This document shows, one piece after another, positions 1 through 64,000 of a DNA stretch of 64,000 nucleotides. The stretch covers positions 1 through 64,000 of the forward strand of contig JAQSDW010000221.1 of NCBI GenBank assembly GCA_029946105.1, written 5' to 3'. The stretch comes from Reyranella sp. Its GTDB lineage: Bacteria > Pseudomonadota > Alphaproteobacteria > Reyranellales > Reyranellaceae. Every line of letters starts with the position of its first letter. Position 1 is the first letter of the stretch. Under the pieces are notes generated by a model. It was not told the DNA's origin. It searched no databases and saw only the letters and a program-made list of their open reading frames with translations. Position numbers and translations under genes: made by a program.

Positions 1-2
1 CG

Positions 3-245
3 CCTGCGGTGCAGTGGGTGATCTGCGGCGGAGGTGCGCACAATCCGACGCTGCTGCGGGCGATCACGATGGAAACGCGCGGCAAAGTCGTGACCGGAAC
101 CGATCTCGGGTGGGACGGCGATGCACTGGAGGCGCAAGCGTTCGGCTTTCTCGCCGTGCGCTCCCTGCGCGGGCTGCCGCTCACCTTTCCGGCGACGACG
201 GGAGCGCCCGGGCCAATGACCGGCGGGCGGCTCCACCAGCCCTAA
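3..245 (+). CDS. anmK: Anhydro-N-acetylmuramic acid kinase, C-terminal fragment
   Basis: This is the 3' end of a gene that begins left of the window; the frame is open to the edge, so the GTG at base 9 is not the real start. AnmK phosphorylates 1,6-anhydro-MurNAc to MurNAc-6-phosphate in cytoplasmic recycling of cell-wall sugars. What is visible is the family's last block: the glycine-rich nucleotide-binding stretch CGGGAHNPTL, then GWDGDALEAQAF with its conserved Asp-Gly-Asp, and the ending LPLTFPATTGAPGPMTGG, which is highly characteristic. The gene converges on the alpha/beta hydrolase, with one base between the stops. The N-terminal part cannot be assessed. Confidence 0.9.
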   Translation, partial: PAVQWVICGGGAHNPTLLRAITMETRGKVVTGTDLGWDGDALEAQAFGFLAVRSLRGLPLTFPATTGAPGPMTGGRLHQP

Positions 246-246
246 A

Positions 247-921
247 TCAGGGTTCCTTGTTGCTCGTCGCGCGGCCCGGCGGATTGATCAGGCTCTTGGC
301 TACGTACCTGTCGACATCGACCGCGAGCTTGTCGAGGGAGTCGTGGAAGAAGTGATTGGCACCCTTCACCGTCCGCGACTCGACGGTGATGCCCTTCTGG
401 AGCGACAGCCTCGCCACCAGCTTCTGGATGTCGGCTTGGGGCACGACTTCGTCCTTCTCTGCGCCCACGATCAACCCGGAGGCGGGGCAGGGAGCAAGGA
501 AGGTAAAGTCGTAGGAGTTGGCCGGCGGCGCCACGGAGACGAAGCAATCGATCTCGGGGCGGCGCATCAGGAGTTGCATGCCGATCCAGGCGCCGAACGA
601 GTAGCCCGCGATCCAGCACGACTTGGCGTCGGCGTTCATGCTCTGCAGCCAGTCGAGGGCGGCGGCGGCGTCGCTCAGCTCGCCCATGCCGTTGTCGAAG
701 CGGCCCTGGCTGCGGCCGACACCACGGGTATTGAACCTCAGGACTGAAAAACCGCGGTTCACGAAGACGTGGAACAGCGAAAACACGACCTTGTGGTTCA
801 TCGTCCCGCCGTATTGCGGGTGGGGATGCAGGATCAATGCAATCGGGGCGTGCTCTTCCTTGCTCTGGTGATAGCGGCCCTCAAGGCGACCCTCGGGGCC
901 GGTAAACATCACGTCAGGCAT
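247..921 (-). CDS. Alpha/beta hydrolase (COG2945-like)
   Basis: This is a 224-residue cytoplasmic alpha/beta hydrolase with no signal peptide. It has HPHPQYGGTM near residue 32 (oxyanion region), the Arg-Gly-Val-Gly stretch after strand beta-4, the nucleophile elbow GYSFGAW with Ser at about 108, an acidic residue in GAEKDEVVP, and the catalytic His in KGANHFF. Short, lidless members like this are common in Proteobacteria and often sit beside iron-sulfur or recycling genes, but their substrate is mostly unknown. The ATG at 921 gives a full-length family match. It is transcribed away from iscR, so its promoter shares the region with the isc promoter. No specific substrate can be assigned. Confidence 0.88.
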   Translation of the reverse strand: MPDVMFTGPEGRLEGRYHQSKEEHAPIALILHPHPQYGGTMNHKVVFSLFHVFVNRGFSVLRFNTRGVGRSQGRFDNGMGELSDAAAALDWLQSMNADAKSCWIAGYSFGAWIGMQLLMRRPEIDCFVSVAPPANSYDFTFLAPCPASGLIVGAEKDEVVPQADIQKLVARLSLQKGITVESRTVKGANHFFHDSLDKLAVDVDRYVAKSLINPPGRATSNKEP

Positions 922-992
922 TGAGGCTCCGGTCCTTCACCCATTTGGGCCGTCGTCGGCGCCGAAAGGTGCACTGAATTGGGGGAATCTTG

Positions 993-1017
993 ATACTTGA
1001 CCAAACTACTCGGGTTT
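993..1017 (+). promoter_or_regulatory. Probable IscR-binding site (type 1-like) upstream of iscR
   Basis: The 25 bases starting ATACTTGACC match the published E. coli type 1 IscR consensus ATASYYGACTRWWWYAGTCRRSTAT at 21 of 25 positions by my own count. The site is about 140 bases upstream of the iscR start, in the gene-free stretch 922-1154 that must hold the isc promoter and that of the divergent hydrolase. Autorepression of isc by cluster-loaded IscR is established for the family; its use here is inferred. Confidence 0.65.
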
Positions 1018-1154
1018 ACTAAGTCCTACCCTACGAGTTGGTTTTTCCCCAGATCCCATATCGGGGCTTGGAATATCTTAGTAATGCCTTGGTTTTCAAG
1101 ACATTTAGGCATTCGCTAACGACGGCCGGCAGGTGCCGGCACGAGGAGGATGCT

Positions 1155-1631
1155 GTGAAGCTCAGCACCAAAGGACGTTACGCCGTCATGGCGATGGTTG
1201 ATTTGGCCCGTCATGCGCAGGCCAAACCCGTTTCATTGTCGGATATCGCGGCCCGACAGGAAATCTCTTTGTCATATCTGGAACAGCTCTTTGCCCGGCT
1301 GCGGCGTGCCGGCCTGGTGAAGAGCGTGCGTGGTCCGGGCGGCGGCTATCGCCTCGCCCACGGCTCCGCCGAAACCCGGGTGTCGGAGATCATCCTGGCC
1401 GTCGACGAGCCCATCAGCGCCACGCGCTGCACCGAAATGGGGGAGACCGGCTGCCGGGCCGACCGGAGCAAGTGCCTCACCCACGACCTGTGGGAAGAGC
1501 TCGGTAACCAGATCCACGCCTTCCTGAGTTCAGTAACGCTGCTGGACGTCCTGGAGCGGCGGCTCGTGTCGCGCATCACGGAAGCTCCGGCAGCACCGGT
1601 CAAATCGGACTCTATGGCCGCCGCCAGCTAG
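1155..1631 (+). CDS. iscR: Fe-S cluster-sensing transcriptional regulator IscR
   Basis: IscR is an Rrf2-family winged-helix regulator that carries a [2Fe-2S] cluster and represses isc transcription when clusters are plentiful. The true start is the GTG at 1155, giving MKLSTKGRYAVMAMVDLA at the canonical N-terminus, with a GGAGG ribosome site at 1145-1149; the longer ORF beginning at 1038 is an artefact. The 158-residue protein has the DNA-binding helices within residues 1-65, the wing GPGGGYRLA, and the cluster ligands C92, C100, C107 and H110 (KCLTHDLW). All ligands are intact, so it should sense clusters. It is the first gene of the isc operon, 13 bases before the first desulfurase. Confidence 0.96.
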   Translation: MKLSTKGRYAVMAMVDLARHAQAKPVSLSDIAARQEISLSYLEQLFARLRRAGLVKSVRGPGGGYRLAHGSAETRVSEIILAVDEPISATRCTEMGETGCRADRSKCLTHDLWEELGNQIHAFLSSVTLLDVLERRLVSRITEAPAAPVKSDSMAAAS

Positions 1632-1644
1632 CAAGGCCCGCTCG

Positions 1645-2766
1645 ATGCCTGCCACCCATACCTATCTGGATCACAATGCCACCAGCCCGCTTCGGCCGGC
1701 GGCGTTCGACGCCATGGTAGGAGCGTTGCAGGCGGGCGGAAATCCATCGTCGGTGCATCGTGCCGGCCGCGGCGCACGGGCGATCGTCGACCATGCGCGT
1801 CGCCAGGTGGCTGCTCTGGTAGGTGCTTTGCCGGCCGAGGTCGTGTTCACGTCGGGCGGCACCGAGGCCAACAACTCGGCTCTCTCCGGTGCGGGCCGCA
1901 GGCGTGTCCTGGTGTCGGCCGTCGAGCACGACAGCGTGTTGAAGGCTGCCAACGGCATGGAAATCGTGCCGGTCCAAGGCAACGGCGTCATCGACCTTGG
2001 CGTTCTGCAAGAGAGCCTGGCGGCATCGCCTGAGCCGGCACTGGTGTCGGTAATGTTCGCCAACAACGAAACCGGCGTGTTGCAGCCGATCGCCGATGTC
2101 GTGCGGGTGGCGCGTGCCACCGGCGCGCTGGTGCATTGCGACGCCGTCCAGGGCGCAGGGAAGGTGTCCGTCGATTTGCACGGCCTCGGCGTCGATTATC
2201 TCAGCCTTTCGGCCCACAAATTTGGTGGCCCGGCCGGAGTGGGCGCACTGATCGTGCGTAGCGGCGCGCCCTTCCTGCCGGACCGTCTCGGAGGCGGGCA
2301 GGAAACCAATCGCCGCGCCGGTACCGAAAATGTGGCAGGCATTGCTGGCTTCGGTGCAGCGGCCGCGGCGGTAGGGAACGGCCTGGCGACCCGCGAATGG
2401 CGCGACCGGTTGGAGGCGCGGCTGCTCGAGATTGCGCCGGCAGCTCGCATCCATGGGGCGTCGGCCGATCGGTTGCCCAACACGACCTGCATTTCCATGC
2501 CGGGTGTCGGGGCGGAGACCCAGGTCATGGCGCTCGACCTGGCTGGTATCTGCGTTTCGGCCGGAGCGGCCTGTTCCTCGGGCAAGGTGACGCGCTCGGC
2601 GGTGCTTCTGGCCATGGGCGTGGAACCTGGCGAAGCCGAGACGGCTCTCAGAATAAGTTTCGGCTGGAACAGCTCTTTCGACGATATTGAACGCTTGATC
2701 GCCGAGTGGCGGGACTTATATATCCGAGTAGGACACTCGGATATAGATCACGCCCGGGCGGCCTAG
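1645..2766 (+). CDS. Cysteine desulfurase, NifS/IscS-like paralogue 1
   Basis: This is a PLP-dependent cysteine desulfurase of 373 residues that would release sulfur from cysteine as an enzyme-bound persulfide. Visible motifs are the start THTYLDHNATSPLRP, SGGTEANN, NNETGVLQPI, the PLP lysine in LSAHKFGGPAG, and the active-site Cys in GAACSSGKVTRSAVL. It is clearly different from the next gene, being shorter, with a different loop after the Cys and lacking the IscS C-terminal tail. A NifS-like gene before iscS also occurs in other Alphaproteobacteria, including Rickettsia. Its last codons contain a perfect palindrome that looks like an IscR site. Whether it donates sulfur to IscU or to another acceptor is not evident. 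Confidence 0.92.
   Translation: MPATHTYLDHNATSPLRPAAFDAMVGALQAGGNPSSVHRAGRGARAIVDHARRQVAALVGALPAEVVFTSGGTEANNSALSGAGRRRVLVSAVEHDSVLKAANGMEIVPVQGNGVIDLGVLQESLAASPEPALVSVMFANNETGVLQPIADVVRVARATGALVHCDAVQGAGKVSVDLHGLGVDYLSLSAHKFGGPAGVGALIVRSGAPFLPDRLGGGQETNRRAGTENVAGIAGFGAAAAAVGNGLATREWRDRLEARLLEIAPAARIHGASADRLPNTTCISMPGVGAETQVMALDLAGICVSAGAACSSGKVTRSAVLLAMGVEPGEAETALRISFGWNSSFDDIERLIAEWRDLYIRVGHSDIDHARAA
2719..2745 (+). promoter_or_regulatory. Perfect palindrome, probable internal IscR site before iscS
   Basis: TATATCCGAGT and its exact reverse complement ACTCGGATATA flank AGGAC, giving 11-bp arms. The inner 25 bases match the E. coli type 1 IscR consensus at 19 positions and share the half-site ACTCGG with the box at 993-1017. 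It lies inside the last codons of the first desulfurase gene, 39 bases before the iscS ATG. No T-run follows, so a terminator is unlikely. An internal IscR-controlled promoter or an mRNA hairpin are both possible. Confidence 0.55.
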
Positions 2767-2784
2767 GATTTTCAAGGGGTTAGC

Positions 2785-4023
2785 ATGAACGCCATTGCCC
2801 AGATCCGGCGCAACGACCAGCCGATCTACCTCGATTACCAGGCGACGACGCCGATGGACCCGCGCGTCCTGGAAGCGATGATGCCTTACTTCACCTACAA
2901 GTTCGGCAATCCGGGCTCGCGCAGCCATTCCTACGGCTGGGAAGCCGAGGAAGGCGTCGAGAAGGCGCGAGGCCAGGTCGCGAAGCTGATCGGCGCCGAC
3001 GAAAAGGAAGTGATCTTCACGTCAGGCGCCACCGAATCGAACAACCTCGCGATCAAGGGCGTCGCCGAGTTCTACAAGGACCGGCGCAACCACATCGTCA
3101 CCACCGTGACCGAGCACAAGTGCGTCCTCGATACCTGCCGCCATCTCGAACAGCAGGGCTTCGACGTCACCTATCTCCCGGTGCAGCAGAACGGCTTGGT
3201 TGATCTCGAGGTCCTGCGCGCGGCGGTCACCGACAAAACTGTCTTGGTCTCGATCATGGCTGTGAACAATGAGATCGGCGTTATCCAGCCGCTGGCCGAG
3301 ATCGGCAAGATCTGCCGCGAGAAGGGCGCCTTCTTCCATACCGACGCGGCGCAGGCCGCTGGCAAGATCGCGCTCGACGTCGAGGCGATGCACATCGACC
3401 TGATGAGCATCTCGGGTCACAAAATCTACGGGCCCAAGGGCATCGGTGCGCTCTACGTCCGACGCAAGCCGCGGGTGCGGCTGGTCGCCATGATCGTGGG
3501 CGGCGGCCAGGAGCGCGGCTTCCGCTCCGGTACGCTGCCGACGCCGCTCTGCGTTGGTCTCGGCGAAGCGGCCGAGATCTGCCTGAAGGAAATGGATGGC
3601 GAGGCCAAGCGTCTCACCAAGCTGCGCGATCGCATGCTGAAGGGGCTGAACGCCAAGCTGCCGGAGATCTACGTCAACGGCGATCTGGACCAACGCATTC
3701 CCGGCAATCTCAACATCAGCTTTGCCCACGTCGAGGGCGAGTCGCTGATGATGGGGATCAAGGGCCTGTCGGTGTCGTCCGGCTCGGCTTGCACCTCGGC
3801 CTCGCTGGAGCCCAGCTACGTGCTGCGCGCCCTCGGCGTCGAGGAGGAAATGGCGCATACATCGCTGCGTATCGGGCTCGGCCGCTTCACGACCGAGCAT
3901 GAAGTCGATACGGCCGTCGAGGAACTGGCGCACCACGTCACCAAGCTGCGCGAAATGAGCCCGCTCTGGGAAATGTCCCAGGAGGGAATCGATATCAAGT
4001 CCATCGAATGGGCCGCCCACTAA
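2785..4023 (+). CDS. iscS: Cysteine desulfurase IscS
   Basis: IscS is the main housekeeping desulfurase, passing persulfide sulfur to IscU for Fe-S assembly and to tRNA-thiolation pathways such as MnmA. The 412-residue product has [14 protein letters not shown] near the start, [18 protein letters not shown], the PLP lysine in [15 protein letters not shown], the persulfide Cys in [17 protein letters not shown], and the typical C-terminus [22 protein letters not shown]. The length is right for IscS. It follows the first desulfurase by 18 bases and has AAGGGG upstream of its ATG. All catalytic features are intact. Confidence 0.96.
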
Positions 4024-4074
4024 ACTTCCCACTGGGCCCATCGAGGATTTGAAGGAAGATTTGAGGAGAGTGTC

Positions 4075-4485
4075 ATGGCCTACAGCGAAAAGCTTCTCGA
4101 CCACTACGAGAACCCCCGCAACATCGGCTCGCTCGACAAGAATGCCGAGGATGTCGGCACCGGTCTGGTCGGCGCCCCGGCCTGTGGCGACGTCATGAAG
4201 CTGCAGATCAGGGTCGGCGCCGATGGGCTGATCGAGGACGCCAAGTTCAAGACCTTCGGCTGCGGCTCGGCGATCGCTTCGAGCTCGCTGGTCACCGAGT
4301 GGGTCAAGGGCAAGACGATCGACGAGGCCGAGACGATCAAGAACACCGACATCGCGCGCCACCTGGCGCTGCCGCCGGTGAAGATCCATTGCTCGGTGCT
4401 GGCCGAGGACGCGATCAAGGCGGCGATCGCCGACTATCGCGCCAAGGCGTCGAAGAAGGACGAAACCCAGGAAGCCGCCGAGTAG
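4075..4485 (+). CDS. iscU: Fe-S cluster assembly scaffold IscU
   Basis: IscU is the scaffold on which [2Fe-2S] clusters are assembled before transfer by the HscA/HscB chaperones. In this 136-residue protein the three ligand cysteines are C37 (PACGDVMKLQ), C63 (FGCGSAIASSS) and C106 (IHCSVLAEDA), with Asp39 next to the first. The HscA recognition motif LPPVK is at 99-103. A short acidic tail, SKKDETQEAAE, extends past the usual end. The start has a GAGGAGAG ribosome site and lies 51 bases after iscS. It is a complete, canonical IscU. Confidence 0.97.
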   Translation: MAYSEKLLDHYENPRNIGSLDKNAEDVGTGLVGAPACGDVMKLQIRVGADGLIEDAKFKTFGCGSAIASSSLVTEWVKGKTIDEAETIKNTDIARHLALPPVKIHCSVLAEDAIKAAIADYRAKASKKDETQEAAE

Positions 4486-4515
4486 GCAGCCGAGTAGATT
4501 TCGGAGCAGAGCGTC

Positions 4516-4935
4516 ATGAGCACGACCACCGAGACGTCCCAACCCGCCGCCGTGGCGACACCGGCTGCCGCACCCGCCGCTACGCCGCGCGTTCGCCGGC
4601 CGCGACCGCAGGTGATGTCGGTGACGCCGGCCGCAGCCGAGCGCGTCAAGGCGCTGATCGATGGCCGCGAAAAGGCGACGGTCGGCATCCGCATCGGCGT
4701 GCGCAGCAAAGGCTGCTCGGGCATGAGCTACACGCTCGAATTCGCCGAGGCCCAGCAGCCGATGGACGAGGTCGTGGAAACGGCCGGCGTGAAACTCCTG
4801 ATCGATCCCAAGGCGTCGCTGTTCCTCATCGGCACGCAGATGGACTATGTCGAGGAGAAGCTGAAGTCGGGTTTCGTGTTCAACAATCCGAACGAGAAGG
4901 GCCGCTGCGGCTGCGGCGAATCCTTCCACGTCTGA
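4516..4935 (+). CDS. iscA: A-type Fe-S carrier protein IscA
   Basis: IscA is an A-type carrier that binds iron or Fe-S clusters and delivers them to apoproteins. The HesB-like domain occupies about residues 34-139, with cysteine ligands C67 (SKGCSGMSY), C131 and C133 (GRCGCGESFHV). Residues 1-32 are an unusual Ala/Pro/Thr-rich, low-complexity extension ending in RVRRPRP, absent from the roughly 107-residue E. coli protein. An internal ATG at codon 34 (MSVTPAAAERV) matches the usual IscA start, but the upstream ATG has the better position, 30 bases after iscU, with GGAG upstream. Either start gives an intact carrier. Confidence 0.95.
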   Translation: MSTTTETSQPAAVATPAAAPAATPRVRRPRPQVMSVTPAAAERVKALIDGREKATVGIRIGVRSKGCSGMSYTLEFAEAQQPMDEVVETAGVKLLIDPKASLFLIGTQMDYVEEKLKSGFVFNNPNEKGRCGCGESFHV

Positions 4936-4944
4936 AGAACTGTC

Positions 4945-5457
4945 ATGGATCATTTCGCGCGGCTGGGATTGCCGGCGGCGCTCGAACTGGATGGTGCCGC
5001 TCTCGACCGGGCCTATTTTGCCGCTCAGCGCCAATGGCATCCCGACCGTTTCGTTGGCAAGCCGCCAGAAGATCGGGCGCGCGCTTCGACCGAAGCGGCC
5101 GGCCTCAACGATGCCTATCGCACCCTGAAGGATCCGCTGTCGCGCGCCGTCTATCTTGCCGGCCTGAACGGCATCGATCTGCCGGGCGATGGCAAGACCA
5201 TCGATGATCCCGACCTCCTCATGGAGGCGATGGAGACCCGGGAAGAACTGCACGAGGCGGCAACGGCTGACGCGGTCGATGTGTTGGCGGCACGTTCCCG
5301 CGACGAGATGACCAAGGCCCTGGCGGGGCTCGGTACTTTGTTCTTGCGCCACGACAAGGCCGCTATCAGAAAGGCGCTCCTTCGCCTGCGCTACCTCGAC
5401 AAGTTTGCCGAGGAGGCGCGTGCCAGGCGCACGAATCTTCACCGAGAGAAGGCATGA
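4945..5457 (+). CDS. hscB: Fe-S assembly co-chaperone HscB
   Basis: HscB is a J-domain protein that brings IscU to HscA and stimulates its ATPase. The 170-residue product starts MDHFARLGLP, with the J-domain in residues 1-75 and the essential HPD triplet at 32-34 (WHPDRF). The C-terminal three-helix part, with LMEAMETREEL, is the IscU-binding region. It lacks the N-terminal zinc-binding cysteines found in some mitochondrial homologues. The start is 9 bases after iscA, and its last codons overlap hscA by 4 bases (ATGA), which implies translational coupling of the pair. Confidence 0.95.
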   Translation: MDHFARLGLPAALELDGAALDRAYFAAQRQWHPDRFVGKPPEDRARASTEAAGLNDAYRTLKDPLSRAVYLAGLNGIDLPGDGKTIDDPDLLMEAMETREELHEAATADAVDVLAARSRDEMTKALAGLGTLFLRHDKAAIRKALLRLRYLDKFAEEARARRTNLHREKA

Positions 5458-7349
5458 GTCTGCTGGAGATCCACGAGCCGGGCGAAACGCCGTTGCCGCA
5501 TGCTGGCGAGGCCTCGCTGGCGGTCGGCATCGATCTCGGCACGACCAATTCGGTGGTGGCGATCGCGCGTGAGGGCGTGCCGGCCGCGCTGCACGACGAC
5601 AGCGGCAAATCGCTGGTGCCCTCGATCGTGGCATATCCTGACGCCGGAGGCGTTCTGGTGGGTGAGGAGGCGCGTCTCCTGATGGCGCGCGAGCCGCGCA
5701 ATACAGTGGCCTCGATCAAGCGTCTGATGGGACGCGGCGCCGCCGATCTTCATGCCGTGGCGGGCGTTCTTCCCTACGAGATCGAGCCGGGCAGCGGCCA
5801 GACCGACATGGTGAAACTGCGGATCGGCGGCAAGGCGCGTTCGCCGGTCGAGATCTCGGCCGAAATCCTGAAGGCGTTGCGGGCGCGGGCGGAAGCGGCG
5901 TTGGACAAGCCGATCGAGCGCGCCGTCATCACGGTGCCGGCCTATTTCGACGATGCCGCCCGCACTGCCACGCGCGATGCCGCGCGCGTGGCAGGCCTCG
6001 AAGTGCTGCGGCTGGTCAACGAACCAACCGCGGCCGCGCTGGCGTACGGCCTCGACAAGGGATCGGAGGGCCTCTACGCGGTCTACGACTTGGGCGGCGG
6101 CACCTTCGACTTCTCCCTGCTGCGGCTGGAGAAGGGCGTGTTCCAGGTGCTGGCGACCGGCGGCGATGCAGCCCTTGGCGGCGACGATTTCGACCGCGCC
6201 ATCGCCGAGCGCATGCTGGCGGAGCGCAAGAAGGATGGTGTCGCCGATCAAGTGGACGAAGCGGCAGTGAAGACCGTGCTGGCACTTGCCCGGCAGATCA
6301 AGGAACAGCTCTCGGGACGCGACCAAGCATCGGGACGCCTCGAGCTCGCGGGCATTCCCTCGTTCCATGCATTGGGTCGCGCCGACTTCGAGGCGATGAT
6401 CGCCAAGGATATTTCACGCACCCTCGACATCGCCGGCAACGTGCTGGCCGATGCCGGGATGACGGCGTCCGACGTGCAGGGCGTGGTGCTGGTCGGCGGC
6501 TCGACCCGTCTGCCGCTGGTGCGGTCGGCAGTGGCCGGCATGATCGGCAAGCCGGCGCTGACGGACATCGACCCGGACGAGGTGGTGGCGCTGGGCGCGG
6601 CACTGCAGGCCGAGGCACTGACCGGCGGCGGCGATACGCTGCTGCTCGACATCACGCCGCTATCGCTCGGTCTCGAGACCATGGGCGGCATCGTCGAGAA
6701 GGTCGTGCCGCGCAACACGCCGATCCCGGTGCAGCTCGCGCAGGAATTCACCACCTACCATGACGGCCAGACCGCCATGGCGATCCATGTCGTGCAGGGT
6801 GAGCGCGAGATGGTGGCCGACTGCCGCAGCCTCGCGCGCTTCGAGCTGTCCGGCATCCCGCCAATGACGGCAGGCGCCGCACGCATTCGTGTCTCCTTCG
6901 CCGTCGATGCCGACGGTCTGCTCGCGGTCTCGGCCGAGGAACGCACGACCGGTGTGGCGCAGCGCATCGAGGTCAAGCCGTCCTATGGGCTCAGCCACGA
7001 CGACATGGCCGACATGCTCTATGACAGCCTGGATAATGCCGAGGCCGACGTGACGCAGCGCTTGCTGGTCGAGGCGCGCGTTGAAGCCAGGCGAAATCTT
7101 CTGGCGCTGGAGGCAGCACTCGCCAAGGACGGCAGCCTACTTGGCGCCGACGAGCGGGTGGCCCTCGATGCCGCACGTGCGCACCTCGAGGCCGCCATCG
7201 CCGGCGAGGATCGCGACGCTATCAATGCCGCCGCCGAGGCGCTGGAAAATCTGTCCAAGCCCTTCGCCGAGCGGCGTATGGACCGCGGCATCCGCGAGGC
7301 GCTGGCGGGTCTGTCGGTCGGCGAGCTGGAAAGCAGGGTCGGCGAGTAG
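5454..7349 (+). CDS. hscA: Specialised Hsp70 chaperone HscA
   Basis: HscA is the Hsp70 dedicated to IscU; ATP hydrolysis drives cluster release from the scaffold. The 631-residue protein has the actin-like ATPase fold in about residues 20-390: [13 protein letters not shown] (phosphate 1), [13 protein letters not shown] (phosphate 2) and [14 protein letters not shown] (adenosine). The linker [19 protein letters not shown] is followed by the substrate-binding beta domain to about 510 and an alpha-helical lid rich in Ala/Glu/Arg. The order HscB-HscA-ferredoxin and the absence of a DnaK-type EEVD-like tail support HscA over DnaK. The start overlaps hscB by 4 bases. Confidence 0.96.
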
Positions 7350-7361
7350 CTGGAGCAATCG

Positions 7362-7697
7362 ATGCCGAAATTGACGTTCATCCTCAAAGACGGATCGCGC
7401 AAGGAAGTCGATGCGCCGCTCGGTCTGTCGGTGCTGGAAATCGCCCACCGCAATCACATCGACATCGAGGGCGCCTGCGAAGGCTCGCTCGCCTGCTCGA
7501 CCTGCCATGTGGTCGTCGAGAAGGAATGGTTCGACAAGCTCGCGCCAGCCAGCGAGGACGAGGAGGACATGCTCGATCTCGCCTTCGGCCTCACCCACAC
7601 CTCGCGCCTGGGCTGTCAGATCCTGATGAGCGAAGCGCTCGACGGGCTGGTGGTGCGCCTGCCGGCGGCGACCCGCAACATGATGGTCGACAAGTAG
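7362..7697 (+). CDS. fdx: Adrenodoxin-type [2Fe-2S] ferredoxin
   Basis: This 111-residue isc ferredoxin supplies electrons for cluster assembly on IscU. The ligands are in the adrenodoxin pattern C39-x5-C45-x2-C48 ([16 protein letters not shown]) with C85 in [10 protein letters not shown]. The acidic stretch SEDEEDMLD is the known docking surface for partner proteins in this family. The C-terminus [12 protein letters not shown] is typical of isc-linked forms. It lies 12 bases after hscA. Its reductase could be the ferredoxin-NADP reductase-like gene at 13183, but that link is only an inference from proximity. Confidence 0.96.
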
Positions 7698-7721
7698 GAG
7701 AGGCCACAAATAGGAGAGCTA

Positions 7722-7928
7722 ATGGCACTCAAGCTGCGCTGGACCGACGTTCACGATATCGCGATAAAGCTCGAGGAACGCCACCCCGACATCGACAACG
7801 TCAACTTGCGGTTTACCGACCTGCATCGCTGGGTGATGGAATTGCCTGGTTTTGACGACGATCCCAAGCGCTCCAACGAGAAGATCCTGGAAGCCATCCA
7901 GGCCGCCTGGATCGAGGAACGCGACTAG
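7722..7928 (+). CDS. iscX: Fe-S assembly modulator IscX
   Basis: IscX is a small acidic protein that binds IscS at the frataxin/ferredoxin site and tunes desulfurase rate. At 68 residues with LRWTDVHDIAIKLEERHPDIDNVNLRFTDLH near the start and LPGFDDDPKRSNEKILEAIQAAWIEE at the end, it is full length and unmistakable. It closes the isc gene set, 24 bases after fdx, with AGGAG before its ATG. Its presence points to the full isc pathway rather than the suf pathway that many Alphaproteobacteria use. Confidence 0.95.
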   Translation: MALKLRWTDVHDIAIKLEERHPDIDNVNLRFTDLHRWVMELPGFDDDPKRSNEKILEAIQAAWIEERD

Positions 7929-7986
7929 CCGCGCGCCGTAATTTGGCCGAAAATACGTGGGAATTGGTACCCGTCAGGAGGCCGTC

Positions 7987-8532
7987 ATGATCGCCAATTG
8001 GGTCCGCCTATCGCTGCTGCCACTCTTGCTGGCAGGCGGACTGGCCGCATGCGACTCCGGGGGCGTGCAGCCTGGCATCGTCAATACATCGGCCGCGGGG
8101 CCGACCATGTCCAATGGCGGCAATGTCATTCCGGGCGGCAACGGCCGTGTGGTCTCGATACGTGAAGTGGCCGTCAAGGGCGCTGGCGGCGGCGGCTCGG
8201 GGCAGGGCGCCCTGATGGGCGGCCTGCTCGGTGCGGCGGGCGGTGCCGCGATCGGCGGCGCGACCAGCCGGTCGGTCGGTGGTGGCCTGGTCGGTGCTTT
8301 GCTGGGTGCCGTGGGCGGCGCGATCGCCGGCAGCATTGCCGACGGCCAGCAAGGCAGCGGTCGCGGTATCGAGGTGGTGGTGCAGCGTGACGACGGGCAG
8401 AAGATGACCGTGGCGCAGAAAGACGACGGCGACGTGCAACTTGGCGACCGGGTCATGGTTGTCCAAGACCGGCAAGGTGTCGCCAAGGTTGTTCGCGACA
8501 CCTCGCGCGGGCCGGACACAGTCACGAATTGA
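7987..8532 (+). CDS. Glycine-zipper outer-membrane lipoprotein, copy 1
   Basis: This 181-residue predicted lipoprotein has a hydrophobic signal and lipobox LAAC (Cys at about 22). The middle, about residues 75-120, is a glycine zipper (GALMGGLLGAAGGAAIGGA and GALLGAVGGAIAG) of the 17-kDa-antigen/SlyB type, which forms two tightly packed membrane helices. The C-terminal part, IEVVVQRDDGQKMTVAQKDDGDVQLGDRV, resembles a small beta domain seen in such proteins. The start chosen is the ATG at 7987 with AGGAGG just upstream, since it begins the signal peptide; the ORF-track start is too early. It is followed at once by a paralogue. The role is probably envelope integrity; the precise function is unknown. 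Confidence 0.85.
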   Translation: MIANWVRLSLLPLLLAGGLAACDSGGVQPGIVNTSAAGPTMSNGGNVIPGGNGRVVSIREVAVKGAGGGGSGQGALMGGLLGAAGGAAIGGATSRSVGGGLVGALLGAVGGAIAGSIADGQQGSGRGIEVVVQRDDGQKMTVAQKDDGDVQLGDRVMVVQDRQGVAKVVRDTSRGPDTVTN

Positions 8533-8561
8533 ACTGGCACAAACTGAAGGGCACCAAATCA

Positions 8562-9071
8562 ATGGTCGGCAAGTCGCTTTTCCATCTCCTGGCGTCGGCG
8601 GCACTTCTGGCCGGCGTTGCTGCGTGCGAAAGCGGCGGCGGCGTTCAGCCGGGTGTGGTCAACACGCAGTCGGCCAGCGGCCAGCGCGACGAGACAGGAC
8701 GCGTGGTGGCCATTCGCGAAGTGCCGGTGCGCGGCAGCAGTGGCTCGGGGATGAATGATGGCACCCTGGTCGGCGGCGGCGTGGGCGCAGCCGGCGGTGC
8801 CGCCATCGGTGCTGCCACCACCAACTCCGTGGGCGGCGCGGTGGTCGGCGGTCTGTTGGGAGCGATCGGCGGCGCTATTGCCGGCACCGCCATCGACCGC
8901 AGTGGCACTCGGCGTGGCATCGAGGTGACCGTGCAGACGGATACCGGGGGACAGGTGAAGATCGCCCAGCCCGACGATGGCGATGTCCAGATGGGCGATC
9001 GCGTACAAGTCGTCTACGACCGCAACGGCGTCGCCAAGGCCGTCCGCGACTCCAACCCGCCCCGGGGCTGA
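8562..9071 (+). CDS. Glycine-zipper outer-membrane lipoprotein, copy 2
   Basis: This 169-residue paralogue of the preceding gene has the same layout: a signal peptide ending in the lipobox VAAC, a short linker with QPGVVNTQSA, RVVAIREVPVRG, a two-helix glycine zipper (GGGVGAAGGAAIGAA, GGLLGAIGGAIAG), and a C-terminal stretch IEVTVQTDTGGQVKIAQPDDGDVQMGDRVQV. The ATG at 8562 was chosen because it starts the signal peptide; the TTG at 8529 would add eleven residues in front of it. The two genes are a tandem duplication that has diverged moderately while keeping the domain order. They are probably co-transcribed. Confidence 0.85.
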   Translation: MVGKSLFHLLASAALLAGVAACESGGGVQPGVVNTQSASGQRDETGRVVAIREVPVRGSSGSGMNDGTLVGGGVGAAGGAAIGAATTNSVGGAVVGGLLGAIGGAIAGTAIDRSGTRRGIEVTVQTDTGGQVKIAQPDDGDVQMGDRVQVVYDRNGVAKAVRDSNPPRG

Positions 9072-9096
9072 TATCCCGGTCAGCTGGCGGGATTGA

Positions 9097-9119
9097 GGGG
9101 CCGCGCCTATATAGGCCCC
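9097..9119 (+). promoter_or_regulatory. Hairpin immediately before mnmA start
   Basis: GGGGCC and GGCCCC form a 6-bp stem with an 11-base loop that contains the 10-bp palindrome CCTATATAGG. It ends 3 bases before the mnmA ATG, where no good Shine-Dalgarno sequence is visible. It may affect mnmA translation, or the TATATA may be part of a promoter. The evidence is structural only. Confidence 0.35.
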
Positions 9120-9122
9120 GTC

Positions 9123-10250
9123 ATGGCCCGCAATTCACTCGATCTCGACAAGGCGCCCGGCGACACCCGCGTAGTGGTCGCGATGTCGGGCGGCGTCGAT
9201 TCGTCGGTCACGGCGGCGTTGCTGAAGGAGCAGGGCTATGACGTCGTCGGCGTCACGCTGCAGCTCTATGACCACGGGGTCGCGGTCGGCAAGAAGGGCG
9301 CCTGCTGCGCCGGCCAGGACATCCAGGATGCCCGCCACGTCGCCGACCGCCTCGGCATCCCGCACTATGTCCTCGACTACGAAAGCCGCTTCCGCGCCGA
9401 AGTGATGGACTCCTTCGCCGACGCCTATGCGCGCGGCGAGACGCCGGTGCCTTGCATCGCCTGTAATCGCACGGTGAAGTTTCGCGACCTGCTCAGGACC
9501 GCACGCGACCTCGGCGCCGAGGCGCTGGCGACCGGCCACTATGTCCAGCGCGTCCTGGGTGAAGCAGGACCGGAGCTGCATCGCGGCGCCGATCCGGCGC
9601 GCGACCAGAGCTACTTCCTGTTCGGCACCACGCAGGTCCAGCTCGACTACCTGCGCTTTCCGCTCGGCCACCTTCCCAAGAGCGAGACGCGGGCGCTGGC
9701 CGAGCGCTTCGACTTGCCGGTGGCCGAGAAGCCCGACAGCCAGGATATCTGCTTCGTGCCCGGCGGCGATTATGCCGCTGTCGTGCAGAAGCTGCGGCCC
9801 GAGGCGGTCGAGCCTGGCGAGATCGTCGACTTGCAGGGCCGCGTGGTCGGCCGCCACGACGGCATCGTGCATTTTACGGTGGGCCAGCGTCGCGGCCTGG
9901 CATTGGGCGATCGCGACGGCACCGACAACGACCGGCTCTACGTCGTGCGCCTCGATCCCGAGGCGCGCCGCGTCGTCGTCGGCCCGCGGGCTGCGCTGGG
10001 TCGGACCGAGATTGCACTCCATGACTTGAACTGGATCGGCCCCGCGCTCGAGGGCCGTCTGCCGGTGCAGGTGCGGGTGCGCTCCAGCCAGACGCTGCGC
10101 CCAGCCGAGTTCGAGCTTTCAGGGGACGGCGCCGTCGTCCGTTTCACCGAGCCCGAGATCGGCGTTTCGCCCGGCCAGGCCTGCGTGGTCTATGATGCTG
10201 CGACCGGCAGCCGCGTCCTGGGTGGCGGCTTTATCCGAAGGTTCTCGTAG
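9123..10250 (+). CDS. mnmA: tRNA-specific 2-thiouridylase MnmA
   Basis: MnmA uses ATP to activate U34 of Glu, Gln and Lys tRNAs and inserts sulfur relayed from IscS. The 375-residue protein has the PP-loop SGGVDSS at 22-28, the catalytic Cys in [14 protein letters not shown], the second Cys in [13 protein letters not shown], the tRNA-contact block [10 protein letters not shown], and a C-terminal beta-barrel with the ending GQACVVYD. An extra Cys pair, GACCAGQD near residue 60, is typical of the alphaproteobacterial subgroup. The start is the ATG at 9123; the TTG at 9093 would add ten poorly conserved residues. Its place behind the isc operon fits the shared sulfur source. Confidence 0.96.
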
Positions 10251-10293
10251 GGCCTGTCATCGCAGCGTCACGTGCCGTCCGGATAAAGCCGGC

Positions 10294-11292
10294 ATGGCAC
10301 ATGAAACCTCCCAACGACTTCTCTCGCGGCGCGACCAGCTTCGTCTCGCGCTCCTCCTGACCCTGGCTCCCTCCGCCGTACTGGCGGAGCAGGGTGCGTA
10401 TCCGTCCAAGCCGGTCAAGTTGATCATCCCCTATCCGCCGGGCGGCGGCACCGACATCACGGGCCGCGCGATGGCGCAAAAACTGTCGGAGCTGCTCGGC
10501 CAGTCGGTCGTCATCGAGAACAAGCCCGGCGCCACCGGCATGATCGGGGCGGCGAGCGTCGCGAAGAGCGCGCCGGACGGCTACACGGTCCTGTTCGGGG
10601 CCGCGAGCGAGATGGCGATCAACGCCAGCCTGTTCAAGAACATGACCTACGACCCGCGCACCGATTTCGAGCCGGTCAGTCTGATCGCGACCTTTCCCCT
10701 GGTGTTCGTGGCGCCGGCCGCGTCGTCGCAATCGCTGGTCGAGCTGATCGAGGCCGCGCGCGCCAAGCCCGACACGATCAGCTACGGCTCGATCGGCAGC
10801 GGTAGTCCGCAGCATCTGGCCGCCGAACTCCTGTCGAGCATGGCGAAGGCCAAGTTTCTCCACATACCCTACAAGGGCTCGGGCCCGCTGGTGCAGGACG
10901 CCGTGGGCGGCCATCTCAACATGGCGGTGAGCAGCGTGCCGCCGGCCGTGCCGCTCGTCAGGGCGGGCAAGCTGCGCGCGCTTGCCGTGACATCATCGGT
11001 GAGATCGGAAGCGCTGCCCGATGTGCCGACGATGGCCGAGCTCGATTTCGCCGGCTACGAATTCAACACCTGGGTGGGCGTTGCCGTTCCGAAGGGAACG
11101 CCAAAGGAGATCGTCGAGCGCCTGCGCGCAGGACTTTTAGGCGCATTGGCGGCCACCGACGTCCAGGCCGTGTTGCGCGATCAGGGGGCCGTGCCCGTGG
11201 GGTCGACCGCGGAGCAGTTTCGGCAATTCGTCCGCGAGGAAGTGGCGAAGAGCGACAGGATCGTCGCGGAAGCCGGTGTCCAGGCGGAATGA
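10294..11292 (+). CDS. Bug-family tripartite tricarboxylate transporter binding protein
   Basis: This is a 332-residue periplasmic solute-binding protein of the Bug/TctC family, which captures carboxylates or similar small acids for TctAB-type or orphan systems. The start is the ATG at 10294, giving a twin-Arg-containing signal (SRRDQLRLALLLTLAPSAVLA). The mature part shows the family signatures YPSKPVKLIIPYPPGGGTD, IENKPGATGMIGAASVAKSAPDGYTVL, and VQDAVGGHLNMAVSSVPPAVPLVRAGKLRALAV. No TctA or TctB permease lies nearby, as is usual for the many orphan Bug proteins. The ligand cannot be predicted from sequence. Confidence 0.93.
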   Translation: MAHETSQRLLSRRDQLRLALLLTLAPSAVLAEQGAYPSKPVKLIIPYPPGGGTDITGRAMAQKLSELLGQSVVIENKPGATGMIGAASVAKSAPDGYTVLFGAASEMAINASLFKNMTYDPRTDFEPVSLIATFPLVFVAPAASSQSLVELIEAARAKPDTISYGSIGSGSPQHLAAELLSSMAKAKFLHIPYKGSGPLVQDAVGGHLNMAVSSVPPAVPLVRAGKLRALAVTSSVRSEALPDVPTMAELDFAGYEFNTWVGVAVPKGTPKEIVERLRAGLLGALAATDVQAVLRDQGAVPVGSTAEQFRQFVREEVAKSDRIVAEAGVQAE

Positions 11293-11329
11293 CCATGTCC
11301 TCGGGCTCGACATCGCCTATCATGGCGGC

Positions 11330-12595
11330 ATGACCTCATCTCGCCACCGCCGGGCGATCCTGATCGTCTGCGATGGACTCGGCGCCGAATGGATCAGTGA
11401 AGCGCATACGCCCACGCTCAAGGCCCTGCAGGCCGCGCATCGCCGCGCGACCGATCACAGGGCAGTCTTCCCCTCGGTGACGCGCGTCTCCGCGGCCTCG
11501 ATCGCGACCGGCTGCTTTCCGGGCCGGCATGGGCTCGAGGGCAACCAGATGGCGCTCCTCGAAGACGGCCGCCTCATGGTGCACAACGTCGGCGCGCCCT
11601 CTTTTCGGCAGACCATGCGGCGCGTCACGGGCAAGACGCTGCGTGTGCCGACAATGGCCGAACGGCTGGCGTCGTCCGGCGGTCAGGTCGCCTATTCGAA
11701 CGTCTCGCCAGGGGCTGCCTATTTCCTCGATCCGGATCATTTCGGGACCGTGCTGCATCGCGCCGGCTCCTTCGGGGCAGGCGGCACGCCGCTCATCGGA
11801 GATGCCCATCTCGACGTAACGCACGATCTCGACGGCGACATTGAGATGACCCGCCGTTTCTGCGCGGAGGTCGTGCCGTCGGCAGATTTCAGGTTGGCCA
11901 TTCTCTGGCTGGCCAACCCCGATCTCACGTTGCACCACGACGCGCTCGGATCACCGGAGCATCTCCATGCGCTGGAGGTCACGGACGGCCTGGTCGCGAA
12001 GGTGGTGGAGACGATCGAGGCTCACGAGGATTGCTTCGATACGCTGCTGGTGGTTGGCTCGGATCACGGCCACGAGACCATCGGGCGCTCTGTCCACGTC
12101 GGCAAATGGCTATCGGGAAATGGTCTCGATACCGAGATCAAGGAGGGACGCATCGGCGTCGCCTCGCAGGGTACGTCAGCGCTGATCTATGCCACCGGTG
12201 CGGCGAAAGCCGCCGTGGCGGATCTGCTGCCGAAGATGCGGCAGGAGCGGTGGGCCGGCTCGATCCTCACAGGCGACGCGCTGGCAGCGACCGGGCTCTC
12301 CGGCGAGACGTTGTATGCGGCGGTGGACACGACGCGCCACGACGAGACCAACCGCTACGGGATCGCCGGCACGCGCTGGCTGGTCGAGGATGGCGAAGGC
12401 ACCCCGGAGATCGGCTGCGGTCATCACGGTGGGTTGGGGTTGGGTGAGACGCGGCCTTTCCTCACACTCGTGCATCCCAGATTCGGGCGTGGCGAGATCG
12501 GGCGCAGGACCAGCCTGGTCGACATCGCGCCAACGATCCTGTCCTTTCTCGGTCAGTCCTCGGAAGGCATGGATGGTGCACCGATAACGATCTGA
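11330..12595 (+). CDS. Alkaline phosphatase-superfamily phosphodiesterase/phosphonoacetate hydrolase-like
   Basis: This 421-residue metal-dependent hydrolase belongs to the type I phosphodiesterase/nucleotide pyrophosphatase group. The first metal ligand is Asp in LIVCDGLGAEW, the nucleophile is probably the Thr in FPSVTRVSAASIATG, and later ligands are in LVVGSDHGHET and CGHHGGLG. These spacings recall phosphonoacetate hydrolases and related phosphonate or nucleotide-cleaving enzymes. The ATG at 11330 was chosen; the GTG at 11276 would overlap the Bug gene. There is no signal peptide. It may be co-transcribed with the Bug gene upstream, which could then carry a phosphonate or other organic acid; that is speculation. 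Confidence 0.85.
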   Translation: MTSSRHRRAILIVCDGLGAEWISEAHTPTLKALQAAHRRATDHRAVFPSVTRVSAASIATGCFPGRHGLEGNQMALLEDGRLMVHNVGAPSFRQTMRRVTGKTLRVPTMAERLASSGGQVAYSNVSPGAAYFLDPDHFGTVLHRAGSFGAGGTPLIGDAHLDVTHDLDGDIEMTRRFCAEVVPSADFRLAILWLANPDLTLHHDALGSPEHLHALEVTDGLVAKVVETIEAHEDCFDTLLVVGSDHGHETIGRSVHVGKWLSGNGLDTEIKEGRIGVASQGTSALIYATGAAKAAVADLLPKMRQERWAGSILTGDALAATGLSGETLYAAVDTTRHDETNRYGIAGTRWLVEDGEGTPEIGCGHHGGLGLGETRPFLTLVHPRFGRGEIGRRTSLVDIAPTILSFLGQSSEGMDGAPITI

Positions 12596-12602
12596 GGTTC
12601 GC

Positions 12603-12965
12603 ATGATGAAGTTCGATCATCTGAACATCCCGGTGAGCCATCTCGAACGATCCCGCGACTGGTACATCTCGACGCTGGGTCTCAGGGTCGAATTCGAGGT
12701 GCCAGATCGGCGCACGGTCGCCCTGCAGGACGGCGAGGGTTTCGCGATCTTCCTCCAGGAAAAGCCTTCGGGCGTCGAGCCGAACGGCATCGCTTTGTGG
12801 TTCCAGGTCGACGACACCGACGCAACCCATGTCGCTTAGTCGGCGCGTGGTGTCGCATTCGCCCACGGGCCGCAGAAGAAGTTCTGGGGTTATGGCGCGG
12901 AACTCGCCGACCCGGATGGTTATCTGGTGCGTCTTTGGGACGAGCGCACGATGCGCGAAAAATAA
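12603..12965 (+). pseudogene. VOC/glyoxalase-fold protein interrupted by an in-frame amber codon
   Basis: Codons from ATG 12603 give MMKFDHLNIPVSHLERSRDWY, a typical glyoxalase/bleomycin-resistance (VOC) start. At 12837-12839 there is a TAG. The same frame then continues without any shift as ARGVAFAHGPQKKFWGYGAELADPDGYLVRLWDE to a TAA at 12963-12965, which is the expected second half of the fold. A one-base change from CAG, GAG or AAG explains the stop. The ORF track lists only the first 78 residues. A pseudogene is the simplest reading; an assembly error or amber readthrough cannot be excluded. It follows the phosphodiesterase by 7 bases. Confidence 0.85.
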
Positions 12966-13023
12966 GGCGTTTTGCGCGTTTCTTGACAGCCCTCGCCCTG
13001 CCCGCATAAAAGCCCCCACCCAT

Positions 13024-13100
13024 GGCTGGGTAGCTCAGCTGGTTAGAGCACGGCACTCATAATGCCGGGGTCGGCGGTTCAAGTCCGCCCCCAGCTACCA
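13024..13100 (+). tRNA. tRNA-Met (anticodon CAT)
   Basis: A full 77-base cloverleaf with encoded CCA: acceptor stem GGCTGGG pairing with CCCAGCT (G-U at the end), D-arm AGCTCAGCTGGTTAGAGC, anticodon stem CGGCA/TGCCG with loop CTCATAA and CAT at 13058-13060, and T-arm GGCGGTTCAAGTCCGCC. The anticodon stem lacks the three G-C pairs of initiator tRNA, so it is an elongator. A CAT-anticodon tRNA could also be the Ile2 type after lysidine modification; Met is more likely. Confidence 0.93.
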
Positions 13101-13105
13101 ATTTC

Positions 13106-13155
13106 GGCCCCCGGTCGGTAACCCTCAGCGGTTTCTGTCCGGGGGCCTTTATTTT
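13106..13155 (+). terminator. Rho-independent terminator after tRNA-Met
   Basis: GGCCCCCGG at 13106-13114 pairs perfectly with CCGGGGGCC at 13139-13147 and is followed by TTTATTTT. The 9-bp G-C stem with a T-rich tail five bases after the tRNA is a clear intrinsic terminator, although the 24-base loop is long. Confidence 0.8.
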
Positions 13156-13182
13156 GTGGCCGCGCTCCGCCACCTTAGGACC

Positions 13183-14205
13183 ATGGCCAACGGAAATTCC
13201 CACCAGACCGACGTTGTCATCGTAGGTGCGGGCCCCGTGGGCCTGTTTGCCGTGTTCGAGTGCGGCATGGTCCGGCTCAACTGCCACGTCGTCGATGTGC
13301 TCGACGATGCCGGCGGCCAGTGCACGGCGCTGTACCCCGAGAAGCCGATCTACGACATTCCCGGTTTTCCCCGCATCGAGGCGGCCGAACTGGTGGTCCG
13401 CCTGAAGGCCCAGGCGGCGGCGTTTCGGCCGGTCTATCACCTCGGCGAGCAGGTCCAGGCGCTGCAGGCGCTGAGCGGCGGCTTCTGGCGGGTGACGACG
13501 TCCAAGGGCACCGTCCTGCAGGCGCGGGCGGTGATCGTGGCGGCCGGCGTCGGCGCCTTCGGCCCCAACCGCCCGCCGCTGCCCGGCATCGAGGCCTATG
13601 AGGGAAAGAGCGTCTTCTATTACGTCACGCGGCGCGAGACCTTCCGCGGCAAGCGCGTGGTGATCGCGGGTGGTGGCGACACCGCCGTCGACTGGGCGAT
13701 CTCGCTGTCCGAGATCGCCTCTCGAGTCTCGGTCATCCATCGCCGCGACAAATTCCGCGCAGCACCCGAGAGCGAGGCCAGGCTGAAGGCGCTGGCCAAG
13801 TCGGGAAAGATCGATCTCGTCGTACCGCATCAGCTCCAGGCGCTCGAGGGCAGCGACGGCCGGCTGAAAGCCGTGATCGCGGCCACGCTCGACGGCGTGC
13901 CCAAGCGCATCGAGGCCGACGTGCTGCTGCCGTTCTTCGGCCTCTCGATGTCGCTCGGCCCGATCGCCGACTGGGACCTCGCCCTGGAGCGCAACCAGAT
14001 CGCCGTAGAGCCATCGACCACCGCCACCAGCAAGCCCGGCATCTTCGCCATTGGCGACGTCGTTACCTATCCGGGCAAGCTGAAGCTGATCCTCACGGGC
14101 TTCGCCGAGGCCGCCATCGCCGCGCGCTCGGCCTATGCGCTGGTCCATCCCGAGACGCCGCTGCACTTCGAATATTCGACGACGTCGGGCGTCCCCGACG
14201 CCTAG
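13183..14205 (+). CDS. Ferredoxin-NADP reductase, thioredoxin-reductase-like type
   Basis: This 340-residue FAD- and NAD(P)H-binding flavoprotein has the FAD motif [19 protein letters not shown] at the start, [20 protein letters not shown], the NADPH motif [15 protein letters not shown] in the middle, and the closing FAD block [29 protein letters not shown]. It lacks the CxxC redox pair of thioredoxin reductase, which marks the TrxR-like ferredoxin-NADP+ reductases. The likely role is exchange of electrons between NADPH and ferredoxin, possibly the isc ferredoxin in this window. The ATG at 13183 begins the domain; the start in the ORF track adds nine residues inside the terminator region. Confidence 0.93.
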
Positions 14206-15281
14206 CTGGAGTACGCCTTGGCTGCGACGGTGAGCTTGCGCAGCGCCGCGAGGCGCCGGGCGTAGGGTGGTTCGTTCTCGGGCACGATGATCGGCGGCAC
14301 GATCGTCTCGGCATAGTGGCAGGCCACGACCTGGCCTTCGTCGCCCACCGCCCGCAGCGCGGGCTCCTCGACGCGGCAGCGATCCTGGGCATGGGCGCAA
14401 CGGGTGTGGAAGCGGCAGCCCGGTGGCGGATTGAGCGGGCTCGGCACATCGCCGGCGAGCGGGATGCGCGTGCGTTGGGCCGCGGGATCGGGCACCGGCA
14501 CGGCCGAGAGCAGCGCCTGGGTGTAGGGATGACGCGGCCTGGCGAACAGGCTGCGCTTGGGCGCCAGTTCGACGATCTTGCCGAGGTACATCACTGCCAC
14601 GCGATCGCTGATGTGACGCACCACGGCGAGATCGTGGGCGATGAAGATGTAGGAGAGGCCGAGCTTGCGCTTGAGATCCTGCAGCAGGTTGATCACCTGC
14701 GCCTGGATCGAGACGTCGAGCGCCGATACGGGCTCGTCACACACGATTAGCTTGGGCTGCGAGGCGAGCGCGCGGGCGATGCCGATCCTCTGCCGTTGCC
14801 CGCCGGAGAATTCGTGTGGATAGCGCAACGCGTGCCAGGCCGACAGCCCGACCTCCGTCAGCAGTTCGTCGATGCGCCGGCGCAGTTCGGCGCCGGAGGC
14901 GAGCCCATGCAGGCGGAGCGGTTCACCCAGTGTCTGTCCGACGGTGAGGCGCGGATTCAGCGAGGCATAGGGATCCTGGAAGATGATCTGCATGTCTCGC
15001 CGCAGATCGCGCAGCGCGCCGCGATTGAGCGTGCGGACGTCGCGGCCGGCGAAGCGGATGGTGCCCGACGTCGCCTCGATCAGCCGCAGCACCATGCGGC
15101 CGGTGGTCGACTTGCCGCAGCCTGATTCGCCCACGAGTGCGAGGGTCTCGCCCGGCGCCACGTCGAAGGTGAGTCCATCGACGGCGCGTACTGTCCCCAC
15201 GGCGCTCTGGAAGACGATGCCGCGCTTGACCGGAAAGTGCTTGGTCAATCCGCTGACGGAGAGGAGGGGTTCGATGCTCAC
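14202..15281 (-). CDS. Peptide/nickel-type ABC transporter ATPase (DppF-like)
   Basis: This 359-residue ATPase is the second nucleotide-binding subunit of an oligopeptide-type importer. Walker A is [12 protein letters not shown], the signature is [16 protein letters not shown], Walker B is [12 protein letters not shown], and the C-terminal oligopeptide extension has [14 protein letters not shown], whose cysteines can bind an Fe-S cluster in this family. The start is the GTG at 15281, which overlaps the stop of the upstream dppD-like gene by 4 bases (GTGA); the longer ORF-track start runs inside that gene. It ends convergently with the reductase, with 4 bases of overlap. Confidence 0.93.
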
Positions 15282-16288
15282 GCGGCGGCGGCTTTGGCCA
15301 GGGCCTGGTCGAGCGGCGCCTTCCAACAGGCGGTCCGATGGCCACGACCTATCTCACGCAGTTCAGGCGCTTCGCTCCGGCACTGCGCATCGGCGAGCGG
15401 GCAGCGCGGGCTGAAGCGGCAACCCGGCGGCAGGGCGTAAGGGTTTGGCACGACGCCCTCTATGGCGATCAGCCGTTCGTCACCGTCGCTGCCCAGGCGC
15501 GGAATCGAGCCCAGCAGGCCCAGCGTATAGGGATGCTGCGGATCGGCGAACAGCAGGTCGACCGGAGCCTCCTCGACGATGCGGCCGGCGTACATCACGA
15601 TCACGCGGTGCGCGATTTCGGCCACCACGCCGAGATCGTGGGTGATCAGCATGATGGCGGCACCGGTGCGGGCGCGCAGGTCGCGCAGCAGGTCGAGGAT
15701 CTGCGCCTGGATGGTGACGTCGAGTGCCGTCGTCGGCTCGTCGGCGATCAGGATCTTGGGATCGCAGGCGAGCGCCATGGCGATCATCACGCGCTGCCGC
15801 ATGCCGCCCGAAAGCTGGTGCGGGTATTCGTCGAGCCGCGTCTCGGGCGAGGGGATCTTCACGAGCCGCAGCATCTCCAGCGCCCGCGCGCGCGCCTCGG
15901 CCGGGCTCACCGTGCGATGCAGGCGGACCGCCTCGATGATCTGGTCGCCAACGGTCTGCACCGGATTGAGGCTGGTCATCGGTTCCTGGAAGATCATCGA
16001 GATGGCATCGCCACGCACGGCCTGCATCTCGCTTTCCGGCAGGTCGAGGAGATTGCGACCCTCGAACCTGATCTCGCCCGCCGCCACGCGTCCCGGCGGG
16101 CTCGGCACCAGCCGCATGATCGAGAGCGACGTCACCGACTTGCCGCAGCCCGACTCGCCCACGATGCCGAGCGTCTCGCCCGGCGACAGCGTGAAGCTCA
16201 CGCCATCAACGGCTGCGAACACGCTGCCGCCGGAGCGGAACTCGGTACGCAGGCCTTTGACTTCGAGCAGGGCAGGAGAGTCGGTCAA
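15278..16288 (-). CDS. Peptide/nickel-type ABC transporter ATPase (DppD-like)
   Basis: This is the partner ATPase, 336 residues: Walker [15 protein letters not shown]-loop [11 protein letters not shown], signature [16 protein letters not shown], Walker [14 protein letters not shown]-switch ITHDLGVV, and a C-terminal oligopeptide extension with [14 protein letters not shown]. It begins 10 bases after the amidohydrolase stop and is coupled to the following ATPase by a GTGA overlap. With two ATPases, two permeases and one binding protein the importer is complete. Confidence 0.94.
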
Positions 16289-16298
16289 CGGTGGGCGC

Positions 16299-17762
16299 TC
16301 AGTTCACGGGACGCGACTGCGGCAGACGCTCCTTGGTGCCGTAGACCGGCGGTGCCAGCTGGTCGGCGCTACGGCCGGCCCAATCACGCTGGGCGACAGT
16401 CTCCAGCCGCTTGCGTTGGCCCTCGATCAGGCCCGCGGTTGCCGCCTCGACGTCGACCGTCAGCACCTTGCCGTCACGCACCACCTGCGTGCCGTCGACA
16501 TAGACGTGGCGGATGGCACGGTCGCCTGCTGAATAGATCAGGCTGCGGACCGGCTCGTGCGCCGGCTGCATGTAGGGATGGCTCATGTCGACCAGCGAGA
16601 AGTCGGCCTTGCAGCCTGCCGCCAGCCGCCCGAGATCGGGCCGGCGCAGCATCTTGGCGCCGCCGACGGTGGCTGCCTCGAAGGCGTGGCGGGTCGTTCC
16701 CATCTTGTAGTTCATGGTGAAGACGCGGGCGAGGTAGCAGACGAGACGCATCTCATCGAGCATGTTGTGCGGGAAGGTGTCGGTGCCGATGCCGACCGTG
16801 ATGCCGGCATTCATGTAGCGGCCGATCGAGTTCATCACCATGCCGCGCCGCGCGAATACCGTCGGGCAATGGGCGACCGAGGCACCCGAATCGCGCAACC
16901 GTTCGAAGTCGTTGGCGTGCGGATAGTGGATCTGCGGGTGGTCGTTGAGGAAGATGCCGTGACCGATAATAAGGTCGGGGCCGAGCACGCCGATCGAGTC
17001 GAGCCATTCAATGGGCGTCTTGCCGTGGCGGCGGACCATCTCGTGGAATTCGACGACGGCCTGGCAGGCATGGGTCTGCATCGGCAGGCCGCGCCGCTTG
17101 GCTTCCTGCAGGGCCTCCTTGAAGTAGCCCTCGCCGCAGGTGTCGATCTGTGCCGGCCCGACCATGCCGGAGATGCGGCCGCTCGGATGCTTCGCCGCTT
17201 CATCGAGCATCTTCATCGAATTCTCGAAGGCCTTCGCGCCGGCCTTCTCGTCCCAGGCGTATTCGACCGTGTGGCCGTTCTTGGTGTACCAGACGCCCTG
17301 GCGCATCATCGGGCAGACGACCGCGCGGATGCCGGTCGAGGCGAGGTCTTCGACCCAGCCGTCGCGCGCCATCGACAGATCCGAGATCGTCGTGACACCG
17401 CTCTTCAGAAGTTCCGATATCGCCACCTTCGAGGACGGCCCCGCATCCTCGGGGTTGAGCCCGAACACGGTCAGATATTCATAGAGCGAACTCTGGCCGA
17501 GCTTGTCGCTGCCGTATTCCTCGGTCAGCCCCTTGTTGGCGGGCTCCGAGAAGGGATGGCTGTGCACGTTCACGAGGCCGGGGATGAGCATCATCCCCTT
17601 GCCGTCGATGGTCGTGGCGATCGGACCCGTGTGACCCGGCCCGACGTGGACAATCTCGTTGCCCTTGAACACGAAGTCGGTGTTCTCGAGATAGACGTGT
17701 CGCTGTTCGGCCTCGTCCCACGCAACGACGTGGTCGAGGCCGGCGATCTTGGTCGTCTTCAT
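16299..17762 (-). CDS. Amidohydrolase of the chlorohydrolase/deaminase (ATZ/TRZ-like) family
   Basis: This 487-residue amidohydrolase-superfamily enzyme has the metal site [11 protein letters not shown] near residue 65, a third His in [14 protein letters not shown], another in [10 protein letters not shown], and the metal Asp in [12 protein letters not shown]. These belong to the subtype III mononuclear deaminases and hydrolases acting on aromatic or cyclic amines, ureides and triazines. It is cytoplasmic. Its place inside an ABC import operon, between binding protein and ATPases, suggests it hydrolyses the imported compound. The substrate is unknown; neighbours suggest a hydantoin- or pyrimidine-like molecule. 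Confidence 0.88.
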
Positions 17763-17779
17763 GGCTCGTTTCTTTCCCG

Positions 17780-19360
17780 TTACTTGAGCGCGATCCCGAG
17801 GCCCTTGTACATCGCGCAGCCGTAGTTGCCGTGCGCCTTCATGGGCTTGAGTTTCGCACCGCTCACCAGGAACAGCGGCTCGTGATAGAGCGGGATCCAG
17901 ACGAAGGCGTCGTGCACCTTCTTCTGGACGGCCTGATAGGCCGCCGTGCGCGAGGCGTCGTCGAGCGCCTGCGAGCCCTTGTCGAGGAGCTCGTCGGTCT
18001 CCTTGTCCTTCCAGTTCATGCGGTTCGGCGTCGGCGTGTTCGCCGACCGGAAGTAGAGGTTGAGCGCGTCGCCGGCGCTGACGTAGGGGAAGCTCATGCC
18101 GAAGGCATCGAACTCCTGGGTCGCGAGCTTGCCCCAGGCCACGGTCGAGTCGAAGAGCTGGATCTGCAGGTCGACGCCGACCTTGCGCAGGTCGCCCTGG
18201 ACCGCCTCGGCGATTTCCTTGAAGGCGCCGGAGATGCCGTAGACGACCGGTGCGAGCTTCTTGCCGTCCTTGTAGCGGAAGTTGTCCGGACCCTTCTTCC
18301 AGCCAGCCTCGTCGAGCAGCCTCTCGGCTTCCTTGATGTTCTCGCCGTAGAGCGAGCGATCGAGCTTGGGATTGAAGTCGAGCACGGTCGGCAACAGCAT
18401 CGTGGAGGCGGGCTCGGCGAAGCCGAAGGTGACGGCCTCGGTGATGCCCTTCTGGTCGACGGCGAGGTTGATCGCCTGGCGGACGCGGACGTCGCTCACC
18501 AGTTCCTTGTCGATCTTGAAGCCGATGAAGTAGCTCCAGAAATAGTTCTCGGCCTTCGAGACATTGAGCGCCTTGTTGGCCATCAGTTCCTTCAGCGACC
18601 AGTAGGGTACGTACTGGCTGGCGTCGGCCTGCCCGGCCTGCAGGGCGGTGACGCGGGTATTCTCCTCGGGTACGACCTTCCAGACGACCTTGTCGACCTG
18701 GGCTTCGGTGTAGTCATAGATGCCCGGACCCCAGCTATACCCCTTGTGCTTGGTGAGCACGGTTGAATCGCGCGGCATCCAGCTTTCCATGCAGTAGGGC
18801 CCGGTACCGTCGAACGCTTTTACGCCGAAGTCGGCACCGAGCTGCTTGGCCTGTTCGGCGTTGACCACGGTGTGGAAGTACTGAGTCATCTGGAACAGCA
18901 GTTCGGAGAACGGCTTCTTGAGCTTGTACTCGACAGTGACGTCGTCCGGCGCCGAGATCTTGTCGACGTCGCCCATGCGCCACTTCACCAGGCCCTTGGT
19001 TTCGGGATCGAGCCAGCGCTCGTAGCTTGCGACCACGTCCTTGGCCGTCATCTTCTTGCCGCTGCAGAAGGTGACGTCGTCGCGCAGCTTGAAGGTGTAG
19101 GTGAGGCCGTCCGGCGAGGCGGTCCAGGTCTTGGCGAGACCGGGCTTCAGCGTCTTCATGTCGAAGTCGAGGTTCACCAGCGTGTCGCCGATCATGTACA
19201 TGACCTCGGCGCCCGACCGTGCCGTCGACTTGTGCGGGTCGTAGCGATCGGTGTCGATCTCGCGCACCACCGTCACGCTCTTCTGTGCGAGAGCCGGGCT
19301 TGCCGCGCCCATCGCCGCTGCTGCCGCGGCCAGCATCATCCATTTCGTCCGGTTACTCAT
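17780..19360 (-). CDS. Periplasmic binding protein of peptide/nickel ABC importer (SBP_bac_5)
   Basis: This 526-residue family 5 solute-binding protein has a signal peptide (MMLAAAAAAMGAASPALA) and a mature part with TDRYDPHKSTARSGAEVMYMIGDTLVNLD, LAKTWTASPDGLTYTFKLRDDVTFCSGK, and YYTVAPE-type elements replaced by SWGPGIYDYTEA. The ATG at 19360 was preferred over the GTG at 19366 because GGAGG lies 7 bases upstream of it. It lies between the permeases and the amidohydrolase. Family members bind di- or oligopeptides, nickel or glutathione; the ligand here is undetermined. Confidence 0.93.
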   Translation of the reverse strand: MSNRTKWMMLAAAAAAMGAASPALAQKSVTVVREIDTDRYDPHKSTARSGAEVMYMIGDTLVNLDFDMKTLKPGLAKTWTASPDGLTYTFKLRDDVTFCSGKKMTAKDVVASYERWLDPETKGLVKWRMGDVDKISAPDDVTVEYKLKKPFSELLFQMTQYFHTVVNAEQAKQLGADFGVKAFDGTGPYCMESWMPRDSTVLTKHKGYSWGPGIYDYTEAQVDKVVWKVVPEENTRVTALQAGQADASQYVPYWSLKELMANKALNVSKAENYFWSYFIGFKIDKELVSDVRVRQAINLAVDQKGITEAVTFGFAEPASTMLLPTVLDFNPKLDRSLYGENIKEAERLLDEAGWKKGPDNFRYKDGKKLAPVVYGISGAFKEIAEAVQGDLRKVGVDLQIQLFDSTVAWGKLATQEFDAFGMSFPYVSAGDALNLYFRSANTPTPNRMNWKDKETDELLDKGSQALDDASRTAAYQAVQKKVHDAFVWIPLYHEPLFLVSGAKLKPMKAHGNYGCAMYKGLGIALK

Positions 19361-19389
19361 GACCACACCTCCTAGTGACTAAGTTCGGG

Positions 19390-20295
19390 CTATTGCCTCA
19401 GTTTGGGATCCAGGGCGTCGCGCAGCGCGTCGCCCAGGACATTGAATGTGAGAACGACGAGAAAGATCGCCGCGCATGGGATCGTCGAAACGTGCGGCGC
19501 GATCGACAGGAACTTGCGGCCGTCGGCGGCCATGCTGCCCAGTTCCGCCGTCGGCGGCTGGGCGCCGAGGCCCAAAAAGGAAAGGGCGGCGCCGAGCAGA
19601 ATCGCCTGCCCAAGCTGCAGGGTCATGTAGATCAGGATGGTCGGCCAGCAGTTGAGCGCGAGGTAGCGCCAGATCAGGGCAGTGTCACCGAGGCCGACGG
19701 CGCGGCCCGCTTCCATGTATTCCTGCTGCATGATCGACTGGGCGGCGCCACGGGCGATGCGCGCGATCGACGGGACGGCCGCGATACTGAGCGCGATCAC
19801 CAATGAGCCGAGGCCGGTGCCGAGGACGGCGGCGATGGCGAGGCCGAACAGGATCGAGGGAAAGGAGAGCAGCACGTCGATCAGGCGCATCAGCGGCTGA
19901 TCGAGCCGCTTGAAGTAGGCGGCACTCAATCCGATCAGCGCACCCAGGCCGCCGCCGATTGCCACGGCCGTCACGCCCATGCCGAGCGTGGCGCGCAGGC
20001 CGAACAGGATACGGCTCAGCATGTCGCGGCCCTGATTGTCGGCGCCGAGCAGGTAGTCGGGGCAGCGCGCGCCACCGATCGGGCAGAGGCGCAGGCGCAT
20101 GTTGTTGGAGTAGGGGTCGAATGGCGCGATCCAGGGCGCCAGGATCGCCGCTGCGACGATCAGGAAGAGGAAGATCGTGGCGGCGGCAGCCGGCGGGTCC
20201 TTGAGGATGCGCCGCCATACGGCGTTCTTGCGCCGGAGTGCGGCGATGGCGCGCTGATCGGCGCTGCTCTGCACGGAGAGGGCCGCGTCGGTCAT
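19390..20295 (-). CDS. Peptide-type ABC transporter permease (DppC-like)
   Basis: This 301-residue inner-membrane permease has an N-terminal cytoplasmic segment with RRKNAVWRRILKDPPAAAATIFLFL, typical of DppC, and a first membrane helix before the periplasmic stretch RCPDYLLGADNQGRDMLSRILFGLR, the DppC hallmark. The core permease domain with about five further helices follows and includes the EAA-like loop EAGRAVGLGDTALIWRYLALNCWP, which contacts the ATPases. It starts 10 bases after the DppB-like stop. Confidence 0.94.
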   Translation of the reverse strand: MTDAALSVQSSADQRAIAALRRKNAVWRRILKDPPAAAATIFLFLIVAAAILAPWIAPFDPYSNNMRLRLCPIGGARCPDYLLGADNQGRDMLSRILFGLRATLGMGVTAVAIGGGLGALIGLSAAYFKRLDQPLMRLIDVLLSFPSILFGLAIAAVLGTGLGSLVIALSIAAVPSIARIARGAAQSIMQQEYMEAGRAVGLGDTALIWRYLALNCWPTILIYMTLQLGQAILLGAALSFLGLGAQPPTAELGSMAADGRKFLSIAPHVSTIPCAAIFLVVLTFNVLGDALRDALDPKLRQ

Positions 20296-20305
20296 GCGAC
20301 AGCCC

Positions 20306-21244
20306 TCATGACCTGGCGATCCGGGGATCGAGATAGGCGTAGAGCACGTCCACGATCAAGTTCACGGCCATGAAGCCCACGGCCAGGATCAGGATGGCGC
20401 CCTGGGCGAGCGGAAAGTCGCTCGAGGTGATGGCGCCGACGGCCATGCGGCCGACACCCGGCCAGGCGAACATCGTCTCGGTCACGACCGAGCCGCCCAG
20501 CAGGAAGCCGATCTGCAGGCCGACCAGGGTGACCACCGGGATCATGGCGTTGCGCAACGCGTGGCGGATGGTGACCCGCCAGTCGGAGGCGCCTTTGGCG
20601 CGCGCCGTCCGCACATAGTCGGCGCCCAGCGTTTCCAGCAATGACGTGCGTGTCATGCGGGCGACTGGCCCCACGAACACCGCGCCCAGGGTGACGGCGG
20701 GCAGAATGATGCTGAGCAGGCCATCGGCCGTCCAGATCGGCCCGTTGCGGCCCTGGAAGGGCAGCAGGCCGGCGCCGCCGACGTACTGGATGAGCAGCAG
20801 GCCGACCCAGAACACCGGCACCGACACGCCCATGACCGACAGCGCCATGATCGCACGGTCGACGGTCGTGCCGCGGCGTCGGGCGGCGAGAGTGCCCAGC
20901 GAAATTCCAAGCGGCACCGCCCAGATGAGGCAGGCAAGCATCAGTTCGACGGTCGGCCAGAAAGTAAGCGCGATCTCGTCGACCACCGGCCGGTTGGAGA
21001 TCATCGAGCGGCCAAGATCGAGCTGCAGAACGCGGCCCAGATAGCCCGCGAATTGCACCCACAGAGGCCGGTCGAGGCCCATCTGCTGGCGGATCGCCTC
21101 GACTTCGGCCCGGGTGGCGGTGGGGCCGGCAACGACGGTTGCCGGATCGGTCGGCACGACCTGCAGCAGCAGGAAGCCGATCAAAAGCACTCCCAGCAGC
21201 ACTGGCAGCGAAATCATCAATCGTTGGGCGATATGCCGCGCCAT
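20306..21244 (-). CDS. Peptide-type ABC transporter permease (DppB-like)
   Basis: This 312-residue inner-membrane permease starts at the ATG 21244 (MARHIAQRLMISLPVLLGVLLIGFLLLQ), the usual DppB N-terminal helix; the earlier GTG at 21280 adds twelve unrelated residues. The stretch VVPTDPATVVAGP and the family's RQQMGLDRPLWVQFAGYLG precede the permease core. The EAA loop is YVRTARAKGASDWRVTIRHALRNA. It is the first gene of the leftward operon, and its start lies about 130 bases from that of the DHDPS-like gene, so the two operons share a divergent promoter region. Confidence 0.94.
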   Translation of the reverse strand: MARHIAQRLMISLPVLLGVLLIGFLLLQVVPTDPATVVAGPTATRAEVEAIRQQMGLDRPLWVQFAGYLGRVLQLDLGRSMISNRPVVDEIALTFWPTVELMLACLIWAVPLGISLGTLAARRRGTTVDRAIMALSVMGVSVPVFWVGLLLIQYVGGAGLLPFQGRNGPIWTADGLLSIILPAVTLGAVFVGPVARMTRTSLLETLGADYVRTARAKGASDWRVTIRHALRNAMIPVVTLVGLQIGFLLGGSVVTETMFAWPGVGRMAVGAITSSDFPLAQGAILILAVGFMAVNLIVDVLYAYLDPRIARS

Positions 21245-21377
21245 ATCCTGCGAAATCTGCTCCGGTCCGGTTCCAAACACTGGCCCACGCGGTGATGCTC
21301 GACAAGCGCCGTGCGGGTGGCATGATCGCTGCTACGCCATGCATGGCGTTGCAAGAACCGCGCCGAGGAATGTTCGC

Positions 21378-22337
21378 ATGACAGCACAAAAACTCACCGA
21401 AGCCGCCAAAGGTGTCTACATCATCGCCGCGACGCCGTTTACCGACGAGGGTGCGCTCGATTTGCAGAGCGTCGATACCCTGACCGATTTTTATCTGGGC
21501 TGCGGCGTCCATGGCTTCACCCTGCTCGGCATCATGGGCGAGGCGCACAAACTGACGGCCGACGAGTCGATCTCCGTCGTCAACCGCGTCATCGGCCGCG
21601 CGCAAGGCCGGCAAGTGATCGTTGGTGTGAGCCATGCCGGCCTCGAGAACGTGCGGCGTCTCGCGCACGAGGCGATGATCGCCGGGGCCTCGGGCGTGAT
21701 GGTGGCGCCGCCACAGGGCCTCAAGGGCGACGACGGCGTCTATAACTACTATGCGCAGGTCTGCACCGCGCTCGGCCCCGACATCCCGCTGGTCTATCAG
21801 GATTACCCGCAGACCACCGGAGTCTATCTTTCGCCCACCGTGTTCGAGCGCATGGTCGACGACTTCAAGCAGCTCGTGATGTTGAAGCACGAGGATGCGC
21901 CGGGTCTGGCCAAGCTGACGCGCATCCGCGAGGGTGAGAAGAAACCGGGCCGGCGACGCGTGTCGATCCTGGTCGGCAACGGCGGCATCTACTATCCGCA
22001 GGAGATGCGGCGCGGCGCCGATGGTCCGATGACGGGTTTCGCCTGGCCCGAGATGCTGGTGCAGGTCTATGACCTCTTCGCCGCCGGCAAGGCGGACGAG
22101 GCCGAAGATCTGTTCGATATCTACCTGCCGCTGGTGAAGCACGAGGTTCAGCCGGCGATCGGTCTGGCGCTCCGCAAGGAAGTGCTGTTCAAGCGTGGTG
22201 CGCTCAAGAGCCCAAAGCAACGCGCGCCGGGCTCGTCGCTCACCACCACGGACCATGCCGAACTCAATGGCTTGATCGCGCGGCTCGAGCGCAGGCTCGC
22301 GGCATCAGGCCACGGCCGCAAAGTCGCAGCAGAATAG
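21378..22337 (+). CDS. DHDPS/N-acetylneuraminate lyase-family protein
   Basis: This 319-residue class I aldolase-type TIM barrel keeps the Schiff-base Lys (LVMLKHEDAPG) and the Tyr of the active site (PLVYQDYPQTTGVY). The usual GTTGE motif of dihydrodipicolinate synthase reads LGIMGEAHKLT, so the two catalytic Thr are replaced by Ile-Met; it is therefore unlikely to make dihydrodipicolinate and is probably another 2-keto-acid lyase or dehydratase. The ATG at 21378 opens the domain (MTAQKLTEAAKGVYIIAATPF). It is the first gene of the hydantoinase set, 7 bases from the next, so its substrate is probably linked to that pathway. Confidence 0.87.
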   Translation: MTAQKLTEAAKGVYIIAATPFTDEGALDLQSVDTLTDFYLGCGVHGFTLLGIMGEAHKLTADESISVVNRVIGRAQGRQVIVGVSHAGLENVRRLAHEAMIAGASGVMVAPPQGLKGDDGVYNYYAQVCTALGPDIPLVYQDYPQTTGVYLSPTVFERMVDDFKQLVMLKHEDAPGLAKLTRIREGEKKPGRRRVSILVGNGGIYYPQEMRRGADGPMTGFAWPEMLVQVYDLFAAGKADEAEDLFDIYLPLVKHEVQPAIGLALRKEVLFKRGALKSPKQRAPGSSLTTTDHAELNGLIARLERRLAASGHGRKVAAE

Positions 22338-22344
22338 GGACGAC

Positions 22345-23823
22345 GTGAAGGACATGGCCGACTACGACCTCGTCATCCGCAACGCCAAGGTGGTCACCGA
22401 GGACCGCCAGCTCGATGGAGATATTGCCGTCAAGGACGGCCTCGTCGCGGCGCTAGAACCGGCGATCGCCGGCAAGGGCCGCCGCGAGATCGACGCTGGC
22501 GGCAAGTTCGTCCTGCCGGGCGGCGTCGACAGCCATTGCCACATCGAGCAGAAGTCGGGCTTCGGCATCATGTGCGCCGACGATTTCTATTCGGGCACGG
22601 TGTCGGCAGCATTCGGCGGCACCACGACGGTGATCCCCTTCGCGGCCCAGCATCGCGGCATGTCGCTGCGCCAGGTGGTGAAGGACTATCACGAGGCGGC
22701 GACGCCGAAGGCTGTCATCGACTATGCCTTCCATCTGATCGTCACCGATCCCAGTCCACAGGTGCTGGGCCAGGAACTGCCGGGACTGATCAGGGACGGC
22801 TACACCTCGTTCAAGATTTATATGACCTACGATGCGATGAAGGTCAGCGACTACCAGATGCTCGATATTCTGGCGCTGGCGCGCCGTGACGGCGCGCTGG
22901 TCATGGTGCACGCCGAGAACCACGACATGATCAACTGGCTGGCGCATCATCTGGTCGACCAGGGTCATGTCGCGCCCAAATTCCATGCAATTGCCCATGC
23001 CCGCGTGGCCGAAGCGGAGGCAACCAACCGCGCGATCTCGCTGGCGCGCCTGGTCGATGCGCCACTCCTGATCGTACACATGTCGGAGATCGAGGCGATC
23101 GAGACGGTGCGGCAGGCGCAGAAGAAGGGAATAAAAATCTTCGGCGAGACTTGCCCGCAATATATCGCCCTCACCGCCGACGACATGGACAAGCCCGGCG
23201 TCGAAGGGGCGATGTGGTGTTGCAGCCCGCCGCCGCGTGATTCGGCGGCACAGGAGGCGGTGTGGGCGGCACTGAAGGACGGCACCTTCCAGACCTTCTC
23301 GTCGGATCATGCGCCCTATCAGTTCAACGCGGGCGGCAAGATTCCCAAGGGCGACAAGACGACGTTCAAGGAGATGGCCAACGGCGTCCCGGGCCTCGAA
23401 GTGCGCCTGCCGCTGCTGTTCTCCGAGGGCGTGCAGAAGGGCCGCATCACGCTGCAGCAGTTCGTGGCACTCACCGCCACCAATCATGCGCGGCTCTATG
23501 GTCTTTATCCGCGCAAGGGCACGATCGCCGTGGGTTCCGATGCCGACTTCGCCATCTGGGATGCCGACAAGGAAGTGACGCTCGACTGGACGATGCTGCA
23601 CGATAATGTCGGCTACACGCCCTACGCCGGCCGCCAGATCAAGGGCTGGCCGATCACTGTCGTGAGCCGGGGCCGCGTCGTCGTCGAGGATGGCAAGCTC
23701 AACGCGGAGCGCGGCTCCGGGCAATTTCTGCCCTGCGCCTCGCCCGATTCATCCAAGCCGCTCGGCCAGGCCGCGCCCGAGCTGCAAGCCATGTCGCGCT
23801 TCGGTGCCAAGCCGCTTTTCTAG
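22345..23823 (+). CDS. Dihydropyrimidinase / D-hydantoinase
   Basis: This 492-residue cyclic amidohydrolase opens dihydropyrimidine or hydantoin rings. The first metal pair is in PGGVDSHCHIEQ, the metal-bridging carboxylated Lys is in FKIYMTYDAMKVSD, further ligands are in MVHAENHDM and VHMSEIEA, and the metal Asp is in TFSSDHAPYQF. The C-terminal strands end in the usual KGWPITVVSRGRVVVEDGK. The start is the GTG at 22345 or the ATG at 22354; the domain starts at DYDLVIRNAKVV either way. With the neighbouring N-carbamoyl-D-amino acid hydrolase, the hydantoinase role is favoured over uracil breakdown. Confidence 0.92.
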   Translation: MKDMADYDLVIRNAKVVTEDRQLDGDIAVKDGLVAALEPAIAGKGRREIDAGGKFVLPGGVDSHCHIEQKSGFGIMCADDFYSGTVSAAFGGTTTVIPFAAQHRGMSLRQVVKDYHEAATPKAVIDYAFHLIVTDPSPQVLGQELPGLIRDGYTSFKIYMTYDAMKVSDYQMLDILALARRDGALVMVHAENHDMINWLAHHLVDQGHVAPKFHAIAHARVAEAEATNRAISLARLVDAPLLIVHMSEIEAIETVRQAQKKGIKIFGETCPQYIALTADDMDKPGVEGAMWCCSPPPRDSAAQEAVWAALKDGTFQTFSSDHAPYQFNAGGKIPKGDKTTFKEMANGVPGLEVRLPLLFSEGVQKGRITLQQFVALTATNHARLYGLYPRKGTIAVGSDADFAIWDADKEVTLDWTMLHDNVGYTPYAGRQIKGWPITVVSRGRVVVEDGKLNAERGSGQFLPCASPDSSKPLGQAAPELQAMSRFGAKPLF

Positions 23824-23835
23824 AGGAGAGAGAAG

Positions 23836-24786
23836 GTGTCCCGTCGTCTAAAGGTTTCGTCCGCCCAGTTGGGGCCCATCCATCGCGCCGACAGTCGCGC
23901 GAGCGTGGTCAAGCGGATGGTCGAGATGCTGAAGGAAGCCGATTCGCGCGGCTCGAAGTTCGTGGTGTTTCCCGAACTGGCGCTCACGACTTTCTTCCCG
24001 CGCTACTGGATGGATGATCCGAACGAAGTCGAAAAGTATTTCGAGAACCAGATGCCGAGCCCGGAGACGGCGCCGTTGTTCGAGCTGGCGCGCTCGAAAG
24101 GCATCGGCTTCTACCTGGGTTACGCCGAGCGTACCGAGGAGGGCGGCAAGCCGCATCACTTCAACACGTCGATCCTGGTCGGGCCCGACGGCCGCCTGGT
24201 CGGCAAGTACCGCAAGGTCCATCTGCCCGGCCATGACGACCATCGCCCGAACGTGCCGTACCAGCATCTCGAGAAGAAGTACTTCGAGGTCGGGGATATC
24301 GGATTCAACGTCTGGAAGATGTTCAAGGACGACGTCATCGTCGGCCAGTGCATCTGCAACGACCGGCGCTGGCCCGAGACGTTCCGCGTCATGGGACTGA
24401 AAGGCGCGGAGATGGTCGTGCTGGGCTACAACACGCCGAGTGACAACGTCTATGCGCCGCACGAGCCGCCTTACCTGCGTGTCTTCCATCACAATCTCTC
24501 GCTTCAGGCGGCGGCCTACCAGAACGGCATCTGGGTGGTGGCGACGGCCAAGGCCGGCAAGGAAGACGGTTTCTGGCTGCACGGTGGCTCGGCGATCGTG
24601 GCGCCGACCGGCGAGATCGTGGCCAAGGGCACGACCGAGGAAGACGAGGTCATCTCCTACGACTGCGACCTGGCGCTGGGCGAGTATATTCGCAACACCA
24701 CCTTCAACTTCGCCAAGCACCGCCGTCCCGAACATTACAAACTGATCAGCGAGCGCGCTGGCGTCAAAGTGGAGCCGAGTAACTGA
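23836..24786 (+). CDS. N-carbamoyl-D-amino acid hydrolase (nitrilase superfamily)
   Basis: This 316-residue nitrilase-fold amidase hydrolyses N-carbamoyl amino acids to the amino acid, CO2 and ammonia. The catalytic triad is visible: Glu in FVVFPELALTTFF, Lys in GKYRKVHLPGHDDHRP, and Cys in GQCICNDRRWPETFRV. The stretches FFPRYWM and HHNLSLQAAAYQNGIWVV are typical of D-carbamoylases. It starts at a GTG with GAGGAGAG upstream, 12 bases after the hydantoinase. It would act directly on the hydantoinase product. D-specificity is inferred from family resemblance. Confidence 0.92.
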   Translation: MSRRLKVSSAQLGPIHRADSRASVVKRMVEMLKEADSRGSKFVVFPELALTTFFPRYWMDDPNEVEKYFENQMPSPETAPLFELARSKGIGFYLGYAERTEEGGKPHHFNTSILVGPDGRLVGKYRKVHLPGHDDHRPNVPYQHLEKKYFEVGDIGFNVWKMFKDDVIVGQCICNDRRWPETFRVMGLKGAEMVVLGYNTPSDNVYAPHEPPYLRVFHHNLSLQAAAYQNGIWVVATAKAGKEDGFWLHGGSAIVAPTGEIVAKGTTEEDEVISYDCDLALGEYIRNTTFNFAKHRRPEHYKLISERAGVKVEPSN

Positions 24787-24787
24787 C

Positions 24788-25414
24788 ATGCAATACGCCG
24801 TCTCAGATGTGAACCATCACGACCGCTACAAGATCCTGACGGCCTTCGTGCTGCCGCGCCCGATCGCCTGGGTGACGACGCTCGGGCCAACCGGTGTCGT
24901 CAACGCCGCGCCCTTCAGCTTCTTCAATGTCTTCGCCGAGGATCCGCCGCTCTGCATGTTCGCCGTCAACAAGCGGCCTGATGGGCGTCTGAAGGACACC
25001 TGGCTCAACATTCAACGGACCGGCGAGTTCGTGGTCAACCTGACCGACGAGCCGCTGGCACGCGCGATGCACGATTCGAGCGGCGACTTTCCGCCTGATG
25101 TCGGCGAGGCCGACTACCTTGGCCTCAAGACCGCGCCCTCGGTCGACATCAAGCCGCCGCGGCTGGCCGATGCGCCGTGGGCGATGGAGTGCAAGACCTG
25201 GCAGGTGATCAACGTCAAGGAAGACCGCCAGCTCATCCTGGGCGAGGGGCTGCGCTTCCATATTCGCGACGAGCTGTGGGATCCCAAGGCGATGCGCGTC
25301 TACATGGATCGCTACCATCCCGTGGGCCGCATGTTCGCGGACCGTTACTGCCGCACCGACGATCGCATGGAGTTTCCGGCGGCGCCTGTCGTGAAGGCCG
25401 AAGCGGCGGAGTGA
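24788..25414 (+). CDS. Flavin reductase-like FMN-binding protein
   Basis: This 208-residue split-barrel flavoprotein of the flavin reductase/DIM6-NTAB family has RPIAWVTTLGPTGVVNAAPFSFFNVFAEDPPLCMFAVN at the start, which forms the FMN phosphate and ring site, then DTWLNIQRTGEFVVNLTDEPLA. The C-terminal part binds at the dimer interface, with DRYHPVGRMFADRYCRTDD. Relatives reduce FMN for a partner monooxygenase or act directly as FMN oxidoreductases. Its ATG is one base after the carbamoylase stop, so it is tightly coupled. No monooxygenase partner lies next to it, so a role of its own in the pathway is possible. Confidence 0.88.
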   Translation: MQYAVSDVNHHDRYKILTAFVLPRPIAWVTTLGPTGVVNAAPFSFFNVFAEDPPLCMFAVNKRPDGRLKDTWLNIQRTGEFVVNLTDEPLARAMHDSSGDFPPDVGEADYLGLKTAPSVDIKPPRLADAPWAMECKTWQVINVKEDRQLILGEGLRFHIRDELWDPKAMRVYMDRYHPVGRMFADRYCRTDDRMEFPAAPVVKAEAAE

Positions 25415-25485
25415 TCTGGTGCGTTATGGGGGGAACCACAGCCGGCCGAAGGTGTATACTCATTTGAGGCAACCACGGTCGACCA

Positions 25486-26259
25486 ATGACGGCACGTTCC
25501 ATTGGCGGCTGGCCACGCTGGCTGGCTGCACTGTTGATGGGCCTGCTGCTTGTCCTGGCCCTTCTGATTGTGTCCTGGTTTCTGCGGACCTGTGCGCCGG
25601 TCGAGCCGGCGGCCGGGATCGTCACGCTCGAAGCGGAGCCGCCACCGCCAGCACCGCCGGTGCCTCCCGATCCCACGCCTGTATTGAAGGCCTCGCTCGA
25701 CGAGGCCGCGGCCGACGGCAGGAAGCTTGCCGCCGAACTGGCCGCACTGGAGGCCGACATCAAGCGGCGCCTGGCGCAATGCAAGCCGGTCGAGCCACCT
25801 AAACCGCCACCCCTGCCGAAACCCGCGCCGCCACCCGTCGTCCAGGCGCCGCCACCACCTCCACCGTTGCCGGCGGACCGCTGGGCGCAGAAGGACCTCA
25901 CCATGCTGCAGGGCTGCTGGCGGCTCGGGCGAGATACCCGCGCCAGCATTGCCCTCGGCGCCCGCTCGGAAACATGCGAGGTCAAGGCAGGCCGGATTTG
26001 CTTCCAGGGCAATGGCAGCGGACAGCGCGAGACCACTTCTGTGTGTCCGGCGACAGGGCCCCTTCGTTGTGTGGCGCCCGTCACAGCCCGGTTCGGCAAC
26101 GATGCGACGCTTGGCACCTCACAACCGGTCGTGAGGTGCGACGTTGCCGGGACGAGCTGGAACGGACCCGAGAACAGCCTGACATGCCGGCGCATCAACG
26201 ATGCACTGGCTATCTGCCGCGATCGCCTGGGCTTCGAGCATGAGTTCCGTCGGGAGTAG
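25486..26259 (+). CDS. Membrane-anchored protein with proline-rich linkers
   Basis: I do not recognise the family. The 257-residue protein has one membrane helix near the start (WLAALLMGLLLVLALLIVSWFL), a first proline-rich stretch (PPPPAPPVPPDPTPVL), an alpha-helical Ala/Glu segment likely to form a coiled coil (about 68-102), a second proline-rich stretch (PPKPPPLPKPAPPPVV), and a C-terminal domain of about 130 residues with six or more cysteines (GCWRL, CEVKAGRICF, SVCPATG, LRCVAPV). This is the layout of an envelope protein that spans the periplasm with an oxidised, disulfide-bonded domain at its end. It has no evident link to the hydantoin genes it separates. Confidence 0.75.
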   Translation: MTARSIGGWPRWLAALLMGLLLVLALLIVSWFLRTCAPVEPAAGIVTLEAEPPPPAPPVPPDPTPVLKASLDEAAADGRKLAAELAALEADIKRRLAQCKPVEPPKPPPLPKPAPPPVVQAPPPPPPLPADRWAQKDLTMLQGCWRLGRDTRASIALGARSETCEVKAGRICFQGNGSGQRETTSVCPATGPLRCVAPVTARFGNDATLGTSQPVVRCDVAGTSWNGPENSLTCRRINDALAICRDRLGFEHEFRRE

Positions 26260-26261
26260 CC

Positions 26262-26939
26262 TCAGGCTGACCAGGCGAGTCGCGAGCGTCCGATCGCCAT
26301 GGCGACGGCGGCCTGGGAGGGCTCGACCACGGGCAGGCCGACATGGCGCTGCAGCCGGTCGCGATAGCGGGCCATGCCGGCGCAGCCCATGACCAGCACG
26401 TCGGCGCCGTCCTCGTCGCGCAGTTCGGCGGCGACCTCGGCCATGCGGGCGAAGGTGGTGGCTTCATTGCTGAGTTCGACGACGCCCAGGCCGATGGCGC
26501 GATCGCCCGCCATGCGGTCGGCGAGGCCCATCTGCCCGACATAGCGCAGGTGGCGCGGAATCGACTTCTTCAGGATCGAGATCACGCCGAAGCGCTGGCC
26601 GAGCGTGAGGGCGGTCAGGATGCCGCACTCGGCAATGCCGAGGACCGGCTTGGCCGTGATTTCGCGCGCTGCATGCAGGCCGGGATCGGAGTAACAGGCG
26701 ATGACGAAGGCGGAGCAGTCGTTGTCGCGCTGGGTCACCATCTTGCCGATCGGTCCCACGACCTGCTCGACATGGGCCTGGCTTTCGATGCCGGGCGGGC
26801 CGTCCTTCAGGGTGATGCATTCGATGACGGGGCCGCCCTTCATGCGCAGCGGCTCCATGGCGGCATCGATGCCGCGGGTCACGGCATCGGTGGAATTGGG
26901 ATTGATGACGAGGATGCGGTCGGACATGGGCACGGACAT
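26262..26939 (-). CDS. Hydantoin racemase (Asp/Glu racemase superfamily)
   Basis: This 225-residue cofactor-independent racemase has the start DRILVINPNSTDAVTRGIDAAM, the first catalytic Cys in FVIACYSDPGL and the second in VLVMGCAGMARY, matching the two-cysteine pattern of hydantoin racemases. It interconverts D- and L-5-substituted hydantoins so that a stereospecific hydantoinase can use both. An ATG four codons downstream (26927) is an equally good start. It is on the opposite strand to the hydantoinase genes and would have its own promoter or be read through from the right. Confidence 0.9.
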   Translation of the reverse strand: MSVPMSDRILVINPNSTDAVTRGIDAAMEPLRMKGGPVIECITLKDGPPGIESQAHVEQVVGPIGKMVTQRDNDCSAFVIACYSDPGLHAAREITAKPVLGIAECGILTALTLGQRFGVISILKKSIPRHLRYVGQMGLADRMAGDRAIGLGVVELSNEATTFARMAEVAAELRDEDGADVLVMGCAGMARYRDRLQRHVGLPVVEPSQAAVAMAIGRSRLAWSA

Positions 26940-27020
26940 GGGCCGAAGATGGCCCCTAAATTGCTATTCAACAATGCCTGATCTAACGTCCGCGCTTGGG
27001 GATTTCTTTAGGAGGCTAAA

Positions 27021-27872
27021 ATGATGAAACGTCGCTACGCCGCGATTGCCGCGGCCATTCTGCTGTGCGCAAGCCCGGCGCTCGCACAGGACAAGAAGCC
27101 GCCACTGCGGACCGGCGTCGACGGCACCTTCGCCCCGCACGCCATGCCCAAGCTCGGCGGCGGCATCGAAGGCTTCCAGATCGACCTCTTCACCGAGGTC
27201 GCCAAGCGCATGAAGCGCGACATCACGATCGATGCCGTGAGCTTCTCGACGCTCATTCCCGGCATGCAGGCCGGCCGCTACGACTTCATCGCCGCGCCGA
27301 CCACGGTGACCAAGGAGCGCGCCGAGGCGATGCTCTTCACCTCGGGCTATCTGTGGACCGCCTTCCAGTTCGGCATCAAGAAGGGCACGCCGCCGATCAA
27401 GGGCTGGGCCGATCTCAAGGGCAAGGCCGTCTCCGTCAACAAGGGCACGCCCTACGAGACGCTGGCCAAGGCCGAGGGCGAGAAGAACGGTTTTACCGTG
27501 CAGGTCTACGACACCCAGCCCGATGCCACGCAGGCGGTGCTCTCGGGCCGCGCCTACGCGACGCTGGGCGGCAACACCACCATCGTCTACGCCGCCTCGA
27601 AGAACCCGCAGTTCGTGGCCGACCTCGAGCTGAAGGAGACGCGGGCTCACTGGGCCGCTCCCGTCCGCAAGGACAACGTGGCGCTGCGCAACGAGCTGCA
27701 GGACACGCTCGACTGCATGAAGAAGGACGGCACCATCGCCAAGATGGCCGAGAAGTGGTTCGGCAAGAAGCCCGAGGCCGACGACCTCGCCGTCGTCATC
27801 ACGCCGGGCTACGGCGTGCCGGGCATGCCGGGCTACGATCCCACACCGCACGAGTTGAAGTGTGGCACCTGA
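27021..27872 (+). CDS. Polar amino-acid ABC transporter binding protein (SBP_bac_3)
   Basis: This 283-residue family 3 periplasmic binding protein has a signal peptide ([19 protein letters not shown]), then [36 protein letters not shown], the typical ligand-binding first lobe, and [24 protein letters not shown] in the hinge region. The normal family motif is PFPP or similar and here reads FAPHAMP, so the ligand is not obvious. AGGAGG lies 7 bases before the ATG at 27021. It overlaps the ATPase gene by 11 bases. Confidence 0.92.
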
Positions 27873-28611
27873 TACCCAAGCGATCGTCGACGCACGGGCG
27901 ATCCACAAGCACTTCGGCGCCCTTCACGTCTTGAAGGGCGTCGACCTCAAGGTCGCCGAGCGCGAACTGGTGTTCGTGATCGGCCCCTCGGGGTCGGGCA
28001 AGTCGACCCTGCTGCGCTGCCTCAATCGGCTGGAGGAGCCATCCTCCGGCTCGATCCTGGTCGACGGCATCGACATGCTCGATGCCCGGACCGACATCAA
28101 CCACGCCCGCCAGCGCATCGGCATGGTGTTCCAGTCCTTCAATCTCTATCCGCACATGACGGCACTCGGCAACGTGACGCTGGCGCTGCGCAAGGTCGCC
28201 GGCAAGTCGCGCGCCGAGGCCGATCGCCTGGGCCAGGCGGCGCTGGAGCGCGTCGGTCTCGCCGACCGCGCCGGGCACACACCGGGCCAGCTCTCGGGCG
28301 GCCAGCAGCAGCGCGTCGCCATCGCCCGTTCGATCGCGCTGGAGCCGCGCGTCATGCTGTTCGACGAGCCGACGAGCGCACTCGACCCCGAGCTGGTGGG
28401 CTCGGTGCTGGAAGTCATGCGGTCCTTGCGCGAAAGCGGCATGACCATGATCGTGGTCAGCCACGAGATGGGCTTTGCCCGCAACGCCGCCGACCGCGTC
28501 GTGTTCATGGACGACGGGCTGATCGTGGAGCAGGGGCCGCCCGCGGCCATCTTCGAGAGCCCGACCCACGAACGCACCCGCGCCTTCATCGGCCAGATCC
28601 AGCGGCATTGA
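27862..28611 (+). CDS. Polar amino-acid ABC transporter ATPase (GlnQ/HisP-like)
   Basis: This 249-residue ATPase has Walker [15 protein letters not shown]-loop [14 protein letters not shown], signature [16 protein letters not shown], Walker [15 protein letters not shown] and H-switch [21 protein letters not shown], all standard for amino-acid importers. It starts at a GTG inside the last codons of the binding-protein gene. It precedes the two permeases and would power uptake of an amino acid, plausibly one released by or related to the hydantoin pathway. Confidence 0.94.
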
Positions 28612-28635
28612 CCGCGCCGTCATGAGCACGCCGCC

Positions 28636-29316
28636 ATGACCAACTTCGAGCGTTTCCTCGACACGTTCTTCAACGGTAAGGTCATGCTGAAGTACCTGCC
28701 AGATATCCTGTCCGGCATGGTGGTGACGATCGAGCTCGCCGTGCTGATCGTGCTGTCGGGCCTCGCCGCCGGCCTGTCGCTCGCCCTGATCCGGAGTCTC
28801 GCGATCCGGCCGATCAACTGGCTGATCATCTTCGTCGTCGACCTGTTCCGCTCGCTGCCTCCTCTCGTGATCATCGTGCTGATGTACTTCGGCCTGCCTT
28901 ATGCCGAGGTCTCGCCCTCGGGGTTCGTCTCGACCTGGCTGTCGCTGGCGCTCGTCCTGATGGCCTTCTCCGAGGAGATCTTCTGGGCCGGCATCACCTC
29001 GGTTCACAAGGGCCAGTGGGAGGCCGCGCGCTCGACCGGGCTCTCGTTCGGCCAGACCCTGATGAACGTCGTGCTGCCCCAGGCGCTCCGGATTACCATC
29101 CCGCCGCTCACCAACCGCACCATCGCCATCACCAAGGGCACCGCGCTCGGCACCGTCGTGGCCGTCACCGAGATCCTGGGCGAGGCGAGCTCGGCCGTCT
29201 CCAACTCCTACAATCCCTCGCCGCTGATGTTGGGCGCGGCGGCCTATCTCGTGCTCTTCCTCCCCGTCGTCGTGCTTGCGCGTCGTCTGGAAACCAAATT
29301 CGCCTGGAAGCGGTGA
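28636..29316 (+). CDS. Amino-acid ABC transporter permease 1
   Basis: This 226-residue permease of the HisM/GlnP type has about five membrane helices and begins MTNFERFLDTFFNGKVMLKYLPDILSGMVVTIELAVLIVL. The cytoplasmic EAA loop is EAARSTGLSFGQTLMNVVLPQALRITIPPL. It starts 24 bases after the ATPase. With the second permease it forms a heterodimeric channel, as in histidine and glutamate importers. Confidence 0.93.
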   Translation: MTNFERFLDTFFNGKVMLKYLPDILSGMVVTIELAVLIVLSGLAAGLSLALIRSLAIRPINWLIIFVVDLFRSLPPLVIIVLMYFGLPYAEVSPSGFVSTWLSLALVLMAFSEEIFWAGITSVHKGQWEAARSTGLSFGQTLMNVVLPQALRITIPPLTNRTIAITKGTALGTVVAVTEILGEASSAVSNSYNPSPLMLGAAAYLVLFLPVVVLARRLETKFAWKR

Positions 29317-29326
29317 GGGCGAAGCG

Positions 29327-29992
29327 ATGATCCAGACCTTCTTCAACATCGAGATCATCGCGGCGGCCTGGCCGATCGTGCTGTCGGGCCTGCTCAACAC
29401 CGTGCTGCTGTCGCTGATCGTGGTGCCGCTCGGCCTGTTCGGCGGCCTGCTGCTGGCACTGCTGGCATCGATCCGTCACCCGCTGGTGCGCTGGCCGCTG
29501 ATGGCCTGGGTCGATTTCTTTCGCGCCTTTCCGCCGCTGGTCCTCCTCATCCTGCTGTTCGCCGGGCTGCCCTTTGCCGGCCTCGAACTGGGCGGCTTCG
29601 CCTGCGTCGCGATAGCCTTCTTCCTCAACACCGGCGCCTACTACGGCGAGATTTTCCGCGCCGGTATCGATTCGGTTCCGGCGGGGCAGGTCGAGGCCGG
29701 CCGCTCCACCGGCCTCAGCCGCCTGCAGGCCATGACCTGGATCGTCCTGCCCCAGGCGGTGCGCAACGTGCTGCCCGACCTGCTCTCCAACACGCTGGAG
29801 GTGGTGAAGCTCACCTCGCTCGGCAGCGTCGTGGCCGTCCCCGAGCTGCTCTACCAGGCGCGCCAGGCGCAGAGCCTGACGTATAATCCGACCCCGATCG
29901 TGGTGGCGGCGATCATCTACTTCCTGATGCTGTGGCCGCTGGTGCGGCTGTTGAGCCGCCTCGAAAACCGAGCGCTCGCCGGCCGTCGCTAG
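29327..29992 (+). CDS. Amino-acid ABC transporter permease 2
   Basis: This is the second 221-residue permease of the pair, beginning MIQTFFNIEIIAAAWPIVLSGLLNTVLLSLIVVP; the upstream start in the ORF track lies inside the previous gene. The EAA loop is EAGRSTGLSRLQAMTWIVLPQAVRNVLP. Its start is 10 bases after permease 1, and it ends the four-gene operon. Its stop is 3 bases from the stop of the convergent small gene, with no terminator visible between them. Confidence 0.93.
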   Translation: MIQTFFNIEIIAAAWPIVLSGLLNTVLLSLIVVPLGLFGGLLLALLASIRHPLVRWPLMAWVDFFRAFPPLVLLILLFAGLPFAGLELGGFACVAIAFFLNTGAYYGEIFRAGIDSVPAGQVEAGRSTGLSRLQAMTWIVLPQAVRNVLPDLLSNTLEVVKLTSLGSVVAVPELLYQARQAQSLTYNPTPIVVAAIIYFLMLWPLVRLLSRLENRALAGRR

Positions 29993-29995
29993 CCC

Positions 29996-30382
29996 CTAAT
30001 ACTCCTGAAGCATCCGGCCGTCGGGCAGGATCGTGATCTTGCTCGGCACGCGCTGCTCCTGCGGCGGGCTGAGCGGCCTGATGCGGGTGGCATCGGCCTT
30101 CCAGTTGCCGTCGACTTGCCGTTCGATCCGCTGGACCTTGTAGCCTTCCGACTGGATGCGATCGCGCGCGAACGACTCGGTGTTCGGATAGGCCTGGATC
30201 GGCACGCCGCCGGGCGGGATCGTGGGCGTCGGCGCCGGAGGCGGCGGCGCGAACTGGCCGGACGAGGCACCCGGGAAGCGATGGTCGACCTGGGCACTGG
30301 CAGTGCCGGCAAGGGCAACAAGGACGCCGATCAGGAGCGAAGCGAGGAGGGGGATACGCATGATCTCGATATGGAACCGCAT
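29996..30382 (-). CDS. Small secreted protein, unknown function
   Basis: The family is not recognised. The 128-residue product has an N-terminal signal peptide (MRIPLLASLLIGVLVALAGTASA), then a proline-rich segment (FAPPPPAPTPTIPPGG), then a basic domain of about 65 residues with SEGYKVQRIERQVDGNWKADATR, which resembles small periplasmic PepSY- or DUF-type folds only in length and charge. The ATG at 30361 gives a better signal peptide than 30382. Two copies of a palindromic 19-bp motif lie upstream, the nearer about 45 bases from the start, so it may be the regulated target. Confidence 0.65.
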   Translation of the reverse strand: MRFHIEIMRIPLLASLLIGVLVALAGTASAQVDHRFPGASSGQFAPPPPAPTPTIPPGGVPIQAYPNTESFARDRIQSEGYKVQRIERQVDGNWKADATRIRPLSPPQEQRVPSKITILPDGRMLQEY

Positions 30383-30407
30383 TTAGGCGGCTACAAGCAC
30401 GATCGGA

Positions 30408-30426
30408 TGTCGCCAAAAACACGACA
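30408..30426 (+). repeat. Operator-like palindromic repeat, copy A
   Basis: TGTCGCCAAAAACACGACA has TGTCG/CGACA arms and differs at two positions from copy B 96 bases away. The stretch 30383-30644, between two leftward genes, has no coding potential I could support. The pairing of two near-identical palindromes suggests a regulator-binding site for the small secreted protein gene. No known box was recognised. Confidence 0.5.
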
Positions 30427-30522
30427 AATCAAAGATTCGGATCGGTGCATTCCAGACTGCGAGAATCGAGAGCCAATCCTCTGAACCGATTGCTGAATTT
30501 CCAGCTCGTCACCTCCTCGTCG

Positions 30523-30541
30523 TGTCGCCTAAAACGCGACA
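30523..30541 (+). repeat. Operator-like palindromic repeat, copy B
   Basis: TGTCGCCTAAAACGCGACA has 6-bp perfect arms TGTCGC/GCGACA around seven bases. It matches copy A at 17 of 19 positions, in the same orientation, 115 bases apart. A more degenerate third trace, CCAAAACGCGGAC, lies near 30589. Together they look like a multi-site operator or a small dispersed repeat. Confidence 0.5.
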
Positions 30542-30644
30542 TTTCCGAAACTCGTTTCGTGTTTTCCTATTTCTCCGTCGAACTCGATCCAAAACGCGGA
30601 CGCAATTCGCCCGAGAGGAAGTATAGGAAATATGAATCGGCCGG

Positions 30645-31355
30645 TCAAGTCCTAACGCGCGGCGGCATCCACCACAGCCAGGCCGCCGCCACGATCAGCA
30701 GGCCGAAGGCGATCGGCCCGTGCGGGCTCGCGTGCGCGGTCTGCAGCTCCCAGCCGAAGCCGAGCAGGAGCACCATGTTGAGCCAGCCGGCGCGGCCCGA
30801 CAGCAGCAGGGCGGAGGCCACGAGAAAGGCGCTGGCGAAGGCCGCCCACGACGCCGTCTCACTCACGAACGAGCCGACGCCGCCCACCAGCGGATCGACC
30901 CACATGGTGTTGAGCAGCAGCACGACGCCCTCGAGCTGCGCCGGACCGAGCTTGCCGCGCGCCACCAGGTCCTGGACGACGAGGAGGGTGCGGCCAAGGC
31001 CGATGCCGCCGATCCCGTCGAGGATGGTGAAGTAGACCGCGAAGACCAGGATCGCCACCCGGGCGAGCCGGGCCGCGACCACGGCGGCGGTCCCGTCTGC
31101 GGTGCCGATGCCGTCGACCATCAGCCACAGGCCGACGGCGACCAGGGCGACCATCGGCGTCTGGATCATGTGCAGGGTGAACCACCACTGCGGCCCGAAA
31201 TAGCCGAGCGCCGAATGGTTGGCATGCGGATGGGCCTCGGACAGGAACTGGTACATGCCGGGCGAGTTGGTGAAGCCGGCGGGATGGAACAGTTCGAGGC
31301 CGATCAAGACAGCGGGAGCGACGAAGAGGCAGAGCCACCAGAGAATTTGTTTCAT
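30645..31355 (-). CDS. Multi-pass membrane protein, unknown function
   Basis: I do not recognise the family. From the ATG at 31355 the product is 236 residues (MKQILWWLCLFVAPAVLIGLELFHPAGF); an ATG three codons earlier is also possible, and the ORF-track start at 31544 is too long. About six membrane helices can be seen, with an early extramembrane stretch rich in His and aromatic residues (SEAHPHANHSALGYFGPQWWFTLHM). The last helix ends in WLWWMPPRVRT. The cluster of His in the first loop could bind metal, but that is a guess. It is divergent from the metalloprotease gene. Confidence 0.72.
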   Translation of the reverse strand: MKQILWWLCLFVAPAVLIGLELFHPAGFTNSPGMYQFLSEAHPHANHSALGYFGPQWWFTLHMIQTPMVALVAVGLWLMVDGIGTADGTAAVVAARLARVAILVFAVYFTILDGIGGIGLGRTLLVVQDLVARGKLGPAQLEGVVLLLNTMWVDPLVGGVGSFVSETASWAAFASAFLVASALLLSGRAGWLNMVLLLGFGWELQTAHASPHGPIAFGLLIVAAAWLWWMPPRVRT

Positions 31356-31543
31356 CGTCCCCATCGGCTCATTGCTGGCCAACGTTCCCCCTTTGCCGTC
31401 ACTCGCGCCGACGATGACAGTGACGATGGCAGTTGCACCCCGGTCGGACAAGGCGCGGACCTCCCGGGGGATGAGGACGGTGGTTTGGACGTAGTCCTTG
31501 ATGGAATGCGCCGCCCGGCTGGCCTTGCCCCGGTTCCGCCGCA

Positions 31544-32308
31544 ATGGAGTTCGCCGTGCGCTTTGGTCGGTGGGTTGGACGGTTGGCCGTGGGGTTGGTG
31601 CTGTCGGGCCTGGTTTTCATGGCGACGGCGATGGCGTTCTCTGTTCTGCCCGCCAACGCCGCGAACGGCCCCGCCGAGCCGAGGGGCCAGGCGCCGCGGG
31701 AACAGGCATCGCGGGGCGATGAGGCACCACGGAGCGGTCAGAGCCTCCACTACACCGACCATGCAGCGCCCGCCGCGACGCGGCGCGTAATTTCCCTCTA
31801 TGTCGATCGCGATTTCAGCGACGCCGAACGCGAGCGCATCGCGCTCGCCGTGCGGCAGTGGAACGTCGCCCTCAATGGCTTCATCCAGTTCCGCCTGGGT
31901 CTGCTCGCGCCCAACCCGCAACCGCAGTTGCTGGCGCAGATCCGGCGCTCCGGCGGCTGGGTCCTGGCGCGCATCGACAGCCGCCATCCGGTGGCACGCC
32001 AGGCCGAAGTGCGCCAGGCGATGGCGATGACGATTGGCAGCAGTGCCGGCGGCGGCATCGTCTATGTGATCAGCGACCGCTTCGGCCTGTCCGACTTGAA
32101 CGGCGTCGTCCTGCACGAGCTCGGCCATGTGCTGGGCGCCGGACATGACGATTCCGCCAGCGGTCATTTGATGGCTTCGGTCTACAAGGCCGGTAATGGC
32201 CACTGTATCGACCAGGGCGCGGTGGCAATGGTTGCCAATGCCCAGCGCCTGCCGCTGTCGCGCCTCAACTGGTGCGTCGGCCCGGGGCTCCAGGCGAACG
32301 CGCGCTAA
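31544..32308 (+). CDS. Matrixin-type zinc metalloprotease
   Basis: This 254-residue exported protease has an N-terminal signal helix (LAVGLVLSGLVFMATAMAFSVLPANA) after a short basic leader, a low-complexity Pro/Arg/Gln linker, and a catalytic domain from about residue 80. The zinc motif HELGHVLGAGHD (191-202) is the extended HExxHxxGxxHD of the metzincin clan, with the downstream Met-turn in GHLMASVY. Matrixin-like minimal domains of this size are found in bacteria and cleave extracellular or periplasmic proteins. No propeptide cysteine switch is evident. A substrate is not known. Confidence 0.88.
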   Translation: MEFAVRFGRWVGRLAVGLVLSGLVFMATAMAFSVLPANAANGPAEPRGQAPREQASRGDEAPRSGQSLHYTDHAAPAATRRVISLYVDRDFSDAERERIALAVRQWNVALNGFIQFRLGLLAPNPQPQLLAQIRRSGGWVLARIDSRHPVARQAEVRQAMAMTIGSSAGGGIVYVISDRFGLSDLNGVVLHELGHVLGAGHDDSASGHLMASVYKAGNGHCIDQGAVAMVANAQRLPLSRLNWCVGPGLQANAR

Positions 32309-32376
32309 TCCTCTTGATTTCCTCAAGTGAGTCACAACACCGGCGGGCACGGTGGTGCGGCAACCGCGCCGCCACT

Positions 32377-32492
32377 CCTTGACTTGCCGCGTGCGCTGAA
32401 CGTTTTACTATCAACGCATGATCTCCCGCAGGAACACTTTATCGGGGCTGGTTGCGTCGGCCACCGCCGGATGCACCGCTCGGCCGGCATCC
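32377..32492 (+). repeat. Duplicated gene leader, copy 1 (before nuclease gene)
   Basis: This 116-bp segment matches 37409-37524 at about 86% by eye. It includes the upstream region, an ATG and codons for a signal with lipobox (ISRRNTLSGLVASATAGC). In the second copy this is the real 5' end of the GH25 lysozyme gene; here it is fused in frame in front of the nuclease-like gene, whose own signal peptide and ribosome site follow. It is probably a relic that supplies a promoter. Confidence 0.85.
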
Positions 32493-32525
32493 TTGACACC
32501 TCCCATACCCGGCGGAGGCGAAGAA

Positions 32526-33059
32526 GTGTCGGTACTGCGGTTAGGTATCTTAGCGATCGTGCTGTCTCTGGCGTTCCTGCCCGCCGCCGGCGCCCAATCT
32601 GCGCTCGACGACGACACCAAGAGCGCGCCCGCCCAACCGCGTTTTCGCGTCGTTGAAGGCGACACCGTGAAGTTTGGCCCGCAGCTCGTGGCTATGTTCG
32701 GCATCGACGCCCCGGATAAGGGCCAGACCTGCGATGACGGCCAATGGTGGCCGAGCCCGCTCGCCAGGAAGGCGCTCGAGGGCTTCATCTCTGGCCGGCC
32801 GGTGACATGTCGCCAGGTCGAACTCGATGTCCGCAACAATCGCCCGGTGGCGCAGTGTTTCGCGGGAGCGGATGACCTGCAGGAAAAGATGGTCTCCGCC
32901 GGTTGGGCTTGGGCCTTCGTGCGCCAGAGCGATCGGTACGTGCCTGAGGAGCGGGATGCTGTGATCCGAAAGGTAGGTGTGCACGGGCACCGATGCCTGT
33001 CACCTTGGGAGTGGAGGGCGCAGCAGAGGCTTTCCAACGAGAAGCGGCAGGGCCAATGA
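32526..33059 (+). CDS. Exported staphylococcal-nuclease-like protein
   Basis: The nuclease-like (SNase fold) domain covers about residues 38-165, with FRVVEGDTVKFGPQLVAMFGIDAPDKGQTC, ELDVRNNRPVAQCFAGADDLQEKMVSAGWAWA, and the typical SPWEWRAQQR ending. The GTG at 32526 is the preferred start: it begins a good signal peptide (VLRLGILAIVLSLAFLPAAGA), and GGAGG lies 7 bases upstream. The longer frame from ATG 32418 (213 residues) would fuse a second, lipoprotein-type signal copied from the GH25 gene. Of the nuclease residues, one Arg of the active site is recognisable and the others less so, so activity is uncertain. The last codons are in a tandem duplication. Confidence 0.8.
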   Translation: MSVLRLGILAIVLSLAFLPAAGAQSALDDDTKSAPAQPRFRVVEGDTVKFGPQLVAMFGIDAPDKGQTCDDGQWWPSPLARKALEGFISGRPVTCRQVELDVRNNRPVAQCFAGADDLQEKMVSAGWAWAFVRQSDRYVPEERDAVIRKVGVHGHRCLSPWEWRAQQRLSNEKRQGQ

Positions 33060-33072
33060 GAAGCGGTAGGGC
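33035..33072 (+). repeat. 19-bp tandem duplication at nuclease gene end
   Basis: CAACGAGAAGCGGCAGGGC is followed directly by CAATGAGAAGCGGTAGGGC, differing at two positions. The second copy contains the TGA that ends the nuclease-like gene, so the present C-terminus NEKRQGQ results from the duplication. Confidence 0.8.
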
Positions 33073-33117
33073 AGCTCGGAATTTTTCGTGCGCTGCCGGT
33101 CGATGGCTTCAACGAGA

Positions 33118-34338
33118 CTAACGCTGCATTTGCGAGCGGGCGCGGGCTGACGCAATTGCGACTGCCAGGGTAGCGACGATCATCAGGCCAGTGACAACGA
33201 TCAATGCCACGGACAGAGAAACGACGGTCAGTGTCGCGCTTGCGAAGATAACGCCCGTTGCGTTTGCAGTGCGCAGCAGGGCGAACACTTCCGGTCGTCT
33301 CTGCGGTGGGGCGAGGGCATCGAGGATGAGCGAGTAGTAGGTGGCCAGGGGAGCCAGAACAGAACCGATGAGGACGGCTCCGATAACGGTGGTCGTGACG
33401 GATATTTCGAGTGCAGCGAGAGCGGATCCCAGCGTCATGATGATCAGTTGGACAAGGACGGCCTTCCGCGTCGCCATGCGGTTCCGCACGCTAACCCATA
33501 TCCCGCCTGCGACTGAGGCCAGACACAGCGGAACCGTGAAGACGATTGCCAAGGTCGGCTGGTAGCCGAAGTTCAAAGCCAGCGCGACGGCTCCGATCTC
33601 AATGCCCGCAACGGCGGCACCTCCCGCCGCGGCGCACGTAAGCCACAACAGAATGGAAGGGCTGAGAACCGAGCCTTGAGGACCGTGCACACCATCGATG
33701 TGGGCTGAGCCTGTATCCGGGATCAACAATGCCGGAACAGCGCCTATAACCGCGAGCGCCAGGACAGCGAAGGCTGGCGAGACAATGGCCAGACCCGAAG
33801 CCGCCACTGGAGCCAGCACGAAGGTCACCTCGTTGAGCGTGGCCGCAATACCGAGGGCTCGTGGCAGCCTAGAAGCCGACGCCAAATGGTTGAGCACGGC
33901 ACGCAGATATCCAGAAGCAGCGCCGTTGACCAATCCGGCAACTGCCGCAAGCACGATGAGCCACCTGAAGGATGCTTCGTATGCCACGAGCAAAGCAATC
34001 GAGGCCAGAGCAACCGTACGAATGACCACCAATAGCTTCAGGTATGAAGCCAGAGGCAGGGTCTTGCCGAGCCGAGCAATCGGGATGGCGCCGCACACCT
34101 GAGCGAGCGTCATCGCCAGGATCATGGCAGCGCCGTCGGTAGCTTGCCCATTGAGGCTGAAGGCGACGAGCGAGAACGCGACGGGCCCTCCCGCCTGCGG
34201 TACGCCCATGGTGCCGGAAGAAATGAACCAACGAAGCAGCGGCCAGCGAGACGGCGGTGCAGTCGGCCCTGCGCGATACGTGGGCATTGCCGAAGCTACG
34301 ATACGGACCCTGCGACGGCCATAGCCCGGAAACACCAC
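33118..34338 (-). CDS. MFS-family transporter
   Basis: This 406-residue major facilitator has about twelve membrane helices and begins in the hydrophilic N-terminus PTYRAGPTAPPSRWPLLRWFISSG. Motifs are weak: GAIPIARLGKTLP resembles the loop 2-3 motif, and AVLNHLASASRLPRALGIAATLNEVTFVLAPVAASG resembles the domain-linking part of the sugar/drug efflux groups. An ATG at 34287 is an alternative start. Compared with its neighbours the gene uses fewer G/C-ending codons, so it may be an acquired gene. The substrate is unknown. Confidence 0.83.
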   Translation of the reverse strand: MVFPGYGRRRVRIVASAMPTYRAGPTAPPSRWPLLRWFISSGTMGVPQAGGPVAFSLVAFSLNGQATDGAAMILAMTLAQVCGAIPIARLGKTLPLASYLKLLVVIRTVALASIALLVAYEASFRWLIVLAAVAGLVNGAASGYLRAVLNHLASASRLPRALGIAATLNEVTFVLAPVAASGLAIVSPAFAVLALAVIGAVPALLIPDTGSAHIDGVHGPQGSVLSPSILLWLTCAAAGGAAVAGIEIGAVALALNFGYQPTLAIVFTVPLCLASVAGGIWVSVRNRMATRKAVLVQLIIMTLGSALAALEISVTTTVIGAVLIGSVLAPLATYYSLILDALAPPQRRPEVFALLRTANATGVIFASATLTVVSLSVALIVVTGLMIVATLAVAIASARARSQMQR

Positions 34339-34499
34339 GCCCGCATCTGCTCAACAGTCGGCGCAGCGCTAGAGGCATGGCCTCCATAGGCGCAGGCACA
34401 ACAGAAGAGCGCCGCGCCCAGCGTAGGGCCGCCGTCCATCTGCGGTTCGCCTACAACTCGTCGAATGCGCGGTTCAGATGAACGCGCGCATGGCTGCAA

Positions 34500-34858
34500 T
34501 CAGCACCGAGGTGCGGTGCGGTTACGGTAGCCGTCGTAGTACTGGCTTCCGCAGGCGACCTGCTGCTGAACGACCTCGTCGCGATTTCCGTTCTGGCCGC
34601 GGTTTGTCACGTTCACCGTGGCATAGCGAGGCTGGTTGTACCCGCCGTAATACCCTGCTGCTGATTGGCGTAATTGTAGGTCGGCGCAGGCTGGTAGTTG
34701 CGGGCAGGCTGGTAGTTGTAGTTTGGCGCAGGCTGGCTGTAGCCCGTTTGTGTGGGCTGATAGTAGCCGCGTGGCGCGGCGTTGCCGTCGTCCTGGCACG
34801 CCGCCCCGGTGATGCCGATGCCCACAACGAGCATCAGTCTCGGAAAGATCTTCAACAT
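34500..34858 (-). pseudogene. Frameshifted Tyr/Gln-rich lipoprotein
   Basis: From the ATG 34858, with GGAGGA upstream, the frame gives a signal and lipobox (MLVVGIGITGAAC) followed by a repeat-rich section with YQPA units (NYNYQPARNYQPAPTYNYANQQQG). At about 34651-34660 the sensible reading switches to another frame that continues as YYGGYNQPRYATVNVTNRGQNGNRDEVVQQQVACGSQYYDG and ends at 34500. The two frames join at CAGCAGCAGGGTATT, so a one-base indel is likely. The ORF track shows the parts separately (34613-34870 and 34500-34919). It may be a pseudogene, a sequencing error or a slippage site. Confidence 0.7.
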
Positions 34859-35005
34859 GTCTTCCTCCAAGCCAAGAGGCTTGAATGCTCGAACATTCTG
34901 GCCGCTTGAAGAGGGACAACGGTCTGGGGTCGAATAGGTTCCTGTCTACCGCTTTGGCCAGCCAAGCCTCGAAGGCCGGTTACGCACGCCAGCCATTCTT
35001 CGACC

Positions 35006-36178
35006 TCAGTACACGGACTCAAGGATGGGCACGATCTCCTGGGCCCCGTGGATCGGCCGGGGGTTGGTAAAGGTCCAGTCGTCGAGCATGCAGTTGGTGG
35101 CGATGCGCTGCAGGTCCTCGCGTTTGACGCCGACGTCGCGCAGGCGGCGGGGCAGGCCGAGCCCGGTGATGAAGCGGTCGAGCACGTCCGCTGCTGGTTC
35201 TCCGGCAGCGCACAGCGCGGCGCTGATCTCGGCCTGGCGATCGGCGTTGACCGCTGCGTTGAATGCCAGCACGGCCGGCAGCATGACACAGGACGTGTAG
35301 CCGTGCGGCACGCCGGCGCTGCCGCCCAGTACATGGCCGATGGCGTGGCTCGCGCCCATGCGCGTGCCGGTGACGATGCCGGCCATGGAATTCCAGGCGC
35401 CGATCAGGCAGTCGAGGCGGGCCGCCAGGTCGGCCGGATCGCGCTTCACCGCCGCCAGGCCGCAGCCGAGCAGGCGCAGCGCCTGCAGCGCGGTCGAGTC
35501 GGTGTAGGGATTGCCATCGATCGAGCAGAAGGTTTCGACGGCATGATCGACGGCGCGGATGCCGGTCGAGAGCCACAGCCATTCCGGCGTATGCACGGTG
35601 ATGGCGGGATCGAAGATCACCACGAGCGGGATGAGGCCGGGATGAATATAGGCCTGCTTCAGCCGCAGCCGCGGCTCGGTGACGCCGGCACGGGCGTTGA
35701 ATTCGCCGCCGCTCAGCGTGGTCGGCACGCAGATCTGGCGAACCCGCGGCGCGCGATATTGCGGGAAGTGCCGCTTGCCGGTGATCTCGTCGACCACGGT
35801 GCGGAAAGGCTCCAGGCCATCCGGCTCGCGAATGTCGTGTTCCAGGCAGAGGGTGACCGCCTTGCCGCCGTCCGTCGTCGAGCCGCCACCGACACTGACC
35901 AGCAGATCGCAACCGGCCTCGCGCGCCTTGTTGGCGCAGGCGATCACCGCGTCGCGCGGGCTGTGCCCCGGCATATCGTCGTGCACGCCGGCATAGCGCG
36001 GCCCCAGCGCCTCGGCGATCTGGCGGACGGCATCTGTCTTTCGGTTGAGCGTGCCGCTCGCGAGGATGAACACGCGCCGGGCGTCCAGCCGCTCGGCGGC
36101 CTCGGCCACGGCCGCGGCAGCGGGGCGGCCGAACACCACGCGTTCCATTCCAGTGAAGACGATCTCGCCCGCCCGCAT
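35006..36178 (-). CDS. Iron-containing alcohol dehydrogenase / maleylacetate reductase-like
   Basis: This 390-residue enzyme of the iron-dependent dehydrogenase family reduces or oxidises an alcohol or keto acid with NAD(P)H. The cofactor motif is LLVSVGGGSTTDGGKAV; the metal ligands sit in STGIRAVDHAVETFCSI and GASHAIGHVLGGSAGVPHGYTS. The start is the ATG at 36178 (MRAGEIVFTGMERVVFG), typical of maleylacetate reductase-like proteins; the extra ORF-track region is Pro/Ser-rich and lies in the purine-rich gap. No partner genes for aromatic breakdown are adjacent. The substrate is unassigned. Confidence 0.88.
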   Translation of the reverse strand: MRAGEIVFTGMERVVFGRPAAAAVAEAAERLDARRVFILASGTLNRKTDAVRQIAEALGPRYAGVHDDMPGHSPRDAVIACANKAREAGCDLLVSVGGGSTTDGGKAVTLCLEHDIREPDGLEPFRTVVDEITGKRHFPQYRAPRVRQICVPTTLSGGEFNARAGVTEPRLRLKQAYIHPGLIPLVVIFDPAITVHTPEWLWLSTGIRAVDHAVETFCSIDGNPYTDSTALQALRLLGCGLAAVKRDPADLAARLDCLIGAWNSMAGIVTGTRMGASHAIGHVLGGSAGVPHGYTSCVMLPAVLAFNAAVNADRQAEISAALCAAGEPAADVLDRFITGLGLPRRLRDVGVKREDLQRIATNCMLDDWTFTNPRPIHGAQEIVPILESVY

Positions 36179-36205
36179 GGGATCAGATGTTATAGGCTGG
36201 CATAT

Positions 36206-36271
36206 GGGAGAGGAAGGCGGGGGAGAGGAAGGTAGAGGGAGGGGAGGGCTACTGCCCATTCTGGGCAGTAG
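36206..36271 (+). other. Purine-rich direct repeats followed by a 9-bp hairpin
   Basis: Between the divergent dehydrogenase and secreted-protein genes there is a run that is nearly all G and A, with GGGAGAGGAAGG twice (36206 and 36221), followed by CTACTGCCC-ATTCT-GGGCAGTAG (36249-36271), a perfect 9-bp inverted repeat with a 5-base loop. It has no T-run. It may be an operator or hairpin in the leader of the rightward gene. Confidence 0.55.
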
Positions 36272-36387
36272 CGGGCGCGCGTGCCCCATCCAATTTGCAC
36301 ATAATCGCTGGCTGCTTCTGAAAAATGGAATGGCCCGCCCGTGGCTCGTGAGGGATGAGGCTCCTGCGAAAATGGAAAGGCTGCTTC

Positions 36388-36957
36388 ATGATGGCAATCA
36401 GGTCTGTGTGTGCGGTGGCGGTCGGTGGCTTTGCATTGGTTTGCGCCGGAACGGCCGCTGGTCAGGACACGCCGCGGTGGTCCGACATCGATTGCGCCCA
36501 GTCGCGGCTCTCGACCCCGCCGGGGCTGCAGTGCAAGTCCACCCAGAACTATGCAGGTGGCGACAGTTCGACCGGGACTGCGGGAGGCACGTTCAGGCGT
36601 TGGCTGGCAAGCGGTCAAATGAACGGCGCCAGCGTCTTTTACTATCTCGCCGAGGCGACCAGCCTTGGGGCGTCGATGATGGAAGGCTCATCGCTTCAGA
36701 AGGACATCCGATCCGAGATGAAGGACGGCAACATGATCCACGAATTCTCGCCCCTGGGTAATCGCGGAGGGGCCGACTACATGACCTTCACCAGCGGAGC
36801 AGGGAATTCCTGCGTCGGCATTCGCCGCTACGGCCCGTCTCAAGGCGAAGGCTACAAATGGATTCTTTACGGCGTCAGCTGCGATCCGCGCGGCAGGCCG
36901 ATCACCGACGCCCAGATCGACGGCTTCATCGCCGGGGCAAGTTATCGAGGCTCTTGA
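36388..36957 (+). CDS. Secreted protein, unknown function
   Basis: The family is not recognised. The 189-residue product (start at ATG 36388 or 36391, the second being next to it) has a signal peptide (SVCAVAVGGFALVCAGTAAG) and a mature domain of about 165 residues with four cysteines (SDIDCAQSR, LQCKST, NSCVGIRR, GVSCDPRG) likely to pair. Stretches such as HEFSPLGNRGGADYMTFTSGAGNSCVGIRRYG and YGVSCDPRGRPITDAQIDGFI suggest a compact folded periplasmic domain. The track start at 36355 adds eleven residues before the signal. It is followed 29 bases later by DUF805. Confidence 0.72.
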   Translation: MMAIRSVCAVAVGGFALVCAGTAAGQDTPRWSDIDCAQSRLSTPPGLQCKSTQNYAGGDSSTGTAGGTFRRWLASGQMNGASVFYYLAEATSLGASMMEGSSLQKDIRSEMKDGNMIHEFSPLGNRGGADYMTFTSGAGNSCVGIRRYGPSQGEGYKWILYGVSCDPRGRPITDAQIDGFIAGASYRGS

Positions 36958-36986
36958 CGTCGCCCATCGTTTTGAGAGGCTCACCC

Positions 36987-37391
36987 ATGAAGTTCGACGG
37001 ATTGAGTTTTCGCGGCCGGATCAATCGCGCGAAATACTGGCGCATCAAGATCGGCCTCTTCTTTGCGAACTTCTTCTATCATATCTGGGTTGCCACGCAG
37101 TTCGGCCACTCCTCTCTGCATCAGCCTCCGACGAAAACCGGAGAGTGGATTCTGATCGGCGGCCTTGTCTGCGTCACTCTGATCAGTCTTTGGGTCTCGA
37201 TCGCCACGGACGTGAAACGCTTCCACGATCTGGACAAGAGCGGCCGGTGGGTGTGGATCGTTCTCATACCTGTCGTCGGCATGGCCTGGTTGCTCATCGA
37301 GTGCGGCTTTCAGCCCGGCACGGCAGGCCCCAACAGATTTGGTCCTGATCCCTTGGCAAACAAATCGGGCAGCGCTGTCAGCACGGCATGA
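36987..37391 (+). CDS. DUF805 membrane protein
   Basis: This 134-residue inner-membrane protein of the DUF805 family has FDGLSFRGRINRAKYWRIKIGLFF at the start, including the usual F-x-GR-x-R-x-x-YW motif, and three to four helices. The block ATDVKRFHDLDKSGRWVWIVLIPVVGMAWLLIECGFQPGTAGPNRFGPDP is the family's defining end (the RxHDLdKSGWW and GPNrfGpdP motifs). Function is unknown for the family. The ATG at 36987 was chosen over the long ORF start in the preceding gene. Confidence 0.88.
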   Translation: MKFDGLSFRGRINRAKYWRIKIGLFFANFFYHIWVATQFGHSSLHQPPTKTGEWILIGGLVCVTLISLWVSIATDVKRFHDLDKSGRWVWIVLIPVVGMAWLLIECGFQPGTAGPNRFGPDPLANKSGSAVSTA

Positions 37392-37408
37392 ATCGTACTT
37401 CGCGCGGA

Positions 37409-37524
37409 CCCTGACTTGCTGCGTGCGCCAAACGTCTTACTATCAGCGCATGATCACTCGCAGGACCGCTTTATCGGGGCTGGTTGCGTCGGCCACGGCA
37501 GGATGCACCACTCAGCAGGCATCG
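37409..37524 (+). repeat. Duplicated gene leader, copy 2 (GH25 gene 5' end)
   Basis: This 116-bp segment is about 86% identical by eye to 32377-32492. It covers about 41 bases upstream of the GH25 ATG and its first 25 codons, including the lipobox. Both copies have TTACTATC 6-7 bases before the ATG and no Shine-Dalgarno sequence, which raises the possibility of a leaderless transcript. Confidence 0.85.
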
Positions 37525-38262
37525 CTCCCGCCCGGTACGTACCCGATCGCGCCGCCACCGCCGGATCGCGCGTCCCAGGGATTGGACGCGGTGATCGACA
37601 TCAGCCGATTCGTGACCGTCTCCGACTTTCGTTTGGTGCGTCAGAGCAACATTCTGGGCGTCATTCACAAGGCGACCGAAGGCGGGGATTACGTCGATCC
37701 GACGTGTGCGCCGAGACGTCCCCAGGCCGAGGCCGCGGGATTGCTGTGGGGCACCTATCATTTCGGCACGGGCCAAATGTCGGGGGCGCAGCAGGCGGCG
37801 TTCTACCTGTCGGTGTCGCGGCCGGGCCCGAAGACCCTCCTGGCCCTCGATCTCGAGGCCAACGAGAACCGGACGAGGAACTCCATGAGGCTCGACCAGG
37901 CCGAGGCCTTCGTGCGGGCCGTGGCCGAGGCGACGGGCCGGCTGCCGATCGTTTACGTGCATCCGACGTGGGCCAACGGCGATCCGCTGCCCAATTCAGG
38001 CCTCAGCCTAGGCGCGCGGATCACGCCCGATTCGATTCTCGCGCGCTGCGGCCTGTGGGTCGCCGACTACCATGACTCGCCCGAGATACCGTTCGCCTGG
38101 GAAGCGAAGGGCTGGCGGCTCTGGCAATATGCCGGCGACGAGAGCGCGGGCCGCCCCGCCTACGGCCAGACCAGCATCGTGAAGGGCGTCACCCATTGCG
38201 ATCGCAATCTGTTCAACGGCGACGCGGCGGGGCTGCAGCAATTCTGGGGCTCGGGCGCCTGA
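37450..38262 (+). CDS. GH25-family lysozyme lipoprotein
   Basis: This 270-residue lipoprotein has a short signal with lipobox ATAGC (Cys19; ITRRTALSGLVASATAGC), a proline-rich linker (PPGTYPIAPPPPD), then a GH25 muramidase barrel with AVIDISRFVTVSDF near the start of the domain and the catalytic pair in LLALDLEANENR (Asp and Glu two apart). WRLWQYAGDE near the end is the family's WQY motif. It would cleave glycan strands of murein at the outer membrane or in target cells. The start is the ATG at 37450; the longer ORF starts in the DUF805 gene. Confidence 0.88.
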   Translation: MITRRTALSGLVASATAGCTTQQASLPPGTYPIAPPPPDRASQGLDAVIDISRFVTVSDFRLVRQSNILGVIHKATEGGDYVDPTCAPRRPQAEAAGLLWGTYHFGTGQMSGAQQAAFYLSVSRPGPKTLLALDLEANENRTRNSMRLDQAEAFVRAVAEATGRLPIVYVHPTWANGDPLPNSGLSLGARITPDSILARCGLWVADYHDSPEIPFAWEAKGWRLWQYAGDESAGRPAYGQTSIVKGVTHCDRNLFNGDAAGLQQFWGSGA

Positions 38263-38286
38263 GGTCAGCGCGGTCGGGCGTTCATG

Positions 38287-38366
38287 GGAGCGCGCCACTT
38301 CGGGCGGAGGTTACTCCGCCCGAAGTGGCGCTTACGATCATGAGCGCCACTGGAGTGGCGCGCTCC
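38287..38366 (+). repeat. Nested palindromes with two alternative folds
   Basis: An 18-bp perfect inverted repeat, GCGCCACTTCGGGCGGAG at 38292-38309 and its complement at 38314-38331, has a 4-base loop. A second short hairpin GCGCCACT-GG-AGTGGCGC follows at 38344-38361. In addition GGAGCGCGCCACT (38287-38299) is the exact complement of AGTGGCGCGCTCC (38354-38366), so the whole unit can fold as one outer stem instead. It lies between the GH25 gene and the hydrolase fusion. It could be a terminator-like or a REP-type element; no T-run follows. Confidence 0.75.
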
Positions 38367-38458
38367 TCCGACAGATGATCGCCCGCGCGGCGATGTGTGA
38401 GGCGCTTCCGCTTCGGACGGAACCGCTCTAGCCTTCGCCACCGGCGCCGAAGAGCGCC

Positions 38459-39724
38459 GTGGCGGGAGGGACCTTGATCGATTTCCAACGACTGACGGGC
38501 GCGCTCGATGGCAACGCGGCGCTGCAACGGCGCGCGGCGCTGGCGGCGCTGTCGATCAAGGTGTCGGCGGGCGAGGAAGCCGCGACCGTAAGGGTCGGGT
38601 CGCGCATCACCGTCACGTCAGGCGCTGCCCTCGACACCAGCTTCAGCCTGGCCGCCCCAGAGGCGCATTGGGCCGAGTTCGCCAAGCGGGTGCCCGCGGT
38701 CGGCTTCCAGAGCCTGGTCGGCATGCAGCGCATGGGCCATCTCAAGGTCGAGGGCGACATGGTGGCCTATGGGCGCAACCTCATCTTCCTCGAACAGCTT
38801 TTCAGCGCTCTTCGCCCTGCGGGGCCGGCCGAGAACGCCGCGCCGGTCGGCGAACCCGTGATCGAGCCGGTGATCGGCCGCTACCTGCGGCTCGATTTCA
38901 ACGGCCGGCCGCACCGGATCTATTTCGAGGAAGCGGGGCCAAGTGACGGCGGAGGGATACCGCTCGTGTGCCTGCACACCGCCGGCGCCGACGGGCGGCA
39001 ATATCGTGCCCTGCTGAACGACGCCGAGATCACCAAGCGTTTTCGCGTGCTCGTGTTCGATCTGCCCTGGCACGGCAAATCCTCGCCGCCGCCCGGCTTC
39101 GAGCGCGAGGCCTACCAACTCACGACGGATCTCTATGTCGACACCGTCATGGCCTTCTGCCGTGCGCTGAAACTGGAGCGGCCGGTGGTGATGGGCTGCT
39201 CGATCGGCGGCCGTGCCGTGCTGCATCTGTCGCTGCGCCACGGCGACTACTTCAGGGCGGCGATCGGGCTGCAGTCGGCCACCCATGCCGAGGCCGGCGC
39301 CGACACGCGGCTGCGCGATATCGGTATCCTGTTCCGGCCCGACGTGCATGGCCAGGAAGCCGCCGCCGGCTCCGTGGCCTGCCTGATCTCGCCGACATCG
39401 CCGCAATCCGAGAAGTGGGAGACGCTGTGGCACTACATGCAGGGCGGGCCGGCCGTCTTCATGGGCGACCTGCATTACTATTTCGCCGAGGGCGATCTGC
39501 GGAACGGGCTGCTGGACGGTCTCGACACCAAGAGATGCCCGCTCCATCTGCTGACCGGCGAATACGATCTCTCGGCCACGCCGGCGCTGACGGCCGAGCT
39601 GGCCAAGCTCGTGAACGCCACGTCGTTCCAGGTCATGGAAGGGCTCGGACATTTCCCGATGTCGGAAAGCCCGGTACAGTTCAGGCGGTATTTGCTGCCG
39701 GTACTCGAACGGATTGCGGCGTAA
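38459..39724 (+). CDS. SCP2-like domain fused to alpha/beta hydrolase
   Basis: The 421-residue protein has an N-terminal domain of about 125 residues (FQRLTGALDGNAALQRRAALAALSIKVSAG to KVEGDMVAYGRNLIFLEQLFSAL) resembling SCP2 sterol-carrier folds, then an alpha/beta hydrolase from about residue 140. The oxyanion region is LVCLHTAGADGRQYRALL, the nucleophile elbow is MGCSIGGRAVL, and the late His is in GLGHFPMSE with the acid in LTGEYDLSAT. The start is a GTG; a TTG five codons later also has a GGAGGG upstream. A lipid-like or acyl substrate is plausible because of the SCP2 part; that is inference. Confidence 0.82.
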   Translation: MAGGTLIDFQRLTGALDGNAALQRRAALAALSIKVSAGEEAATVRVGSRITVTSGAALDTSFSLAAPEAHWAEFAKRVPAVGFQSLVGMQRMGHLKVEGDMVAYGRNLIFLEQLFSALRPAGPAENAAPVGEPVIEPVIGRYLRLDFNGRPHRIYFEEAGPSDGGGIPLVCLHTAGADGRQYRALLNDAEITKRFRVLVFDLPWHGKSSPPPGFEREAYQLTTDLYVDTVMAFCRALKLERPVVMGCSIGGRAVLHLSLRHGDYFRAAIGLQSATHAEAGADTRLRDIGILFRPDVHGQEAAAGSVACLISPTSPQSEKWETLWHYMQGGPAVFMGDLHYYFAEGDLRNGLLDGLDTKRCPLHLLTGEYDLSATPALTAELAKLVNATSFQVMEGLGHFPMSESPVQFRRYLLPVLERIAA

Positions 39725-39727
39725 GAC

Positions 39728-41173
39728 TTGAACAGCCTCCTCGCGCGCAAGTCCGTCTCCGACATCGTCGGCACGGCGGACCCGCGCGTCCCCAAGGTCC
39801 TGGGCGCCGTCAGCATCGTCGCCATGGGCATCGGCGCCATCATCGGCGCCGGCATCTTCGTGCTGACGGGCACCGTGGCGGCGCTCAACGCCGGTCCGGC
39901 CATCGTGATTTCGTTCGTGCTGGCGGCCATCGCCTGCGGCTTCGTCGGCCTCTGCTATGCCGAGCTGTCGGCGCTTCTGCCGGTCTCGGGCAGCACCTAC
40001 ACCTATACCTACGCCACGCTGGGCGAGCTGGCGGCCTGGGTGATCGGCTGGGACCTGATCCTGGAATACGCCATGGGCAGCGCGGCGGTCGCCGTCGGTT
40101 GGTCGGGCTACTTCAACAACCTTCTCGGCATGGCGGGGCTCTCGCTCCCGGCGCGCTTCGCGGCGGCGACCGGGCAGGCGGTCGTGCTGGCCGACGGCAC
40201 CGGCGTCACCGCCATCGCCAATCTTCCCGCTGCGGCCATCGTCCTGCTGATCACCGTGCTGCTGGTCGGTGGCACGAAGGAATCGGTGCGGCTCAACAAC
40301 ATCATGGTGGCGCTCAAGCTCACGGTCATCGTGGCGTTCATCGGGCTCGGCGCTTTTTACGTGCAGAGTACCAACTGGCAGCCGTTCATTCCGGAGAACA
40401 CCGGCACTTTCGGCTCGTTCGGGGCCAGCGGCATCATGCGCGGCGCCTCGATCGTCTTCTTCACCTACATCGGCTTCGACGCCGTCTCGAACTGTGCCCA
40501 AGAGGCGAAACGGCCGCAGCGCGACATGCCGATCGGAATCCTGGGCGCGCTCGGCATCGCCACCGTGCTCTACATCGCGGTCGCCGCCGTGCTGACCGGC
40601 CTGGTGCCGTACCCGCAGCTGAACGTGCCCGATCCCGTCGCCAAGGGGGTGCGCGTCATCGGCTACGAATGGTTCTCGCTGTTCATCGAGCTGGGGGCGC
40701 TGGTGGGCATCACCACCTGCATCCTCGTCCTGCTCTACGGCCAGAGCCGCATACTGGCGACCATGGCCAACGACGGGCTGATGCCGCCGGTGGTCGGCCG
40801 CCTGCATCCGCGCCTCGGCACGCCGTGGATCAGCCAGATCACGCTGGGCGTCGTCGTTGCGACAGCGGCCGCGGTGGCGCCGATGGATGCGCTCGACGAG
40901 CTGGTCGGTGTGGGCACGCTCTTCGCCTTCATCCTGGTTTGCACCGCGGTGATCTACCTCCGGGCAATCGACCCCGAGGTGCACCGGCCGTTCCGCGTTC
41001 CCTATGTGCCGTGGGTGCCGCTGCTGGGCATACTGTCGTGTCTCTCCCTGATGTCCGGCCTGTCGCCCGCATCGTGGCTGCGGCTGGTGGGCTGGCTCGC
41101 GATCGGGCTGGTGATCTATTTCACCTACAGCCGGCACCACTCGCGCCTTGGGCGCCGGCACCCGACCGCCTAG
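39728..41173 (+). CDS. Amino-acid permease (APC superfamily, cationic amino-acid-transporter type)
   Basis: This 481-residue transporter with twelve predicted membrane helices begins at a TTG (MNSLLARKSVSDIVGTADPRVPKVLGAVSIVAMGIGAIIGAGIFVLTG). The stretch GIGAIIGAGIFVL in helix 1 is the substrate- and ion-binding motif of the APC fold, and FFTYIGFDAVSNCAQEAKRPQRDMPIGILG is the CAT-type helix 6/7 signature. It starts 3 bases after the hydrolase fusion, so they are probably co-transcribed. The substrate is probably a cationic amino acid; specificity is uncertain. Confidence 0.92.
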   Translation: MNSLLARKSVSDIVGTADPRVPKVLGAVSIVAMGIGAIIGAGIFVLTGTVAALNAGPAIVISFVLAAIACGFVGLCYAELSALLPVSGSTYTYTYATLGELAAWVIGWDLILEYAMGSAAVAVGWSGYFNNLLGMAGLSLPARFAAATGQAVVLADGTGVTAIANLPAAAIVLLITVLLVGGTKESVRLNNIMVALKLTVIVAFIGLGAFYVQSTNWQPFIPENTGTFGSFGASGIMRGASIVFFTYIGFDAVSNCAQEAKRPQRDMPIGILGALGIATVLYIAVAAVLTGLVPYPQLNVPDPVAKGVRVIGYEWFSLFIELGALVGITTCILVLLYGQSRILATMANDGLMPPVVGRLHPRLGTPWISQITLGVVVATAAAVAPMDALDELVGVGTLFAFILVCTAVIYLRAIDPEVHRPFRVPYVPWVPLLGILSCLSLMSGLSPASWLRLVGWLAIGLVIYFTYSRHHSRLGRRHPTA

Positions 41174-41312
41174 GCGGCGTCCAAAGCCCCTCGGCGAATG
41201 GCGGTAGTTCCGAGGATAGCGTTTGGTTATCCCCTGTGGCGGGCGAAGGCCAGATGCTTGGCCCTGATCTTGCTTCCGTTTGGCTGTTGGGGGACAGCCA
41301 AGGGAGAAGGCC

Positions 41313-42305
41313 ATGTCGGGATCACTGATGAGAGGCTTCGGGATCGCTGCTCTTGCGATCGCATTCAGCCAGCCTGCGCTGGCTCAGGACAAGGTGCGGT
41401 TCCAGACCGACTGGATCCCGTCGGGCGAGCACGCGATGTATTACGGGGCCTGGAGCAAGGGGATATTCGCCAAGCACGGCATCGACATCACCATAACGCG
41501 CGGTTATGGCTCGGGCGATACCGTGACCAAGGTGGCGGGCGGGGCGGCCGATTTCGGCGTCGCCGATCTCGCCGCGGTGTTCACCGCCCGGGCCCGGACG
41601 ACTGTGCCGGTCAAGACCATTGCGGTGCTCTACAACGAATCGCCGCATTCCCTGTTCGTGCTCAAGAGTTCGGGCATCACCAGCTTCAAGGGCCTGGAAG
41701 GCAAGAAGATCGGCATCACGCCGGGCAACAGTCACCGGTTCTATTTTCCCGAGGTTGCCAAGAAGGCGGGCACCGATCCCAACAAGCTGATCTGGACCAA
41801 CATGGACGGGGCGGCGATGGCGGCCCAGCTGATTGCCAAGAATATCGACGCCGCGCCGTTCTATTCGATCCACTACTATTACATCAACAAGGCGGCGGTG
41901 AAGGCGGGCGAGGAGATCCTGCCGCTGCCGTTCGTGGCGGTCGGCTTCAAGATCTATGCCGCTACCCTGATCACCACGGACAAGATGTTTCAGGACAAGC
42001 CCGACCTCGTGAAGCGTTTCCTGGCCGCCACCAAGGAAGCGTTCGAATGGGCCAACGCCAATCCCGAGGAAGCCTGCAAGCTGCATGTCGCCCGCTTTCC
42101 GGAGGTCGAGCTCGACGATTGCATGGGCAGCGTGCGGGCGGTCATGCCGTTCGTGTTCAACGACCACAGCAAGGAGTTCGGCTGGGGCAAGGAGAGCGCT
42201 GACCGGCTGAAGTTCTCATGGGAAACGATCGCCGAGGCCAACGAACTGAAAAAGGACTTCGACTACAAGCAGGCGATCGACACCAAGCTCGTGCCGGCGA
42301 AGTAA
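41313..42305 (+). CDS. ABC transporter binding protein, NMT1/THI5-SsuA type
   Basis: This 330-residue periplasmic binding protein has a signal peptide (GFGIAALAIAFSQPALA) and the NMT1/THI5-like domain: VRFQTDWIPSGEHAMYYGAWSKGIFAKHGIDITI, then GSGDTVTKVAGGAADFGVADLAAVF, where such proteins bind sulfonates, nitrate or pyrimidine precursors. A GGGAGAAGG ribosome site precedes the ATG at 41313. It begins a four-gene set with ATPase, permease and an amidohydrolase. Relatives include pyrimidine- and thiamine-precursor-binding proteins, which would fit an amidohydrolase partner. Confidence 0.9.
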   Translation: MSGSLMRGFGIAALAIAFSQPALAQDKVRFQTDWIPSGEHAMYYGAWSKGIFAKHGIDITITRGYGSGDTVTKVAGGAADFGVADLAAVFTARARTTVPVKTIAVLYNESPHSLFVLKSSGITSFKGLEGKKIGITPGNSHRFYFPEVAKKAGTDPNKLIWTNMDGAAMAAQLIAKNIDAAPFYSIHYYYINKAAVKAGEEILPLPFVAVGFKIYAATLITTDKMFQDKPDLVKRFLAATKEAFEWANANPEEACKLHVARFPEVELDDCMGSVRAVMPFVFNDHSKEFGWGKESADRLKFSWETIAEANELKKDFDYKQAIDTKLVPAK

Positions 42306-42332
42306 CGGGCCGGGCGCACAGGGGCTGGCCCC

Positions 42333-43115
42333 ATGATCTCGCTCAACCGCGTCACGCGTATCTTCGAATCGCGTGACGGCGACCGGATCACCGCCCTCGA
42401 AGACGTGTCGCTGTCGATCCGGGACAACGAGTTCGTGACCCTGGTCGGACCTTCGGGCTGCGGGAAGTCGACACTCCTGCGCATCGTCGCCGGGCTCATC
42501 CTGCCGACCGCGGGCACGGCGTCCATCGGTGGCGTGCCGGTCACCGAGCCGCGCCCGGAAACCGGCATCGTCTTCCAGGCGCCGACCCTGCTGCCCTGGG
42601 CAAGCGTCATGGACAACGTGCTGTTTCCATTGCGCATGATGCACAGGATGGACTCCGGCAGCAGGGACAAGGCGGCCGCGCTCCTGACTCTGGTGGGGCT
42701 GAAGGGCTTCGAGGGCAAGTCGCCGCGGGAGCTGTCGGGCGGCATGCAGCAGCGGGTCGCGATCTGCCGGGCGCTGGTGCACGAACCCGACATCCTGCTG
42801 ATGGACGAGCCATTCGGGGCGCTCGATGCGCTCACGCGCGAGGAAATGACGATGGAGCTCCTGCGGATCTGGGGGGAGCGGCCCAAGACCGTGCTGTTCG
42901 TCACGCACTCCATCACCGAAGCCGTGGTGCTGGCCGACCGGGTCGTCGTGATGTCGCCGCGTCCCGGCCGCATCGCGGAGATCATCGACGTGAAATCGGC
43001 CCGGCCGCGCAGCTTCCATGTCGAGGGCGATGCCGATTTCCACGACGCCAGCCGGCGTATCCGCGCTCTTATATTTGGACAGAAGCATGTCGATCCAGGC
43101 CGCGCCGTCGCCTGA
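42333..43115 (+). CDS. ABC transporter ATPase, SsuB/TauB type
   Basis: This 260-residue ATPase has Walker A GPSGCGKSTLLRIVAG, Q-loop VFQAPTLLPWASVMDNV, signature LSGGMQQRVAICRALV, Walker B ILLMDEPFGALDALT and H-switch VTHSITEAVVLADRVVVM. The Q-loop sequence with PTLLPW is typical of nitrate/sulfonate/taurine and pyrimidine-precursor importers. Its last codons overlap the permease start by 29 bases. Confidence 0.94.
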   Translation: MISLNRVTRIFESRDGDRITALEDVSLSIRDNEFVTLVGPSGCGKSTLLRIVAGLILPTAGTASIGGVPVTEPRPETGIVFQAPTLLPWASVMDNVLFPLRMMHRMDSGSRDKAAALLTLVGLKGFEGKSPRELSGGMQQRVAICRALVHEPDILLMDEPFGALDALTREEMTMELLRIWGERPKTVLFVTHSITEAVVLADRVVVMSPRPGRIAEIIDVKSARPRSFHVEGDADFHDASRRIRALIFGQKHVDPGRAVA

Positions 43116-43902
43116 AAAGTCCCGTAGGAGGCATTCCGCGGCGCTCTACGAGATCGTGGTGCCGTTGCTCGCCACGTCGGCCGGCTTCCTGGTGTGGGAG
43201 GCGATCTGCCGGGCCTTCAACGTGCCGGCCTATCTGGTGCCGGCGCCGAGCGACATACTAAAAGAGACGATGGCGATCGGACCGACGGTGCTCGGACATT
43301 CACTCGCCACCCTCAAGACCGTGTTGCTGGGCTTCGTGGTGTCGATCGCGATCAGCCTGCCGCTGGCCGTCCTTCTGACGGCGTCGCCGGCGATCGCCAG
43401 CGCGCTTTATCCCTTCCTGGTCTGGACCCAGTCGATCCCCAAGGTGGCGCTGGCGCCGATCCTGGTCGTCGTCCTGGGGTCCAACGAACTGCCGCGGATC
43501 GTCATCACGGTGCTGGTCGCCTTCTTTCCGCTGGTCATTTCCAGTGCCACCGGCCTGATGTCGGTGCCGCCGGAGCTGATCGAACTCAGCCGTGCCTGCC
43601 GCGCGTCGAAGTGGAGCGAGCTGTGGCGCATCCGGCTGCCCTACGCCATTCCGTTCATCTTCGCCGGCCTCAAGGTCGCGATTTCGCTCGCCGTGGTGGG
43701 CGCCGTGGTCGCAGAATTCGTCAACGCCGATTCCGGACTCGGCTTCCTGATCGTGACCTCGACCGCCTTCTTCAAGGTGCCGGTGGCGTTCGGGGCGCTG
43801 ATCATTCTTTCCGTCATGGGCGTCGTGCTGTTCCAGATCGTGGTGATCGTGGAGCGGGTGTTCTTTCCGTGGTCGACCGGCAACGCGATGACGGGAACCT
43901 AG
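43087..43902 (+). CDS. ABC transporter permease, SsuC/TauC type
   Basis: This 271-residue inner-membrane permease starts at ATG 43087 (MSIQAAPSPEKSRRRHSAALYEIVVPLLATSAGFLVWEAICRAFNVPAYLVPAPSDIL), where the VPAPSDIL stretch is the family hallmark. About six helices follow, with the EAA loop ELSRACRASKWSELWRIRLPYAIPFIFAG. It overlaps the ATPase gene. With one permease gene it probably forms a homodimer. The downstream amidohydrolase begins 20 bases later. Confidence 0.92.
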   Translation: MSIQAAPSPEKSRRRHSAALYEIVVPLLATSAGFLVWEAICRAFNVPAYLVPAPSDILKETMAIGPTVLGHSLATLKTVLLGFVVSIAISLPLAVLLTASPAIASALYPFLVWTQSIPKVALAPILVVVLGSNELPRIVITVLVAFFPLVISSATGLMSVPPELIELSRACRASKWSELWRIRLPYAIPFIFAGLKVAISLAVVGAVVAEFVNADSGLGFLIVTSTAFFKVPVAFGALIILSVMGVVLFQIVVIVERVFFPWSTGNAMTGT

Positions 43903-43922
43903 TTACCTGCAGGAGAGTGGAC

Positions 43923-45455
43923 ATGGCCAAGACCTCTATGACTGTGATCCGTGGCGGGCGCGTGGTCGATATCAAGGGCCATGCCGCGCCGAAGGCCGAT
44001 ATCCTGGTGAAGGGCGACACGATCGTGGAGATCGGCGCCAGGGTGTCGGCGCCGGCGTCGGCCACGGTGATCGATGTCAGGGACAAGCTGTTGCATCCCG
44101 GCTTGATCAATGGCCACACCCACAGCCACGGCAACCTCGCCAAGGGCATGGTCGATCGGGTCACGCTCGAGTTGCTGTTGACGGCGGGGCCCTACATGAG
44201 CGGCGCGCGCACGCTGGAGGACAAATACCTCTCCAGCCTGATCGGTGCCGCCGAGATGGTGATGAAAGGCTGTACGGCGGCCTACGACCTGGCGGCCGAG
44301 TTTCCGATGCCGACCGCAGAGGGGCTGGCCGCGATCGGCCAGGCCTATGCCGACGTCGGCATGCGCGCGATGCTGGCGCCGATGGTGGCCGACACCAGCT
44401 TCTTCCAGGCGATCCCCGGATTGATGGACCAACTCCCGCCGTCATTGCAAAAGGCAGTCGAGGCGTATCGCTTCTCGCCCTACAAGGCGAGCGTGGCGCA
44501 GATGAAAAAGGCGCTGCACGGCTGGAAGCTCGATCGTGCCGGCGTGCATCTGGCCGTCGCCCCCACTATCCCGCACCATTGCAGCCGCGAGTTCCTTCTG
44601 GCCTGCCTCAGGCTCGCCAAGGACTACGACACCGGGCTGCACAGCCACGTGTCGGAATCGAAAGTGCAGGTGGTCGCCGGCTACCAGCTCTACGGCAGCT
44701 CGCTCACGGCCTACATGGATTCGCTGGGTCTGGTCGGGCCGAAGTTCACCGTGGGGCACGGCGTGTGGCTGGACGGCGACGACATGAAGCTGCTGGGCGA
44801 CAAGGGCGCCTCGGTCTCGCATAATCCCGGTTCCAACATGGTGCTGGGCAACGGCATGGCCGACATGCGCGGCATGCTCAATGCCAAGGTGAACGTCGGC
44901 ATCGGCACCGACGGTGCGTCGTGCTCGGACAACCAGAACATGTACGAGAACATGCGCCTGGCCTCGATGGTGTCCAAGGTACAGGGGCCGGACAACCGGC
45001 AGTGGATCACGACCGAAGAGGTACTGCATGCCGCCACCGCCGGCAGCGCTCGCGCCCTCGGGCTGGGTGACAGGATCGGCAAGATCGAAAAGGGCTACAA
45101 GGCCGATATCGTGTTCCTCGATCTCGGCAGCATCAACTGGATCCCGTTCAACGATCCGACCAACCAGATCGTGCATACCGAAGACGGCTCGGGCGTGCAT
45201 TCGGTGATGATCGGCGGGCGCATGGTGATGGAGAACCGCAAGCTGTTGACGATCGACATTGCACAGGTGGCGAGGCGGGCCGAGAAGGCGAGGGAGCGGC
45301 TGGCGAAGGGCCGCGCGCCCGCCAAGTCGCTCTACGACAAACTCGAGAAGATCGTGAATACCTTCTGCCCCGGCCTTGCCAAGCAACCGCTGCACATCGA
45401 CCGTTTCGGGGGCGGGCATCACCACGCCTATGGCCACGCTCCGCACATGCACTAG
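43923..45455 (+). CDS. Amidohydrolase with His-rich tail (ATZ/TRZ-like)
   Basis: This 510-residue amidohydrolase-superfamily enzyme has the metal pair in HPGLINGHTHSHGN, further His in GLHSHVSESKVQ and TVGHGVWLDGDD, and the metal Asp in VGIGTDGASCSDNQNMYENM. It belongs to the same broad subtype as the enzyme at 16299 but is not closely similar to it. Its C-terminus, FGGGHHHAYGHAPHMH, carries seven His in sixteen residues, an unusual tail that may bind or store metal. The ATG at 43923 has AGGAGAGTGGAC upstream. As the last gene of an ABC-import operon, it probably hydrolyses the imported compound. Confidence 0.88.
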   Translation: MAKTSMTVIRGGRVVDIKGHAAPKADILVKGDTIVEIGARVSAPASATVIDVRDKLLHPGLINGHTHSHGNLAKGMVDRVTLELLLTAGPYMSGARTLEDKYLSSLIGAAEMVMKGCTAAYDLAAEFPMPTAEGLAAIGQAYADVGMRAMLAPMVADTSFFQAIPGLMDQLPPSLQKAVEAYRFSPYKASVAQMKKALHGWKLDRAGVHLAVAPTIPHHCSREFLLACLRLAKDYDTGLHSHVSESKVQVVAGYQLYGSSLTAYMDSLGLVGPKFTVGHGVWLDGDDMKLLGDKGASVSHNPGSNMVLGNGMADMRGMLNAKVNVGIGTDGASCSDNQNMYENMRLASMVSKVQGPDNRQWITTEEVLHAATAGSARALGLGDRIGKIEKGYKADIVFLDLGSINWIPFNDPTNQIVHTEDGSGVHSVMIGGRMVMENRKLLTIDIAQVARRAEKARERLAKGRAPAKSLYDKLEKIVNTFCPGLAKQPLHIDRFGGGHHHAYGHAPHMH

Positions 45456-45540
45456 GACGCAATTCCGGCTGCCTGCGCCGGCCTGCTGGGATGGATGTGA
45501 GGCGTTTCCAGGAGTAGTCTCGACAGGCGGGAGGATCGCA

Positions 45541-45894
45541 ATGTCGGGCAGGTCCGTTCTCATCGCCATCGCCCTCAGTGGCTGGCTCATCGTCTCCATC
45601 GTGGCCGCCATGACCGTTGCCTATGCAGGTTTCCTCGGCATCGGCGTGATGGGCCTGCTGATGTGGTTCATCTGCACCATCGTCGATCTTGAAATGGACG
45701 GCGCCGTGGGCAGCGGCATGTCGCCCGACTTTATGGCGCAGCAGCTCAGGGCGAAGGCGGAAAGTTCGCGCGACGCGCGCGCGGTCCGGTTCGGCGAGAA
45801 GCTGCTGGCGGCGCAGTCGGCGCGCTTCTTCAAGTACCTGGGTGCGGCGCTTGCCGTGATCGGCATGACGGGCTTCGTCGTCTTCCAGCTCTAG
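45541..45894 (+). CDS. Small membrane protein, unknown function
   Basis: I do not recognise the family. The 117-residue protein from ATG 45541, with GGGAGG upstream, has two adjacent hydrophobic helices (LIAIALSGWLIVSIVAAMTVAYAG and FLGIGVMGLLMWFICTIVDL), an amphipathic, charged stretch (MSPDFMAQQLRAKAESSRDARAVRFGEKLL), and a third helix near the C-terminus (LGAALAVIGMTGFVVFQL). Short proteins of this plan are common inner-membrane proteins without known function. It is convergent with the porin gene, 17 bases between the stops. Confidence 0.7.
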   Translation: MSGRSVLIAIALSGWLIVSIVAAMTVAYAGFLGIGVMGLLMWFICTIVDLEMDGAVGSGMSPDFMAQQLRAKAESSRDARAVRFGEKLLAAQSARFFKYLGAALAVIGMTGFVVFQL

Positions 45895-45911
45895 CGCCCC
45901 AGCGAAGAAAT

Positions 45912-47237
45912 TCAGAACGTCAGCCTCACCTGCAGGCCCAGCACCAGGGCGTTGGGGATCGTGGTCACGGCGTTGGGCTGCATCACGTACTGGATGTTCG
46001 GCATGACGGTCGACCACGGCGTGAGCTGGGCGCGGTAGTTGAGCTCGATCGCGGTCTCGGCGGACTGGACGGCGACGGATCCCGGGATTTGGGCGTTGGC
46101 TAGATTCTGCGCCGCGACGAGCTGGCTGCTGATCCGGACCTGATTGACCGCGAGACCGATCGTGTCCTGAGGGCGGTCGGTGAAGGTGCCCTTCTGAAGA
46201 AAGCCGAGCTGCCAGTAGGACTGGAGCATCGCGGTGTCGGGACCGCCATAGGCCATGACGGCAAAGGCCGTGAGACCCTGGTCCGAGCCGGGTGTCGTGC
46301 GATGGAGCATCTGGTCGGCCTGGAGGTAGAAGCCCCAGCGGCCGCGCATGGTCGACTGCGGACCGCCGAGGGGAGAGCCCAGGTAGGGCGCATCCGACGT
46401 GTCGTAGTAGCCGCCGATCCTGATGTGGGCGGCGGGCAGGGCGGCGGGGCCGAGCCGGGGCTGCCAGCCGATTTCACCGGGCACGATGACGCCTGTCGCG
46501 CCCGAAGTGCCGAGCTTGAAGCCGTTGGCCGCCAGCGACAGCGTCGGATTGACCTCGTAGATGCCGGCCTGAAGGTAGAGATCGTCCCGAACATTGGCCC
46601 TCACCACGCTGCCCCAGCTCCCGGTGGGGAAGATGGTGAAGCCGCTGTTGATGACGATGCCGATCTGGCCGCAGAAGCCGTTGTTCTGGAAGTGGCAGTA
46701 GATCGGCGAGGAGGCGAAATCGTCCGACGCGTGGATCCAGCCGAGCTTGGCCTCGATGCGCTCCTCGAACAGTTTCTGCGCGTAGGAAAGTCCGGCGAGG
46801 CGGATATTCTGGCCGCTGCCGAAGATTTCCTGCACCGAGATGATGTTGCCGATCGACTGGGCGGCCAGGCTTTGCCCGGCGCGTTCGGTGAAGGTCGCGT
46901 GGATCTTGCCGCCGGGCAGGCCGATCAACTTGCCAAGATCAAGATCGAAGCCGGCATCGACCTGATGGGCATAGGCCGAGCCCTGGCGGAGCCCACCGAC
47001 GGGATTGGCAGCACTTTCCGAGATGTAATGGGCGCGGAGCCCGATCCCCATGGCCTGGAGCGTGTGCCGCGTGCCGCCCCACTCGCCGGTCATGTATCGT
47101 CCCTGTAGCCACGACGGCAGGTGCGTCGCCAGAGGGGGCGGCTGGTCCGGGAGCGGCTCTTCAGTCGGTCGGAATTGGGCCTGCGCCGTGGCCGTGCTCA
47201 ACAGCACGACCCAGAAAGCAGCGGCCGCGAGGCGCAC
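45912..47237 (-). CDS. OprB-family carbohydrate-selective porin
   Basis: This 441-residue outer-membrane porin has a signal peptide (AAAAFWVVLLSTATAQA) and begins at a GTG. The mature protein has a beta-barrel with alternating aromatic and Gly residues. The family stretch LTGEWGG appears as RYMTGEWGGTRHTLQAMGIGL, and GWQPRLGPAALPAAHIRIGGYYDTSD, GFYLQADQML and the last strand ALVLGLQVRLTF with a terminal Phe are typical. It would let sugars or other small solutes pass. Its GTG is 6 bases after the stop of nnrU, suggesting co-transcription. Confidence 0.9.
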   Translation of the reverse strand: MRLAAAAFWVVLLSTATAQAQFRPTEEPLPDQPPPLATHLPSWLQGRYMTGEWGGTRHTLQAMGIGLRAHYISESAANPVGGLRQGSAYAHQVDAGFDLDLGKLIGLPGGKIHATFTERAGQSLAAQSIGNIISVQEIFGSGQNIRLAGLSYAQKLFEERIEAKLGWIHASDDFASSPIYCHFQNNGFCGQIGIVINSGFTIFPTGSWGSVVRANVRDDLYLQAGIYEVNPTLSLAANGFKLGTSGATGVIVPGEIGWQPRLGPAALPAAHIRIGGYYDTSDAPYLGSPLGGPQSTMRGRWGFYLQADQMLHRTTPGSDQGLTAFAVMAYGGPDTAMLQSYWQLGFLQKGTFTDRPQDTIGLAVNQVRISSQLVAAQNLANAQIPGSVAVQSAETAIELNYRAQLTPWSTVMPNIQYVMQPNAVTTIPNALVLGLQVRLTF

Positions 47238-47243
47238 GCGCCT

Positions 47244-47816
47244 TTAGCGCGCCGTCACGCCGATCAGCGAGTCGTGCAGCCACATCATCGCGACATAGGC
47301 CACGGTGCCGATCACGACGACGATGGCGTCGTTGAGCTTGAAGCCGTCGACCGGCGGCGCGCCCCTATCGCCACGGCGCTTGAGCGCGATGCGGTCGTAG
47401 ACCGCCCAGGCGAGCAGGCCGCCGAACAGCAGTATCGAGCCGAGATCGCCATTCACCAGCAGGTGGGAGAGCGCCCAGGCCTTGACCGCCACCAGCATGG
47501 GATGGCGCAGCATTGCCTTGATCTTGCCGGCCGGCGCGTAGGCGGCGACCAGGGCCACGAAGGCGAACCACAGCAGGACGAGGGCGATGGGATGGAAGAT
47601 CGCCTGCGGCGGGTTCCAGACCTGGATGTAGCCGCCGCTGCGGTAGCTGCCGAAGCCCCAGACGATGAGCACCAGGCCGACAGCCGAGACCAGGGAATAG
47701 AGGCCCTTGTAGCCGCCCTCCCCCAGCCGGCCGATCATCGCCGCGCGGGTCTCGCGCATCGTGGTGAGCGTGTGGATGCCGAGGAAGAGCACGAGACCGA
47801 GGATCAGGAAGGACAT
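47244..47816 (-). CDS. NnrU-family membrane protein
   Basis: This 190-residue membrane protein has about six helices and matches NnrU-like proteins, originally named for denitrification gene neighbourhoods but with functions that remain unclear; they are related to isoprenylcysteine methyltransferase-like folds. Visible motifs are FLGIHTLTTMRETRAAMIGRLGEGGYKGLYSLVSAVGLVLIVWGFGSYRSGG, IFHPIALVLLWFAFVALV and LRHPMLVAVKAWALSHLLVNGDLGSILLFGG. No denitrification genes are in this window. It may be co-transcribed with the porin. Confidence 0.88.
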   Translation of the reverse strand: MSFLILGLVLFLGIHTLTTMRETRAAMIGRLGEGGYKGLYSLVSAVGLVLIVWGFGSYRSGGYIQVWNPPQAIFHPIALVLLWFAFVALVAAYAPAGKIKAMLRHPMLVAVKAWALSHLLVNGDLGSILLFGGLLAWAVYDRIALKRRGDRGAPPVDGFKLNDAIVVVIGTVAYVAMMWLHDSLIGVTAR

Positions 47817-47870
47817 GGCGGCAGTGTATCACAGCCGATGGCTAGTGGTTGAAATCAGACACAAGAGTCC

Positions 47871-47943
47871 CATGAGCGCGCAGGATGCGCGCGGTCCAAA
47901 AAATCATGAGTCTTCTGGACCGGGCGCATCCTGCGCGCTCATG
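47871..47943 (+). repeat. Long palindrome, 28-bp arms with one mismatch
   Basis: CATGAGCGCGCAGGATGCGC at the left is the exact reverse complement of the last 20 bases. Inside, CGGTCCA and TGGACCG continue the stem after one G-G mismatch, leaving a 17-base loop. The direct repeat TCAGACAC lies on both sides (47855-47862 and 47973-47980). It sits in a gap between NnrU and the small protein at 48006. It has no T-run on either strand after the stem, so it does not look like an ordinary terminator. Confidence 0.75.
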
Positions 47944-48005
47944 TCGTGCGATACGCCACGAGGCTCTTGCTTTCAGACACGGTACCTTCTGTTGGATTCG
48001 ATCCA

Positions 48006-48395
48006 CTAGCTGAGGTCTTCGGTCGAGGCCCGGGGGTCGTAGGCGGCGTCGCAGCCCAGCACCTTGGTGAAGGTCTCGTCGACCAGGCGGGCGACATCGG
48101 CCGGTTCATTGCCGGCGGTGCCGACGGTGGCAAAGGCGTTGGCGTCCCAGTCGACCAGCTCGAGCTCCATCTCCTCGACACCCTCCATGGCGCCGCTCAG
48201 CTCCAGGCGGGTGAGCGGCTCCTCGCTGTAGGGATAGGGCGAGATGTTGATCGAATCGGCCATGACCTGGATCGACACGTCTGTGCCGCCGGCATTCACT
48301 GCCTCGATCGTGCAACAGAGCATGCCGCTCTCGTTGGGTTGGCCGTAGATGTCGGCGATTGCCGCCACAATCGCATCGACCTGACGCTGAGGCAT
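48006..48395 (-). CDS. Conserved small protein, unknown function
   Basis: The family is not recognised. The ATG at 48395 gives 129 residues (MPQRQVDAIVAAIADIYGQPNESGMLCC), with AGGAG 10 bases upstream; the longer ORF in the track starts in the antisense of the MORN gene. The protein is acidic, has no signal or membrane helix, and has a Cys pair near residue 26 (LCC) and one near the C-terminus (LGCDAAYDP). Stretches with alternating residues (SIQVMADSINISPYP, EEMELELVDWD) suggest a small alpha/beta fold. It could be a cytoplasmic accessory protein; there is no clear context. Confidence 0.72.
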   Translation of the reverse strand: MPQRQVDAIVAAIADIYGQPNESGMLCCTIEAVNAGGTDVSIQVMADSINISPYPYSEEPLTRLELSGAMEGVEEMELELVDWDANAFATVGTAGNEPADVARLVDETFTKVLGCDAAYDPRASTEDLS

Positions 48396-48533
48396 TATCG
48401 TCTCCTGATTGACCCTGATTCCTATCCGGCGATCGCGGATATCATGGTTTCGCACAGCCTCCCGAGCAACCTTTGCGACTTGGGGCCCGTTTAAGTCAGG
48501 GATCTCCCTAATCGGGTGGTCTGGAGGCGTATC

Positions 48534-49097
48534 ATGAAACAGTTTTCGGGCACTTTGCTTGCCGTTCTTCTCCTTGCCGGCGGCTCGGCGCTGGCCGAGC
48601 AGCAACTGGCACTCAGTCCCGCCCAGCGCTCTGCGGCGGCGGAACCCGATTCGGTCCAGATCAGCTGGACGGCGCCCTGCGACGGCGGTGGGTGGCTGTT
48701 CGATACCGAGACAGGATGCCGGATGTGGGACTGGCATCCCGAACCTGGCGACAAGGGGGTGTGGAGCGGCGTCTGGCGCGACGGCCTGAAACACGGCCGC
48801 GGCGTCGTGCAGTGGACCGAGCACGGCCAGAAGATCGACCGGTTCGAGGGCAGCTACCGCTTTGGCCGGCGCGAGGGTTTTGGCCGCTACGTCTGGAACA
48901 AGGACAATCGTTTCGAGGGCAATTATGCCGACGATGTCCCTGACGGCTACGGCACGGCGCAACTGGCCGGCCAGACGTTCTCCGGGCAATGGCACAATGG
49001 CTGCCTGGCCGCCGACGGCCGCGTCGTGGCGATCGGCGTACCGCGTGCGTCGTGTGCCGGCGGCGAGGAGCGGCCGCTCAGGTCGGCGCAGCAGTAA
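48534..49097 (+). CDS. Exported MORN-repeat protein
   Basis: This 187-residue periplasmic or surface protein has a signal peptide (FSGTLLAVLLLAGGSALA) and four MORN-type repeats: WSGVWRDGLKHGRGVVQW, FEGSYRFGRREGFGRYVW, FEGNYADDVPDGYGTAQL and the partial FSGQWHNG. Such repeats form an elongated beta-sheet that holds other molecules. Before them is a Cys-containing segment (APCDGGGW, TGCRMWDW). The ATG at 48534 was chosen for the signal peptide; the GTG at 48516 would add six residues. Function is unknown. Confidence 0.82.
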   Translation: MKQFSGTLLAVLLLAGGSALAEQQLALSPAQRSAAAEPDSVQISWTAPCDGGGWLFDTETGCRMWDWHPEPGDKGVWSGVWRDGLKHGRGVVQWTEHGQKIDRFEGSYRFGRREGFGRYVWNKDNRFEGNYADDVPDGYGTAQLAGQTFSGQWHNGCLAADGRVVAIGVPRASCAGGEERPLRSAQQ

Positions 49098-49121
49098 GCC
49101 CGGCCCGTACCGATCCGGGTA

Positions 49122-49409
49122 TCAACCCGAGGTCGGGACGTCGGTGCGGCCGAAGGACTTCACCTTGCCGTCGTCGTAGCAGACGTAATAGCGGTTGGAG
49201 AGGGTCCAAGGTGTGCGGCTCCAGAAATCCTTCAGCACCGTGTAGTAGGAGCACTGCAAGCCGGGCGCATGCGCCACCGTCTCCGGCTCGCCCAGGATGG
49301 ACTGCACCTGTTCGGGACTCATGCCGGCGTGGACGCTTTCCACGTTCGAGGCGGTGACGCAGCCGGCGAGCAGGCCGGCCGTCGCGATGACAGGGGCAAT
49401 TCGCTTCAT
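49122..49409 (-). CDS. SmpA/BamE-like small lipoprotein
   Basis: This 95-residue lipoprotein has the lipobox LLAGC (Cys17) and a small SmpA/OmlA-type alpha/beta domain with HAGMSPEQVQSILGEPETVAHAPG, the hallmark GMS-x-x-QV-x-x-x-LG-x-P motif of BamE-like and DUF-lipoprotein folds. The remaining part has Tyr-rich strands (SYYTVLKDFWSRTPW, NRYYVCYDD). It is too diverged to be assigned as BamE itself; it is probably one of the many paralogous outer-membrane lipoproteins. It is convergent with the MORN gene. Confidence 0.82.
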   Translation of the reverse strand: MKRIAPVIATAGLLAGCVTASNVESVHAGMSPEQVQSILGEPETVAHAPGLQCSYYTVLKDFWSRTPWTLSNRYYVCYDDGKVKSFGRTDVPTSG

Positions 49410-49463
49410 CGGTATATTTTGCGCCGGAGGCGGCCGGACGAAAAGCCCTTAAATCAGGGCCCC

Positions 49464-49988
49464 CTAGATCAGGTAGAGGCCGATCCCCACCAGTCCACTC
49501 ACCACGATCGGAATGGCGGGGTTGATCTTGGTCAGCATCAAGAGCGCGAAAACGCCGACGGCGAGTGCCACGGTGAGGGTATTGGTGAGGGCGCCGCGCG
49601 CCAGCACGATGCCGCCGGCCAGCACGAGGCCGACCGAAACAGGACCCAGGCCGCGCTGGATCGACGGCCGCCACGGCCAATCGTGCAGGCGGTTCCACAG
49701 TCGGCCGATGCCAAAGGTGAGCAGCCCGGTCGGCAGGATGAAGGCGACCAGGACGACCGCGGCGCCGGGGAGGCCCGCGACCTGGGCGCCGATCGAGGCC
49801 ACCATCATCATGTTGGGGCCGGGGGCGAGCTGCCCAAGGCTGTAGTAATGCATGAGCTCGGGAAAGGTGACCCAGTGGTGGACGTCGACCGTGAGATCTT
49901 TCAGCTCCGGGAACGCCGCCATGCCGCCGCCGACGGTCAGCAGCGAGATGTAGCCAAAGACCATGGCCAGATCGAGGAGCTGCTTCAT
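49464..49988 (-). CDS. Chromate transporter, second half (CHR domain)
   Basis: This 174-residue half-size chromate-ion transporter begins MKQLLDLAMVFGYISLLTVGGGMAAFPELKD, the CHR-domain motif with GGG-x-A. Later motifs are LGQLAPGPNMMMVASIGAQVAGLPGAAVVLVAF. It corresponds to one CHR domain; the other is encoded by the preceding gene, whose stop overlaps its ATG (ATGA). Split, two-gene forms exist and work as a pair; long-chain ChrA is a fusion. It exports chromate or a sulfate-like anion in families studied; here the role is inferred. Confidence 0.9.
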   Translation of the reverse strand: MKQLLDLAMVFGYISLLTVGGGMAAFPELKDLTVDVHHWVTFPELMHYYSLGQLAPGPNMMMVASIGAQVAGLPGAAVVLVAFILPTGLLTFGIGRLWNRLHDWPWRPSIQRGLGPVSVGLVLAGGIVLARGALTNTLTVALAVGVFALLMLTKINPAIPIVVSGLVGIGLYLI

Positions 49989-50608
49989 GGGTGATCCTTG
50001 AAGTGCGGATCCACGGGCTTGGGCGCAGCGCCCTTGCGCGGCCTGTGCCACCAGATGGCGAGGGCTCCGACGCCAACCAGGGCATAGAGAACCGGCACGT
50101 GCAGGAAAGCGACAAGGACGGCGGTCAGGACCACGAAGGCATAGTCGGCAATCTCGACCAGCACCTTGGAGCCCAACTGCACCATGACGACGGCGATCAG
50201 TCCGACGGCGCCGGCCGCGATGGCGTGCAGAAACGCCTTGGACAGTGGATCGTCGCCACCGACGCCGACGGCGAAAGCGGCCGCGGTCATCAGAGCGGCG
50301 CCGGGCAGGCACATGCCGAGGGCGGCGAGGAAGGCGCCCGGCCAGCCGCGCAGCCGGTCGCCCGACAGGATCGACATGTTGGTGGCGTTGAGGCCGGGCA
50401 GGCTCTGGCTGATCGCCATCAGCTCGACGAAGGTCTCGTCGTCGAGCCATCGGTAGTTGCTCACCAGGCCCGTCCGGAGATAGGCGATGACACCGCCGCC
50501 GAGGCTGGTCGAGCCCATGATGAAGAAGCCCAGGAACAGCCGCCACAGCGACGGCGGCGGGGCGAGCGGAAGCGCGGGGCCCTTCGGGGCGGCGGCGTGG
50601 GGTTTCAT
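49985..50608 (-). CDS. Chromate transporter, first half (CHR domain)
   Basis: This is the partner, 207 residues, with a short Pro/Ala-rich N-terminus and the CHR domain: LFLGFFIMGSTSLGGGVIAYLRTGLVSNYRWLDDETFVELMAISQSLPGLNATNMSILSGDRLRGWPGAFLA. The GGG and LPG-x-NA-x-N motifs are the transport signature. It overlaps the second half by 4 bases and the unknown gene upstream by 4 bases, so all three should be translated in a coupled manner. Confidence 0.9.
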   Translation of the reverse strand: MKPHAAAPKGPALPLAPPPSLWRLFLGFFIMGSTSLGGGVIAYLRTGLVSNYRWLDDETFVELMAISQSLPGLNATNMSILSGDRLRGWPGAFLAALGMCLPGAALMTAAAFAVGVGGDDPLSKAFLHAIAAGAVGLIAVVMVQLGSKVLVEIADYAFVVLTAVLVAFLHVPVLYALVGVGALAIWWHRPRKGAAPKPVDPHFKDHP

Positions 50609-51555
50609 TCGTGGGCTTGCGGTGGATTACCTTTGAGGCGGTAGACTGCGCCGGTCTTGGTCGTGGTGAGCGCCAGCCAGTCGCCGGCGATCTGCTGCAG
50701 TTCGAGGAAGAAGCGCTCGCATGCCACCAGCGCCTTGTGGCTGATGTCGTTGGGGCCGGGGAAGCGGAGCTGGTAGGCGAACTCGCCGACGAAGGCGTGG
50801 TGGTCGCCGCGTGCACGCCACAGGCCGAGATTGGCGGTGGCCGCCGTGTGATGGCCGAAATCGAGGAAGCAGATGTCCTGCAGCAGTTCCTCGACGATGG
50901 TCTGGTTGACCAGCGAGACGTCGTCGGGTCCGTCGCAGGAGATCGTCGACAGGGCCGGGAAGATCTGGGTCAGCTCCGGCAGCGACATGTGGCCCAGCGA
51001 AGACATCACGATGCGCGCCGCCTGGGGGGCCTGGCTGAGGCCGAACTCGACATTATGCGACAGCAGGCGCCGCATGCCGCCGATGCGATCCTTGAGCGGC
51101 ATGATCTCGAGCTTGAACTTGATCTTGAACTTGCCGTCGATATGCGGCCGCACGTCGATGGCCTGGGCCTTGGCCATGTCGTCGCTGCGGTATTTGAAGA
51201 CGATCTCGGGGTCGCCGATCGCGAAGCCGTCCTCGTAGGCGATGCGCCGCCGGCAGATGAACGAGTTGTTGTAGAGGTGGTAGCCGCCGGTATCGAGGAA
51301 CAGGACCTCGCGCACTTCGGGTCGCTGCTGCGACTTGGGCGTGTGCTGATAGCCGACGCCGGTCGTCGCGGCGGCGCGTTGCACCAGGGCGGCGAACTCC
51401 TTGAATACATGGGCCGACGTGAAGCGTTCGGGCTTCAGAATCAATTTGCACTGCAGGTAACCCAGCTCGTCGCAGCGTCGGCCATCAGCATAGGTGCCGC
51501 CGTACTGCTCGGCCAGCCAGGTTTTAAGTTCCGATTCCTTGATGTCGTTTGGCAT
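50605..51555 (-). CDS. Cytoplasmic protein, unknown function, upstream of chromate transporter
   Basis: I do not recognise the family. The 316-residue product has no signal or membrane helix. Stretches such as KLILKPERFTSAHVFKEFAALVQRAA, YHLYNNSFICRRRIAYEDGF, VFKYRSDDMAKAQAIDVRPHIDGKFKIKFKLEIMPLKDR and EFAYQLRFPGPNDISHKALVACERFFLELQQI are rich in charged beta-strand-like segments; the alternation of Lys/Arg and Glu on strands recalls triphosphate-tunnel (CYTH/VTC-like) folds, but this is a weak impression. Its stop overlaps the first chrA half by 4 bases (ATGA), so it is coupled to the transporter. Confidence 0.72.
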   Translation of the reverse strand: MPNDIKESELKTWLAEQYGGTYADGRRCDELGYLQCKLILKPERFTSAHVFKEFAALVQRAAATTGVGYQHTPKSQQRPEVREVLFLDTGGYHLYNNSFICRRRIAYEDGFAIGDPEIVFKYRSDDMAKAQAIDVRPHIDGKFKIKFKLEIMPLKDRIGGMRRLLSHNVEFGLSQAPQAARIVMSSLGHMSLPELTQIFPALSTISCDGPDDVSLVNQTIVEELLQDICFLDFGHHTAATANLGLWRARGDHHAFVGEFAYQLRFPGPNDISHKALVACERFFLELQQIAGDWLALTTTKTGAVYRLKGNPPQAHE

Positions 51556-51682
51556 GCGTCCTCCCCATCCGGAGCGTAACGTGTCGTCATCGTGCTGTCA
51601 TCCGAGCCACGGGCCTGATGCTTTCCGCCTGATGCGATGGAATGCTCATTGCCGGCCTATTGGCGAAGATCGATCATGGGCC

Positions 51683-52126
51683 ATGTTCGCCAATCTCGCG
51701 CTCGCCACCTTCATGGTCGCCTTGACCGTGTCCATTCACCTCGGCGGGCTGCTCGGCCTGCTGTGGATCCTGCGCGACCGCGCGCACCGGCTGCGACCCC
51801 ACGACAGCCGCGTCGGACAGCTCGCGGTCATCCTGTTCGTCGTGCTCGGCCTCGTGGCCATCCATACGGTCGAGATCTGGCTCTACGGCTTTGCCTTCTG
51901 GGTAATCGGCGCGGTCCACGACTTCGAATCGGCGCTGTATTTCTCGACCGTGACCTTCACCACGCTGGGCTATGGCGACATCGTCCTGGATGGACAGTGG
52001 CGCCTGTTCGGCGCCATCGAAGGCGGCAACGGGCTGATCCTGTTCGGCTGGTCGACGGCATTCCTGCTCTCGGTCACCAGCCGCCTGCGGATGCTCGAGC
52101 ACGACTGGCTGGAACGGCCCGAGTGA
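51683..52126 (+). CDS. Two-transmembrane ion channel
   Basis: This 147-residue protein has a first helix (ALATFMVALTVSIHLGGLLGLLWIL), a second (LAVILFVVLGLVAIHTVEIWLYGFAFWVI), the pore with selectivity filter TVTFTTLGYGDIVL, and an inner helix (GLILFGWSTAFLLSVTSRL). TLGYGD is a potassium-channel filter. The ATG at 51683 fits the topology; the ORF-track start at 51494 lies inside the preceding divergent promoter region. It has no visible regulatory RCK or cyclic nucleotide domain, so gating is unknown. Confidence 0.88.
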   Translation: MFANLALATFMVALTVSIHLGGLLGLLWILRDRAHRLRPHDSRVGQLAVILFVVLGLVAIHTVEIWLYGFAFWVIGAVHDFESALYFSTVTFTTLGYGDIVLDGQWRLFGAIEGGNGLILFGWSTAFLLSVTSRLRMLEHDWLERPE

Positions 52127-52212
52127 TTCCGGGATGCCGCTAAGGATACCTATGAGAAAGTCTCGCCCTGGGATGCTGGCGCGGGGCAGGGCGATGGGTT
52201 AATTCCGGGGCC

Positions 52213-53424
52213 ATGCAAACCGACACTCGTTTCCTGCCGCCGGGCCTCGCTGCCTCGCTGAGCGGCCCGATCGGGACTTTGCCCGAATCGCCGATCTCCG
52301 ACGTCGCCATGAGCGTGTTCGGTGACCCCGACGTCGTGCCGCTGTGGTTCGGCGAGGGCGATCTCGTCACGCCCGATTTCGTGCGCGACGCCGCGGCGAA
52401 GGCCCTGCAGGCAGGCGAGACCTTCTACACCTGGCAGCGCGGCATTCCGCCGTTGCGCGCCGCCCTCAGCGCCTACACCGAGCGGCTCTACGGTATCGAC
52501 TGTCCGGTCGATCGCATCAGCGTCACAACCGGCGGCATGCAGGCGATCCTGCTCTCCGTCCAGATGCTGGTCGATCCCGGCGACAACGTGGTGATCGTCT
52601 CGCCGATTTGGCCCAACATCACCTCGGCCACCAAGCTGATGCGCGGCGTGCCGAAGTACGTGGCGCTCGAACGGACGGCGCACGGCGGCTGGACGCTCGA
52701 CCTGCAGCGCCTGTTCGATGCGGTCGACGAGCGCACGCGGGCGATCTTCGTCAACTCGCCGGGCAATCCGACCGGCTGGATGATGTCGTCGGACGAGCAG
52801 CGCGCGCTGCTCGACTTTGCCCGCAAGCGTGGCATCTGGATCATGGCCGACGAGGTCTACGCCCGGCTGATCTACTCCAAGCGCCCCGACGGCCGGCAGG
52901 TGGCGCCGTCGTTCCTGGAACATGCCGGTCCCGACGATCCTCTGATCGTGCTCAACAGCTTCTCCAAGCCGTGGGCGATGACGGGCTGGCGCCTGGGCTG
53001 GCTCACGCATCCCGCCCAACTCGGCGACCAGATCGCCAAGCTCGTGCAGATCAACACCTCGGGCGCACCGGCGTTCCTGCAGCGGGGCGCTGTTGCCGCC
53101 ATCGAAAAGGGCGACGATTTCCTGGCTCAGATGGTCGAGCGCTGCCGCGCGGGTGGCGAGCAAGTCTTCCAGCGCCTGTCGGGCCTGCCCAAGGTCACGA
53201 TCTCGCGGCCGGAGGCGGCGTTCTATGCCTTCTTCTCGGTCGATAGCGTCGACGACACCATGGCCTTCTGCAAGAAACTGGCGAAGGAATACAAGGTCGG
53301 CCTGGCGCCGGGCGAGGCCTTCGGGCCGGGCGGCACCGGCAACATCCGCCTGTGCTTCGCCTCGGGCGCCGAGCGCCTCAGCAAGGGCCTCGACCGTATC
53401 GAAGCGGCGATCAAGGCAATATGA
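52213..53424 (+). CDS. PLP-dependent aminotransferase, class I/II
   Basis: This 403-residue aminotransferase of fold type I has the PLP lysine in LNSFSKPWAMTGWRLGWL, the substrate Arg in GNIRLCFASG, FVNSPGNPTGWMMS and DEVYARLIY. The sequence resembles aspartate/alanine aminotransferase-like enzymes. The start at 52213 has a weak ribosome site (GGGCC). It is 7 bases before an ABC ATPase gene and a permease, so an operon of three is probable. Substrates are undetermined. Confidence 0.91.
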   Translation: MQTDTRFLPPGLAASLSGPIGTLPESPISDVAMSVFGDPDVVPLWFGEGDLVTPDFVRDAAAKALQAGETFYTWQRGIPPLRAALSAYTERLYGIDCPVDRISVTTGGMQAILLSVQMLVDPGDNVVIVSPIWPNITSATKLMRGVPKYVALERTAHGGWTLDLQRLFDAVDERTRAIFVNSPGNPTGWMMSSDEQRALLDFARKRGIWIMADEVYARLIYSKRPDGRQVAPSFLEHAGPDDPLIVLNSFSKPWAMTGWRLGWLTHPAQLGDQIAKLVQINTSGAPAFLQRGAVAAIEKGDDFLAQMVERCRAGGEQVFQRLSGLPKVTISRPEAAFYAFFSVDSVDDTMAFCKKLAKEYKVGLAPGEAFGPGGTGNIRLCFASGAERLSKGLDRIEAAIKAI

Positions 53425-53431
53425 TGCGGTC

Positions 53432-54205
53432 ATGCCTAACGGTCCCGCCATCAATGTCCGGCATCTGCGCAAGATGTACGGCGAGGTCGTTGCAGTCGAC
53501 GATCTGACGTTCACAGTCCCGCGCGGCACCGTGCTCGGCCTGCTGGGCGGCAACGGGGCGGGCAAGACCACGACTATCGCCATGCTGCTCGGGCTGCTGG
53601 AGCCGACCTCGGGCCAGATCGAGGTGCTGGGCGTCGACATGCTGAAGCGGCGCTATGCGGCGCTGTCGCGCATGAATTTCTCCTCGCCCTACGTCGACCT
53701 GCCGCATCGCCTCACGGTGCGCCAGAACCTGCTGTTCTATGGCCGCCTGTACGGCGTCAAGCAGGTCAACCGGCGTATCGAGGAGATCGCCGCGCGAATG
53801 CAGATCTCGGAGTTCCTCGAGCGTCCTGCCGGCAAGCTCTCGGCCGGGCAGAAAACGCGCGTGGCGCTGGCCAAGGCGCTGATCAACCGGCCCGACGTGC
53901 TGCTGCTCGACGAGCCCACTGCGTCGCTCGATCCCGACACCGCCGACTGGGTGCGCAGCTACCTCAAGGAATACCAGGGCGAGACCCACGCCACGATCCT
54001 GCTCGCTTCGCACAACATGAGCGAGGTCGAGCGGCTGTGCGACGACGTGATCCTGCTGCAGTCCGGCCGCGTCTTCGAGCGCGGCAGCCCGCGCGAGCTG
54101 ATCGAGCGGTTCGGTCGCGAGGACATGGAAGAGGTGTTCCTCGACATGGCGCGCGGCCGTGGCCATGGGCTCGATGCGCTGAAGAAGGGGGAGGCGGCGC
54201 AATGA
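53432..54205 (+). CDS. ABC-2 type exporter ATPase
   Basis: This 257-residue ATPase has Walker A GGNGAGKTTTIAM, a Q-loop-like stretch in NFSSPYVDLPHRLTVRQNL, signature LSAGQKTRVALAKALI, Walker B VLLLDEPTASLDPD and H-switch LLASHNMSEVERLCDDVILL. The signature reads LSAGQ instead of LSGGQ, which is common in this exporter group. The ATG at 53432 is chosen; the long ORF in the track runs through the aminotransferase in another frame. It overlaps the permease by 4 bases (ATGA). It would be a polysaccharide, drug or lipid exporter. Confidence 0.92.
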   Translation: MPNGPAINVRHLRKMYGEVVAVDDLTFTVPRGTVLGLLGGNGAGKTTTIAMLLGLLEPTSGQIEVLGVDMLKRRYAALSRMNFSSPYVDLPHRLTVRQNLLFYGRLYGVKQVNRRIEEIAARMQISEFLERPAGKLSAGQKTRVALAKALINRPDVLLLDEPTASLDPDTADWVRSYLKEYQGETHATILLASHNMSEVERLCDDVILLQSGRVFERGSPRELIERFGREDMEEVFLDMARGRGHGLDALKKGEAAQ

Positions 54206-54999
54206 GCGGCTCCATCGGACGCATCCATGCCCTGGTGATGCGCCACGTGTGGATATGGCGCAGCTCGATCATGCGGCTGGTCGATTCGATCTACTGGCCG
54301 GCGGTGCAGATGGTGATGTGGGGCTTCATGACCCAGTACCTGCTGCCGCAAGCGTCGTTCGTGGCCCAGGCTGCGGGTGTGCTGCTGTCGGGCCTGCTGC
54401 TGTGGGAAGTCGTCGTGCGCGGCAATCTCTCGCTCAGCGTCGCGTTTTTAGAGGAGATGTGGTCGCGCAACCTCGGCCATTTGTTCGTGAGCCCGATCCG
54501 CTCATGGGAGATGGCGACCGGCATCATCATCGCGGCGCTCCTGCGCACGCTGCTGGGGCTGATCCCGGTGTCGCTGATGGCGTGGGCCTTCTTCGGCTAC
54601 AACATCTACTCGCTCGGCCTGCCGCTGGTCGCTTTCTTCGCCATCCTGCAGATGTTCTCGTGGTCGATCGGGCTGGCCATGTCCGGCATGATCATGCGCG
54701 TTGGCCAAAGCGCGGAAAGCTTCGCCTGGGCCGCCGTGTTCATCCTGATGCCGGTGAGCGGCGTCTATTATCCTGTGACGGTGCTGCCGCACTGGCTGCA
54801 GGTGATCGCGTGGGGATTGCCGCCGGCATATGTCTTCGAAGGCATGCGCTCCATCCTGGCGGAGAAGACCGTCCATTGGGATCTGTTCGCCATCGCCTTC
54901 GGCCTGTCGGTGGTCTATCTGGTGATAGGCTTCCAGATCTTCCAATGGTTCTTCCGCGCGTCGCGTCGCGCCGGTACGCTGCTGGGGCAGGGTGAGTAA
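54202..54999 (+). CDS. ABC-2 type exporter permease
   Basis: This 265-residue inner-membrane permease has six predicted helices and begins MSGSIGRIHALVMRHVWIWRSSIMRLVDSIYWPAVQMVMWGF. The stretch MSRNLGH-like WSRNLGHLFVSPIRSWEMATGIIIAALLRTLLGLIP is the ABC-2 coupling region, and FILMPVSGVYYPVTVLPHWLQVIAWGLPPAYVFEGMRS is typical of ABC-2 permeases. It is translationally coupled to the ATPase. The exported substrate is not evident from the aminotransferase neighbour. Confidence 0.92.
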   Translation: MSGSIGRIHALVMRHVWIWRSSIMRLVDSIYWPAVQMVMWGFMTQYLLPQASFVAQAAGVLLSGLLLWEVVVRGNLSLSVAFLEEMWSRNLGHLFVSPIRSWEMATGIIIAALLRTLLGLIPVSLMAWAFFGYNIYSLGLPLVAFFAILQMFSWSIGLAMSGMIMRVGQSAESFAWAAVFILMPVSGVYYPVTVLPHWLQVIAWGLPPAYVFEGMRSILAEKTVHWDLFAIAFGLSVVYLVIGFQIFQWFFRASRRAGTLLGQGE

Positions 55000-55017
55000 A
55001 AGGAGACGAGACGAGCG

Positions 55018-55392
55018 ATGACGATCCGGACATTGTGCAGCGTGCTGCTCGCCGTGGGCGTGGCGGCCTGCAATCCCGTTCCCAAGCCCCAGCCCAACGC
55101 GCCGCTGTGGTCGGCGACCTATAACGTTCCCTACACCACCATGGCGAACTGTCTGGCGGCGCAACCCATCGGCGGGTTCACCGGAGTGCCGCGGATCCAG
55201 TCCGATACAGGCGTGGCGACAGTGACGCTCGCGTTGGGCGACGGCACACAGTTGGCCATCAACTTCATCATACGGCGAACCGGCAGCGGCACGAGCATGG
55301 TGGAGTGGCGGCGTCATTTGACGGTCGGTGGATGGGAGCCGATCGACTCGGATGCCCACACCCGCGCGGACACCTGCGGCGGCGTCTCTTGA
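55018..55392 (+). CDS. Small lipoprotein, unknown function
   Basis: The family is not recognised. The 124-residue product has a signal with lipobox VAAC (Cys18) and a mature domain of about 105 residues with two further Cys that could pair (MANCLAAQP, RADTCGG). Beta-strand-like segments (GVATVTLALGDGTQLAINFIIRRT, MVEWRRHLTVGGWEPID) suggest a small beta-rich fold. The ATG at 55018 has AGGAGACGAG upstream. It lies 18 bases after the ABC permease and may be in the same operon, but its role is unknown. Confidence 0.8.
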   Translation: MTIRTLCSVLLAVGVAACNPVPKPQPNAPLWSATYNVPYTTMANCLAAQPIGGFTGVPRIQSDTGVATVTLALGDGTQLAINFIIRRTGSGTSMVEWRRHLTVGGWEPIDSDAHTRADTCGGVS

Positions 55393-55428
55393 TTCCTGAC
55401 GACTGATCCCGGATTTACTGATCCGGAA

Positions 55429-56256
55429 CTATGGCGCCTTCAGGACCTGTTGGCAGGCCGCCGGCAGTTTCGGCCGGTAGGGCTTCGCCGCGGCGGCGGG
55501 TGGCGGCGTGACTGGCGCCCTGCGGAACCAGGAGTCGAGCGCCTCGCCGCAGCCATCATCGTCGGAGTACGTGGCCTGCGCTTGGCATTGCGGATTGCCC
55601 GGCGGGCAATAGAGCCTGATGTGGAAATGCTCGTCATGGCCGAACCAGGGAACGAGCTTGCGCAGCCAGCTCCGGTTGCCTGTCGCGGTATTGCAGATTC
55701 GCTGCTTGATCCACTTGTTCACGAACATGCGGTCGAGATTGGGCATCTCCGCCGCCGTTCGCAGCAGCAGGACATGCTGGGCGGAAAAGACCGTGTCGTC
55801 GATGCCGCTGTCGTCGGCCTGAACCAGCGAGCGCAGGCGGGGATTTTCGCGATCGGCCGGTACCCGACGCGCCCCGGGCTGGCGCTCGAACCAGATGTCG
55901 GCGTCGAGGCCGACCTGGTGGCTGGCATGGCCGGCCGGGGCGGGCCCGCCACGCGGCTGGCCTATGTCGCCGATGTAGAGATGCGCCTGGCCCGCTGCGC
56001 GCATCTTCTCGGCCAGGATCTTGGTGAAGTCGACCGTGACGGGCTGGCCCCAGTAGCGGTTGCGGCTGACGCGGATTGCCTCGTAGCCCGGCCCGTCGAG
56101 CGGGAGCGCCTGCGCACCCTGGAGGCAGCCGGCCGTGTAGAAGCCGATCGACTGGGTCGGCCCTGGGGTGGGCGTCGACACCGTCGCCCAATCCTGCGCC
56201 GAGGCGGAGGAAACCGACAAGATCGCCGCGAGCAGCGGAACAACGAAACACATCAT
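55429..56256 (-). CDS. mepA: Penicillin-insensitive murein endopeptidase MepA
   Basis: MepA is a periplasmic zinc endopeptidase that cleaves D-Ala-mDAP cross-links of murein. In this 275-residue protein (ATG 56256; the longer ORF adds 13 residues before the signal) the signal is FVVPLLAAILSVSSASA. The LAS-type zinc site is GHASHQVGLDADIWF (His and Asp) and FGHDEHFHIRLYCP (His). Six Cys are spread through the domain, as in E. coli MepA. The C-terminus, PPPAAAAKPYRPKLPAACQQVL, is a Pro-rich extension. It is divergent from the enoyl-CoA hydratase. Confidence 0.93.
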   Translation of the reverse strand: MMCFVVPLLAAILSVSSASAQDWATVSTPTPGPTQSIGFYTAGCLQGAQALPLDGPGYEAIRVSRNRYWGQPVTVDFTKILAEKMRAAGQAHLYIGDIGQPRGGPAPAGHASHQVGLDADIWFERQPGARRVPADRENPRLRSLVQADDSGIDDTVFSAQHVLLLRTAAEMPNLDRMFVNKWIKQRICNTATGNRSWLRKLVPWFGHDEHFHIRLYCPPGNPQCQAQATYSDDDGCGEALDSWFRRAPVTPPPAAAAKPYRPKLPAACQQVLKAP

Positions 56257-56293
56257 CTTGTTGGCAGGATACCCGCCCGCTAAGACTTTGCCC

Positions 56294-57103
56294 ATGGCCG
56301 GACCAACTTACACGAACATCAAGCTCGAGCGGGACGGCGCGGTGGCGCGGCTGGTGCTGAACCGGCCCGAACGGCGCAATGCGCTGACGCATGACATGAT
56401 GGTCGAGCTTGAGGATGCCTTCGCCCGGGTGCGCGACGATGCGGACTGCCGCGTGCTGGTGTTGCGCGGCGCCGGCGGCCATTTCTGCGCCGGCGGCGAT
56501 CTCGACGCCATGGCCGTGTTGCCGCCGTTGCCGGGCGACGGCGCGTCCGATCCGCTGATCCCGGCCTATCGCCAGTTCGGCGACGCATTGCTTGTCCTCA
56601 ATTCCCTGCCGCAGGCCACGATCGCTATCGTCGAAGGCTCGGCCGTAGGCGGCGGCTTCGGCATGGCCTGCTGCTCGGATGTCGTGATCCTGCACGACAG
56701 CGCCAGGTTCGGCCTGCCCGAACCCAAGGTGGGGTTCATCCCCTCCCAGGTGATTCCCTTCGTGGTCCGCCGGCTGGGCGAGGGCGCGGCGCGCGATCTC
56801 GCGGTCAGTGGCCGGGTGGTCGATGGCGTGGAAGCCCATCGCCTGGGGATCGGACGCTATCTCTACCGGACGACGGTCGAACTCGGCACGATCCTGCGTG
56901 GCCTGCTCGACGATATTCTGAAGATGGAGCCACAGGCGCTGGCGACCGTGAAGCGTCTGGTGCTGGCATGCGCCACGGAGGATGATCGCGCCGTGCTCGA
57001 CGACGCAGCGGAGAGCCTCGTCGGCCTCCTGCGCCGACCACAGGCGGCGCAGGGGATCGAGGCATTCATGGCGAAGACGGCGCCCCCGTGGGCGAAGGGA
57101 TGA
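56294..57103 (+). CDS. Enoyl-CoA hydratase/isomerase family protein
   Basis: This 269-residue crotonase-fold enzyme has the CoA-binding stretch LNRPERRNALTHDMMVELEDAF, the oxyanion segment GAGGHFCAGGDLDAMA, and a second conserved block AIVEGSAVGGGFGMACCSDVVILHDSARFGLPEPKVGFIPSQ. The Glu residues of catalysis are probably in EPKVGF and nearby. It would hydrate or isomerise an acyl-CoA. It is just before the TauD-like gene, with an ATGA overlap. The precise CoA ester is unknown. Confidence 0.9.
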   Translation: MAGPTYTNIKLERDGAVARLVLNRPERRNALTHDMMVELEDAFARVRDDADCRVLVLRGAGGHFCAGGDLDAMAVLPPLPGDGASDPLIPAYRQFGDALLVLNSLPQATIAIVEGSAVGGGFGMACCSDVVILHDSARFGLPEPKVGFIPSQVIPFVVRRLGEGAARDLAVSGRVVDGVEAHRLGIGRYLYRTTVELGTILRGLLDDILKMEPQALATVKRLVLACATEDDRAVLDDAAESLVGLLRRPQAAQGIEAFMAKTAPPWAKG

Positions 57104-57945
57104 GGCAGATGCGCAACTATCGACACATCGAAGTGCGGCCGATCGCCGGAGCGCTGGGCGCGGAAATCCACGGTGTCGACATGTCGCGCGATCTCGCCGA
57201 CGATGTCGTGGGCGAGATGCGCCAGGCCCTCCTCGACCATCTCGTCATCTTCCTGCGCGGCCAGCAGGCGACACCGTCGCAGCAGGTGGCTTTTGCGCGC
57301 CGGTTCGGCACGCCGATGGAGTATCCGCAGCTCAAGGGTCTGGCCGAGGCGCCGCTGATCACGCCGGTCGTGAAGCTCGAGCATGAGCGCAACAATTTCG
57401 GCGGCATCTGGCATTCCGACACGACGTATCTCGCCGAGCCGCCGATGGGCAGCATGCTGCTCGCCCGCGAGGTGCCGCCCTACGGCGGCGACACCATGTT
57501 CGCCAACCAGTACCTCGCCTACGAGGCGCTGTCGGACGGCCTGAAGAAGACCCTGGTCGGGCTGATGGGTGTGAGTTCCTCGGCCAAGGCCGAAGTCACC
57601 AAGACGCGTGAAGACCAGATGAAGGCCGCCGGTGCGCAGCTCAAGGTCCTGTCGGCCGAGCACCCGATCGTGCGCAGCCATCCCGAGACCGGCCGCAAGG
57701 CGCTCTACACCAGCGAGGCCCATACCGCGCATATCAAGGGCTGGACCGAGGCCGAGAGCCTGCCGCTGCTGCGCTTCCTGTGGCAGCACCAGGTCCGGCC
57801 GGAATTCACCTGCCGCTTCCGCTGGGAAGCGGGGTCGCTTGCCTTCTGGGACAACCGCGCGGCCATGCACAATCCGATCAACGATTACCACGGCCACCGC
57901 CGTGTCATGCATCGCGTCACGCTGGCGGGCGACAAGCCGCGCTAG
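57100..57945 (+). CDS. TauD/TfdA-family Fe(II)/2-oxoglutarate dioxygenase
   Basis: This 281-residue dioxygenase uses 2-oxoglutarate and Fe(II). The iron motif is HSD in GGIWHSDTTYLAEPP and the distal His in RRVMHRVTLAGDKPR; the terminal Arg of that stretch binds 2-oxoglutarate. The start overlaps the stop of the hydratase gene (ATGA); an ATG three codons on (57109) is also possible. The N-terminus YRHIEVRPIAGALGAEIHGVDMS is the standard family one. Substrates in the family are sulfonates, phenoxyacids and others. Confidence 0.92.
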   Translation: MRQMRNYRHIEVRPIAGALGAEIHGVDMSRDLADDVVGEMRQALLDHLVIFLRGQQATPSQQVAFARRFGTPMEYPQLKGLAEAPLITPVVKLEHERNNFGGIWHSDTTYLAEPPMGSMLLAREVPPYGGDTMFANQYLAYEALSDGLKKTLVGLMGVSSSAKAEVTKTREDQMKAAGAQLKVLSAEHPIVRSHPETGRKALYTSEAHTAHIKGWTEAESLPLLRFLWQHQVRPEFTCRFRWEAGSLAFWDNRAAMHNPINDYHGHRRVMHRVTLAGDKPR

Positions 57946-57984
57946 AACCCGCCAGGCGACGCGGCATCTGCTGGAGAAAGTCGC

Positions 57985-59298
57985 ATGCTCGAATACGGTG
58001 GCCTGTTGGCTGTCCTGCTCCTCGTCGGCGCCAACGGCTTCTTCGTCGCCGCCGAATTCTCCCTCGTTGCCGTTCGCCGCAGCCGTGTGGTCGAGCTGGT
58101 CGCCGCCGGAAAGATGAACGCGCAGGCGCTGGAGCGGGCGCTGAAGCATCTCGACTCGAACCTTGCCGCCACCCAGCTCGGCATCACCATCTCGTCGCTG
58201 GCGCTGGGCTGGATCGGCGAGCCCGCGATCGCGCACCTGATCGAGCCCTGGTTGGCCGGCAGCATCGGATCCCTGGCCGGCGTCAGCGCCTATGCCATCG
58301 CGGTGGCGATCTCGTTCTTCATCATCACCGCCCTGCATATCGTGCTGGGGGAACTTGCGCCGAAGAGCCTCGCCCTTCAGCGCAGCGAGGCCACGGCATT
58401 GTGGATCGTGCGGCCGCTCGGCCTGTTCCGTTGGCTGCTCAGTCCGGCGATCACCGTCCTGAACGGCCTCGGCAATCTCGTGCTCCGCCTCTGTGGCCTG
58501 CAAGCCGGAACCGGCGAGGCTTCGCTGCATTCGGCCGGCGAACTGAAGCTGCTGGTCGTCGAAAGCCAGGAAGCCGGCCTCCTGCAGGAAGCGCAGGAGG
58601 AAGTCGTGGTGCGGGCGCTCGACATCGGCAGCCGACGCATCGGCGACATCATGACACCACGCACCGAAGTGGACTGGATAGATATCAACGACAATCACGA
58701 GGAGATCCAGAAAGCCATTCTCGAAAGCCGGCGCGAACAGCTCCTGCTCGCGCGGGGCAGTATCGACGAATTGCTGGGCGTGGTCGCCAAGAGGACGCTG
58801 CTCGCGCAGGTGTTGGGCGGCGGCGAGGTCGACCTGCTGGCCGCTGTCGGCCAGCCCCTCCTGGTCCATGAGAGCATGCCGATCTTCAAGGTGCTCGAAC
58901 AGTTCAAGCAGGCGCCGGTGCGTCTGGCGGTCGTCGTCGACGAGTATGGCGGCGTCGAAGGGATCGTCACCCAGTCCGACCTGCTGGAGGCGCTGGCCGG
59001 CGATCTGCCGGACCAGGACGGCGAGCAGCCTGACGTCGTCGCCTGTGACGACGGCACGTTACTCATCGACGGCATGGCGCCTGCCCACGAAATCTTCGAA
59101 CGGTTGGAGGTCAAGCCGCCGACCAAGGTCCGGTTCCATACCATCGCGGGCTTCGCACTGGCCGAATTCGGCCATCTGCCCGAGACCGGTGATTGGTTCG
59201 TGCACGAGGGTTGGCGCTTCCAGGTGGTCGACATGGACGGTCGGCGCATCGACAAGCTGATGGTGAGGCGGGAAGCGCCGCTCACGCCGGCGGCGTGA
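57985..59298 (+). CDS. CorC/HlyC-type membrane protein (DUF21 and CBS domains)
   Basis: This 437-residue protein has an N-terminal DUF21 membrane domain with four helices (residues 1-180; ANGFFVAAEFSLVAVRRSRV), a pair of CBS domains (about 215-340; RIGDIMTPRTEVDWIDINDNHEEIQKAI, VDEYGGVEGIVTQSDLLEALAGDLPDQ) and a CorC/HlyC C-terminal domain (about 350-430). Such proteins are linked to Mg2+/Co2+ transport and efflux. The ATG at 57985 begins the first helix. It converges on the acylase gene with 3 bases between. Confidence 0.93.
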   Translation: MLEYGGLLAVLLLVGANGFFVAAEFSLVAVRRSRVVELVAAGKMNAQALERALKHLDSNLAATQLGITISSLALGWIGEPAIAHLIEPWLAGSIGSLAGVSAYAIAVAISFFIITALHIVLGELAPKSLALQRSEATALWIVRPLGLFRWLLSPAITVLNGLGNLVLRLCGLQAGTGEASLHSAGELKLLVVESQEAGLLQEAQEEVVVRALDIGSRRIGDIMTPRTEVDWIDINDNHEEIQKAILESRREQLLLARGSIDELLGVVAKRTLLAQVLGGGEVDLLAAVGQPLLVHESMPIFKVLEQFKQAPVRLAVVVDEYGGVEGIVTQSDLLEALAGDLPDQDGEQPDVVACDDGTLLIDGMAPAHEIFERLEVKPPTKVRFHTIAGFALAEFGHLPETGDWFVHEGWRFQVVDMDGRRIDKLMVRREAPLTPAA

Positions 59299-59301
59299 CG
59301 C

Positions 59302-61752
59302 CTAGCGGACAGGTGGCGAGAGCGTGATCGTGCCGACGGCGGTGCGGGCGGCTTCGGCGCGGGTGCCGCCGATCTCAATGTATTTCAGCGCCTGCCAGCG
59401 GTCGACGAAGTTGCGTGCCCAGGGCGACAGCATGTTGCCCGACTGGCCGAGCGGAATGGCGAAGCGGCTGTTCTCGAGATCGGCGAAGTCGTAGACGGCG
59501 CGGTAGCCGGCGCCATGCACCGCATCGAACGGGCGTTTCCCGAGATACGACGGCTGGGCCCGGTTCAGGGTTTGCGCGCCGCCGTCCGACGGAAAGCGCA
59601 CCGAGGCAAGGTCGCGCAGCAGGGGCACGCCGTCGAACAGCGGGTGGCGGTGGACTGCGAGGTGCTCGCGACCCCATTGCCAATTATCGATGTCGGGACC
59701 CTGCAGGCGCGCGATGCCGTCGAGTGCGCGCTCGAGCGCCAGCGCGATGGTGTCGTCGCAGGTTTCGGCGACGCGTGTGCCGCCGTCGTCGCACCAGCCC
59801 GGCTGCTCGCGCAGGATGCGCATCATCAGCGGGACGTTGGGGGTGGCCAGCGACTCGTAGAGGTCGTTGCCCAGCTCGTCGGCCATCAGGCCACGCTGCA
59901 GTTCGGTGATCCAGGCCGTGTAGATCAGCGGTTCTGCCCGGCTCGCCAGCATGAAGTGGTTCCAGCGGCCGAGCAGGTCGTGCACCTTGGCCGCCCGCGG
60001 ATTGCGCGGCGCCGACTTCAGCAGCATCGGGACCATGTCGACGGCATCGAGCGAAAGATTATCGGCCTGGATCACGATCATGCCGTAGACCGGATGGCGC
60101 TCGACCTCGCGCAGAAGCTGGCCGGCGCGGCGCTGGCGGTAGGGTTCGGCCCAGTCACGCGTGATGAAGTAGCGATAGTAATCCGACACCACGCGGGCGT
60201 TGGCGTTGACCAGGATGCCGCTGGCCGGATTGTAGACGCGGGGCAGGGCGTCGAAGGGCACGACGCCTGCCCAGTCGTATTCCCCGGTCCACCCCGGCAC
60301 CGGCATCGAGCCGTCGCCCTTGCGCCGCATCGGCACGCGCGCCGGCGAGATCAGGCCAGTGTTTCCGGCAGTGTCGGCATAGACGATGTTCTGCATCGGC
60401 GAGACGATCTTGCGCGCCGCGGTCAGGAATTCGTCCCAATTCTGCGCCAGACCGAGACGGGCAAAACCTTCGGCCGAGGTATCGGCGCCATCGAGCGCGG
60501 TCGCCTGCAGTGCCAGCACATGGCCGGCCGGCGTGAGGCCGGGCACGTTAGGGTCATCGGTGCGGCGGGCGATGAAATCGTCGATCACCACGCCATGCCG
60601 GGTCTGACGCACGCGCAGCGGCACGGGATCGCCCCACAGGACGTTGATCGTCTCGTCGCGGACGGCGAACGGCCGCGCACCATCTGGTGTGATGTAGCGG
60701 CTGGGATCGGTCGGATCGACGCGCTCGACGAACAGATCCTGGCTGTCGAGGTTGGTGGTGGTGAAGCCCCAGCCGATCGTACCGTTGTGGCCGAGCACGA
60801 TGGCGGGCGAGCCGGGCGAGGAGGCACCGCGGATGTCGAAGCCGGGGCCGATCAGGCGCGCGAGGTACCAGATGCCGGGGAAGGTGAGGGCGAGATGCGG
60901 ATCGTTGGCGAGCAGCGGCTTGCCCGACACCGCGTGGGCGCCCGACAGCACCCATTCGTTGGAAGCCTCGCGCTTGCGCGTGGCGATATTGTCGGTGCCG
61001 CGATAAAGCCGCTCGAGATCGATGCCCTTCGTTGCCGCCCGGACGATCGACAGCGTGGAGTCGGCATTGTCGCCGGACGGTTCGATCAGGAATTTCACGC
61101 CGGCGTCGCCGATCTTCTGCGCGAGGCGCAGACGCAGAAGTTCGGCGCGCCAGTTGCCGTCGAGGCCGAGCGCCATCAGCTTGGCCCAGACCAGCGAATC
61201 AGCGGGCCGCCACTGGTCGGGCCGGTAGCGGCCGCCCGACAGCAGCTTGATGACGGTGAGCTCGAGGCCGAACTGCTGGTCGTCGTCGGCGAGCCAGGCG
61301 TTGACGCCGGCGGCATAGGACTCGAGCAGGGTGCGCGTGCCGGGCGACAGCGCGTTCACGCTTTCGCTCGCCTGCCGATAAACACCCAGCCCGCGCATGG
61401 TGCGGTCGGTGTCGATCAGGCCGCTGCCAATCATTGCCGGGGGGATGATCTCGGAGAGGCGGCCCTGGCCCAGGCGGCGCATCAGCTCCATCTGCCAGAA
61501 GCGGTCCTGGGCGTGAACGTAGCCGAGGCCAAAGGCGGCGTCTTCGATGGAGCCGGCGATGATGTGGGGCACCGCGTTCTTGTCGCGCAGGATCTCGACC
61601 GGGGCTTTCAGCCCGGCGGCCTCGACGTGGCCACTGTAGGGCGGCAGCGCACCGCGCACCTGGAAGTAGGCGCCGGTCAGGAAGACAAGAATCGCGAGTA
61701 CCGTGCCTGCCAGGAATTTCAGGAAGCCGGTGCCGAGGCGAAGCATGATCAT
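59302..61752 (-). CDS. Penicillin-acylase family N-terminal-nucleophile hydrolase
   Basis: This 816-residue precursor has an N-terminal membrane helix or signal (MIMLRLGTGFLKFLAGTVLAILVFLTGAYF), a first part corresponding to the alpha subunit (PYSGHVEAAGLKAPVEILRDKNAVPHIIAGSIEDAAFGLGYVHAQDRFWQMELMRR), and the beta subunit beginning at the nucleophile Ser of EASNEWVLSGAHAVSGKPLLANDPHLALTFPG. The Asn in GFTTTNLDSQDLF is in the usual active-site block. Family members cleave penicillins, cephalosporins or acyl-homoserine lactones; the natural substrate here is unknown. The start is the ATG at 61752, 20 bases after the CoA-transferase stop. Confidence 0.92.
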   Translation of the reverse strand: MIMLRLGTGFLKFLAGTVLAILVFLTGAYFQVRGALPPYSGHVEAAGLKAPVEILRDKNAVPHIIAGSIEDAAFGLGYVHAQDRFWQMELMRRLGQGRLSEIIPPAMIGSGLIDTDRTMRGLGVYRQASESVNALSPGTRTLLESYAAGVNAWLADDDQQFGLELTVIKLLSGGRYRPDQWRPADSLVWAKLMALGLDGNWRAELLRLRLAQKIGDAGVKFLIEPSGDNADSTLSIVRAATKGIDLERLYRGTDNIATRKREASNEWVLSGAHAVSGKPLLANDPHLALTFPGIWYLARLIGPGFDIRGASSPGSPAIVLGHNGTIGWGFTTTNLDSQDLFVERVDPTDPSRYITPDGARPFAVRDETINVLWGDPVPLRVRQTRHGVVIDDFIARRTDDPNVPGLTPAGHVLALQATALDGADTSAEGFARLGLAQNWDEFLTAARKIVSPMQNIVYADTAGNTGLISPARVPMRRKGDGSMPVPGWTGEYDWAGVVPFDALPRVYNPASGILVNANARVVSDYYRYFITRDWAEPYRQRRAGQLLREVERHPVYGMIVIQADNLSLDAVDMVPMLLKSAPRNPRAAKVHDLLGRWNHFMLASRAEPLIYTAWITELQRGLMADELGNDLYESLATPNVPLMMRILREQPGWCDDGGTRVAETCDDTIALALERALDGIARLQGPDIDNWQWGREHLAVHRHPLFDGVPLLRDLASVRFPSDGGAQTLNRAQPSYLGKRPFDAVHGAGYRAVYDFADLENSRFAIPLGQSGNMLSPWARNFVDRWQALKYIEIGGTRAEAARTAVGTITLSPPVR

Positions 61753-61772
61753 CGCGGGGGTGCCCGCACCGT

Positions 61773-62948
61773 CTAGCTGCCGAGGGAGGCGAGGATGGCC
61801 TGGCGGTCGCCGTCGAGGTCGGGTGCAGGCGCGCGCGTCGTCGGATCGGCGAAGGCCGACATCTTGAGCGGATTGCCGGCGAGCTTGAGCGTGCCGCCGC
61901 TGCCGTCGGGAACCTCGACCACCATGTTGCGCGCTGCCACCTGCGGGTGCTCCAGCGCTTGGGCGATGTTGTTGATCGGCCCACAGGGCACGCCACCCTT
62001 GGAGACGACGGCGATCCAGTGATCGGTCGTATTGGTCTTCAGCACGGACTCGATTTCGTGCTTCAGCTTCTTCTGGCTCTTCTGGCGCAATGCGTTCGAC
62101 TTGTACGCGGGGTTGGTTGCCATGTCGGACAGGCCGAGCGCCCCGCACATCTTGATGAACAGGCTGTCGTTGCCCGCGGCGATGATCATCGAGCCGTCGG
62201 ACGTGGCAAAAGCTTCGAAGGGGGTGATGGTCGGATGGCGCGCGCCGAGCGGGCCGGGGATTTCCTTCTCCACCGTGTAACGCATGATCGCGTTCTCGAG
62301 CAGCGCGAGCTGGCAGTCGAACATCGCGATATCGATCTTGGTGGATTCACCGGTCTTGAGGCGGTGCACGATCGCGGCGTTGACGGCGACGGCCGTGTAG
62401 AGGCCGGCACCGATGTCGCCGATCGACATGCCGACGCGGCTCGGCGGCTGACCCTCGTTGCCAGTGATGCTCATGATGCCGCCCTGGCCCTGCATGACCA
62501 TGTCATAGGCGGGATCCTTCGAGTTCGGACCGGTATGACCGAAGCCCGACGCCGCGGCGTAGATCAGGTTTGGATACTTTTGGTGCAGCGTCTCCCAGCC
62601 GTAGCCCAGCTTCTCCATCGTGCCGGGGCGGAAGTTCTCGACCACCACGTCGGCCTTTTCAAGCAACTGCTCGAAGATCTTCCGGTCGGCGTCGCTCTTG
62701 AGGTCGAGGGCAATGCTTTCCTTGCCGCGGTTGACCGAGGCGAAATAGGTCGACTTGCCGTTGACGAAGGGCCCATAGGCACGCGCGTCGTCGCCGCCTT
62801 TTGGCGGCTCGACCTTGATCACCCGGGCGCCCATCTCGGCCATCAGCAGGGTGCAGTAGGGGCCGGCGAGAATACGGGAGAGATCGACGACGAGGATGCC
62901 CGACAGGGGGCCACTCTTGGAAGTATCGGGGACGGCGTTCAGGGTCAT
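61773..62948 (-). CDS. CaiB/BaiF-type (class III) CoA-transferase
   Basis: This 391-residue CoA-transferase moves CoA between carboxylic acids without a ping-pong acyl-enzyme of class I type. Visible blocks are LVVDLSRILAGPYCTLLMAEMGARVIKVEPPKGGDDAR, FASVNRGKESIALDLKSDADRKIFEQLLEKADVVVENFRPGTMEKLGYGWETLHQKYPNLIYAAASGFGHTGP and the catalytic Asp in KDPAYDMVMQG. It is common in alphaproteobacterial acyl-CoA catabolism. It starts with the ATG at 62948. It may be in one operon with the acylase downstream. Confidence 0.93.
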   Translation of the reverse strand: MTLNAVPDTSKSGPLSGILVVDLSRILAGPYCTLLMAEMGARVIKVEPPKGGDDARAYGPFVNGKSTYFASVNRGKESIALDLKSDADRKIFEQLLEKADVVVENFRPGTMEKLGYGWETLHQKYPNLIYAAASGFGHTGPNSKDPAYDMVMQGQGGIMSITGNEGQPPSRVGMSIGDIGAGLYTAVAVNAAIVHRLKTGESTKIDIAMFDCQLALLENAIMRYTVEKEIPGPLGARHPTITPFEAFATSDGSMIIAAGNDSLFIKMCGALGLSDMATNPAYKSNALRQKSQKKLKHEIESVLKTNTTDHWIAVVSKGGVPCGPINNIAQALEHPQVAARNMVVEVPDGSGGTLKLAGNPLKMSAFADPTTRAPAPDLDGDRQAILASLGS

Positions 62949-63001
62949 ACTCAGTTCTTAGCCAGTGATCGGCCCTGAATCCAGCCGGCCGTGACGGCCA
63001 T

Positions 63002-64000
63002 TCAGCGCACTTGGAGCTTGCCCACTTGGAGCTTGAAGGTATTGCGGAGAAACGTGGCGACATCCTGTTCGGCGTGTGCAAGTGCCGCGGCATTGCCCCC
63101 CATGGTCGCACCGCGCTGCATGCAAGAGCGGAAGTAGGCGGAAATCGCCACCGGATCGCGCAGCGCCTCGCCGGTGTCGTGGCGGCGCACGGTGCCACTA
63201 TCGACATCGACTTCCGCGTTGCAGCCGCGGGCGCTTTGCAGGGCCGGCAGGAAGCGCGGCGGGTCGGAGATGTCGAAGTCGTGATAGGCGCCGTCATAGG
63301 AGATGACCTTGGCCGGGACGCCCTTGGCCATAAACCACGCGGTGTAGTCACGGCACGCGGCAGCCGGCGTGTAGTCGTCGGCGCCACCCAGCAGCATCAG
63401 GATAGGCGCGCCGCTCAGCCGCTCCGCGCGGTAGGGAATGCTGCAGGACGGGTAAAGGGCGACGTGGGCGGCAAAGCGGAGGTTGCCGTCGATCATGCCC
63501 TGCCGCAACGGTTCCAGGGCGCTGTAAAGGGCGACCTGGCCACCCCGCGAGAAACCCATGACGCCGATTCGTGTCGGGTCGATGCGCGGGTGGGTGGCGA
63601 GCAGCCGCAACGCGGCGAGCGCATCGGCCAGATTGGCCATGGTCGAAAGCCGGCTCTGATCGCGCGATGTCGACTGCAGGCCTCGCGGCGTGAAACTGTC
63701 GACCACGAAGGTGGCGATGCCGAGCGCGTTGAGGCGCGCCGCCCAGGCGGCCTCGCGACCGGGCAGAATGCCGCCGCTGCCATGGGCGATGACCATTGCG
63801 GGTATTTTGTCGTCAGTGGTTTGCGGCAGAGTGAGCGTGCCGGGAACGACGACTCCGGCTGCCGGATAGGTCCGGCGGACAAGTTCGGTCGGTCCGCTCG
63901 GGGTCGCAGATTGAAACTCGATGCGGCCGGTTCGGCCGTCAGCGAGCGAGGAGAGAGGCTCGGCAACGAGAGGCGATGACATCCCCAGCAGCAGGGAAGT
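63002..64000 (-). CDS. Dienelactone-hydrolase-like alpha/beta hydrolase (5' end cut by window)
   Basis: The frame is open to the right edge (six codons TSLLLG before the ATG at 63982), and the visible N-terminus looks like the end of a signal peptide (LLLGMSSPLVAEP), so the real start is outside. The hydrolase part has VIAHGSGGILPGREAAW, the nucleophile elbow GVMGFSRGGQVAL, the acid in LLGGADDYTP and the His in YDGAYHDFD, consistent with dienelactone hydrolase-like esterases. The extreme C-terminus KLQVGKLQVR results from a small direct repeat (63005-63034). The substrate is unknown. Confidence 0.85.
   Translation of the reverse strand, partial: TSLLLGMSSPLVAEPLSSLADGRTGRIEFQSATPSGPTELVRRTYPAAGVVVPGTLTLPQTTDDKIPAMVIAHGSGGILPGREAAWAARLNALGIATFVVDSFTPRGLQSTSRDQSRLSTMANLADALAALRLLATHPRIDPTRIGVMGFSRGGQVALYSALEPLRQGMIDGNLRFAAHVALYPSCSIPYRAERLSGAPILMLLGGADDYTPAAACRDYTAWFMAKGVPAKVISYDGAYHDFDISDPPRFLPALQSARGCNAEVDVDSGTVRRHDTGEALRDPVAISAYFRSCMQRGATMGGNAAALAHAEQDVATFLRNTFKLQVGKLQVR

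Follow-up and report, generated by a model that had tools for sequence, protein, structure and literature searches.

What kind of element is the 73-bp palindrome at positions 47871-47943 of a 64-kb stretch of Reyranella DNA (the window, meaning the whole sequence analyzed), and how did it come to be there? A scan of the 64 kb identified it as the strongest and longest near-perfect inverted repeat, with arms of 31 nt (47871-47901 and 47913-47943) that are 94% complementary and enclose a spacer of 11 nt. The DNA fold of region 47855-47985 amounts to -50 kcal/mol; shuffled sequences average -21.6 (z = -10.2), and none of 200 was as stable. The scan and the fold bear out the first-pass annotation, which had described a real 73-bp palindrome, and place it far beyond chance. 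The CATG at its start and end and the lack of a terminator T-run, both noted there as well, are seen in the sequence. As RNA, the palindrome is a very stable hairpin, and comparison with Rfam returned only chance microRNA matches far below the gathering scores.

The most probable answer, to which we assign a probability of about 0.9, is that positions 47842-48009 represent a 168-bp non-autonomous MITE of the IS630 family with a REP doublet (REPIN/BIME-like) as internal cargo. On this reading the locus is a pair of nested non-autonomous mobile elements, the MITE and the REP doublet. Every component is of a known kind, and the arrangement of a MITE carrying REPs is a modest twist. The locus is composed as follows.

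47244-47816, minus strand: NnrU-family gene (PF07298, E 1.4e-56)
47842-48009, plus strand: whole mobile unit, 168-bp IS630-type MITE, delimited by the second copy, the copies in genomes G030 and G023 and empty orthologous sites
47842-47871, plus strand: MITE left end, CTAGTGGTTGAAATCAGACACAAGAGTCCC, including the left TCAGACAC; 15 of 20 positions match the right terminal repeat
47871-47904, plus strand: REP unit 1, CATGA-GCGCGCA-GGA-TGCGCGC-GGTCC (covariance model R1, 51.1 bits, E 1.1e-14 in the window)
47910-47943, minus strand: REP unit 2, inverted (covariance model R1, 48.7 bits, E 7.3e-14)
47944-47979, plus strand: variable right spacer with the second TCAGACAC (alignment of MITE copies)
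47980-48009, minus strand: MITE right end, reverse complement CTAGTGGATCGAATCCAACAGAAGGTACCG, with 24/30 identity to IS630 3' ends in genomes G025 and G085
48006-48408, minus strand: conserved hypothetical gene with approximate start and a TAG stop inside the insertion site (the ORF ends ...ASTEDLS* at 48006)

Boundaries and terminal relationships of the 168-bp unit

The palindrome and the two copies of the 8-base sequence TCAGACAC beside it are enclosed by longer inverted ends, CTAGTGG (47842) and CCACTAG (48009), that the first-pass annotation had overlooked. Searches of the contigs of the source genome, a 5.6-Mb draft in 242 contigs, on which all own-genome counts are based, revealed a second copy on contig C224 (11315-11413). 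Its left 49 bp and right 49 bp are 100% identical to the window; most of the palindrome has been deleted, leaving a middle part that corresponds to about one palindrome arm. Since the identical ends run outward to CTAGTGG...CCACTAG, the unit comprises 168 bp, from 47842 to 48009. A genus-wide search uncovered full copies with 92% identity in G030 and 80% in G023 and more diverged or truncated ones in G018, G021, G063, G076, G080 and G082, so that copies of the MITE are found in nine genomes, the source genome and eight other Reyranella. For two exact matches of the left end the source is named, one being a MAG of Reyranella massiliensis and the other a MAG of an alphaproteobacterium.

None of the 168 bp is present at the orthologous intergenic site of G021, G032 and G076, the three genomes for which the intergenic multiple alignment was usable, as most other loci ran into different neighbors. 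The empty site of G021 reads CAGCCGCTACCGGCTAACCGAGGTC, and the window reads CAGCCGATGGC[TA]GTGG...CCAC[TA]GCTGAGGTC. At the locus of the second copy, the homologous genes of relatives (e.g., G021, G063 and G083) terminate with a stop codon of their own, and the element is missing there. The window element is real and mobile and has moved recently. An origin from a phage or plasmid was rejected, as viral contigs contained no exact REP unit and plasmids gave no match.

The ends of the element match those of complete 1.15-kb IS630 transposons in the genus. The finished genome G016 contains eight identical transposase copies of the IS630 family (NCBIfam NF033545, E 7e-79), and comparison of three copies delimits the IS as CTAGTGGACCAAATCTAACA...TGTTAGATTCCATCCACTAG. 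Identical transposase copies at several loci of this genome (L140-L142, L211, L227, L235 and L240) represent a recent IS expansion. Random sequences would share on average 7.5 positions with the IS630 3' end that the right 30 bp of the MITE match at 24; the left end agrees with complete IS630 ends at up to 21 of 30 positions (random mean 7.3), and the best 20-bp matches reach 18/20 on the right and 16/20 on the left. In the complete IS, the C-terminal residues of the transposase (...LDSIH*) are encoded at this 3' end. A search of the own draft assembly for a close IS630 transposase (E<=1e-20) found none. No IS bearing the left end CTAGTGGTTGAAATCAGACAC, as the exact parent would, turned up either; the best-matching IS ends differ at 6-9 of 30 positions.

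By its sequence, the 168-bp unit is an IS630-type MITE: its terminal inverted repeats match IS630, it occurs in multiple copies alongside empty sites, and it is short and non-coding, its 168 bp leaving no room for a transposase (related two-ended copies measure 77-216 bp). The Correia elements of Neisseria and RUP of Streptococcus pneumoniae have been cited as IS630-derived (PMC2817692). The Reyranella unit has in common with these MITEs the short, gene-less make-up, the IS630-type terminal inverted repeats and a presumed TA/CTAG target. As proposed for them, its mobilization might proceed in trans, in that an IS630 transposase would recognize the IS630-type ends. Unlike Correia and RUP, the Reyranella MITE holds a REP doublet at a fixed internal junction.

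The REP doublet and RAYT genes in relatives

The palindrome is an inverted doublet of REP units, with the CATGA tags facing outward and GGTCC facing inward. The REP consensus reads CATGA-GCGNGCN-GGA-NGCNCGC-GGTCC and includes a stem of 7 bp. Among 30 distinct units, 96.7% of the stem cells are paired, 38 double changes occur compared to 13.7 in shuffles, and the covariation score reaches 0.476 versus 0.087 (slid controls <=0.056). The units were collected with the fixed flanks ATGAGC and CGGTCC, which restricts the informative pairs to those of the inner stem. The suspicion that the palindrome belongs to a dispersed family proved correct, as the covariance model detects about 50 units in the source genome (E<0.01) and the family extends across the genus. 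Most own-genome REPs are arranged as opposite doublets with CATGA inside; among the matches listed, no doublet other than that of the window has CATGA on the outside. Runs of N lie beside or inside REP doublets on two own contigs (L009 on C150 and L018 on C120), and REP hairpins may cause assembly gaps and undercounting.

The first-pass annotation had also suggested that the palindrome at 38284 may be in the same family. It can be regarded as a divergent relative but not as a sister copy: its right half (38339-38373, CATGAGCGCCACTGGAGTGGCGCGCTCC) matches the model weakly (E = 0.038), with GCTCC replacing GGTCC. The whole of 38284-38373 is a divergent REP doublet with GGAGC/GCTCC for GGACC/GGTCC, and the loop of its left hairpin appears to hold a palindrome of its own, TTCGGGCGGAGGTTACTCCGCCCGAA.

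REPINs and BIMEs are REP doublets that form hairpins (PMC3116915). The window doublet shares with them the two inverted hairpin units, the short spacer, the covarying stems, the dispersal and the presence of RAYT genes nearby in relatives. It differs in that the copy rides inside an IS630-type MITE and in its tag: the window and the aligned units, all of the CATGA/GGTCC family, carry CATGA and GGTCC and no GTAG/GTGG foot.

RAYT genes (PF01797) are present in 33 of 65 genomes of the genus. Of two examples with NF047646 (REP-associated tyrosine transposase) as best match, one exceeds the curated cut-off and the other falls short of it. The own draft genome yielded no RAYT above cut-off; a weak fragment resembling a RAYT (41% over 44 aa, E 2e-5) was the sole trace. 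Inverted pairs of CATGA/GGTCC REPs, 575-692 bp apart, flank the gene at 15 of the 48 RAYT loci examined in relatives (L155, L158, L159, L162, L164, L167, L169 and L172; further L199, L201, L202, L203, L205, L207 and L209), and 12 of these 15 pairs have identical stems. The stem variant of the window (GCGCGCAGGATGCGCGC) was found on both sides of a RAYT at none of the examined loci. The architecture of the 15 loci is that of the REPtron, a RAYT between inverted REPs (PMC2817692, PMC8266576), down to the matching stems. Unlike in REPtrons, no RAYT above cut-off accompanies the REPs of the own draft, and only about a third of the examined loci show both flanks with the pattern used. The findings suggest that RAYTs and REPs are paired in a lineage-specific manner, the REPs having a tag other than GTAG. 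The units of the window belong to a family found across the genus, and the RAYTs of relatives would be the cognate enzymes acting on it. RAYT loci of this kind, often with two identical-stem flanks, offer a natural set for studies of RAYT-REP specificity.

Arrival of the palindrome and alternative readings

A search made without the palindrome returned about 15 element-like places, some of them weak (E up to about 0.5). Nine of these, at different loci and in several species, carry a CATGA REP at the junction where AAGAGTCC meets CATGAGC, the second copy of the source genome included. Four others (L073, L075, L100 and L101) contain the CGTC-like palindrome GTCCTGAGCGNAGCGAAGGAC instead; of the remaining places, one has a REP further in and one has neither palindrome. 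The shared junction across loci and species indicates that the REP doublet resided in the MITE before the latter arrived at the window locus. It is improbable, therefore, that the palindrome itself inserted here into a resident MITE as a REPIN moved by a RAYT. Such an event would fit with the doublets of the window orientation that stand alone in relatives, without MITE ends (L033, L058, L061, L179, L180 and L182), and with the REP stem variants that differ between MITE copies, but not with a junction common to MITE copies at different loci.

Still less probable is that the palindrome serves the local gene pair as an intrinsic terminator or a regulatory RNA hairpin. The stability of the RNA hairpin speaks for such a role, as does its position between two co-directional minus-strand genes, in the upstream region of the NnrU-family gene and 55 bp from its start codon. 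A terminator was nevertheless rejected because the T-run is missing and the hairpin is not conserved in the orthologous intergenic region of relatives, and copies at unrelated loci argue against any function tied to this gene pair. A local effect on nnrU expression may have been acquired and would be secondary.

Hardly any credence can be given to the model put forward in the first-pass annotation, in which the 73 bp would be the element and TCAGACAC on either side its 8-bp target duplication. Two exact copies do flank the palindrome (47855-47862 and 47973-47980), with no further copy in the window, but they do not adjoin it, being located 8 and 29 bases outside its ends, and two occurrences in 64 kb are within chance (shuffle mean 1.35). 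On the left, the terminal repeat of the transposon has this copy as its inner end. In the alignment of MITE copies, the position of the right one is occupied by TCTGGCAC in G030 and by TCAAGGCAC in G023, and the right copy is, judged from these divergent sequences, a chance resemblance. Both are present in the second copy of the 168-bp element in the source genome and thus travel with it. A target duplication would leave a single TCAGACAC in strains lacking the element; the relatives without it carry neither copy at the orthologous site, which shows that TCAGACAC belongs to the element and refutes a target duplication.

The MITE as a possible REP vehicle and its insertion site

If the palindrome was brought in by an IS630-type MITE, as favored here, such MITEs might be general REP vehicles in the genus, dispersing CATGA/GGTCC and CGTC-like REPs, also between species, without a RAYT. 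This idea is doubtful at present; the evidence suggests it and falls short of establishing it. The CGTC-like palindrome has 16 matches with up to two mismatches in the genome of the window and none in a reversed control. Its family, represented by GTCGTCCTGAGCGNAGCGAAGGAC in the MITEs at L073, L075, L100 and L101, is distinct from the window REP and similar to the CGTC-tagged REPs (PMC3733652), with an assignment to the CGTC superfamily by resemblance only, the tag being CGTC or TGTC. Di Nocera et al. (PMC3733652) described CGTC REPs without a dedicated transposase and left open a mobilization by other transposases. If the idea holds true, IS630-ended MITEs loaded with two unrelated REP families would provide one concrete route for the mobilization of CGTC REPs. 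The window locus itself is an ordinary insertion, and the main interest lies in this vehicle idea, especially for CGTC-type REPs. At another locus (L098, contig C338 of G076, around 1080-1120), a third palindrome, CAGGGCGAAGTTTACTTCGCCCGA, has been inserted into the loop of a REP hairpin that is itself part of a MITE, which amounts to three nested repeats.

CTAG is found at both ends of the element and TA in the empty site of G021 (GGCTAACC), a TA that by sequence is inseparable from the element's own end. The target would accordingly be TA/CTAG, with a presumed duplication of TA within CTAG. The MITE probably entered a CTAG/TA site within the stop codon of the minus-strand gene that terminates at 48006, with the TAG restored and the 73-bp palindrome carried along as a passenger. 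The G021 orthologue of this gene ends ...GAGGACCTCGGTTAG and has no element, and the insertion at the stop codon was recent and probably harmless. The C224 copy likewise is located at the TAG stop of its own upstream gene. In 11 of 16 copies, the left-flank frame is open for at least 150 codons and ends in TAG (or a diverged equivalent), compared to counts of six and one for the remaining frames. A tendency of MITE insertions toward TAG stop codons is suggestive only, long open frames being common in GC-rich DNA, and the choice of CTAG as target would explain such a bias. MITEs at TAG stops of genes with the frame left intact were observed at L001, L013, L031, L057, L075, L098, L101 and other loci.
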